From contig SLDV01000168.1 in assembly GCA_007125165.1 (NCBI GenBank), forward strand, positions 1-35,832: a DNA stretch of 35,832 bases. The letters run 5' to 3'. Shown in pieces: positions 1 through 35,832 of the stretch; position 1 is the stretch's first letter, and each line of letters opens with the position of its first letter. A program made the position numbers and the translations under genes. The DNA is from Geobacteraceae bacterium. Lineage in GTDB: Bacteria > Desulfobacterota > Desulfuromonadia > Desulfuromonadales > Geopsychrobacteraceae. A model generated the notes under the pieces. It worked only from the letters and a program-made list of their open reading frames with translations, ran no database searches and had not been told where the DNA came from.

Positions 1-120
1 ATTCACACGGCCATGATTCACACGGCCATGATTCACACGGCCATGATTCACACGGCCATGATTCACACGGCCATGATTCACACGGCCATGATTCACACGG
101 CCATGATTCACACGGCCATG
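1..120 (+). repeat. 15-bp coding tandem repeat, 8 copies
   Basis: Eight uninterrupted, identical copies of ATTCACACGGCCATG run from the window edge to base 120, so the true array may be longer. In the znuA frame (codons from base 3) each unit reads Ser-His-Gly-His-Asp, giving a metal-binding His/Asp loop. The identity of all copies at DNA level points to recent slippage or recombination expansion. Confidence 0.95.
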
Positions 121-665
121 ACCACAAAGATGGACACCATGCTCATGGCAGCTATGATTATCACATCTGGACCAGTCCGCTAGTGGCTAAAGAGATGGTC
201 AAGGTGATTGCGGACACACTTGCAGCAGTGGACCCGGCACATGCGGCGATCTATGCGGCCAATGCTGCCACGCTGACCACCAGGCTTGATCAGTTATATC
301 ATGAGGTCAAGGATCGGTTGCGATCGGTGGCTTCAGTGCCATACATCGTTTTTCATGATGCGTATCAGTACTTCGAAAGAGATTTTGGTTTGAATGCCGT
401 CGGGTCGGTAACCATTGATACCGAACGCACACCTGGAGTGCGGCGGGTACAGGAGGTCAGGGATAAGATTGTTGAGCTTGATGCTCGGGCAGTGTTCAGT
501 GAGCCTCAATTCCAGTCACGGATTGTCGCTACGGTGATCGAAGGGACCGGAGCGACAACGGGGGTTATCGACCCGCTGGGAGCCGATCTGGCGGAAGGGC
601 CGGAGGCGTATTTTTCTTTGATCAGAACAATGGCGACAGGCATCCATGAAACATTAAAGCAATGA
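3..665 (+). CDS. znuA: Zinc ABC transporter substrate-binding protein, 3' part
   Basis: This is the C-terminal part of a periplasmic metal-binding lipoprotein/solute-binding protein (cluster A-I, ZnuA type) that delivers Zn2+ to the ZnuBC permease. The 5' end lies outside the window. Visible in order: the SHGHD repeat loop (codons from base 3), the ligand-region motif HIWTSPLVAKEM, a helix rich in Ala/Asp, then the C-terminal lobe with FHDAYQYFERDFGL (a metal-ligand His) and SEPQFQS...IDPLGAD, where the family has its last acidic ligand. A His-rich loop between the second and third ligands is typical of zinc rather than manganese binders. No ZnuB or ZnuC gene follows; a terminator does, so the partners must lie upstream or elsewhere. 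Confidence 0.9.
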   Translation, partial: SHGHDSHGHDSHGHDSHGHDSHGHDSHGHDSHGHDSHGHDHKDGHHAHGSYDYHIWTSPLVAKEMVKVIADTLAAVDPAHAAIYAANAATLTTRLDQLYHEVKDRLRSVASVPYIVFHDAYQYFERDFGLNAVGSVTIDTERTPGVRRVQEVRDKIVELDARAVFSEPQFQSRIVATVIEGTGATTGVIDPLGADLAEGPEAYFSLIRTMATGIHETLKQ

Positions 666-670
666 CAAGG

Positions 671-710
671 AAACCGCCCTGTCATAAACAATCTGGTGGC
701 AGGGCGGTTT
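671..710 (+). terminator. Terminator-like hairpin after znuA
   Basis: A perfect 11-bp stem (AAACCGCCCTG at 671-681 with CAGGGCGGTTT at 700-710) can extend inward by about three pairs. It starts 5 nt after the znuA stop. The T-run is weak (GGTTT), but A's on the left arm and T's on the right suit a Rho-independent terminator. The remainder up to 860 holds no gene I can support. Confidence 0.75.
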
Positions 711-860
711 AGCAAAATCTGGTTATCTGTTTGACTCCAGTCATCCAGGATGAGCACCGCCCATCCACGAAGCTCTCCGGCACAACTGGAGTGGACAATT
801 TACAGTTAGCAACATGACATCACCTGATTAGAACTAGTCTTCCGTAGATGCAATCTTATC

Positions 861-972
861 CCCTCTCCCTGAGGGAGAGGGCCAGAGTGAGGGGGAGGTT
901 TTGACCATTCCAGGCCCCCTCACCCGGCTTTCAGTCACCTTCTCCCCCAGGAGAAGGGTTCAAGCGGAAGAT
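861..972. repeat. Composite REP/BIME-like element, three hairpins
   Basis: Three consecutive hairpins: CCCTCTCCC/GGGAGAGGG (861-869, 873-881, loop TGA), GTGAGGGGG/CCCCCTCAC (887-895, 915-923), and CCTTCTCC/GGAGAAGG (938-945, 950-957). The right edge (948-972) recurs at 21611-21635 with one mismatch in 25 bases, showing that it is dispersed. It sits between znuA and the 3' end of prc, where it could stabilise or end transcripts. Confidence 0.75.
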
Positions 973-1000
973 TGGTGCCAATCAGTTTACATCATATCAA

Positions 1001-3100
1001 TCAGGCGTTGCTCGGCAGCGAGACAAGATCGTTAAGAATTTTCATTGCCTCATGCATATAGGGGTCGTCCGCAAGGACTTCGGTCAGCGCCTCTTCCCTG
1101 CTTTTATCTCCGTTATCTACCTCCGGTGATATCATTCCATGGGGAGTGAAGCTGATTTGTTCCTCCTGTAATTGGCGTCGCTCCTTCAGCATATCCTCCA
1201 GCAGCAGTGATTGCATTGTCTGCTCTCGCCGTAGCCCGGCACGCTGAGCTGCACTCTTGATGTTGTGAAACTCCTCACTTTCACTGACCCGCTGCTGACT
1301 GCGTTGACGCAGGATATCAAGCCGGTTCGGCGTTCGTTTCCAGGGAATGAAGGAAACGGAGGCAATGTGATCCCAGGGCAGGGCATTTTCCATGTACCTT
1401 TCTCCGCTCTCCAAACCGTCGAGCCGCGAGGGCAGAATAATGTCGGGTATGATTCCTCTCTCCTGGGTAGATTCCCCGGTGACCCGGTAAAATTTTTGAA
1501 TCGTTACTTTGGCGGCACCCAGGGGCATGTATTGAGACATGCCACGCAGCCTGACAAAGCGATCCAGATCAAGCACCGCCTGCACCGTCCCTTTGCCGTG
1601 GGTATGTTCATCGCCAACAATCAGGGCACGGCCGTAATCTTGCAGGGCCCCTGCGAGAATTTCCGAAGCTGAGGCACTGAAGCGATTGACCAGCACGATC
1701 ATGGGTCCGTCATAGGCGAGATTTCGATCGTCGTCCCGCATGGAACGGATGGAGCCGGAACTGTCACGCACTTGAACCACCGGACCGCCATCAATAAAAA
1801 GGCCGGTTACACTGACCGCATCGGCGAGGGAGCCACCACCGTTGTTGCGCAGGTCAAGAATAAGCCCGGTAATCCCCTGTTGCTGAAGTCGAATCAACTC
1901 ATTGCGGGTGTCATCGGTACTGTTACGTTCAGTTTTGCCGCTGTGATCACGGTAGAATGAGGGGATTTTCACATATCCGATACGGGCCCCATTGACGCCT
2001 TCGATGAGTGTTCCCCGGACGAAAGAGTCTTCAATTTCAACTACATCGCGAATGATCGGAATAATCAGCCGCCGTCCGTCCGGTTTGCGTACCGTCAGGC
2101 GGACTTCGCTTCCCTTTTCCCCCCGGATAAGTGACACGGCATCGCGCAGGCGCAGATGGGTGATTTCTACCGGCTCAGCCGTTCCCTGGGCCACCTTGAG
2201 GATGATGTCGTCAGCTTCAAGTTGCCCCTGACGGGCGGCGGCGCTGCCGGGAATGACCCTGACAACACGAATATACCCATCATCTTCGCGCAAGGTAGCG
2301 CCGATCCCTTCAAGTGATCCACTCATCTGGATATCAAAGTCTTCCTTGCTGGTGGGTGGCATGTAATTGGTGTGGGGATCGTAGGCGCGGGCAATGGCGT
2401 CAAGATAACGATCGTAGTGATCCTGCTCGGTTTCGGCGAGCATACGAGTCAACAGGGTACGGTGTGATCGGCCAACATTTTCGCGGGCCTGCTCGAGTAG
2501 TTCGGCGTGGGTTATGTCGTCAACGGGTAGCAGGTCACCATCATCGTCAAGACCGATTTCATTTTCGCGCAAACTGATATAACGGCTTAATATCTGAAAT
2601 TTGATGTTTTTGCGCCAGCGTTCGCGCAGTTCCGAGAGGCTGCCGGCAAATTCGTACTTTTCCGAATCCGTTTCGATATAATCAGGTTCATCAGGGTCGA
2701 TGGATTCGGCAAGCAAATCGAGTGTAATGGTTTCAACCTGTCTTATCCGTTCGTGAAGAATTTCCCGGCCGGTCAGGGGAAGTTCCAGACGTCCGCGGCG
2801 GATAGCGTTATCGATCTGGTTGCGGTGAGCTCGTAGTTGCTCAGCATCTTCCTCAAGAAGAAAGCGCTTTTGTGGATCCAACTGTTTTAGAAAGAGGTCA
2901 AAAGCCGTTTGTGACAGACGTGCAGCGCTGATATTCTGATTGTAGTGCTGGCTGCCGAGCTGTTGATGAAGAATGTGACCGAGCAGACGGGCACGGTTGG
3001 TATTCAAAGGCTCATCGGCGAGACTGATAGAACCTAAGGGGACCAGGCAGAGCAGGACAATGAAGAAACTGCGAACAACGGCTTTACTGAACAACGACAT
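1001..3100 (-). CDS. prc: Carboxy-terminal processing (tail-specific) protease, S41 family
   Basis: A periplasmic serine protease that degrades or trims proteins from their C-terminus. The preferred start is ATG 3100 (MSLFSKAVVRSFF), which has GGAG at good spacing and begins a signal peptide; an upstream in-frame ATG at 3172 has no such support. Length is then 699 aa, normal for the large Prc/Tsp type. Visible order: signal peptide; N-terminal helical domain (SQTAFDLFLKQLDPQKRFL); PDZ (GIGATLRE...VIPGSAAARQGQL); S41 core with LDLRNNGGGSLADAV; the Ser nucleophile in FSASASEILAG; the Lys in HGKGTVQ; and a long charged C-terminal extension typical of Prc. It may act with peptidoglycan hydrolase turnover as in other proteobacteria, though no partner gene is adjacent. 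Confidence 0.93.
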   Translation of the reverse strand: MSLFSKAVVRSFFIVLLCLVPLGSISLADEPLNTNRARLLGHILHQQLGSQHYNQNISAARLSQTAFDLFLKQLDPQKRFLLEEDAEQLRAHRNQIDNAIRRGRLELPLTGREILHERIRQVETITLDLLAESIDPDEPDYIETDSEKYEFAGSLSELRERWRKNIKFQILSRYISLRENEIGLDDDGDLLPVDDITHAELLEQARENVGRSHRTLLTRMLAETEQDHYDRYLDAIARAYDPHTNYMPPTSKEDFDIQMSGSLEGIGATLREDDGYIRVVRVIPGSAAARQGQLEADDIILKVAQGTAEPVEITHLRLRDAVSLIRGEKGSEVRLTVRKPDGRRLIIPIIRDVVEIEDSFVRGTLIEGVNGARIGYVKIPSFYRDHSGKTERNSTDDTRNELIRLQQQGITGLILDLRNNGGGSLADAVSVTGLFIDGGPVVQVRDSSGSIRSMRDDDRNLAYDGPMIVLVNRFSASASEILAGALQDYGRALIVGDEHTHGKGTVQAVLDLDRFVRLRGMSQYMPLGAAKVTIQKFYRVTGESTQERGIIPDIILPSRLDGLESGERYMENALPWDHIASVSFIPWKRTPNRLDILRQRSQQRVSESEEFHNIKSAAQRAGLRREQTMQSLLLEDMLKERRQLQEEQISFTPHGMISPEVDNGDKSREEALTEVLADDPYMHEAMKILNDLVSLPSNA

Positions 3101-3397
3101 AAGATCTCCAGCGCCCGACAAGGGCGGATATGAATTGGCTAATGCACAGTGTACCCCTTGGCGGATGTTCATCGCAAGGTTGAATATTGACAGTTCTGTG
3201 TGTGCAATAACACAGAATGATGTTGATGATTAAGTTTTGCAATTATTCAGCACCTCACGCAAAAGCGGCTTAAGCCGCGAATGATCGTGTCTCTACCGTC
3301 ATTTCGGCGCGGAATTCAGCTTTTCTCTCCAGATCCCCGATAGAAATACTCAGGCATGGCGACAGGTGTTGATATGGCGAATAGTTACTCGGGTTTT

Positions 3398-3667
3398 TTA
3401 AAGAGGAATGCGCATCTTTTTGCAATAAGTGCGCAAGATGAGCTCTGCCTGGCTAAGGCGGGACATGCGGTAGTTTTTTTGCTTAACGGCTTCAACATCA
3501 TCTAGAGATATCTGCAATTGGCGAATTTCCCTGCGCACCAGTTCAAGGTTGCTCAGCAGGGCTTTGAGCTGGTTGGAAGAATGTCCTTTGAGCATGGGCG
3601 GAGAAAGCCGAACAAAACCATCGGCAACTGCCTGGGCGAATTTTTTCGGATTAGCTGAGAGCGACAT
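3398..3667 (-). CDS. Small conserved-looking hypothetical protein
   Basis: An 89-aa basic protein of unrecognised family. ATG 3667 (MSLSANPKKFAQAV) is preferred over ATG 3688 because GGAGAAAAG lies 5-8 nt before it. The protein looks wholly helical: an amphipathic segment, a middle LSNLELVRREIRQLQISLDDVEAVKQ stretch likely to form a coiled coil, and a basic tail ending RTYCKKMRIPL. No signal peptide or membrane segment is seen. It lies 44 bp downstream of the DgkA-PAP2 gene on the same strand and could be co-transcribed. The 297 bp between it and prc hold only a 14-bp perfect palindrome (GCGGCTTAAGCCGC, 3265-3278). No function can be assigned. Confidence 0.6.
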   Translation of the reverse strand: MSLSANPKKFAQAVADGFVRLSPPMLKGHSSNQLKALLSNLELVRREIRQLQISLDDVEAVKQKNYRMSRLSQAELILRTYCKKMRIPL

Positions 3668-3711
3668 TATTCTTTTCTCCACGGGCATGCGAAAGTCATC
3701 GGTTTGCTCTT

Positions 3712-4410
3712 TTATCCGAACAGCAGAAACGCGAAAAGAGTGACTACCGTGCCCAGCAGGGCCCCGAGAAAAACTTCACGGGGAGTGTGAATTGTCATGA
3801 GCAGTCGGCTCTGGCTCACCAGCAGTGCCAGAATCAGGACCAGCAGGCCGATTAGTAACCCCGCTCCGGAGAGCAGGGTTGAAACGGCGATGGAAAAAGC
3901 AACGGCTGAATGGCCACTGGGCATGCCGCCGTGCAGAGGAGAACCATGATTGAAGCGCGCCTTGAGCAATATGACCAGAATAATGACAGCAAGCAGAGCG
4001 CCGACGGGGACGGTTCCGGCAGGTTCTCTGGTAAGGGTGGTGGAGCTGTCAAAGAGGGGGAAAATATGGCCGGACAGTACCAGGTAACCGAGAATCACTG
4101 CACCGACGCTGGTCACCAGAACGGCGCCGGCGGCGACATCTTTGGTCAGTTTGGCGAGTTCATGATAGTCGGGTGAAACCAGGTCGACCAGCGTTTCGAT
4201 TGCCGTGTTGATCAGTTCAGCAAAGAGCACCAGCAGCGCTGCCAGTACCAGCAGAAAAAATTCCAGCGCTGACACATGGAAGAACAATGCCAGAAAAAGT
4301 ACCGCCAGAGCCGCCACCAGATGATAGCGCAGGTGACGCTCGCTCTTGGCGGCCCAGAGGATTCCCTCGATGGCACAGTTCAGGCTTTCCAGCCAGCTTT
4401 TGGGTTTCAT
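3712..4410 (-). CDS. DgkA-type lipid kinase fused to PAP2 phosphatase
   Basis: A 232-aa membrane protein with two opposing lipid enzymes. Residues about 1-125 are a prokaryotic DgkA/undecaprenol-kinase domain: ELINTAIETLVDL matches the catalytic E-x-x-NTAIE signature and KLTKDVAAGAVLV the second. Residues about 130-232 form a PAP2 lipid phosphatase with PSGHSA (general-acid His) and SR-x5-H-x3-E (nucleophile His in SRLLMTIHTPRE). The first PAP2 motif is weak (KARFNHG, no RP). The substrate could be undecaprenol or diacylglycerol and their phosphates; this is inference. Such fusions are known in some deltaproteobacteria and Bacteroidetes. Start ATG 4410. The 281 bp upstream, shared with the divergent S1 gene, carry no further gene. 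Confidence 0.88.
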   Translation of the reverse strand: MKPKSWLESLNCAIEGILWAAKSERHLRYHLVAALAVLFLALFFHVSALEFFLLVLAALLVLFAELINTAIETLVDLVSPDYHELAKLTKDVAAGAVLVTSVGAVILGYLVLSGHIFPLFDSSTTLTREPAGTVPVGALLAVIILVILLKARFNHGSPLHGGMPSGHSAVAFSIAVSTLLSGAGLLIGLLVLILALLVSQSRLLMTIHTPREVFLGALLGTVVTLFAFLLFG

Positions 4411-4691
4411 GGTTCCCCTGTATTGCTGCGGCGATCAGATATTGAAATGTAAAAGCTGGGTTTTCCCGCCCCGGGCGCGGAAACCGTGCCCCTACACCAA
4501 CGCAGAATGCCGGTATTTTTACACCGGGGCAATAACATGTCGTGTCAAAAGCGCTATCCGGTTAAAGATAACAGGTTCAGCAACTGCATACCAAGACCAT
4601 TTGTGCCGTTTACTTGGAGTATGTAAACAAGGTAGTCTTGCCAGCGATAAGAACGTGACTATTCAACCGTAAATGCCAAAGGATAAACAGC

Positions 4692-5891
4692 ATGAACGAT
4701 GATATGAATGACAACGAACCTGTGGATATGGAAGAAGATTTTGCCGCTATGTTAGAAGCCAGCATTGCCGGGGTCGGACAGGAGCTTGAGCCGGGGGCGA
4801 AGATAGAGGCGACCATCTTGCAAATGGGACCGGACTGGACTTTTCTTGACGTCGGCCAGAAAGGTGAGGGTGTCCTTGCTTCTGCGGAGCTGCTTGACGC
4901 CGAAGGGAACCCGACTGTTGCTGCAGGCGACCTGGTGCCAGTGTACTTTCTCTCGCGGCGTGACGGTGAATTGCGTTTTACCACCAGAATTGGCGGTGGC
5001 GGGTCAGGTACGGAGCAACTGCAGCAGGCCTATCAGGCAGGGATTCCGGTTGAGGGGCGGATCGACAAAGAGATCAAGGGGGGGTATGACGTTGCCTTAT
5101 CGGGAAATGTGCGCGCCTTTTGCCCCTTTTCGCAGCTGGGGTTGCGGCAGGTTGATCCGACAGAAATGATCGGGCGCAGTCTCTCTTTTCGGATTACCCA
5201 GTTTGGTGAGCGCGGCCGCAATATCGTCGTTTCCCACCGGGTGTTGCTGGATGAAGAGCGGGCTGTACAGCGTGAATCCTTGCGTCAGACTCTCAAAGAG
5301 GGGCAGATGGTCAACGGCACGGTCACCAATCTGCGCGATTTTGGTGCTTTTGTTGACATCGGTGGCATTGAGGGGCTGCTGCCGATCTCAGAAATCAGTT
5401 ATGGCCGGGTGGAGGATATCGAAACGGTTCTGGAGGTTGGTCAACAGCTTGACCTGATTGTTAAAAAGGTTGATTGGGCCAACAATAAATTCTCTTTCAG
5501 TCTGCGTGATACCCTCGCCGATCCCTGGCTTAAGGTGGGGAGCAGCTACCGGGTTGGTGGTCAATACGTGGGTACGGTCAGCCGTCTGGCCCCGTTTGGC
5601 GCCTTTGTCACCCTCGAGGAGGGAGTTGACGGATTACTGCATATTTCCAAAATGGGGGAAGGTCAACGAGTGCGCCACCCTCAGGATCTGTTCAAGGTCG
5701 GGCAGCAGGTGCGAGTTGTCATCGACAAGATTGATGAGGCCGAAAGACGTATCTCCCTGGCCCTGGCCGAACAGAGTGAAGAGTCCGTTGAAACCAGCTA
5801 CACCGAGGACTCCGGCGGAAGAGGTCTGGGCACTCTGGGGGAACTTCTCAAGGCCGGTCAGCAGAAAAAAGAGCGCCGTCAGCGCAAATGA
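4692..5891 (+). CDS. S1 RNA-binding domain protein (ribosomal protein S1-like)
   Basis: A 399-aa cytoplasmic protein with four OB-fold S1 repeats at about residues 33-100, 115-183, 200-270 and 284-355. The third and fourth are the most canonical (VTNLRDFGAFVDIGGIEGLLPISEIS; VSRLAPFGAFVTLEEGVDGLLHISKM). An acidic N-terminus (MNDDMNDNEPVDMEED) and a basic tail (KKERRQRK) flank them. It is shorter than the six-repeat RpsA of Proteobacteria, so it is either a second S1-like translation/RNA-decay factor or a short S1. AAAGGAT precedes ATG 4692. Its stop overlaps the start of the MFS gene by 4 bases (ATGA), so the two are translationally coupled. Confidence 0.9.
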   Translation: MNDDMNDNEPVDMEEDFAAMLEASIAGVGQELEPGAKIEATILQMGPDWTFLDVGQKGEGVLASAELLDAEGNPTVAAGDLVPVYFLSRRDGELRFTTRIGGGGSGTEQLQQAYQAGIPVEGRIDKEIKGGYDVALSGNVRAFCPFSQLGLRQVDPTEMIGRSLSFRITQFGERGRNIVVSHRVLLDEERAVQRESLRQTLKEGQMVNGTVTNLRDFGAFVDIGGIEGLLPISEISYGRVEDIETVLEVGQQLDLIVKKVDWANNKFSFSLRDTLADPWLKVGSSYRVGGQYVGTVSRLAPFGAFVTLEEGVDGLLHISKMGEGQRVRHPQDLFKVGQQVRVVIDKIDEAERRISLALAEQSEESVETSYTEDSGGRGLGTLGELLKAGQQKKERRQRK

Positions 5892-7276
5892 GCCGGGAGG
5901 TATCACGCTCCGCAGTATTGTTTGTCGTCTGCATGGCGCATTTCCTCATGCCCTTCATGATGTCATCGGTGGGTATCGCCCTGCCGGTGATCGGGCGTGA
6001 GTTTAATGCCAGCGCTCTGCAGTTAGGTCTAGTCGAAACAACCTACGTCCTGTCGGCTTCGATTTTCCTTTTGTCCATGGGGCGTTTTGGTGATATTCAC
6101 GGCCGCCGCCGGGTTTTTCAGGTCGGTCTGCTGGTCTTTGGTTGCATGGGGGGGCTGATTTCCCAGGCATGGTCTATCGAAACCGTTATCGTCCTGCGTT
6201 TTTTGCAGGGGATGGGCGGCGCCATGGTGATGGCAACGACCATGGCGATTCTGGTGTCGACCTTTCCGGTGGAAGAACGTGGCAAGGCTTTGGGAATTGC
6301 CGTTGCCAGTGTCTATGCCGGCATTTCCTGCGGCCCCTTTTTTGGCGGCATGCTGGTAGAGCTCCTCGGCTGGCGTTCTATCTTCTATCTGATCTTCCCT
6401 TTGAGTCTGCTGACCTGGGTAGTGACAAGGCTTAAAATCAAAACCGAATGGGCCGAAGCCAAGGGAGAACCCTTCGACTGGCGTGGCGCCACGACTTACG
6501 CCACTGCGATTATGCTGCTGGTGATCAGTGTTACCAATTTAAGCAGCGGCGGCTGGCCCTGGGTTACCCTGGTGCTGGCTAATTTACTGCTCGGGCTATT
6601 TTTCTTCCAGCAGTCGCGTAATCCCTATCCTTTGCTTAATGTCGCCTTGTTGCTGAATAACCGGGTTTTTGCCCTGAGCAATCTGGCGGCCCTTTTCAAT
6701 TATGCTGCGACCTTCGGGGTTACTTTTTTTTTGAGTCTCTATCTGCAGTATGTTAAAGGGATGAGCCCGGCCCAGGCCGGTGTTATTCTGATTATTCAAC
6801 CTATTGTCCAGACCTTGTTTTCCCCTTTCTGCGGGCGTTTATCCGATCGGATTCCGGCCTCTTATGTCGCTACGACCGGCATGGCCCTGTGTGCCTTCGG
6901 TCTGGCCGTCGCCTCGACCCTTCACGCTGACTCTGCCCTGGGGGTCGTTTATCTGCTGCTGATATTGATGGGGCTCGGATTTGCCTTTTTCTCCTCCCCC
7001 AACGTCAGCCTGATTATGGGCAGCGTCGAGCCGAAGTATCTGGGCGTGGCATCGGGCCTGAATTCGAGCATGCGCACCCTGGGAATGATGAGCAGCATGA
7101 TGATCATCACCCTGATCTTCGCCTACCTGATGAATGATCAGCCGGTTACGCTGGCGACCCAACCACAGTTTCTGGCCAGTATGCGTCTGGCACTGCTGAT
7201 TTTCAGCGGTCTTTGTGTTGTCGGTATCGGCTGTTCTCTGGGGCGGATCAGTGGATGGAGAAAAAAGTCACGGTAA
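5888..7276 (+). CDS. MFS transporter, DHA2-like drug exporter
   Basis: A 462-aa inner-membrane protein with about 14 hydrophobic segments. It has MFS motif A (GRFGDIHGRRRVFQ) after the second segment and a motif C-like region (GIAVASVYAGISCGPFFGG), which marks drug:H+ antiporters. The length fits the 14-TM DHA2 group. The substrate is unknown. The ATG overlaps the stop of the S1 gene, an odd partnership for an exporter; the coupling could tie exporter level to that of the RNA-binding protein. No regulator is adjacent. Confidence 0.88.
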   Translation: MSREVSRSAVLFVVCMAHFLMPFMMSSVGIALPVIGREFNASALQLGLVETTYVLSASIFLLSMGRFGDIHGRRRVFQVGLLVFGCMGGLISQAWSIETVIVLRFLQGMGGAMVMATTMAILVSTFPVEERGKALGIAVASVYAGISCGPFFGGMLVELLGWRSIFYLIFPLSLLTWVVTRLKIKTEWAEAKGEPFDWRGATTYATAIMLLVISVTNLSSGGWPWVTLVLANLLLGLFFFQQSRNPYPLLNVALLLNNRVFALSNLAALFNYAATFGVTFFLSLYLQYVKGMSPAQAGVILIIQPIVQTLFSPFCGRLSDRIPASYVATTGMALCAFGLAVASTLHADSALGVVYLLLILMGLGFAFFSSPNVSLIMGSVEPKYLGVASGLNSSMRTLGMMSSMMIITLIFAYLMNDQPVTLATQPQFLASMRLALLIFSGLCVVGIGCSLGRISGWRKKSR

Positions 7277-7379
7277 GTGTCGCCGGTCAAGCCCATCGGC
7301 GCGGCTGTTGGCACGAATAGTGTAATAAAAATAATGTTTTTCCTGCCACGCTAACTGACACTACGCCCGGAGTTTTTCG

Positions 7380-8954
7380 ATGCGCATCCGTCTGGCTATC
7401 AGATACACGATTATTTCCAGCAGCGTTTTGCTGGTGATTATGTTCACCTCCTCCTTTTTACATATCAACAAGGTTCAGAGTGTTTTTTCTGAGACGTCCA
7501 TCCGTGATGCGGATGCTATTGCCGATCTGATTATCCGCAGCTCTTATCATCTGATGCTTGAAGACAGCAGGCGGCAGATGCAGATGACGATAGAAGATAT
7601 CGGAAAAAACCCGCGCGTGCATCGCGCCAGAATCCTGGGGCGGGAGGGGGTCGTCAGTTTCTCAACCGATGAGTCCGAGATTGGTACCGCTCTGACCGTG
7701 CAGGATGCGAGCTGTTCTTTCTGCCATGTGCCGGGAGAGCCGGTGTTTCTTGATGTGCCGATTGAGGAAAGGACATGGGTTGTTTCCGGCCGCCAATTTT
7801 TGAATGTTACTCGCGGCATTTATAACGAGCCCAACTGTTTCACAGCGGTCTGCCATGCTCATCCTCCGGAACAGGAGAAGATAGGTGTGCTGGATATGGT
7901 GGTTTCTCTTGACCAGATGGCTTATTTGTCCCACGTTCATCACAACGATGTCCTCCTTTCTACGATTGTTATGCTGGTACTTCTGTCTGCCTGTCATTAT
8001 CTGATCACCAGGCGTTACATCTGCAAGCCGATTGAGGGATTGCTGAGTCAGACCCAGGCGCTCTCACAAGGAGATCTGAGTGCCCGGGTAGAGAAACTGT
8101 CCGGGGATGAACTGGGGGAACTCGGAACGTCCTTCAATCTGATGGCGGCCAATCTGGAACAGGCCCAGGAAGAGCTTAAGGAGTGGGCAGCGACCCTGGA
8201 ACAGAAGGTTGATGAACGGACGGAAGAGATGTCTGAAATGCAGGGTCAGCTCTTAAGATCGGCGAAGCTTGCCTCCATGGGTGAGCTGGTGGCAGGGATT
8301 GCTCATGAAATCAACAACCCCTTAACCGGGATTCTGATGTTTGCTTCACTGTCCTCAAAGAATCCTGACCTTCCCCCTCAGGTCAAGGATAATCTTGATC
8401 TGATTGTGGCCGAAACCGGCAGATGTGCAAAAATTGTACGCGGTCTGCTGGAGTTTGCCCGTGAGTCGATACCTGAAAAGAAACCGACTTCTATTAATGC
8501 CGTTATCGAACAAACCCTTGAGCTGGTATCAAAACAATCAATTTTTCAGGATGTTGAGATTGTCTGTCGACTTGGGAATAAGGTTCCTGAGATCGAACTG
8601 GATGCTGATCAGTGGCAGCAGGTGTTTGTCAATATGGTTATCAACGCCGGGCAGGCGATGCCGGATGGGGGGGTGTTGACAATTTCAACGCATTACTTGG
8701 AGTCAGAAAAGGCGTTGCAGGTCAATATTGAAGATACCGGTATGGGTATCTGTCGTGAATATCTGGACAAGATATTTGACCCGTTCTTTTCAACCAAAAT
8801 CCAGAAAGGGTCTGGCCTTGGTTTGTCAATTTCCTATGGAATCATCAAAAATCATGGGGGGAGCATTGATGTCCGGAGCATCGAAGGTGAAGGCACCTGT
8901 TTCAGTATTTTTCTGCCGGTGGAAAATGTCGGACTGGTCAGTAGCCCGGATTAG
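7380..8954 (+). CDS. Sensor histidine kinase with periplasmic c-type haem sensor
   Basis: A 524-aa membrane kinase. TM1 is at about residues 10-28. The periplasmic region carries C112SFCH116 (a standard CXXCH haem site) and, after an NEPNC motif, C153FTAVCH159, a CX4CH variant. TM2 is at about 195-212, followed by HAMP, a coiled coil, HisKA with phospho-acceptor H309 (ASMGELVAGIAHEINNPL), and HATPase_c with NMVINAGQAMP, DTGMGI and GSGLGLSIS. GGAG lies 7 nt before ATG 7380. It probably reads periplasmic redox state or a gas through covalent haem. The NtrC-family regulator ending 39 bp away, tail to tail, is the obvious partner, and the downstream cytochrome operon the obvious target. The pairing is inferred. 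Confidence 0.9.
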   Translation: MRIRLAIRYTIISSSVLLVIMFTSSFLHINKVQSVFSETSIRDADAIADLIIRSSYHLMLEDSRRQMQMTIEDIGKNPRVHRARILGREGVVSFSTDESEIGTALTVQDASCSFCHVPGEPVFLDVPIEERTWVVSGRQFLNVTRGIYNEPNCFTAVCHAHPPEQEKIGVLDMVVSLDQMAYLSHVHHNDVLLSTIVMLVLLSACHYLITRRYICKPIEGLLSQTQALSQGDLSARVEKLSGDELGELGTSFNLMAANLEQAQEELKEWAATLEQKVDERTEEMSEMQGQLLRSAKLASMGELVAGIAHEINNPLTGILMFASLSSKNPDLPPQVKDNLDLIVAETGRCAKIVRGLLEFARESIPEKKPTSINAVIEQTLELVSKQSIFQDVEIVCRLGNKVPEIELDADQWQQVFVNMVINAGQAMPDGGVLTISTHYLESEKALQVNIEDTGMGICREYLDKIFDPFFSTKIQKGSGLGLSISYGIIKNHGGSIDVRSIEGEGTCFSIFLPVENVGLVSSPD

Positions 8955-8993
8955 CGGGACAGATTACCAGATAAAAACAATATTGATGGCTGA

Positions 8994-10445
8994 TCAGTGA
9001 GCAGCATGATCTCTGACTGAAATGCCGAGCTTTTTCAACAGGGCCTGGAAGTTTGGACGCAACATGCCTGTTTCTTCTGCGGCCCTGGTAATATTCCACT
9101 GGTTTCTCTCCAGCGCTGCAAGAACAAAAGCTTTTTCAACAGGGCCAACCGCCAGTTCGCGTACTTTGCGTTTGGCTTCTTTGAGCTCTTCGCTATTGAG
9201 GGGCGTCACAATTTCTTCCGTGTCAGATGTAGAATCCTTGTTGCGTGGCAGTTCCAGGGCATCAAGCTGAATAACCTCTCCCTGGGTTAATACCACCGCT
9301 CGCTCGATGATGTTTTCCAGCTCACGCACATTGCCACGAAACGGATATTGGTGCATAGCGATCTGGGCATCGGCCGATAACCCTCTAATTTCCTTGCCGA
9401 TCTCTTGTGAAAATTTGTGCAGAAAAAAGTTGATTAACAGGGGAATATCACCGTTGCGTTCACGCAGTGGTGGTAGCTCGATGGGAATAATATTAAGGCG
9501 GAAATAAAGGTCTTCGCGAAAAGATCCTTCTTTCACCATAACGTCCAGGGCGCGATTGGTGGCGGCAACCAGGCGGATATCGATCGGGATCGCTTTGGTT
9601 CCCCCGATAGCGGTGACCTCACGTTGCTGAAGAACCCGTAAAAGCTTGGCCTGGGTGGTCATGCTCAGGTTGGCGATTTCATCGAGAAACAGGGTGCCAC
9701 CGCTGGCAACACTGAAGAGTCCCGGCTTCGAATGGGTCGCGCCGGTGAAGGATCCTTTGACGTGCCCGAACAGCTCGCTTTCGAGGAGGTTTTCCGGCAG
9801 AGAGTTGCAATCAATAGCAACAAAGGCTTCCTGGCTACGCGTGCTGTTGCCGTGAATGGCGCGGGCCACCAGCTCTTTGCCGGTACCACTTTCGCCGGTA
9901 ATCAGTACCGTACTGTTGGTCGGAGCAACCTTGGTGATGCGCCGAAAAACTTTCTGCATCGGGGCGCTTCTGCCGACAAAAAAGTCTGGAATTCCCTCAA
10001 TGACAGCATTGTCAGGGTCGTCTCCGGGGTCGCCAAGGTCTTGGATATGTTGACGGATGGCGGATTCAACCTTTCCAACAATAGAGTCAGGAAGAAACGG
10101 CTTGGTGAGATATTCAAAGGCACCATTTTTCATGGCATCGACTGCAGAGTCGATGGTAGCAAAACCGGTAATGATGATGACCGGCACGTCCGGTTGAAGA
10201 ACCTGTATTGTTTTGAGAACCTCAATGCCGTTGAGGATCGGCATTTTCAGATCACTGATGACAACACTGAATGTGTTTTTTTGGAGTTTTTCAAGGCCGA
10301 TTCTGCCATTGGCGGCAACTTCTACCTGATAACCATTCTGGGTTAATGCCTGACGAATCCCTTCACGAATTATCGCCTCATCGTCAATCACCAGAACCCG
10401 GTGTGTACTGGTTTCATCCATACCGATAACATCGCCTTTCAGCAC
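8994..10445 (-). CDS. Sigma-54-dependent response regulator (NtrC family)
   Basis: A 483-aa (from GTG 10445) or 475-aa (from ATG 10421) activator. The receiver domain has DD at 21-22 and phospho-acceptor D65 (VISDLKMP). The AAA+ domain has Walker A GESGTGKE, the sigma-54 loop GSFTGA (GAFTGA consensus with A to S) and Walker B GGTLFLDEI. A Fis-type HTH follows (NITRAAEETGMLRPNFQALLKKL). An ATG at 10463 with an ideal GGGAGG lies in the same frame but is followed at once by TAG, so translation must start at GTG 10445 or ATG 10421. It probably controls the sigma-54 promoter at 11307, transcribed away from it. Confidence 0.92.
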   Translation of the reverse strand: MLKGDVIGMDETSTHRVLVIDDEAIIREGIRQALTQNGYQVEVAANGRIGLEKLQKNTFSVVISDLKMPILNGIEVLKTIQVLQPDVPVIIITGFATIDSAVDAMKNGAFEYLTKPFLPDSIVGKVESAIRQHIQDLGDPGDDPDNAVIEGIPDFFVGRSAPMQKVFRRITKVAPTNSTVLITGESGTGKELVARAIHGNSTRSQEAFVAIDCNSLPENLLESELFGHVKGSFTGATHSKPGLFSVASGGTLFLDEIANLSMTTQAKLLRVLQQREVTAIGGTKAIPIDIRLVAATNRALDVMVKEGSFREDLYFRLNIIPIELPPLRERNGDIPLLINFFLHKFSQEIGKEIRGLSADAQIAMHQYPFRGNVRELENIIERAVVLTQGEVIQLDALELPRNKDSTSDTEEIVTPLNSEELKEAKRKVRELAVGPVEKAFVLAALERNQWNITRAAEETGMLRPNFQALLKKLGISVRDHAAH

Positions 10446-11306
10446 TTTGCTCGGAAACTACATGTGTGTCCTCCCGGGTTTTCCGGATTGACACAAGCTG
10501 GAACCATACTGTCAACAATAACTCATGACGCCATCTATCGACTGGCAATTTTTACGCCAACTTGGATTTTCATCAGCCGGGCTTGCCGGTTTGGAACCAT
10601 CAGGCCGCCAACAGCAGGCAGTCTGAGAGTAAAAGACGTTGTTGTTTTATTGGGTCTGTTATGGGAGCACTTGAAAACACTTAATAGCGTCTCATGTTAT
10701 TAGCTGGTGTATTGGCAGTCAAGGTTTTCTGACTGTGCTTTCAAGCCGGGATGCAACTCATCAACAATAACTTAAATACAAAAAATTTAACTGCTGATTT
10801 AACTGCTGAGGCTTGTGCAAAAGATTGTCTTCCTCGACTATCCTCCCCGGCAATCCAGTATTTATGGGTGCTTAAGGCTTGAGTCCCCGACCAGAAGCGC
10901 CTAGAGAATGTCGAATAGTAGACGTATGCATTAGGTTTTCTTTGCTCATTTGATCAGATCTGATGGCCGTGAGGGTGCTTCTGTCGGCAATACACAGATG
11001 TATATTTATTTTATCTTTTTGCATAGCCCGCCGTTAAGGGGCCTGTGAAGAGTGATGGCGGAGGTGGTGACGCGATTGTCACATAAAATACGAGCGTTTG
11101 TATGAAATCTTTATGCGTATATAAAGTGCATATAAAGTAGTTGTTTATCCTTTTTAGTAGAACAAAGAACCAGTTTGTAATCGATTTATGTATAAAAAAA
11201 ATATACTCCTTCCCTTGATCGCTACCACCCGTGCTTCTCTCGCCAATTTACAAAAAACCTATATAAATCAGACTTTTATCATTTTTCAAAAGAAAAAGTT
11301 CCAGGC
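10446..11306. promoter_or_regulatory. Long AT-rich regulatory region with candidate activator sites
   Basis: This 860-bp gene-free stretch separates the regulator from the cytochrome operon. It contains a tandem 12-bp repeat ATTTAACTGCTG (10785-10808), TCAACAATAACT twice (10512-10523 and 10761-10772), the inverted repeat GTGAC-N6-GTCAC (11067-11082), and ATATAAAGT twice exactly 11 bp apart (11119-11127 and 11130-11138). The last two lie 170-250 bp upstream of the sigma-54 promoter, a reasonable distance for enhancer sites. Which of them binds the regulator is not known. The 5' leader of the regulator also starts here. Confidence 0.45.
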
Positions 11307-11322
11307 TGGCATATCCTCTGCA
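11307..11322 (+). promoter_or_regulatory. Sigma-54 (-24/-12) promoter
   Basis: TGGCATATCCTCTGCA matches the RpoN consensus TGGCAC-N5-TTGCA at all invariant positions (GG at -24, GC at -12, correct spacing) with two deviations. Transcription would begin near 11333, leaving a leader of about 65 nt before the 52-aa gene at 11398. The neighbouring NtrC-type regulator supports the assignment. Confidence 0.8.
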
Positions 11323-11397
11323 CTTGCCCGCAATGACTCTTGAGGTCCCAACGGAAAAAAAGAAACGCTTTAAACCATTAGCCAAAGAGGTACCGAA

Positions 11398-11556
11398 ATG
11401 ATCGATTTTTTTCTGAATGTTGGACATGTTGAACAGATTTATACCGTGGTGGACTTCTATACCTACATCAAAGGACTTGAGTATCTCATCTGTCTTTTGT
11501 TGTTTGCCACTTTCCCGATTTTTTATCGCTACATCCATGGGGGCGACGATTACTAG
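11398..11556 (+). CDS. 52-aa single-span membrane protein, first gene of cytochrome operon
   Basis: A short gene with AGAGG 7 nt before its ATG. The product begins MIDFFLNVGHVEQIYTV, has one hydrophobic segment (about residues 30-45, EYLICLLLFATFPIFYRY) and ends HGGDDY. It lies between the sigma-54 promoter and the cytochrome gene, with 91 bp to the next ATG. It is probably an accessory or assembly subunit of the membrane oxidoreductase encoded downstream, comparable to small single-span subunits of other respiratory complexes. I know no named family. Its placement right after the promoter, and a good ribosome site, are the evidence that it is real. Confidence 0.72.
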   Translation: MIDFFLNVGHVEQIYTVVDFYTYIKGLEYLICLLLFATFPIFYRYIHGGDDY

Positions 11557-11647
11557 CAATCCCCTTTGGGGCGAGAAATCTTCACTATTCTCTGTTCCCT
11601 GTCATTTGAGTGGAGCAATAGGGTGATACACACAAGGAGCTGAAACG

Positions 11648-12172
11648 ATGATTAATAGCGGTAAAAAACTGATGACAGGACTGGCCGGACTCTTGTTCTG
11701 TTGTCTTGTTGCAGTGAGTTGTTACGCAACGGATTTTTTTCCGGAAACAATAGAGATGAATGTGCTGACAGATTTGTATGGAGGAGTCGTCTTTGATCAC
11801 GATCTGCACGTCATGATCACTGAAGGTTGTGCAGTTTGTCATCACCACACTACCGGAACTCCGGTTGTAGATTCTTACTGTGCCAAGTGCCATGCTGATG
11901 AGGGTCCGGTGGAGACGGTTTCCTGCCAGGGCTGCCATACACTAGAACCTGTCACCGCACAAAGCATGCGTGAGCAGAGAGATGTCTATCGTTACCATGA
12001 TGACAAACCAGATTTGAAAGCGGCCTATCACTTGAGTTGTCTTGGTTGTCACATGGAGTTTGGTGCCCCCGCTGGATGTCAGGATTGCCACGCTCGTACA
12101 GAAGCTGGGGATGCGTTTTTTCGCTCGGGCCAATTTGCCCCGGCAGGCTCCGCTGTTGGGCCAGCACACTGA
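11648..12172 (+). CDS. Periplasmic pentahaem c-type cytochrome (c3/c7-like)
   Basis: A 174-aa exported protein with five CXXCH sites at residues 61-65 (CAVCH, followed by HH), 78-82, 93-97, 131-135 and 144-148. The arrangement FDHDLH...CAVCHHH resembles class III (c3/c7) cytochromes, in which distal His ligands precede the haem site. The signal peptide is MINSGKKLMTGLAGLLFCC..., with possible cleavage after CYA or a weak lipobox at AVSC. It is likely the periplasmic electron carrier of the complex formed with the ferredoxin and HybB-like subunits that follow, as in the CbcSTU (Cbc4) arrangement of Geobacter; that comparison is from memory. An AAGGAG site precedes ATG 11648. Confidence 0.92.
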   Translation: MINSGKKLMTGLAGLLFCCLVAVSCYATDFFPETIEMNVLTDLYGGVVFDHDLHVMITEGCAVCHHHTTGTPVVDSYCAKCHADEGPVETVSCQGCHTLEPVTAQSMREQRDVYRYHDDKPDLKAAYHLSCLGCHMEFGAPAGCQDCHARTEAGDAFFRSGQFAPAGSAVGPAH

Positions 12173-12216
12173 TGCTCTCAAGGGGCAGCAAGTACTAAAA
12201 TCAAGGAGAAGTGGTC

Positions 12217-13149
12217 ATGAGTAAAATAACACGCAGAAAATTTCTGGCCGGCAGTGTGGCAGGAAGTGCCGCCATTGCGATGGCGCCAACCAAAAAAGCT
12301 TTCGGGGCGAACCTAGAAGGATTTCCTGACGGCATGGGGGTGCTGGTAGATTTGACCAGATGTGTTGGCTGCCGCAGTTGTGAGGCGGCCTGCAACAAGG
12401 AGCAGAAACTCCCGGAGCCGGATAAGTCTTTCGATGATTTTTCGGTTTTTGATGAGCGTCCCCACGGGGAACACCGGCGCCCGACAGAAAAAACCTACAC
12501 CGTTGTCAATCGCTATGACCAGACGAAGACAGAACCGGTTTATCGGAAAATTCAGTGTAATCATTGCAACGAGCCGGCCTGTCTGACCTCCTGTTTTGTC
12601 AATGCCTATAAAAAAACACCAGAGGGAGCCGTTATTTACAACGATAAAGTATGTGTCGGCTGTCGTAATTGCATGATTGCCTGCCCTTTCAATATTCCCG
12701 CTTTCAGTTACAGCTCAGCGCTTAATCCGATCATTAAAAAGTGTATTTTCTGTTACGACACCCGGTTAAAGGATGGCCAGGTTCCCGCCTGTGTGGAGAG
12801 CTGTCCTCAACAAGTCATGTTGTTCGGTAAACGCAAGGAACTGATCAGGGTTGCCCACGCTCGCATCAGAAGAAGTCCCGGAAAATATGTCGATCACCTT
12901 TATGGTGAAAATGAGGTTGGCGGTACCGGCTGGCTGTATCTTTCTGCTGTTCCCTTTAAGGAGGCGGGGTTCAACGTCTCCCTACCCAACGAGCCGATTA
13001 TCAATAATGTTAAAGACTTTCTTGCCATCGTTCCGATGGTTCTGGCGATCTGGCCGGCGCTGTTCACCGGTTTTCATCTGCTCTCCACAAAAGGAAAGTC
13101 TCATGGACATGGAGAAGGTCACAGCCATGAAGAGCAGGAGGAACACTGA
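12217..13149 (+). CDS. Tat-exported HybA/NrfC-like ferredoxin subunit with four [4Fe-4S] clusters
   Basis: A 310-aa electron-transfer subunit. ATG 12217 is chosen because AAGGAG lies 8-9 nt upstream; an in-frame GTG at 12211 is too close to that site. The N-terminus is a Tat signal (TRRKFLAGSVAGSAA). Four cysteine groups follow: CVGCRSCEAACN, CNHCNEPACLTSC, CVGCRNCMIACPF and CIFCYDTR...CVESCP, enough for four cubanes. A C-terminal hydrophobic segment (DFLAIVPMVLAIWPALFTGF) anchors it, as in HybA, and is followed by an unusual His-rich tail (HGHGEGHSHEEQEEH). It passes electrons between the NrfD-like quinone site and the cytochrome. It is 2 bp from the next gene. Confidence 0.93.
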   Translation: MSKITRRKFLAGSVAGSAAIAMAPTKKAFGANLEGFPDGMGVLVDLTRCVGCRSCEAACNKEQKLPEPDKSFDDFSVFDERPHGEHRRPTEKTYTVVNRYDQTKTEPVYRKIQCNHCNEPACLTSCFVNAYKKTPEGAVIYNDKVCVGCRNCMIACPFNIPAFSYSSALNPIIKKCIFCYDTRLKDGQVPACVESCPQQVMLFGKRKELIRVAHARIRRSPGKYVDHLYGENEVGGTGWLYLSAVPFKEAGFNVSLPNEPIINNVKDFLAIVPMVLAIWPALFTGFHLLSTKGKSHGHGEGHSHEEQEEH

Positions 13150-13151
13150 CA

Positions 13152-14408
13152 ATGAAGAAGTTAGCTGAAAATGGCATTCAACCACATGATGCTGAGATGA
13201 AGTCAGATGGCCGGAAGTGGAGCCTGATGGAAAAGCTTCTGCTGGGGCTGACATTAGATCAGTATCTCCAGCAGGTCGTGCGTAACAAGTTTAATTGGCT
13301 GCTGGCATTGATTTTTGCGATTGGTATTCCGTTAATTGTTTATCGTTTTATTTTCGGTCTGGGTTCTGTTACCCACAGTTCATATGATTATCCGTGGGGA
13401 CTGCTCCTCGGGTTTGGTTTGTTCTGTATGGTCCCCTTGTCGGCATCAGGATTCATGCTGGGAACATCGGTGGAGCTTTTCGGCCGTCATGACTTTGAAC
13501 CCATAGAGCGTCTGGCATTGCTGAACGGATTGCTAGGCTACTTGTTTGCCGTTGTTTATCTGCTGGTTGATCTTGGTCAGCCCTGGCGTCTGGCTTATCC
13601 GATGGTATATTCATTCGGGCCGGCAGCGGTGCTTTTTCTGGTCGGCTGGCACGTTGCTACATATCTGTCGGTGCAACTTGCCGAGGTGTCAACAGCCTTC
13701 TTCGAGTGGATCGGCTTCCGCCGGGGTTATGAATTTATCCGTAAGGGCACCGTCGGTCTGACTGTTGCCGGGGTTATTTTGTCGACACTTCATCAGGGAG
13801 CATTGGGAGCACTCTTTGTTTATGCGCCTGGAAAGGTTCATCCGCTGTGGTACTCAGCCTCTTTCCAGTGGATTCACTTTTTCGTATCTTCCATACCGGC
13901 GGGTCTATGCATGGTGATATGTGTCAGTACCGTTGTCATATACACAATGAAATGGCGCTGTGATCAACGTTTTATCGATAACCTCGACAGAATCACCATT
14001 TCCCTGGCCAAGGGAGCGGCCATGGGGCTGATTACCTATCTGTTTATCAAGTTTCTGGCCGTCGCCCATGATAATGAATGGGCTTATCTTACTACCGGCT
14101 GGGGCCTCTGGTGGCTGATTGAGATCGGCTTCGGCGTTATTCTCCCCCTGATTCTTTTGTCCATCGGAATTCATCATAAAAATGTCAATCTGTGCCGGAT
14201 AGGAGCATTGGTGACCGTGCTGGGGGTTCTTCTCAATCGACTCAACACCTCCCTTATCACTTTTAATTGGCACCTTTACCAGGAAGTTCCCCACATTTTA
14301 GAAGTTATTATTTCAATAACGATTTTTGCCATTTACATCATGACCTACCGGTTCATTCTAAACCGATTACCGATATTGTATCAATTCAAGTCACGGGCCG
14401 ATGCTTAG
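13152..14408 (+). CDS. HybB/NrfD-family integral membrane quinone-reactive subunit
   Basis: A 418-aa polytopic protein with about ten hydrophobic segments. The signature STLHQGALGALFVYAPGKVHPLWYS is characteristic of HybB-type members of the NrfD/PsrC family, which oxidise or reduce menaquinol within the membrane without haem. It starts 2 bp after the ferredoxin gene and is probably translationally coupled to it. With the ferredoxin and pentahaem cytochrome it forms a menaquinone:cytochrome oxidoreductase; the direction of electron flow cannot be told. No catalytic molybdopterin or hydrogenase subunit is encoded nearby, which favours a quinol dehydrogenase feeding periplasmic cytochromes. Confidence 0.93.
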   Translation: MKKLAENGIQPHDAEMKSDGRKWSLMEKLLLGLTLDQYLQQVVRNKFNWLLALIFAIGIPLIVYRFIFGLGSVTHSSYDYPWGLLLGFGLFCMVPLSASGFMLGTSVELFGRHDFEPIERLALLNGLLGYLFAVVYLLVDLGQPWRLAYPMVYSFGPAAVLFLVGWHVATYLSVQLAEVSTAFFEWIGFRRGYEFIRKGTVGLTVAGVILSTLHQGALGALFVYAPGKVHPLWYSASFQWIHFFVSSIPAGLCMVICVSTVVIYTMKWRCDQRFIDNLDRITISLAKGAAMGLITYLFIKFLAVAHDNEWAYLTTGWGLWWLIEIGFGVILPLILLSIGIHHKNVNLCRIGALVTVLGVLLNRLNTSLITFNWHLYQEVPHILEVIISITIFAIYIMTYRFILNRLPILYQFKSRADA

Positions 14409-14422
14409 GGCTCGGGTCAAAT

Positions 14423-14464
14423 AGAAGTCCGGTTGGCGGGACAAGACCTGCCAGCCGGACTTCT
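14423..14464 (+). terminator. Strong hairpin between the HybB-like gene and the sensor gene
   Basis: An 18-bp stem with two G-U pairs (14423-14440 with 14447-14464) and a 6-nt loop ACAAGA, followed by a short T stretch. It begins 14 nt after the HybB-like stop and ends 34 nt before the sensor start. It likely acts as a partial terminator, or protects the 3' end of the oxidoreductase mRNA, so that the sensor is made at a lower level. Confidence 0.75.
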
Positions 14465-14498
14465 TTCACATACGACGCGACGGTGTAAGGAGTCTCTT

Positions 14499-15407
14499 AT
14501 GTCTGATAACCTGATCGCCAGAGCCATTGTTCCTGTCACCCTGACGGTGACAGGATTCGTGATTTTCGGCTGTTTGTTTCTATACACGTTTATCAAGGAG
14601 GATATGACCGCTGAAGCCGTCCGTCACGTTGACGGTCTTGCCGAGACTGTTGTCAGGGCTACTCATTATGCAATGATGAAAGATGACCGTGACTCATTGC
14701 GAAACATCCTTGCCAACGTCAATCATCTTGAAGAAGTAGCGCGAATCAGAATATACGATCGAAAGAGCCAGCCGAAATTTTCCGATCTTGAAGGGGTTAC
14801 TGCTCCGGGTTCTTTTGCCGTCCGGGTTGATGAGTGGTCGCAAAGCATTGTAACGGGAGACAACCCATATCGAGTTGACACACTTCATCTGGTTGATCAT
14901 GAAGAGGGTTTTATCGCGGTTAATATGCCGATTCTTAATGAACCGAAATGTTCAACGGCCGCCTGTCATTTTCATGCAGAAGATGAGCAGGTTCTTGGAT
15001 TTTTAAGCCTCGGCTTCTCCAGTTCGCATCTGGAGAAAACCCTTGCTCTGCTCAAAAGTCGGATGATAGCATTCAGCGTCATGATCTTGTTTTTGACCGT
15101 TGTCGGGGTTGCGGCGTTGCTGAGAATGAATCTGTTTCTTCCCATTTTTAGCTTGGCTCGCGACATGGAACTGGCCGTTGGTGGTGTTGTGGAGTCCAAT
15201 TTGCCCAGACCTAACCGTAAGTTGGGACGCTTAAGTTCGGACTTCCGGTTGCTGGTAAAACAGCGTGACGAAGCCTTGCTGAATAAGGGGGCGACGGATG
15301 CAGCCAGAGGGAGCGATGACAGAACCGATCAGGAAGGCGCCAGAAGACCCCTTACCGGACATGGCACCTCTTCAGCAGCAGGTTCAGGGGAAAATCAAGC
15401 GTCTTGA
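14499..15407 (+). CDS. Kinase-less haem-c sensor protein
   Basis: A 302-aa membrane protein beginning at ATG 14499 (AAGGAG 6-8 nt upstream). TM1 is at about residues 10-30, then a periplasmic domain, TM2 at about 185-205, and a degenerate HAMP-like segment. The periplasmic part carries NEPKC151STAACH157FH, the same NEPxC-x4-CH motif and spacing as the histidine kinase at 7380 (NEPNCFTAVCHAH), and a similar pre-TM region; the kinase's extra CXXCH is absent. There is no HisKA, HATPase, GGDEF or methyl-accepting domain. The tail after about residue 263 is low-complexity and overlaps the next gene. It may be a redox reporter, a dominant modulator of the kinase, or a subunit of the complex. Confidence 0.8.
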   Translation: MSDNLIARAIVPVTLTVTGFVIFGCLFLYTFIKEDMTAEAVRHVDGLAETVVRATHYAMMKDDRDSLRNILANVNHLEEVARIRIYDRKSQPKFSDLEGVTAPGSFAVRVDEWSQSIVTGDNPYRVDTLHLVDHEEGFIAVNMPILNEPKCSTAACHFHAEDEQVLGFLSLGFSSSHLEKTLALLKSRMIAFSVMILFLTVVGVAALLRMNLFLPIFSLARDMELAVGGVVESNLPRPNRKLGRLSSDFRLLVKQRDEALLNKGATDAARGSDDRTDQEGARRPLTGHGTSSAAGSGENQAS

Positions 15408-15831
15408 GCTTCTATCCGGTACCGGGCTCTGGATACTTGCTCTTTTTACTGCGCTTAGTATTGGTGCGTTTCAGAATTTTGAATTTATCCCCTCTCCAGG
15501 GGACAGGATCAGAAATATCCTTGGTGCTGGTCCTCCGGTCAGTTATATCAATTGGGCGCTCATCGTGTATGGCTTTTCCGCTCTGATTCTTGTTCTTACC
15601 CAGATGGCAAACAACAAAAAGCCAAGCGGGGCCTTGGCGCACTTTGGGTACCTCGGAGCCTTTTATCTTTTCTATCACTTTTCTGACGGGTTGCAGGAAA
15701 ACTTCTGGGCAATATTTGTTGTTGGAATGACGATTCTTGGTTTGCAGAGCTATCACGTCTGGAACTACTATCACGAAAAAATCCACGAGCAAAAAGAAAT
15801 CCTCGAAGAGTTGAACAAGTTGGCAAAGTGA
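15298..15831 (+). CDS. Four-span membrane protein, last gene of respiratory operon
   Basis: A 177-aa protein (171 aa if ATG 15316 is used; GAGGGAG is nearer to it, AAGGGGG to 15298). The N-terminus is soluble and Pro/Gln-rich. Four hydrophobic segments follow (GLWILALFTALSIGAF; INWALIVYGFSALILVL; HFGYLGAFYLFYHFS; FWAIFVVGMTILGLQSYHVW), then a charged coiled-coil tail (HEKIHEQKEILEELNKL). I do not recognise the family. Its first 110 nt overlap the 3' end of the sensor gene in another frame, an unusually long overlap, so the sensor's real C-terminus may be evolving or extended. Co-transcription with the sensor seems certain. Confidence 0.75.
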   Translation: MQPEGAMTEPIRKAPEDPLPDMAPLQQQVQGKIKRLELLSGTGLWILALFTALSIGAFQNFEFIPSPGDRIRNILGAGPPVSYINWALIVYGFSALILVLTQMANNKKPSGALAHFGYLGAFYLFYHFSDGLQENFWAIFVVGMTILGLQSYHVWNYYHEKIHEQKEILEELNKLAK

Positions 15832-15938
15832 TTTTTATTATCATCTGTTCCAGTAGCTTCACTCTGCGTTGCCGTCCTCTAACCGATTACCTGCCGTCAG
15901 TCGGGCAGCATCCTTCCTCTGTTAAATAATAATCCGCT

Positions 15939-16067
15939 TTAGTCGTCTGAGTTCCGAGATGTTTCTTTGTCGACTTTTTTTTCCAGGTGCCTGTTGCGCA
16001 GCTTCAAATAGGCAATGTGGGCGATGAGGATGAGAAAAATCAAAAAAAGGATAATAACAACCGGCAT
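15939..16067 (-). CDS. 42-aa single-span membrane protein
   Basis: A short minus-strand gene with AAAAGGAAG ending 5 nt before its ATG. The product begins MPVVIILFLIFLILIAHIAY, one strongly hydrophobic span, followed by a basic-then-acidic helical tail (KLRNRHLEKKVDKETS...). It sits in the 559-bp gap between two plus-strand units and is convergent with the respiratory operon. The ribosome site, single TM and charged tail argue that it is a real small membrane protein. No family is recognised. Confidence 0.6.
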   Translation of the reverse strand: MPVVIILFLIFLILIAHIAYLKLRNRHLEKKVDKETSRNSDD

Positions 16068-16210
16068 GGATCTTCCTTTTAGTGTAGCAGATCAGAGTCG
16101 TTTAAGTAGAATGGTACCGTAGTTGATTATGCCCTACTTTTCAGTTTTTGAATAGTACTCTCCCTCCCCCGGTCACTTGATTCAGCATGATAATGAATAG
16201 GCCGGTAGCC

Positions 16211-16254
16211 TTGATTATTTGGACAGAGGGATGCTGACTGCTCCAAACAATCAA
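16211..16254. other. Imperfect 13-bp hairpin in intergenic region
   Basis: TTGATTATTTGGA (16211-16223) pairs with TCCAAACAATCAA (16242-16254), with one mismatch. No T-run follows. It could be an operator, or a terminator remnant upstream of the zinc-ribbon genes. The rest of 16068-16390 shows nothing else I can support. Confidence 0.4.
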
Positions 16255-16390
16255 ATTAAGCAGGAAATTCTGGTGGTGGTTGTACGTAGCTTTGCCGTTG
16301 AACTTTAGTTTGATAGCCGATAGTATCCGTATTATATCTGCTGTTGGTTTGTAACGAGCTTAAAATATTAGTTATTGCAGAAAGAGTCGG

Positions 16391-16735
16391 ATGGAAGAAA
16401 AAAGAACGACACATTCTAAAAATTACGAGACAGGATTAAAGAAGGTGCGCTTTCGGCGTTTGCTTTTGTGGATCGTGATTTTTGCCTACTTGCCGGCCAT
16501 GATGATAGCTCTTGGTTCTGTTGACTATCGTAAGTGGGGGGCGATCGTATTTGGCAGTTGGATTGTTCTGTTGACACTGTCTGTCGGATTTGCCTGTCTG
16601 GCCAGGTGTCCGCGTTGCGGAGAGCTATATCATACCCATGGACCGACTTTTCTGCCGTTACGACGATGCCTTCATTGCTCTTTGCACATCAAGGCTGGTA
16701 AAAAATCTCCGGAGGGCGACTTAACAAATCAATAA
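16391..16735 (+). CDS. Membrane protein with C-terminal zinc ribbon, copy 1
   Basis: A 114-aa protein: a basic N-terminus; two hydrophobic spans at about residues 24-45 and 50-72 (LLLWIVIFAYLPAMMIAL; FGSWIVLLTLSVGFACL); then a short zinc ribbon CPRCG...CLHC at about 75-100 with the pattern RCPRCGELYHTHGPTFLPLRRC. It is paralogous to the next gene in layout and motif. Function unknown; the ribbon probably faces the cytoplasm. The ribosome site is weak (AAAGAG). Confidence 0.7.
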   Translation: MEEKRTTHSKNYETGLKKVRFRRLLLWIVIFAYLPAMMIALGSVDYRKWGAIVFGSWIVLLTLSVGFACLARCPRCGELYHTHGPTFLPLRRCLHCSLHIKAGKKSPEGDLTNQ

Positions 16736-16774
16736 CTGACATATTCAATTTGCTCGCAGTGCTGGGGAGATCAG

Positions 16775-17095
16775 GTGAATAATTTTGCTGATGTAGAGGT
16801 CGAGGAATTACATTCCGGATTACTAAAAATTCGCCAGCGGCGCAGATTCCTGTGGCTGCTGATTCTGGCGTATGTACCGTTGATGATGCTTGCATTGGCC
16901 GCCGCTGATGCCCAGTGGGTGGTGGTCGCAGCTTTTGCAGCTTGGCTATTGCTGCTGATTCTGGCAGTTGCTCTCATGGCTCTGGTTCGTTGCCCACGTT
17001 GCGGACACTGTTTTCACATGAGTGGCTATTTGTTTCGCCCGGTTCGCAGTTGCTTTGAATGCGGGCTTCATTTAAACGCTGACAAGCGTGCCTGA
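16775..17095 (+). CDS. Membrane protein with C-terminal zinc ribbon, copy 2
   Basis: A 106-aa paralogue of the preceding gene, starting at GTG 16775 with GGGGAGA 4-5 nt upstream. It shares the basic run (KIRQRRRFLWLLILAYVPLMML versus KVRFRRLLLWIVIFAYLPAMMI), two spans, and RCPRCGHCFHMSGYLFRPVRSCFECGLHL. All four Cys of the ribbon are kept and the same distance apart. A tandem duplication followed by divergence explains the pair. Function unknown. Confidence 0.7.
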   Translation: MNNFADVEVEELHSGLLKIRQRRRFLWLLILAYVPLMMLALAAADAQWVVVAAFAAWLLLLILAVALMALVRCPRCGHCFHMSGYLFRPVRSCFECGLHLNADKRA

Positions 17096-17201
17096 GATGA
17101 TCAAACAGGCAAAGGCTCATAGATTTACCCCTCTGCTGGTTAACTGTGATGTCTTTATTGTTGATGCCGGGTCGACCTGCAGATAATAAAAGGATCAACC
17201 G

Positions 17202-17660
17202 ATGAATTACTGGCTGATGAAGTCGGAACCAAATGCCTTCAGTATTGATGACTTGGCTCATCGTTCTGATCAAACTGAGCCCTGGGATGGTGTCCGTAAC
17301 TATCAGGCCCGTAACTTTATGCGTGACCAGATGAAAGTCGGAGATCAGGTGTTTTTCTACCATTCCAACTGCGATGTGCCCGGCATTGTCGGCATTATGG
17401 AGGTTGCCGGCAAGAGCTACCCCGACCCGACCGCTTTTGATCCCCACAGCAAATATTTTGACCCCAAAAGTCATCCAGCCGACCCACGCTGGTTTCTGGT
17501 GGATGTCAAATACTGCCGCCATACCCGTCGAATCATTCCACTGGCGGAACTTAAAGAGCATGAACCTCTGGAAGGGATGCAGTTGCTGCGCAAAGGTAAT
17601 CGACTGTCGATTATGCCGGTGACAAAGAAACAGTGGGACTATATTTTACGGCTTGAATAA
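17202..17660 (+). CDS. EVE domain protein
   Basis: A 152-aa cytoplasmic protein that is almost entirely one EVE domain (PUA-like fold, related to YTH/ASCH), which binds modified nucleobases in RNA or DNA. Family marks are the N-terminal YWLMKSEP, WDGVRNYQARNFMRD, and VFFYHSNCDVPGIVGIMEV. AAAGGAT is placed 7 nt before ATG 17202. It stands alone here, with no restriction or modification genes beside it, which suits the housekeeping proteobacterial form rather than a defence-associated fusion. Confidence 0.93.
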   Translation: MNYWLMKSEPNAFSIDDLAHRSDQTEPWDGVRNYQARNFMRDQMKVGDQVFFYHSNCDVPGIVGIMEVAGKSYPDPTAFDPHSKYFDPKSHPADPRWFLVDVKYCRHTRRIIPLAELKEHEPLEGMQLLRKGNRLSIMPVTKKQWDYILRLE

Positions 17661-17812
17661 TCAGATATGGATAACGGTTTTTTGCTTCGTAGGGCAGGAG
17701 CTGCCGACCAGTGCCGGAGTATGAAACAAATGATGGACGGTGTCCATCCTGCCTGAATGGTTCGAGCGGGAGCTAACATCAGCCTTTTCGTTGACACAAA
17801 GTGAGTTGATCA

Positions 17813-18661
<849 letters not shown>

Positions 18662-18664
18662 CTC

Positions 18665-18750
18665 TAAATATGGGGTAAATATGGGGACATAATACCAATA
18701 AAATTCTGAAATTTTATTGGTATTATGTCCCCATATTTACCCCATATTTA
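18665..18750. repeat. 86-bp perfect palindrome (41-bp arms, 4-nt loop)
   Basis: The arms at 18665-18705 and 18710-18750 are exact reverse complements around the loop CTGA. Each arm holds the nested repeat AATATGGGGTAAATATGGGG and the core GGGGACATAATACC. It starts 3 nt after the FNT stop, and its right arm supplies the stop codon and last codons of the convergent MerR gene. It can act as a bidirectional terminator. The absence of any compensatory change suggests a recent arrival, as with RAYT/IS200-type palindromic elements. Confidence 0.9.
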
Positions 18751-19603
18751 ATGCCGGAAACTCGCGTACACAGAGATCGCCGATCTGATTCAGGTCGGTA
18801 CAGACCAGGATGCCGGGCAGATACATGCCGTTGCGCAGGGCGTAGCCACCGGCGATTAGTTTTATCCGCTCCGGCAGGTTTTTGCGTAGCCGGGCCAGAT
18901 CCTGCTTTGCCTGACGAGTGGACGAATGAACGCTGAAGGAGATGGCGACTGCGTCAGCGCCGTGCAGTTCGGTCATCTGCTCAACTTCTACCAGAGGAAG
19001 TTCCTCGCCAATGATGATACAGTCAAGCCCTTCACAGTGAAACAGTGCCGCAGACAGTAGCAGTCCGAGTTTATGACGTTCACCGCTCAAGGTCAGAAAA
19101 ACAATCCTGCCGCGTGGCTGTCGCTGAGGATAGAGCTGCTCTTTCAGCAGCTCTGCCAGCGTGTCTGAGAGCAGGTGTTCGCGGGCAATAGAAAGGCTTC
19201 CATCAACCCAGCGCCGGTCCATGATGTCTATCAGGGGTACAGCGACTTGAAGAACAAACTGCCGCAATCCCTTCTGTACCAGGCGGTGCCGTAGCTCCTT
19301 GTCGATTTTGCCGACGGGAAGCTTTTTGGTCAGATAATCAAGATCATTCTGTTCAACGGGTTTTTGTTGCTGGTGCAGAAAATGCTGACGTTCAGTGGCC
19401 GTCATGGCAAATATCTGCTTTGGACGATGACCGAGATTCTGCAATTTCTTAATGATGCGCAGATGCTCGACCTGTTCACTGGGATACAGGCGATGCCCGC
19501 GAGCGTCGCGCTCAGGGCGGGGAAAGCCGAAGCGACGTTCCCACACTCTCAGGGTATCAGCGCCGATGCCCAGCTCCTGACTCAGTTGTTGAATTGTTAC
19601 CAT
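18737..19603 (-). CDS. MerR-family regulator with B12-binding domain (CarH/LitR-like)
   Basis: A 288-aa transcription factor. Residues 1-70 are a MerR winged helix (TIQQLSQELGIGADTLRVWERRFGFP). Residues about 95-160 form a four-helix B12-cap with the Wx9EH motif (W132, E142, H143). Residues 165-285 are a cobalamin-binding Rossmann domain with E175-x-H177-x-x-G180, where H177 is the expected cobalt ligand; the usual Asp is Glu. In light-sensing CarH the residue after the Trp is a His that caps cobalt after photolysis; here it is Val133, so photochemistry may differ. It likely represses the divergent operon and itself in a B12- or light-dependent manner. The last codons lie inside the palindromic element. 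Confidence 0.9.
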   Translation of the reverse strand: MVTIQQLSQELGIGADTLRVWERRFGFPRPERDARGHRLYPSEQVEHLRIIKKLQNLGHRPKQIFAMTATERQHFLHQQQKPVEQNDLDYLTKKLPVGKIDKELRHRLVQKGLRQFVLQVAVPLIDIMDRRWVDGSLSIAREHLLSDTLAELLKEQLYPQRQPRGRIVFLTLSGERHKLGLLLSAALFHCEGLDCIIIGEELPLVEVEQMTELHGADAVAISFSVHSSTRQAKQDLARLRKNLPERIKLIAGGYALRNGMYLPGILVCTDLNQIGDLCVREFPALNMG

Positions 19604-19607
19604 GATT

Positions 19608-19620
19608 TTGTCCTAGACAA
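19608..19620. promoter_or_regulatory. Candidate operator of the MerR/B12 regulator
   Basis: TTGTCCTAGACAA is a perfect inverted repeat (TTGTC-N3-GACAA) in the 90-bp divergent region, 5 bp from the regulator's start. It overlaps a second palindrome, ACAATTGT. MerR-type regulators bind such dyads between divergent promoters; assignment to this protein is inferred. Confidence 0.45.
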
Positions 19621-19693
19621 TTGTTCACATGTTGAAATAATATATTAAAAACAATTTTTTGAAAACCCCCGACGTGGATAAAAGGAGAATTTT

Positions 19694-20011
19694 ATGGATA
19701 ACAAGCTGGAGCAACTATTTTACATTGCCCTGGGTGGGGCTTTGTCAATGAAGGAAAAGCTGGAACAAAACAGTGAGGAAATCAGCAAATGGCAAAGTGA
19801 AGCAGAGGCAAATGCTCGGGCGTTTCTTGATGAACTGGCAGAGCGCGGCGAGCAGGAAAAAGATCACTTCAGGCAGATGCTCAAAGAGCAGATTAAAGAG
19901 GTGATCAAGGAGCTGGACCTGGCGACCAAAGAAGATCTGGCCACACTGAAGAAAGATCTGGCTGCAATGAAGAAAGATCTGGCCACATTGAAAAAGGATA
20001 TGGATCGCTAG
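19694..20011 (+). CDS. Phasin-like coiled-coil protein
   Basis: A 105-aa protein with a short N-terminal hydrophobic helix (QLFYIALGGALSMKEKL) and a long coiled coil ending in heptad-like repeats (KEDLATLKKDLAAMKKDLATLKKDM). The layout resembles the small polyhydroxyalkanoate-regulator/phasin-like family (COG3937) often placed beside ABC1/UbiB kinases. AAAGGAG precedes ATG 19694 at good spacing. Its stop is 1 nt from the GTG of the kinase-like gene, so the two are coupled. A role in granule or membrane surface binding is inference; no PHA synthase is in the window. Confidence 0.7.
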   Translation: MDNKLEQLFYIALGGALSMKEKLEQNSEEISKWQSEAEANARAFLDELAERGEQEKDHFRQMLKEQIKEVIKELDLATKEDLATLKKDLAAMKKDLATLKKDMDR

Positions 20012-20012
20012 C

Positions 20013-21581
20013 GTGGATCGTGTTTTTCTTGTCCTGCACCTTTGCCGTCCCGGGCGTAGCTATGCCGTTTTCAGTTTTCTGATGACGGTTTTTCTGCTAT
20101 TTCGGCGACGTTCCCGCTGGCTGCTGTGGCGTCCTCTGGCACCAGAACCTCTGGTTGAGAATGTTCGCATGCTGGGGGCCAGTTTTCTCAAGCTGGCCCA
20201 GGTTCTGGCTACCAGGGCGGATTTTTTTGATCAGGAGTATTTGGCTGCCCTGCGCCAATTGCATGATCGTATGCCTGCCATGACCCAGGTTGACCGGCAC
20301 AGGGTGTTCAAGCGGGCTTTTCCTGATCCATCAGTGTTTGAAGATTTTGATGATCAGCCGATCGCCAGTGCTTCCATTGGCCAGGTTCACCGCGCCCGTT
20401 TGAGGTCCGATGGTCAGGACGTTGCGGTCAAGCTGCTGCGCTGGAATATCCGCGTGCAGGTGCAGGTAGACATTGTTCTGCTCAATCTGTTTCTGCGCTT
20501 GTTTCGCCCCCTGTTCACCGACCAGACCCGTCATTCTATCGAATCGGTCTTAAGCGCCTTTACCAGGGTTATACGTCAGGAAGTCAGTATGGCTCAGGAA
20601 CTGGCTAACCTGGAACTGTTCAGCCAGACCTACATTGACGCCGGAGTGCGTTTTCCGGTGCCGTTCAAGTCATTGTGTAGTGACGATGCCCTGGTGATGA
20701 GCTTTGAAGAGGGTGCCCGCATTGATGATGTCCGCCAGATTGAGGCTTGGGGGGTCGATTTTTCCGTGCTGATGAAAACCCTGGTGTTGTTTTACACCGA
20801 GCAGATGCTGGTCAAGGGGTTTTTCCACGCTGATCCCCATCCCGGCAATTTGCTGGTGACGGCAGAGGGGGAACTGATTCTGCTCGATTTCGGTATGGTC
20901 AGCAGGATTCCCCAGGACATGCGCCAGGCGATGATTTACGCGGTCAAGGCCGCCTATGAGCGTGACTATCAACTGCTGGTTGGTGCGACCCGGCGCATGG
21001 GCATGTTGACCGAAGAGGCCGACGGCGCTGATTTAAGTCGAATTGCCGAAAACCTGTTTGCCATATTTGACAGCGACCATCTTGGTGCATCAAGTATGCA
21101 GCAGTTGGCTTTCGGCGTGCTTGAGGTCTTGCAAGACCAACCTTTCAAGTTGCCCCAGGACGTGATTTATGTCATGCGGGTCAGCTCCCTGATTGAAGGG
21201 TTGGGGACCCAGTATGTCGAAAACTTTAATGGTATTAAGGATATTTTACCGATCCTTAAAGAAAATCTCCCCCGTGCACTGGGGGAAGATCGGGGTGTTA
21301 TCGACCGGTTAACGCAGGAAGTATCCCGGCTGCCCTTGACCTTGACACAGGCTCGTAAAGTTATTGAACAGGCTGAACAGGGCGACCTGACTGTCCGTAT
21401 GGCCCGGGCAGATCGCGATTTTCTGATCGAAAAAATGGGCAGTTACCTGCGCCGCCTGGGGCTGATGATTTTTTTCCTGGCGTTGGCCTTTTACTTTCAA
21501 CAACTGTCGCTCCGATCCGGAACCCTGCTGTCAATCATCAGTCTGGTCCTGGCCGCGTGGATGTTGCGTGACAAAAAATGA
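20013..21581 (+). CDS. ABC1/UbiB/AarF-type atypical kinase
   Basis: A 522-aa protein starting at GTG 20013, one base after the previous stop. UbiB-family marks: the KxGQ region reads FLKLAQVLATRAD (Gly to Ala), the Ala-rich loop PIASASIGQVHRARL replaces a P-loop, VAVKLL holds the Lys, HADPHPGN is the catalytic loop and LLDFGM the metal site. Two hydrophobic segments at the C-terminus (about 475-515) anchor it. The family assists quinone biosynthesis or lipid handling by ATPase activity. In an organism presumed to use menaquinone its role may be lipid/quinone extraction rather than ubiquinone synthesis. No ubi or men genes are beside it. Confidence 0.88.
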   Translation: MDRVFLVLHLCRPGRSYAVFSFLMTVFLLFRRRSRWLLWRPLAPEPLVENVRMLGASFLKLAQVLATRADFFDQEYLAALRQLHDRMPAMTQVDRHRVFKRAFPDPSVFEDFDDQPIASASIGQVHRARLRSDGQDVAVKLLRWNIRVQVQVDIVLLNLFLRLFRPLFTDQTRHSIESVLSAFTRVIRQEVSMAQELANLELFSQTYIDAGVRFPVPFKSLCSDDALVMSFEEGARIDDVRQIEAWGVDFSVLMKTLVLFYTEQMLVKGFFHADPHPGNLLVTAEGELILLDFGMVSRIPQDMRQAMIYAVKAAYERDYQLLVGATRRMGMLTEEADGADLSRIAENLFAIFDSDHLGASSMQQLAFGVLEVLQDQPFKLPQDVIYVMRVSSLIEGLGTQYVENFNGIKDILPILKENLPRALGEDRGVIDRLTQEVSRLPLTLTQARKVIEQAEQGDLTVRMARADRDFLIEKMGSYLRRLGLMIFFLALAFYFQQLSLRSGTLLSIISLVLAAWMLRDKK

Positions 21582-21610
21582 ACTGAGTATATCCAAGCCA
21601 CCATCTGCAT

Positions 21611-21635
21611 CAGGAGAAGGGGTCAAGCGGAAGAT
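21611..21635. repeat. Second copy of the 25-bp edge of the 861-972 element
   Basis: CAGGAGAAGG followed by GGTCAAGCGGAAGAT matches 948-972 at 24 of 25 positions, and similarity fades over the next 15 bases. Only the right end of the composite element is present here, so this is a partial copy in the 89-bp gap before the next gene. Confidence 0.7.
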
Positions 21636-21670
21636 CAGCGCTATTCAGAAAAAATGGTGAGGTTGTGTAA

Positions 21671-21937
21671 ATGAGTTATGTTGAAAACCATAAAGAGATT
21701 ATTCTCGAAAACTTAACCGGGTTTTTTGCAGAGCAGTTGGTCGAAGACCCGGCCGGATTGCTTGGGCAGTTGGAGCGCGAGTTGCGCAGCCTTTACGTGC
21801 GTCAGGGGAACGATTGGACCGGGCGTGGTGAGATTGGCGATGCCAAGCTTGAAGCAACCATAGCCGTACTTGAAGCGGCGCGGGCCGAGTGCCTGGAACA
21901 ACTGAAACACCAGAAAAACACCAGGGGGCAATCATGA
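21671..21937 (+). CDS. Hypothetical protein coupled to flavoprotein
   Basis: An 88-aa soluble, mostly helical, acidic protein (MSYVENHKEIILENLTGFF...). No motif or family is recognised. There is no signal peptide and no Cys cluster. Its stop overlaps the start of the flavoprotein gene by 4 bases (ATGA), and GAGG lies upstream of its ATG. The tight coupling suggests that it works with that enzyme or is expressed in a fixed ratio to it. Confidence 0.65.
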   Translation: MSYVENHKEIILENLTGFFAEQLVEDPAGLLGQLERELRSLYVRQGNDWTGRGEIGDAKLEATIAVLEAARAECLEQLKHQKNTRGQS

Positions 21938-22890
21938 AAGCGGCAGTGATCGGAGCCGGAGTGGCGGGAGTGACTATCGCTCGTGAATTACAGGATCAGG
22001 GCGCGACAGTTACTCTTTTTGATAAAAGCAAGGGAACCGGTGGACGTTTGTCAAGCCGCTCCTGGCAGGGAGGTTGGATCGATCATGGTGCCCCCTATTT
22101 TGCCGCCCGGACAGATCAGTTTGCTCGCTATCTGCGCTCCCAGGTTTCGTCACATAGTCTCCAGTCGTGGGAGGGGCGGATTCGCGGAATTCCTAATCAG
22201 GATGAACTGCTGGGCTACATAGGTTTCCCACGCAACAGCAGTATTACCCGGTCGTTGCTCGGCGATATCAACTTTCAGCCATCGACCCGCATCGCCAGGT
22301 TGGTGCACGATGGTAACAATTGGTTGCTTTTTAATGACGGCGAATCCTTGTTGGGACATTGGGATCTGCTGGTGATAACGGCACCGGCCCCCCAGACCCT
22401 TGCTCTGGTGCGCGACCTTCCCGAAATGGCCGATCAGGTGCGAAAGGCCGAGATGGAGGCCTGCTGGGTGGCAGCGGTACAGCTATCTACTCCCCTGAAC
22501 GAGGCAGCCGAGGTGATGATTGATCCGGCTCCGGGGCTTAGGCGGATTGTCGCTAACAGTGCCAAGCCCGGGCGCAACAATCAAAATGTCTATCTGTTAC
22601 AGGCTACCGTTGACTGGACGCAGGAACATCTCGAAGACGCACCGCAACAGGTGGGTGCAATGCTGTGCAATTTATTTGTCCGGAGCTTTTCTCTAACAGC
22701 GCAGTCAGAACTGTTGTTTGCTCATCGGTGGCGCTATGCATTTACTAAAACACCACTGGGCAAAAACTTTTTATGGAGCCAGGGTTTGCAAATAGGTATT
22801 TGCGGCGATTGGTGTATCGGTCGCAGCGTTGAAGATGCCTGGACAAGCGCTATGGCGCTGGCCAGGCAGATCAGTCGTTACGGTGATTGA
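21934..22890 (+). CDS. Renalase-like FAD/NAD(P)-dependent oxidoreductase
   Basis: A 318-aa flavoprotein. ATG 21934 is chosen because the dinucleotide fold begins at once (MKAAVIGAGVAGVTIARELQ) and AGGGGGC lies upstream; an earlier in-frame codon at 21889 would add an unneeded leader. Further marks: an acidic end of strand 2 (TLFDKSKGTGGRLSSR), DHGAPYF (family signature), and a C-terminal FAD contact near GICGDWCIGRSVEDAWTSA. It belongs to the COG3380 group related to amine oxidases and renalase, which in bacteria recycle damaged NAD(P)H isomers or are of unknown role. It lies in the cluster divergent from the B12-type regulator. Confidence 0.88.
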   Translation: MKAAVIGAGVAGVTIARELQDQGATVTLFDKSKGTGGRLSSRSWQGGWIDHGAPYFAARTDQFARYLRSQVSSHSLQSWEGRIRGIPNQDELLGYIGFPRNSSITRSLLGDINFQPSTRIARLVHDGNNWLLFNDGESLLGHWDLLVITAPAPQTLALVRDLPEMADQVRKAEMEACWVAAVQLSTPLNEAAEVMIDPAPGLRRIVANSAKPGRNNQNVYLLQATVDWTQEHLEDAPQQVGAMLCNLFVRSFSLTAQSELLFAHRWRYAFTKTPLGKNFLWSQGLQIGICGDWCIGRSVEDAWTSAMALARQISRYGD

Positions 22891-23229
22891 CTGGTAGTGT
22901 AGACAACCTCAGGCAGGTGAGATTTTGCACTAAAAATAGTACTGTGCTAGCATCCTGCGATATTTGTTATTGATTCTCATTCTACCGCATGTCAGGTCGG
23001 GCAGTCTGAACGTGATTTATTACGGAGCAGGCCAGGACGACAGGCGCGTTGAAGCTGTGTTCCGCAACATTTGAGCATCAGTGGACTGCGTGATCTGGTA
23101 TCACCAAGCCATAGAGCTTAATCGTCTTCTATTTCTGCTTTCCAGCACTCTGCCGGACATTATTGCCCGAACCTCATGCACAACCTGATGTTGCCTGCTA
23201 ACGGCAGGGTATTTCTGGAGGTATGTTCT

Positions 23230-24891
23230 ATGGAAGAAAGCAACAAGAAAGACCAGGAAGAAACAACCCTTATTGACAAGATTGACCCGGACGGTGAGGT
23301 TTGTCCCATCGATACAGACTATCAGGTGGGACAGGATAACATCCAGTTCAAGTTGGGGCGTTACGGTTTCGATCTTCACAACCCGGTCTTTGGTGTGGCC
23401 AGTGTAGGGGTTATTCTTTTTGTCGTCCTGACAATAGCATTTCAGGCCCAGGCCGAACCCCTGTTTGGTGACTTGCGTGGTTGGTTGACATCCAACCTCG
23501 ACTGGTTCTTTATCGGTGCCGGTAATGTTTTTGTCCTGGTGTGCCTTGGCATCATTGTTTCTCCTTTGGGTCGAGTGCGCCTCGGCGGCACTGAGGCGAC
23601 GCCGGATTTCAGTTATTTAGGCTGGTTTTCCATGTTGTTTGCTGCCGGCATGGGGATCGGTCTGATGTTCTACGCTGTGTCGGAGCCATTAGCGCATTTC
23701 AATAGTGCCTTTGGCGGAATCACTGTTGAAGGTGGTGTCAGAACCGACTGGGCGCCGCTGGCGGGCGCTGCCGGTGATGCTCTGGCGGCGGAACGACTGG
23801 GGATGGCAGCGACCATTTATCACTGGGGGCTACACCCCTGGGCGTTTTATTCGGTGCTGGCGTTGGGGCTGGCCCTGTTTTCGTTCAACAAGGGACTGCC
23901 GTTGACCGTACGTTCTGTTTTTTACCCCCTGCTTGGTGAGCGGATATGGGGCTGGCCGGGCCACGTTATCGATATTGTGGCCATTTTTGCAACCCTCTTC
24001 GGCCTCGCCACCTCTCTGGGCCTGGGAGCCGCTCAGGCCGCTTCAGGTTTGAACTATCTGTTTGACCTGCCTCCGGGAACAACAACCCAGGTGTTGCTGA
24101 TTGCAGCTATCACTGTAGTCGCGCTAATTTCTGTGGTGGCCGGGGTTGAAGCCGGAGTCCAGAAGTTGTCAAAAATCAATATGTCGCTGGCAGCGCTGTT
24201 GATGTTATTTGTTTTTATCGTCGGCCCGACTCTGGCTATTGTGACAGGTTTCTTTTCCAATCTCGGCGCTTATCTTCAGCATCTGCCGGCCCTGGCTAAT
24301 CCCATCGGCCGTGAAGACAGCAACTTTGCCCAGGGCTGGACAGCCTTTTACTGGGCCTGGTGGATTTCCTGGTCCCCCTTTGTCGGCATGTTCATCGCCC
24401 GGGTCTCACGCGGTAGAACCGTTCGCGAATTCCTGGTTTCAGTGCTGTTGATTCCGTCAGCTGCCTGCGTTCTGTGGATGACCGTATTCGGCAGTACCGC
24501 CATCAGCCAATTTGTCAAAGATGGGTATACCGCAGCAGCCGAAGCGGCGTTGCCTCTGCAGCTTTTCACCATGCTGGATATTCTGCCGCTGGCTCAGATT
24601 ACCTCTTTTATTGCTATTATACTGGTTATCGTCTTTTTCGTGACCTCTTCCGATTCCGGTTCTCTGGTTATTGATACTATCGCTGCCGGTGGAAAGGTTG
24701 AGGCACCGATCCCTCAACGGGTCTTCTGGGTCACCTTTGAAGGACTGGTAGCCATCGCCCTGATCATTGGCGGCGGCTTGGTCGCCCTGCAGGCCATGGC
24801 GGTTTCAACCGGCTTTCCCTTCACCATTCTCCTGCTGATCAGCTGCTGGTCTCTGATCAAGGGCTTGGCTTCAGAGCCGCGTCCCAAGTAA
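23230..24891 (+). CDS. BCCT-family transporter (glycine betaine/choline/carnitine type)
   Basis: A 553-aa inner-membrane protein with twelve hydrophobic segments. The start is ATG 23230 (MEESNKKDQ), with GGAGGT 7 nt upstream. Family marks: AAGMGIGLMFYAVSEPLAHF in TM3 (the BetP-type Na+/substrate region) and the Trp-rich signature FYWAWWISWSPFVGMFIARVSRGRTVREF in TM8. The substrate is probably a betaine-like quaternary ammonium compound. The glycine-rich GMGIGL favours Na+ coupling. The 339-bp gap before it (22891-23229) holds no gene I can support. The next two genes follow on the same strand. Confidence 0.93.
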   Translation: MEESNKKDQEETTLIDKIDPDGEVCPIDTDYQVGQDNIQFKLGRYGFDLHNPVFGVASVGVILFVVLTIAFQAQAEPLFGDLRGWLTSNLDWFFIGAGNVFVLVCLGIIVSPLGRVRLGGTEATPDFSYLGWFSMLFAAGMGIGLMFYAVSEPLAHFNSAFGGITVEGGVRTDWAPLAGAAGDALAAERLGMAATIYHWGLHPWAFYSVLALGLALFSFNKGLPLTVRSVFYPLLGERIWGWPGHVIDIVAIFATLFGLATSLGLGAAQAASGLNYLFDLPPGTTTQVLLIAAITVVALISVVAGVEAGVQKLSKINMSLAALLMLFVFIVGPTLAIVTGFFSNLGAYLQHLPALANPIGREDSNFAQGWTAFYWAWWISWSPFVGMFIARVSRGRTVREFLVSVLLIPSAACVLWMTVFGSTAISQFVKDGYTAAAEAALPLQLFTMLDILPLAQITSFIAIILVIVFFVTSSDSGSLVIDTIAAGGKVEAPIPQRVFWVTFEGLVAIALIIGGGLVALQAMAVSTGFPFTILLLISCWSLIKGLASEPRPK

Positions 24892-24902
24892 CATCAACAT
24901 CG

Positions 24903-24942
24903 GATCTGCGGAAGAACGGGATTCCCCGTTCTTCCGCAGATC
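24903..24942. terminator. Perfect 18-bp hairpin after the BCCT gene
   Basis: GATCTGCGGAAGAACGGG (24903-24920) and its exact complement (24925-24942) surround the loop ATTC. No T-run follows, so it may protect the BCCT mRNA 3' end or attenuate read-through into the CBS gene 23 bp on. Confidence 0.7.
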
Positions 24943-24964
24943 TCATTATAGTACCTGGGGTTAA

Positions 24965-26842
24965 ATGGAAGTTGAGCTTGTTGAAATTGCCGACCATTTC
25001 AGGCGCTATGAACCTTTTGATGCGCTACCGGATGAGGTGGTACAGCAGGTTGCTGCCGGTGTTGAGGTCGCTTATTACCGGGCCGGCAGCACGATTTTGA
25101 CCTTTGGTGATGAAATCCATGAAGTCTACTTTGTACGTAGCGGATCGGTCGAAGTTTTCCGGCGCAATGGCACCCTCTATAATCGGCTTGAAGAGGGATC
25201 GCTGTTTGGCCAGATGAGCTTGCTGATGCATAATCGGGTGCGCTTTCCTGCCCGCGCCCTCGAAGATTCCCTGTTATATATCATCCCAGAAGAGATATTT
25301 AATCAGCTCTGTGATGAGCACGATGCTTTTGCTGACTATGTAGAACTGGGAGACCGGGCCCGCTTGCGTCAGACGGTTTCTCGTGCACAACAGACCAACG
25401 AGCTGATGCGCACCCGGATTCAGCAGTTGATTACTCGTGAACCTGTGAGCGTTCCGGTGACAGCCAGCGTTTATGAGGCTGCCCGGCAAATGACCGAAGA
25501 AGGCGTCTCGTCGCTTCTGATAACGGCTGCTGAAGATTCACACCAGGTCGTTGGAATCATCACCGATCGCGATTTGCGTACGCGTTTTATCGCTGCCGGC
25601 TTGCCGCTTAAGGTACCGGTAGCCGAGATCATGTCGGAAGAGCTGATCAGTGTTGAAGCCCAGCAATACGTGTTTGAAGCGATGCTGTCCATGCTGCGTT
25701 ACAAGATTCACCACCTGCCGGTCATGCGTGATCGGCGTCCTGTTGGTGTCATCGCTCTGTCTGATCTGATCCGTTATGAATCGCAGAACAGCCTGCTGGT
25801 GGTAGCGCGGATATTACGCGCTCAGGATGTGGAGGAGCTTAAAGGACTCAAGCAACAGATCGAGGCCAGTTTTGTACGGATGGTCAATGAGGATGCCAAT
25901 TCGCAGATGGTTGGCAGCGCTATGTCGGTGTTCGGGCGCAGTATCCAGCAACGTCTGCTCGAACTGGCCCAGGAGAAGTTGGGGCCGCCGCCGATCCCCT
26001 GTTGTTTTGTTGCTCTGGGGTCAATGGCGCGGGATGAACTCTTGCCGGGTGGAGATCAGGATAATGCCCTGATTCTGGACAATTCATATGATCCTTCCGC
26101 GCACGGAGATTATTTTGAGCAGTTGGCGATCTTTGTCTGTGATGGCCTGGCAGCCACAGGGTACCCCTACTGCAAAGGAGGGGTCATGGCGACGACAGAG
26201 CGGTGGCGGCAGCCGCGCGAGGTCTGGAGCCGCTACTTTTCCGAGTGGATTGAAAAGCCAAGTCAAGAGGCGCTGCTCAACAGCTCGATTTTCTTTGATC
26301 TGGATGGCGCCTGGGGTGAGGTCGAGTGGGTTGAACAACTTAAAGAGCAGGTTGCCAATCAGGCAAAAAAAAGCCCGCATTTTCTTTCCGCTCTGGCTCG
26401 TAATGCCTTAAGCCGTACCCCGCCGCTGGGATTTTTCAAGGATTTTCTGGTGGAGCGAGACGGCAAGCATCAGAATTCCCTCGATCTCAAACGTCGTGGT
26501 ACCGCGCCACTGGCTGCTCTGATCCGTGTTCACGCCCTGGCGGCGGGATCTACTGCACAGAACTCTTTTGATCGCCTCGACCATATTCGTGACGCTGATT
26601 TGCTCCCGCTGGGTCGTGCTGAAGCCCTGCGCGATGCCCTTGAGTTCATGTCGGTGGTGCGGTTAAAGCATCAGGCTGAGAACCTGGTGCAGGGAGTGGA
26701 TGTTGATAACAAGATCAATCCGGAAAGTTTAAGCCAGTTTGACCGGCGCAACTTAAAGGACGCCTTCCAGGCCTTGAGCAACGCCCAGAAATTTCTCAAG
26801 TTTCGTTATCCGGCTGAGCGTGGCCCCAGGCGAGGGCGATAA
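24965..26842 (+). CDS. cNMP-binding/CBS/DUF294 nucleotidyltransferase signalling protein
   Basis: A 625-aa soluble protein: a cyclic-nucleotide-binding beta-roll (about 30-145), paired CBS domains (about 160-285: LITREPVSV...ITDRDLRTR, MSEELISVE...VMRDRRPVGVIALSDL), a DUF294 nucleotidyltransferase fold with GSMARDE (Ser353) and acidic pair D364-x-D366 in GGDQDNAL, and a DUF294_C helical domain (about 475-615). The CBS pair probably senses adenine nucleotides; the NTase may modify a partner like GlnD-type enzymes. Genes of this type recur beside Na+/solute symporters and a DnaQ-like exonuclease, as here. It ends directly against the next ATG (0 bp). Confidence 0.92.
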   Translation: MEVELVEIADHFRRYEPFDALPDEVVQQVAAGVEVAYYRAGSTILTFGDEIHEVYFVRSGSVEVFRRNGTLYNRLEEGSLFGQMSLLMHNRVRFPARALEDSLLYIIPEEIFNQLCDEHDAFADYVELGDRARLRQTVSRAQQTNELMRTRIQQLITREPVSVPVTASVYEAARQMTEEGVSSLLITAAEDSHQVVGIITDRDLRTRFIAAGLPLKVPVAEIMSEELISVEAQQYVFEAMLSMLRYKIHHLPVMRDRRPVGVIALSDLIRYESQNSLLVVARILRAQDVEELKGLKQQIEASFVRMVNEDANSQMVGSAMSVFGRSIQQRLLELAQEKLGPPPIPCCFVALGSMARDELLPGGDQDNALILDNSYDPSAHGDYFEQLAIFVCDGLAATGYPYCKGGVMATTERWRQPREVWSRYFSEWIEKPSQEALLNSSIFFDLDGAWGEVEWVEQLKEQVANQAKKSPHFLSALARNALSRTPPLGFFKDFLVERDGKHQNSLDLKRRGTAPLAALIRVHALAAGSTAQNSFDRLDHIRDADLLPLGRAEALRDALEFMSVVRLKHQAENLVQGVDVDNKINPESLSQFDRRNLKDAFQALSNAQKFLKFRYPAERGPRRGR

Positions 26843-27577
26843 ATGCTCTATCTGAAGCCGAAAAAAAAATCTGCCGGACAGGCGGCACCGGACTGGCCGA
26901 TCCTTTTTGACCAACTGGCAAAAAGCATAACCAACCCCCTTTTGCAAAAGTTTTACCAATCCGGGGTTGTGCCGGCTTCGACGACCCTCGCTGATCTTCC
27001 TATGATTGCTCTGGACATAGAAACAACAGGTCTTGATCCGTCTCGTGACGCCATCGTCAGTATCGGCCTGGTTCCTTTTGATCTGCAACGTATTCGTTGC
27101 AGGGAAGCGGCCTACTGGGTACTCAATCCGGGAAAACCGCTGGCATCCGGATCTGTGGTGATTCATGGGATTACCCATTCAGAAATTCAGTCAGGCCCGG
27201 ACTTGATCGAGGTTTTACCTGAGTTGTTGAGCGCTCTGGCGGGCAAGGTGGTCGTGGTGCATTGCCGGCAGATCGAACGCCGGTTTCTCGATGCAGCGCT
27301 GAAAGAGCGGATTAGCGAGGGAATTGTGTTCCCGATTATCGACACCATGGAGATCGAGGTTCGTTTTCAACGACAGGGTTTGCTTCAGCGGATTGCCCAT
27401 TTTTTCGGGCGCAGCCCGGAGTCGATCAGGCTGGCAGCCAGCCGCAGCCGTTACCACCTGCCCCATTATACCCCCCATCATGCTCTGACCGACGCGCTCG
27501 CAACGGCGGAACTCTTCCAGGCCCAGGTCGCCTGGCGTTTCAGCCCGCAGACAGCAGTGAGTGAATTGTGGCACTGA
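26843..27577 (+). CDS. DnaQ-like DEDDh 3'-5' exonuclease
   Basis: A 244-aa protein: a basic 50-residue N-terminal extension, then an RNase T/DnaQ fold. Exo I is D58-I-E60 (MIALDIETTGLDP), Exo II is the region VVHCRQIERRFLDAAL, and Exo III is HHALTDALATAELF with the catalytic His and Asp. Exo II has HCRQIERRFLD in place of the usual HNxxFD, typical of the subgroup that accompanies CBS/DUF294 proteins. It is not the replicative epsilon subunit. The ATG immediately follows the previous TAA, so it is tightly coupled. It is likely an oligonucleotide or nucleotide-signal nuclease for the same circuit; that is inference. Confidence 0.9.
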   Translation: MLYLKPKKKSAGQAAPDWPILFDQLAKSITNPLLQKFYQSGVVPASTTLADLPMIALDIETTGLDPSRDAIVSIGLVPFDLQRIRCREAAYWVLNPGKPLASGSVVIHGITHSEIQSGPDLIEVLPELLSALAGKVVVVHCRQIERRFLDAALKERISEGIVFPIIDTMEIEVRFQRQGLLQRIAHFFGRSPESIRLAASRSRYHLPHYTPHHALTDALATAELFQAQVAWRFSPQTAVSELWH

Positions 27578-27593
27578 ACAGCATGGCGCCACT

Positions 27594-28280
27594 CTACGCC
27601 AGTTGAAACAGCCACATCAAGCCAACGGCAACGGCAACCGCAGGCAGCAAATTGCCGACCGGCAAGCGTTTCAACCCGATCAGGTCCAAGGCAATGGCCG
27701 TGATCAGCAGCCCCCCGACAGCGTTCATTTCGACAATAACTGCCGGAGTCAGGATCGCGCGACTTATTTCTGCGGCAAGGGTGATGGCTCCCTGGTAGAG
27801 AAACAGGGGGATGATGGAAAAGATCACTCCAATGCCCAGCGTTGATGCCAGAGCGATGGACGCAACACCATCCAGAAAGGCTTTGGCGTAGAGAATGGTC
27901 GGCTCTTCCCCCATACCGTCCTGCAGTGCTCCCATGATCGCCATAGCCCCGACGCAGTAGAGCAGGCTGGCGGTAACAAACCCCTCGGCAATTCTTCCCA
28001 TTCCAGAAAAGCGGCGCTGTAGACGCAGGCCGAAAGATTCAAGACGTCCTTCAATGGCCAGGAGTTCACCAATAAGACCACCTGCAATCAAGCTGCCGAT
28101 GACGATCATGATCTGTTGACTTTGCAGAGCCAGTTGCAGGCCGATTAACAGTACTGCCAGACCCAGACCCGCCATCAGGGTGTTTCTGATAGTAGTGGAC
28201 ATATGACGTCCTGCCCAGCGACCGATCAGCGATCCGATGACGACAGCAATTATATTAACGAGAGTACCCTGAAGCAGCAT
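27594..28280 (-). CDS. DUF554 family membrane protein
   Basis: A 228-aa protein with about seven hydrophobic spans and the DUF554 pattern: an N-terminal GTLVNIIAVVIGSLIGRWAG, then GLAVLLIGLQLA, GSLIAGGLIGELLAIE, YCVGAMAIMGALQDG and GGLLITAIALDLIGLK. ATG 28280 is preferred since family members begin at the GTLVN segment; an in-frame ATG at 28325 would add 15 polar residues and also has a weak ribosome site. Probably a transporter of unknown substrate. Convergent with the exonuclease, 16 bp apart. Confidence 0.88.
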   Translation of the reverse strand: MLLQGTLVNIIAVVIGSLIGRWAGRHMSTTIRNTLMAGLGLAVLLIGLQLALQSQQIMIVIGSLIAGGLIGELLAIEGRLESFGLRLQRRFSGMGRIAEGFVTASLLYCVGAMAIMGALQDGMGEEPTILYAKAFLDGVASIALASTLGIGVIFSIIPLFLYQGAITLAAEISRAILTPAVIVEMNAVGGLLITAIALDLIGLKRLPVGNLLPAVAVAVGLMWLFQLA

Positions 28281-28444
28281 CTGTTGATCCGCAATGGCAT
28301 GGTGTGGAGAGCTTCTATGCAGCATATGAGGCTCTCAGATTGATTAACAGCGCGTACCATAGCCTAAAAGAAAGCTCTGGACAAAGCAGAATATCTGAGA
28401 ACCCTCTGTGCGGGCTTACGAACAGCGTTGCCTCGCGGCCGGCA

Positions 28445-28921
28445 TCAGACATCTGAATTGTCAGCGCCGGGCGGGAAAAGTTCCAGCAGTTTGCGCCGCC
28501 GGTAATCAAAAATAGTCTCCAGCATCTGTTCTACCTTAAGGGAATGGACAATGTTTCCTAAAGGTCCAAAAGGCAGAGCGTAGGTGACATGGTCTATCAT
28601 GGTGGTTCTGTTTTTATCCAGGCTTTCAATTTTGTGATAGTGGTACCAGAGGCGGTAAGGACCAAGGCGCTGTTCATCGACAAACGAAACTCCGTCACGG
28701 ATATGTTTGATTTCCGTCAGCCACCGGTGGGTACCGAACCACGGAATGCGGATCCGATACATAATGGTCAGGCCGTTGTACATCCGGTCGGGCAAATCAC
28801 TGACAATCTGGAAATCGAGATCGGGGGGCGTGAGCTGGTTAAGATTTTGAGGGGTTGCAATGAAATCCCAAAGGGTTTCACAGGGGGTGTCGAGAACTAT
28901 TTCACGGTGAAGTGTATGCAT
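28445..28921 (-). CDS. SRPBCC (START/Bet v1-like) ligand-binding protein
   Basis: A 158-aa soluble single-domain protein. The N-terminal strand and helix (HREIVLDTPCETLWDFIATPQNLNQLTPPDL) and the C-terminal long helix (LKVEQMLETIFDYRRRKLLELF) frame a beta-sheet rich in aromatic residues, as in the cyclase/dehydrase type of SRPBCC proteins that bind hydrophobic ligands. AAGG lies 9 nt before ATG 28921. No genomic partner is evident. The ligand is unknown. Confidence 0.82.
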   Translation of the reverse strand: MHTLHREIVLDTPCETLWDFIATPQNLNQLTPPDLDFQIVSDLPDRMYNGLTIMYRIRIPWFGTHRWLTEIKHIRDGVSFVDEQRLGPYRLWYHYHKIESLDKNRTTMIDHVTYALPFGPLGNIVHSLKVEQMLETIFDYRRRKLLELFPPGADNSDV

Positions 28922-29240
28922 AGTGGATTACCTTCGATCGTAGAATAAGCAGTTGAGCGTAATCTTAAATTATGAGGTGAACTTTAAATGTACACGAAAT
29001 TGGCCGTAAATACACGTCAGGCAGGCTTTTTCATCTGTCAGTTGCCTCTCTAATTGAACCTCTAACATACTGAAAAGACTTGAAAGCAACCCGACATCCA
29101 GAGTAATGCCACCCGATGTCCAATGCAGCGTTGATTTTTCTTGGCTATAACTGAAGACAAATCAGCAAGACCGGCGGAGGAATGAAAATGGCGACAATCG
29201 CTTGTTCGGTCCACCGGATTCAACACAAAGGGAGGTTGAT

Positions 29241-29597
29241 ATGAAAAGGACTCTGATATTTTTGTTGGCAGCAAGTTTGTTTCTGGTGTCACCCGCGGTT
29301 GCATCGGCATCTCGCGGTGGTGGCCATGGTTCAACGACAACCATCAAGAAGGAAACGGTCGTAATTTATAAGACAGCCCAGCAGCGCGACTATCGTTACC
29401 ACCGGTCGGATCGTCGCGATTACCGGCAGTCGAGAAATTATCACCGTCCGCCGCGTCATGCTCCGGCTCATGGCTACTACAAGAATCATCCATCTCATCG
29501 CCATCAGTCGAAAAAAGTGGTAAGACATCATGCGCCTGCACCGAGAAATTCGGTGGTCATCGGTGTGCCCAGTATTATCATTCACCTTGGGTTTTAA
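29241..29597 (+). CDS. Small secreted His/Arg/Tyr-rich protein
   Basis: A 118-aa protein starting at ATG 29241 (GGGAGGT 5 nt upstream). A clear Sec signal (MKRTLIFLLAASLFLVSPAVASA) precedes a very basic, low-complexity body with repeated RDYR, YHR and H-rich stretches, ending in a hydrophobic SVVIGVPSIIIHLGF. It could bind metal or polyanions at the cell surface; no family is recognised. The 319-bp gap before it (28922-29240) shows no other gene. A terminator follows. Confidence 0.72.
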   Translation: MKRTLIFLLAASLFLVSPAVASASRGGGHGSTTTIKKETVVIYKTAQQRDYRYHRSDRRDYRQSRNYHRPPRHAPAHGYYKNHPSHRHQSKKVVRHHAPAPRNSVVIGVPSIIIHLGF

Positions 29598-29638
29598 TCG
29601 CATCCTGTGTTGCCGAACGTACCAACATGACGTATAAA

Positions 29639-29671
29639 AAAGGGGTCGCTGCTGGTGTCGGCGACCCCTTT
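29639..29671 (+). terminator. Terminator after the secreted basic protein
   Basis: AAAGGGGTCGC (29639-29649) pairs perfectly with GCGACCCCTTT (29661-29671), loop 11 nt, 42 nt after the stop. A's before and T's after make it usable in both directions. The following 29672-29947 hold no gene I can support. Confidence 0.8.
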
Positions 29672-29947
29672 AGGTTTTGCCCGGGTTTTAACGATATAAG
29701 GGTTCAAAATTGATCCTCATGTCCGCCAATTGCGAAAATCTAAATGTAGCTGTCGTCAAATTTGTAAATCACGCGGTCTTTTTGACTCAATCTGCGTGAC
29801 CAAAAACCGGAAAGGTTGTGGCGAAGAGCTTCGGGCTACCCTGTGCCGGCGGTCGGTTCCCCCCGAAGCATCTCTTTCAGAATTGAACAAAGTGCTTTAT
29901 GTAAACGCTGCCGCTAACCAGAATGTTCATTGCAGGGAGAACCACCC

Positions 29948-30355
29948 TTGCCCTATCAAGCGATCGCAGACACAGTCCTGCTTCTCCATTTTGGCATCGT
30001 CATCTTCGTGGTGCTGGGGCTTCCGCTTATTCTTATCGGTAATCGAATCGGCTGGCTCTGGGTCAACAGCTTGTGGTGGCGGTTGGCTCATCTGGCGACG
30101 ATTGTCATTGTTGTCCTGCAGGCCTGGTTGGGCCGCTACTGCTCCCTGACGGAACTTGAGTCCTCTCTGCGGGAGCAGGCGGGCCAGGGCGGCTACGAAC
30201 GGAGCTTTATCGAGCACTGGGTGCAGCGTATCCTCTATGTTGATGCGCCGATGTGGAGTTTTGCGGTGGTTTACACCGGTTTTGCGCTGTTGGTCGGCTG
30301 GGCCTGGTGGCGTTTTCCGCCGAGGCTGAGAAGGGGCAAGGACAGAGGCGCCTGA
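29948..30355 (+). CDS. DUF2784 membrane protein
   Basis: A 135-aa protein with three to four hydrophobic spans, matching the DUF2784 pattern: PYQAIADTVLLLHFGIVIFVVLGLPL, WWRLAHLATIVIVVLQAWLG, C-L-T-x-LE (CSLTELESSLR) and FIEHW...APMWSF. The start is TTG 29948, since AGGGAGA ends 7 nt before it and family members begin at this point; an upstream in-frame TTG at 29930 lies before that site. Function unknown. It stands alone and is followed by the repeat-rich accessory region. Confidence 0.82.
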   Translation: MPYQAIADTVLLLHFGIVIFVVLGLPLILIGNRIGWLWVNSLWWRLAHLATIVIVVLQAWLGRYCSLTELESSLREQAGQGGYERSFIEHWVQRILYVDAPMWSFAVVYTGFALLVGWAWWRFPPRLRRGKDRGA

Positions 30356-30388
30356 CGCTGCGTTAACCGTCTGTTTTCAGGGTTTGTT

Positions 30389-30424
30389 GTAGGGGCGATA
30401 CATGTATCGCCCGCTTGTTTGAGA
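30389..30424. repeat. GTAGGGGCGATACATG repeat, copy 1
   Basis: A 36-bp sequence identical to 30987-31022. Its core is a 20-bp perfect palindrome (GGGCGATACATGTATCGCCC). This GTAGGGGC-headed type of palindromic element is dispersed in the region and looks like a REP/RAYT-mobilised unit. Confidence 0.9.
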
Positions 30425-30469
30425 GCAACATCAACACCAAGGTCGTGGGGTCGCGGCCCCACTCGCCGC

Positions 30470-30499
30470 CATACTTTTGGCAAACGCTCCAAAAGTATG
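30470..30499. repeat. CCAAAAG-type hairpin
   Basis: CATACTTTTGG (30470-30480) pairs perfectly with CCAAAAGTATG (30489-30499) across an 8-nt loop. A similar CATCCTTTTGA hairpin lies at 30919-30946. The region 30360-31030 reads as an array of such structured non-coding repeats and not as a gene. Confidence 0.65.
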
Positions 30500-30693
30500 C
30501 AAAACATCTTTCCACTGCGTGGAGCACTTGAGATACGCACGGTGCGGAGCGCTGATGGCTGACAGGGAATGGCAGATGGTCGCAGCCACTTTTCACGAAA
30601 AGCGACAGGCGCCCCTGTTCGCTTACGCTCGCAAGGGGATGCGTCGCGTGCATTCGGTGGTAAAGGCCCGTACCGATCAAGATAACGGTCAGC

Positions 30694-30722
30694 GTAGGGG
30701 CAGGCCCCTGTGCCTGCCCGGC
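30694..30722. repeat. GTAGGGGCAGGCCCC repeat
   Basis: GTAGGGGCAGGCCCCTGTGC... forms a palindrome-like hairpin (GGGGCAGGC with GCCTGCCC) and shares the GTAGGGGC head with the copies at 30389 and 30987 while differing in the core, so it is a related subtype. Confidence 0.65.
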
Positions 30723-30918
30723 CTCTCAACGGACTGTTCGTCTCCCACCTCAGGTCACCAGCCCCACCGCCCGTCACCCTAAGGCCGCTTGAGCGCAGCT
30801 CAGCAGGCAACCAGGTTGAAACCTTGATGAACCGACCATCACCGTTGGGCAGATATCAACCCGAATAGCGAGGGATCACCGTCTATCTCAAGTGCCCCAC
30901 GCAGTGGAGGCGTTTTTG

Positions 30919-30946
30919 CATCCTTTTGACGCCTATCAAAAGGATG
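30919..30946. repeat. Second CTTTTGA hairpin
   Basis: CATCCTTTTGA (30919-30929) pairs with TCAAAAGGATG (30936-30946), loop CGCCTA. It precedes the second GTAGGGGCGATACATG copy, whereas the 30470 hairpin follows the first copy. Confidence 0.65.
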
Positions 30947-30986
30947 GCGCTCGGCGGTGCGCGAACCGCCGGTTGAACGGTTTACC

Positions 30987-31022
30987 GTAGGGGCGATACA
31001 TGTATCGCCCGCTTGTTTGAGA
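30987..31022. repeat. GTAGGGGCGATACATG repeat, copy 2
   Basis: An exact 36-bp copy of 30389-30424, ending in GCTTGTTTGAGA. It forms the left border of the AT-rich, cassette-bearing segment. Confidence 0.9.
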
Positions 31023-31120
31023 TTAACACTAGCTAAATTTGACAACAACCCATCGATGAGGTATCAACGACAATATTGAATTTGGGGGGCAGAAGATGAG
31101 GGGAACATCACACTGAATAC

Positions 31121-31164
31121 AAAACGCCACCACATCGGCCTTATGCTGATCGGTGGCGTTTTTT
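31121..31164 (+). terminator. Strong Rho-independent terminator
   Basis: AAAACGCCACC (31121-31131) pairs with GGTGGCGTTTT (31152-31162). An inner stem ATCGGC/GCTGAT has one wobble pair, and six T's end the structure. No gene immediately upstream can be supported, so it may be a relic of a lost gene or insulate the cassettes from the left. The rest of 31023-31427 holds no supported gene. Confidence 0.75.
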
Positions 31165-31251
31165 GTTGAAGCGCCAAAACGACAATGATTTACAAGCATG
31201 TATTGAATAAAGGAGGCAAGGGAGTCAGCAGCCCTCTGGATGGACTTTGAA

Positions 31252-31279
31252 CCGTTATAGGCAGATCTGCCTATAACGG
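31252..31279. repeat. 28-bp perfect palindrome
   Basis: The sequence CCGTTATAGGCAGA at 31252-31265 is followed directly by its exact reverse complement, with no loop. The halves contain GTTATAGGC and GCCTATAAC, which resemble the outer core boxes of attC sites but in the wrong order for one site. It could be an operator or a product of recombination between two core sites. Confidence 0.7.
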
Positions 31280-31324
31280 GAAGGGTAATGAGCATAGCGA
31301 ATGTAACATATTGAAGTATATGGT

Positions 31325-31346
31325 AAATACGGATTTGTCCGTATTT
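31325..31346 (+). other. Short hairpin with T-run
   Basis: AAATACGGA and TCCGTATTT surround TTTG, followed by TTAA. It is terminator-like but short. It lies 80 bp before the first cassette gene. Confidence 0.4.
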
Positions 31347-31427
31347 TAATAGGGAATTATATACAGCTCGGACTTTCTGTGTTAGCAGTTTTATACAGAA
31401 ACTGTCCATTTATAGTTGGGGCTCACA

Positions 31428-31925
31428 ATGAAGTGGTTTCTCATCTTGGTAATGCTTCTTCCCAGCACGCTTTACTTTGCTTACAGCGAATTACTAATAG
31501 CACTGATCGGCGGCTGCACGAGAGCAATGTTTTATGGCGGACCCGGCTGGCCATGCACGTTCCGTGTAATCAGCGCGTATGGCGGAACAATGGGGCTTGC
31601 TCTACTTTGGAGACTAGCCCTTGCGTCTGATCGCCGCATCTTCTGGCGCTCAGGAGCCCTCGCCCCAGGATTTAAAGCTGGTTTTCTGGTGCTGGTGGTT
31701 GCCCTCATTTCACATCACTTCGTATACGTTTCGCTTTCTTGGACGCAACCCGGCGCCGCGTTCCTCAACTACTTCTCCCGGGGCATCCCATACTTCCTTC
31801 TAGACATCTATTGGTGGTTGCTCACGGCAGCCGTCGCGGTGTGCATGTTCTACTTCGGCAGGCGTCCCAGTGAGCCCCAACAAGGCGCTCCAGCCGACAT
31901 GCTCGCTTCGCGAGAACGCGGCTGA
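31428..31925 (+). CDS. Cassette-region membrane protein, unknown
   Basis: A 165-aa protein from ATG 31428 (MKWFLILVMLLPSTLYFAYS); an in-frame TTG at 31416 is less likely. Four hydrophobic spans (about 2-20, 45-62, 80-102 and 125-147) and a polar tail (RRPSEPQQGAP...). No family is recognised. A possible degenerate attC right box (GTTGGGG, 31415-31421) ends 6 nt before the ATG, preceded by a GGAC-TTTCTGT/ACAGAAA-CT-GTCC hairpin (31366-31404 area), but no left box is visible. It shares a putative cassette with the next gene, since no attC separates them. Confidence 0.65.
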   Translation: MKWFLILVMLLPSTLYFAYSELLIALIGGCTRAMFYGGPGWPCTFRVISAYGGTMGLALLWRLALASDRRIFWRSGALAPGFKAGFLVLVVALISHHFVYVSLSWTQPGAAFLNYFSRGIPYFLLDIYWWLLTAAVAVCMFYFGRRPSEPQQGAPADMLASRERG

Positions 31926-31955
31926 GCTTGGACGTAGCGCCAGGGAGCGCTTGCT

Positions 31956-32399
31956 GTGATTTTAACAAGACGAAATCTAATCATGTTTGGTTTTGGGCTG
32001 GCTTGCGCCTTTTTCGCCTTCGGGTTCGCAAAAGCTGTCGCGTCCGTAGTTAGCGATCCGCAATACTATGTCCGTGCCGTTGTCGTAGAAATCGCGCCTG
32101 ACCGAGGCGGGTTGCATACCGTCAGCTTCATAATCAAGGAGCTTATAGTGAGGCAAGAAAAATATGGGGGATACAGCTTGCCAAACGCTCTCCCCATGGA
32201 GATTTCTACGGAAGATTCGCATATCCTTCAAATAACGCTCAATCCGCGCGTGAGCGTTAAGCCAGGCGATACTATCGTGGTTGGCGTTATCCATGGATCG
32301 AGTATGGGTGAGAGCGAACCGGTACCGTGGATCACGTTTGCTCATCCGTACCTTGAGGATGGTACTCCCATCGGCCTCTATTATGGAGCACGAAATTGA
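31956..32399 (+). CDS. Cassette-encoded exported/anchored protein, unknown
   Basis: A 147-aa protein from GTG 31956 with GGGAG 8 nt upstream; ATG 31983 is an alternative. The N-terminal hydrophobic segment (FGFGLACAFFAFGFAKAVASVV) acts as a signal peptide or anchor. The rest is a compact, beta-rich domain (YVRAVVVEIAP...LHTVSFIIKELIV...ISTEDSHILQITLNPRVSVKPGDTIVVGVIHG) of no recognised family. Its stop is 33 nt before the left box of the attC at 32432, the normal place for a cassette gene. The 30 bp before it have a small GCGCC/GGAGCGC hairpin. Confidence 0.68.
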   Translation: MILTRRNLIMFGFGLACAFFAFGFAKAVASVVSDPQYYVRAVVVEIAPDRGGLHTVSFIIKELIVRQEKYGGYSLPNALPMEISTEDSHILQITLNPRVSVKPGDTIVVGVIHGSSMGESEPVPWITFAHPYLEDGTPIGLYYGARN

Positions 32400-32431
32400 T
32401 GCGGGGCGATGATGGCCAACATGGAAATGAT

Positions 32432-32492
32432 CGCTAACAAACCAAATGCAGCCGATACCAAAAGGCGGCGCGGCTGATTTGCGGTGTTATAC
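32432..32492 (+). other. Integron attC recombination site (complete)
   Basis: A 61-bp site with all attC parts: R'' CGCTAAC (32432-32438), L'' CAAATGCAGCCG (32443-32454), a 16-nt loop, L' CGGCTGATTTG (32471-32481) and R' GTTATAC (32486-32492). The L arms pair perfectly except for one extra base (G32448), the extrahelical base expected in a folded attC. The next gene starts 24 nt after R', as in cassette arrays. Recombination would cut after G32486. The orientation puts any integrase to the left. Confidence 0.85.
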
Positions 32493-32516
32493 CTAAACCA
32501 CACAGGAGGCCATCAC

Positions 32517-32777
32517 ATGAGAGACGTTTTCTTTTTCGATGCAATGCTAACCCCGAAGATCATCACTTTTGTCTATTGGTTGCTATTACTGTTTGCTGTT
32601 GTTTCAGGGCTCGGTTCAATGTTTGGCGGATATGGTGGAGTAACTTTCGGAAAGTTTCTGATGGGGATTGGGGTAATGATTGGTGGGGCAGTGGGAGCAA
32701 GGATTTGGTGTGAGTTGTTAATTGTACTTTTCAAAATCCATGAGAACATTAAAAAGCTTGCCGATAAACAGGGATAA
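32517..32777 (+). CDS. Cassette-encoded DUF4282 membrane protein
   Basis: An 86-aa protein from ATG 32517, chosen for AGGAGG 8 nt upstream. Pattern MRDVFFFDAMLTPKIITFVYWLLLLF...GARIWCELLIVLFKIHENIKKL matches DUF4282: two spans, then the conserved RxWCE-x2-IVLFKI-x-EN motif. Function unknown. Its TAA stop is part of the left box of the following attC, a compact arrangement typical of cassettes. Confidence 0.8.
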   Translation: MRDVFFFDAMLTPKIITFVYWLLLLFAVVSGLGSMFGGYGGVTFGKFLMGIGVMIGGAVGARIWCELLIVLFKIHENIKKLADKQG

Positions 32778-32938
32778 CAATGCAAATCACCGGCGGAAAA
32801 AAGCGCCACTCGTTCCTCGCGCTGCTTTTGCCGCCGGTGATTTGCGGCGGTCAAGCGGACGGGGATCGGGCAGTGGTTCACGGAAAAATGTCTGCCTGGC
32901 CCACTGCCGCAGGGCCGCCGCTTACCTCTACGTTAGGC
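32772..32938 (+). other. attC site, apparently a fusion of two sites
   Basis: The left half has R'' GGATAAC (32772-32778) and 15-bp perfect arms GCAAATCACCGGCGG (32782-32796) and its complement (32831-32845), but its right box is a mutated GTCAAGC (32850-32856). The right half has a left arm AAGCGGACGG (32853-32862), pairing with CCGCCGCTT (32915-32923) with one extrahelical A, and an intact R' GTTAGGC (32932-32938), but no R''. An inner stem GGCAGTGG/CCACTGCC (32869-32876, 32901-32908) lies between. Read as one site it is 167 bp, long for an attC. Confidence 0.72.
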
Positions 32939-32945
32939 AATGGTC

Positions 32946-33317
32946 ATGATGAGATGGATCGCTGTTCTTTTGCTGGCTCTTCCTGCCACTGGATTGGCCG
33001 AGACTGAGCCGGAGTTTTGTTTGTGCTCGCCCTTTGTGGAAAAGTCGGAAGTTGGGGAGCAGACTGAACTTGGCTGGCCGGTATACGTCAAGTTGACAGG
33101 GATTGGCGCCGCGAGTTTGGAGGCATTTACGGAAGTAAACGCTGGCAAAACTATCCGCGTTATTGCCGGTCGTCGCGAGTTTTTGAGGGCGAAAGTATCG
33201 GTGCCAATTACTAGCGGAAACTTACATGGGACATTCAGTTCACATGAAGTGGCTAGCGATTGGCAGCGAACTTTGTCAGGTAAACTGCCGGCAGCCCCAT
33301 GCGGTGCATTGAATTGA
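32946..33317 (+). CDS. Cassette-encoded secreted protein with SecD P1-head-like domain
   Basis: A 123-aa protein beginning 7 nt after the attC right box. ATG 32946 is chosen because AGG of that box (GTTAGGC) lies 8 nt before it; ATG 32940 and 32949 are alternatives. Signal peptide MMRWIAVLLLALPATGLAE, then a small domain whose pattern SLEAFTEVNAGKTIRVIAG...KVSVPITSGNLHGTFSSHEVASDWQRTL resembles the periplasmic P1-head subdomain of SecD (F-x2-LT-x2-N-x-GK..., G-x-I-x-G-x-F-x3-EA-x-L). It is a stand-alone domain with no translocase part. No attC is found after it, so the cassette end has been lost. Confidence 0.68.
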   Translation: MMRWIAVLLLALPATGLAETEPEFCLCSPFVEKSEVGEQTELGWPVYVKLTGIGAASLEAFTEVNAGKTIRVIAGRREFLRAKVSVPITSGNLHGTFSSHEVASDWQRTLSGKLPAAPCGALN

Positions 33318-33326
33318 AAGGGAACC

Positions 33327-33360
33327 GTAGGGGGACAGGCACCTTATGGAGCCAGTCCCC
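33327..33360. repeat. GTAGGGGGACAGGCACC hairpin element
   Basis: GGGGAC (33331-33336) pairs with GTCCCC (33355-33360), and GGC/GCC extends the stem. The GTAGGGG head recalls the repeats at 30389, 30694 and 30987; GGGGACAGGCACC is a motif common in REP elements linked to RAYT transposases. It marks the right border of the cassette segment and may terminate rnf transcription from the other side. Confidence 0.6.
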
Positions 33361-33404
33361 TGTCACTATACGCACTGGAAAATCAGGCGAGTCATGCCGC
33401 GCCC

Positions 33405-33992
33405 CTACCGTTTCTCCACCTTGTTCATCAGCGCCAGCAGCAACCCCAGGGTGATAAAGGCACCGGGTGGCAGGATCATCAAGATGACCGGTTGGTAATC
33501 TGCACCGAAAATACTAAATCCAAGAAACTCCCCGGCACCAACAAGTTCACGAATACTACCGAGAATAAAGAGCACCAGAGTAAAACCGGCACCCATGCCG
33601 AGACCGTCGGCGACGGCGTTGGTCACCGGGTGTTTGGAGGCAAAGGCTTCGGCGCGTCCTAAAATCAGGCAGTTGCAGACAATCAGGGGTATAAAGATCC
33701 CCAGAGCCTGAAACAGATCATAAGCATAAGCCTCCATGGTCAGTTGGACCACGGTAACAAAGGAGGCGATGATCAGGATAAAGCAGGGAATCCGAACCTT
33801 GTCGGGAATCAGGTGACGCATCATGGCGACGACGGCATTGGAGCAGACCAGTACAAAGGTGGTAGCCAGACCCATACCGAGGCCGTTTTCGGCACTGGTG
33901 GTGACCGCCAATACCGGACACAGACCCAGCAGCAGCTTGAAAACGGCATTTTCCTTCCAGATGCCGCGGTTGAAATCATGTGCCAGGCTCAT
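33405..33992 (-). CDS. rnfE: Rnf electron transport complex subunit E
   Basis: A 195-aa six-span inner-membrane subunit. Family marks: FNRGIWKENAVFKLLLGLCPVLAVTTSAENGLGMGLA (N-terminus and first span) and PLIVCNCLILGRAEAFASKH, with the conserved Cys/Asn that takes part in the membrane [2Fe-2S] site with RnfA. The RnfA/RnfE core moves electrons across the membrane while Na+ or H+ is pumped. It overlaps rnfG by 4 bases (ATGA). It is the last rnf gene on this side; rnfA and rnfB are not downstream, so the operon probably has the A-B-C-D-G-E order, with A and B beyond the right edge. Confidence 0.95.
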   Translation of the reverse strand: MSLAHDFNRGIWKENAVFKLLLGLCPVLAVTTSAENGLGMGLATTFVLVCSNAVVAMMRHLIPDKVRIPCFILIIASFVTVVQLTMEAYAYDLFQALGIFIPLIVCNCLILGRAEAFASKHPVTNAVADGLGMGAGFTLVLFILGSIRELVGAGEFLGFSIFGADYQPVILMILPPGAFITLGLLLALMNKVEKR

Positions 33993-34591
33993 TGACCATC
34001 TCCCTGCGCGATGATTTTATCTTCATGCTCGCGGTAAAGCTCCAGACCGGTCCGCACCGCCCCGACGACCGCGCGGGCGGAAATAGTGGCACCGGTCAGC
34101 TGATCGAAGTCCCCCCCATCTTTTTTTACCCGCCAGTCACTGCCGCCAAGGGTTTTGTCGCTAAATAATTCCTTGTACCAGGGTTCACTGATTTTATCCC
34201 CCAGTCCCGGAGTTTCGGCGTGGGTGAGAATTTCAATGGCATGGACGCTGTGATCCGGGCGGATGCCGACCATGACGGCGATGTTGCCGCTGTAGCCATC
34301 AGGAGCGACAACCTGGAATGCGGTGCCGGTTATTTGATTGTCTTTTCTGCCGCGGTAAAAAGTCGTGTCGACGGGGTTCCCGTGGCGATCGGTTCCGGTC
34401 GTGATGGTCAGAGTGTCAGCGTCCGGGCTGTTATCAAATTGCGGAAGCACCGCACTTAGTGCCCGCAGCATCTGCTGGCGGCGTTGTTCCTTAATCGGCT
34501 CGCGGGTAGCCTGTTCGACCAGAGCCAGAATGGCACCGGAAATTGCTGCGATCAGGGTCAAGGCCAATAGCAAGCGGGGAAACTCTTTCAT
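33989..34591 (-). CDS. rnfG: Rnf electron transport complex subunit G
   Basis: A 200-aa periplasmic flavoprotein with one N-terminal anchor (RLLLALTLIAAISGAILALVEQ). The covalent FMN site is the Thr in the flavinylation motif DQLTGATISARAV. Upstream of it, GYSGNIAVMVGI and HAETPGLGDKISEPWY are conserved FMN-binding domain segments. It depends on ApbE for flavin attachment; no apbE is seen in the window. It overlaps rnfD and rnfE by 4 bases each. Confidence 0.95.
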   Translation of the reverse strand: MKEFPRLLLALTLIAAISGAILALVEQATREPIKEQRRQQMLRALSAVLPQFDNSPDADTLTITTGTDRHGNPVDTTFYRGRKDNQITGTAFQVVAPDGYSGNIAVMVGIRPDHSVHAIEILTHAETPGLGDKISEPWYKELFSDKTLGGSDWRVKKDGGDFDQLTGATISARAVVGAVRTGLELYREHEDKIIAQGDGQ

Positions 34592-35592
34592 TGTCTACCC
34601 CGCTTCGTCACGGATGATGAATGACCGTAGATTCTCTGCTGAGTATAACGGTCAATCAGGGGCGTTGTTGCGTTCATCAGAAGAATCGCAAACGCCACCC
34701 CTTCCGGATAGCCGCCAAAGAGGCGGATCAATACCGTCAGAATGCCGCAGCCACAGCCGAAGATCAGCATTCCTTTGGTGGTGATGGGGGAGGTTACCAT
34801 ATCGGTAGCCATGAAAAAGGCCCCCAGCATGAGCCCGCCAGTCACCAGATGAAACAGAGGGCTGGGGTAGCGGGTCGGGTCGATGATCCAGAATGCCGCA
34901 GCCAGGACAGCTACGCTGCCGATAAAGCTGACCGGAATATGCCAGGTGATGACCCTTCTGAACATCAGGAAAAGGCCCCCCAGCAACAGTGCCAGAGCCG
35001 AAACTTCTCCCATGCTGCCGGCCATCAGACCGTAAAAATAGCGGTCAAAGCCGGCGGTGGCGATGTCCGGCAGTTGTCCATTAAGCATGACGACAGATTT
35101 CATTTCACCAAGAGGAGTGGCGCTGGTAGCCGCATCAATTCCCATGCTAAAAGGAGTTGGAGCGGTCCAATGAGTCATCTGTACCGGAAAGGAGATCAGC
35201 AACACTGCCCGGGCTACCAGGGCTGGATTAAAGGGGTTATAACCGAGCCCGCCATAGATCATTTTGCCGATAATAATGGCAATGGCTGAGCCGAGCAGGG
35301 CCATCCACCAGGGGCTGGAAGGGGGCAGATTGAGGGCCAGCAGAATGCCGGTCAGGGCTGCCGAGCCATCGGTTATGGATTGAGGCCGTTTCATCAGCCA
35401 ACAGCAGAGGGCTTCGCAGGTCACGCAGCCGATGGTGCAGATTAGAATCACCTGTAATGCCGGCAGGCCGAAAAAAATCACCGCACCAGCAATTGCCGGT
35501 AACAGGGCGTAGATAACCAGACGCATGATTTTGTCGCTGGTTTCTCCGCTGTGGATATGGGGAGAGGAAGAGAGATAGAGAGCTTTTTCCAC
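34588..35592 (-). CDS. rnfD: Rnf electron transport complex subunit D
   Basis: A 334-aa polytopic subunit. The start is GTG 35592 (VEKALYLSSSPHIHSGETSDKIM), with GGGAGA 7 nt upstream; the frame stays open further upstream only because it crosses rnfC. SSPHIHSG is the family N-terminus and DAATSATPLGEMK holds the Thr of the covalent FMN site. About nine to ten hydrophobic spans. It lies one base after the rnfC stop and overlaps rnfG by 4 bases, a fully coupled operon. Confidence 0.95.
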   Translation of the reverse strand: MEKALYLSSSPHIHSGETSDKIMRLVIYALLPAIAGAVIFFGLPALQVILICTIGCVTCEALCCWLMKRPQSITDGSAALTGILLALNLPPSSPWWMALLGSAIAIIIGKMIYGGLGYNPFNPALVARAVLLISFPVQMTHWTAPTPFSMGIDAATSATPLGEMKSVVMLNGQLPDIATAGFDRYFYGLMAGSMGEVSALALLLGGLFLMFRRVITWHIPVSFIGSVAVLAAAFWIIDPTRYPSPLFHLVTGGLMLGAFFMATDMVTSPITTKGMLIFGCGCGILTVLIRLFGGYPEGVAFAILLMNATTPLIDRYTQQRIYGHSSSVTKRGRQ

Positions 35593-35593
35593 G

Positions 35594-35830
35594 TCAGTGT
35601 CTCCCTTTGTGTTCCATGACCGCGCCTTTGATTTCACGGATAGATTGAACCAGAGGGAGAGTCGCCGGGCAGATATAGGTGCAGCAGCCGCATTCGATAC
35701 AGTCCAGGGCATTGTAGCTGTCAGCCCGTTCGACCAGGCCAAGGCGGGCGCAAAGCGCGATAACTGTTGGTTGCAGATGGATAGGGCAAACACGAACGCA
35801 CCTACCACAGCGTATGCAGGGGCCAGGCTT
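35594..35830 (-). CDS. rnfC: Rnf electron transport complex subunit C, 3' end
   Basis: Only the last 78 codons are in the window (minus strand, in frame from base 35830). They show two cubane motifs, CIRCGRCVRVCP and CIECGCCTYICP, placed as in the ferredoxin domain of RnfC, the NADH/ferredoxin-facing soluble subunit. The tail after them is short (LPLVQSIREIKGAVMEHKGRH), so this is the short RnfC form without the long Ala/Lys-rich repeat tail of enterobacterial RnfC. Confidence 0.93.
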   Translation of the reverse strand, partial: KPGPCIRCGRCVRVCPIHLQPTVIALCARLGLVERADSYNALDCIECGCCTYICPATLPLVQSIREIKGAVMEHKGRH

Positions 35831-35832
35831 TG

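Follow-up and report, generated by a model that had tools for sequence, protein, structure and literature searches.

A cluster of attC sites lacking an integron-integrase is known as a CALIN (IntegronFinder, PMC9024848), and in genome surveys CALINs are about as common as complete integrons (PMC9024848). Among the reverse integrons of Treponema, T. phagedenis has attC sites without an intI gene (PMC3607928). How CALINs arise is mostly inferred. In this study, we analysed a stretch of 35,832 bp (the window) in which one such route, an internal deletion of intI with the leader and attI kept, can be read and is repeated in relatives.

In leader-peptide attenuators of the trp type, a short ORF with a Shine-Dalgarno (SD) sequence is followed by a terminator or stem-loop upstream of the gene. 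Translational attenuation has been described for the cmlA cassette (reviewed in PMC8876359). The controls of intI covered by the same review include the SOS response and transcription (promoter) interference, and a leader attenuator is not described in it (PMC8876359); nor did our literature search, whose scope left out most subscription journals, find a description of a leader attenuator of intI. The locus reported here is very probably a decayed, sedentary, co-oriented chromosomal integron whose intI has been deleted, whose array is frozen and whose leader we infer to be an attenuator.

The locus and its host

The window is one whole contig (C28) of a MAG of 2.64 Mb in 172 contigs that is 93% complete. 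As its RnfE shares 92-94% protein identity with that of Pelovirga terrestris and two congeners, the host is a Pelovirga-like Desulfuromonadales bacterium. The features of the locus are as follows.

31039..31167, plus strand: intI-type leader (promoter, 6-codon ORF and terminator), from covariance model, stem covariation and sequence reading
31170..31247, plus strand (the cassette strand): intI 3' remnant, last ~26 codons, SAKTTMIYKHVLNKGGKGVSSPLDGL and stop, from TIGR02249 matches and tblastn
31248..31421, plus strand: attI region with a conserved core, from alignment with 9 other integrons; crossover in GTTGGGG (31415-31421)
31416..31934, plus strand: cassette 1, with ORF1 (31428-31925, 165 aa), predicted membrane protein
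31875..31940, plus strand: attC1, decayed; R'' CCCCAAC, R' GTAGCGC (one T lost); ORF1 stop inside
31935..32486, plus strand: cassette 2, with ORF2 (31956-32399, 147 aa), N-terminal hydrophobic segment
32432..32492, plus strand: attC2; R'' CGCTAAC, R' GTTATAC, extrahelical G in L''
32487..32932, plus strand: cassette 3, with ORF3 (32517-32777, 86 aa), DUF4282 (PF14110, E 1.4e-17)
32772..32938, plus strand: attC3; inner unit 32772-32857 without intact R', outer unit 32849-32938 without R'', ending GTTAGGC
32933..33317, plus strand: cassette 4, with ORF4 (32940-33317, 125 aa), predicted signal peptide
33405..33992, minus strand: rnfE, right flank of the array; 92-94% protein identity to Pelovirga relatives

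To the left, dispersed GTAGGGGCGATACATGTATCGCCC-type repeats form a REP-like block (30389-31028) that adjoins the leader, and leader copies at other places in the same genome also have similar repeats close by. PADLOC gave no match, and neither did an Rfam scan at gathering threshold; a permissive Rfam scan of the leader/attI region returned only a sub-threshold chance match.

The integrase remnant and attI

The original prediction had stated that no integrase lies to the left of the array. This proved wrong, as the last ~26 codons of intI are found there, at 31170-31247 on the plus strand, followed by attI. In a genome-wide profile search, 31173-31247 matched positions 291-315 of the 315 positions of TIGR02249 (E 4.1e-5), and a second match covered positions 292-313 (E 1.2e-6). 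By tblastn, 23 aa of the remnant peptide, which ends in TTMIYKHVLNKGGKGVSSPLDGL and a stop, align with the end of a relative's IntI at 96% identity. The gene is deleted up to about codon 290, and the functional intI of a complete integron is therefore absent. The genome-wide integron-integrase profile search gave no match above the curated cut-off, the window contributing the 26-codon remnant only, and all further integrase-like genes that were found there are XerC/XerD-like; as the MAG is 93% complete in 172 contigs, an intact intI could be missing from the assembly. Searching the genome for intI and similar attC sites brought to light a second array with an attC, at contig C154, but no other integron integrase. 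With no integrase found elsewhere in the MAG, the array is taken to be frozen. The position of the remnant on the cassette strand implies a co-oriented arrangement, as in Treponema (PMC3607928); in the window remnant as in the intact relatives G046 and G058, intI lies on the cassette strand with its 3' end towards attI.

From the intI stop to 31421, the sequence can be aligned to both intact and truncated integrons from the order, and a genome of another family matches the attI stretch at 87% identity over 247 bp. Identity to the nine other integrons is 63-95% at 31361-31421 and 20-53% past 31422, a drop expected with a crossover at GTTGGGG (31415-31421) followed by different first cassettes. 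As in a complete integron, attI adjoins both the end of intI and the first cassette. A palindrome, TATAGGCAGATCTGCCTATA, lies right behind the intI stop (31252-31279) and at the same place in relatives; together with related half-sites within attI, it possibly represents candidate extra binding sites for IntI.

These features bear on whether an integrase was ever present locally. A CALIN could also be formed by off-target insertion of cassettes where no integrase had resided, an origin possible for CALINs (PMC8618304) and compatible with the lack of a complete intI in the contig. However, such an origin is very improbable for this locus, where the intI 3' end, a conserved attI and an intI-type leader stand immediately upstream of the array in the right order and orientation.

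attC sites and cassettes

A simple R''/R' folding scan missed the attC sites of the window because R'' is degenerate, and a covariance model was used instead, built from 19 sites (7 class 1 plasmid integrons and 12 Desulfuromonadales) that did not include those of the window. The predicted attC at 32432-32492 with an extrahelical base, attC2, was borne out as the best match in the window (20.9 bits, E 0.0056) and the second best genome-wide (E 0.42), and its bottom strand folds as an attC with the extrahelical base. An additional site, attC1, had been overlooked in the original prediction and was spotted by eye inside the end of ORF1 before the covariance scan, which placed it (31880-31935; 16.3 bits, E 0.088) second in the window and third genome-wide. 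The second predicted site, ending in GTTAGGC at 32938, does exist, but it is unusual and matches the model weakly. Its inner stem is a perfect inverted repeat (32782-32845; R' GTCAAGC; 9.5 bits, E 4.8), and its outer stem (32849-32938) lacks an R'' box of its own and overlaps the inner unit. Together with computed folds, this leads us to read attC3 as an apparent chimera of two fused attCs.

Only three matches at E<10 were found in the whole genome, namely C154:797-848 (27.6 bits), which is the best and sits in the second array, attC2 and attC1. The modest attC scores and the REP-like repeats just upstream might suggest chance repeats or REP-type hairpins in place of attC sites, and ordinary species-specific genes in place of cassette ORFs; yet two of the three matches fall in this array and the third in the second array, and attI stands at the array start, so that this reading is exceedingly improbable.

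The array comprises four cassettes and three attC regions; cassette 4 ends without an attC, and the array is truncated ahead of rnfE. As predicted, the genes start just past the right boxes and all lie on one strand. Novel membrane or secreted products had been expected, and ORFs 1, 2 and 4 fit this in matching no Pfam family above the cut-off (ORF2 has no convincing family match), whereas ORF3 is a DUF4282 protein. ORF1 and ORF4 are absent from all 135 other genomes of the order, and ORFs 1 and 2 found no match in plasmid searches. Vertical conservation of the segment in distant relatives, which would have spoken against the original prediction, was not seen for the two ORFs searched (1 and 4), nor were low covariance scores at both predicted sites, as attC2 scores well. 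With at least two clustered attC sites (the IntegronFinder 2 default), as judged by our purpose-built model (attC2, E 0.0056; attC1, E 0.088), and with no complete integron-integrase nearby, the array is a CALIN by definition. The original description as a CALIN-like cluster is thus apt for a cassette array without a working integrase, but not for its origin, which, given the leader, the intI 3' end and attI, was not integrase-free.

At the rnfE flank of congeners, we found other cassettes with their own attCs, including HigBA- and BrnTA-like toxin-antitoxin modules (named from their translations). A cassette located immediately after attI in another family shares 84% identity with the HigBA-like one, which indicates that cassettes have moved, and the different contents in congeners indicate that this was an active integron locus in the genus whose contents changed. 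No clean empty site was found at the rnfE flank. Instead of cassettes inserted between a REP block and the rnf operon, as had been proposed, the locus holds the remains of a resident integron.

The leader and its relatives

The leader of the window consists of a promoter (TTGACA-17-TATCAA, 31039-31067), an SD sequence (GGGGGG), a 6-codon ORF (MRGTSH and stop, 31096-31116) and an intrinsic terminator with a stem at 31124-31159 and a T-run. The promoter and the ORF were read from the sequence, the promoter by comparison; a generic sigma-70 scan did not report the promoter, and generic terminator scans missed the bulged terminator, which RNA folding found. The segment 31031-31169 was first read as a mere dispersed sRNA or repeat, a view that was downgraded after the order-wide search with a leader model.

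This covariance model was built from six leaders of other genera, none from the genus of the window. It matched the window leader at 40.7 bits (E 4e-7) and found three further full copies in the same genome. The plan upstream of intI in relatives is a TTGACA-17-TTGAAT promoter, a strong SD sequence, an ORF of ~6-9 codons, a terminator stem, a further SD sequence and the intI start, as seen before the intact intI of G046 and G011 and the truncated intI of G009, G011, G026 and G058. Pairing of the stem reaches 95% among 24 matches. Double-sided changes number 38, compared with 12 in shuffles and 0-4 when the pairing was slid, a count biased towards structure because the sequences were aligned to the leader model. 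Among 297 sampled genomes of the phylum, no match reaching E 1e-6 was found outside this order. In sequence terms, three elements of a leader attenuator are present in the intI 5' UTR, namely promoter, short ORF with SD sequence and intrinsic terminator.

However, the leader is not exclusive to integrons, since some copies stand before other genes or alone (G006:C71, G009:C50, G011:C73, G027:C139 and two of the four in the window's genome). Within the order, a leader of this kind is lacking before several intact intI genes. The solitary copies of the window's genome, at L155 3928-4066 (G000:C73) and L189 211-342 (G000:C51), have the ORFs MRETLH and MREVSH and lie away from any integron part; genes of another kind may be under their control.

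The leader might accordingly be an independent, multi-copy small RNA gene next to which the integron remnant lies by chance. It has its own promoter and terminator, two of its four copies in the genome lack integron parts, and some copies in relatives precede unrelated genes. Nevertheless, we consider this unlikely, because in relatives the leader is the 5' UTR of intI, with a strong SD sequence and the start codon 9-28 nt past the terminator end (four loci); because about 16-18 of the 22 order-wide matches at >=49 bits (7 of them training loci) adjoin intI, attI or attC; and because in 9 of 11 sequences checked a short ORF with an SD sequence ends 48-56 nt before the leader end.

Loss of intI at other loci

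Partial or complete deletion of intI with the leader kept, and mostly attI as well, was found at ~15 loci in 11 genomes (the window, P. terrestris, G005, G009, G011, G026, G043, G049, G051, G058 and G094); as the loci were found via the leader or the intI 3' end, this recurrence gives no measure of selection. Counts of 3'-only versus 5'-only intI fragments were considered as proof of selection and rejected, as many fragments lie at contig edges and the searches select for the leader or the 3' end.

The remains differ between loci. G094:C2 and C1 have a window-type leader (MRESSH), the intI start, an internal deletion, the intI 3' end and attI; at G005:C111, G058:C40 and G043:C35, intI is gone and attI lies directly behind the leader; and in G049 the leader match is weaker (24.1 bits) and immediately adjoins an intI 3' remnant and attI. 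G005:C50 and G026:C15 were also among the new leader-model matches checked, and at several newly matched loci attC sites lie downstream on the same strand. Internal deletions of intI were also observed at L147 (G041:C37), with ~codons 1-22 joined to 258-315, and L143 (G016:C158), with 1-40 joined to 224-315. Some IntI-like recombinases (e.g., L013, L016, L019 and L025) have open frames of 444-514 aa, longer than a normal IntI.

A second locus lies upstream of an aminotransferase gene. In P. terrestris, the leader terminator is joined there to a degenerate intI end, behind which lie an attC and a RelE/HigA-like cassette; of other congeners, one has an array of ~6 cassettes and one is empty. In the window's own genome (L184, G000:C154, 1-860), this locus holds a HigBA-like toxin-antitoxin cassette with an attC and is cut by the contig end. 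The window (31170) and P. terrestris C1 (L157 3474-3500), which belong to different species and represent different loci with distinct types of intI and attI downstream, have the junction between leader terminator and intI, GTTTTTTGTTGAAGCGCCAAAACGACAATGATTTAC, in common. Candidate origins for the shared junction are a single deletion with subsequent recombination and the movement of a unit. At L156 3480-4640 (G000:C84), a leader copy is followed ~370 bp downstream by a HigBA-like module, the end of which resembles a decayed attC; this locus is probably a third integron relic.

Discussion

The leader, the intI remnant, attI, the attCs, the cassettes and the recurrence in relatives can be read in the DNA itself, and they suggest the following history. 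The integrase gene would have lain upstream of attI, transcribed in the direction of the cassettes, and cassettes would have entered at attI (31415-31421) through integrase-mediated attI x attC recombination of the usual kind. A later deletion would have taken intI from just behind the leader terminator to about codon 290, with the promoter, leader ORF and terminator retained on one side and the last 26 codons, attI and four cassettes on the other. The attCs appear to be eroding, with a base lost in attC1, attC3 fused and the terminal attC missing. As an attenuator of intI transcription, the leader would act through a ribosome on the 6-9-codon ORF that influences the passage of RNA polymerase through the terminator, and its promoter may now read through the terminator into the co-oriented cassettes ~0.3 kb downstream.

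We propose, from these sequence features, that intI in Desulfuromonadales may be under leader-peptide attenuation and that intI deletions would leave static, leader-driven cassette platforms; there may be a selective reason for keeping the leader and attI. A wider reading is tentative. One leader-peptide attenuator might control both intI and the cassettes in co-oriented Desulfuromonadales integrons, and repeated internal deletions of intI that spare the leader and attI might have been favoured by selection, since they would freeze the array, place it under the attenuated promoter and so yield static, regulated cassette operons.

Like other CALINs, the array of the window lacks a complete intI but carries cassettes with two or more attC sites. 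It differs in that attI is retained, along with the 3' end and the leader of intI, which makes the route, loss of intI by deletion, directly readable. With the Treponema integrons it shares an intI transcribed toward attI in the cassette direction and a loss of intI that leaves attC at a syntenic site; in contrast to them, it belongs to another phylum, the deletion end, attI and a leader with a terminator are preserved, and the loss is found at many loci within one order. The leader resembles the trp-type and cmlA attenuators in having a short ORF with an SD sequence and then a terminator upstream of a gene, but differs from both in standing before an integron integrase. If the leader is an attenuator, the integrase, and possibly the cassettes, would be controlled by a route not found in the literature searched, and gene capture would be tied to translation rather than to the SOS response.
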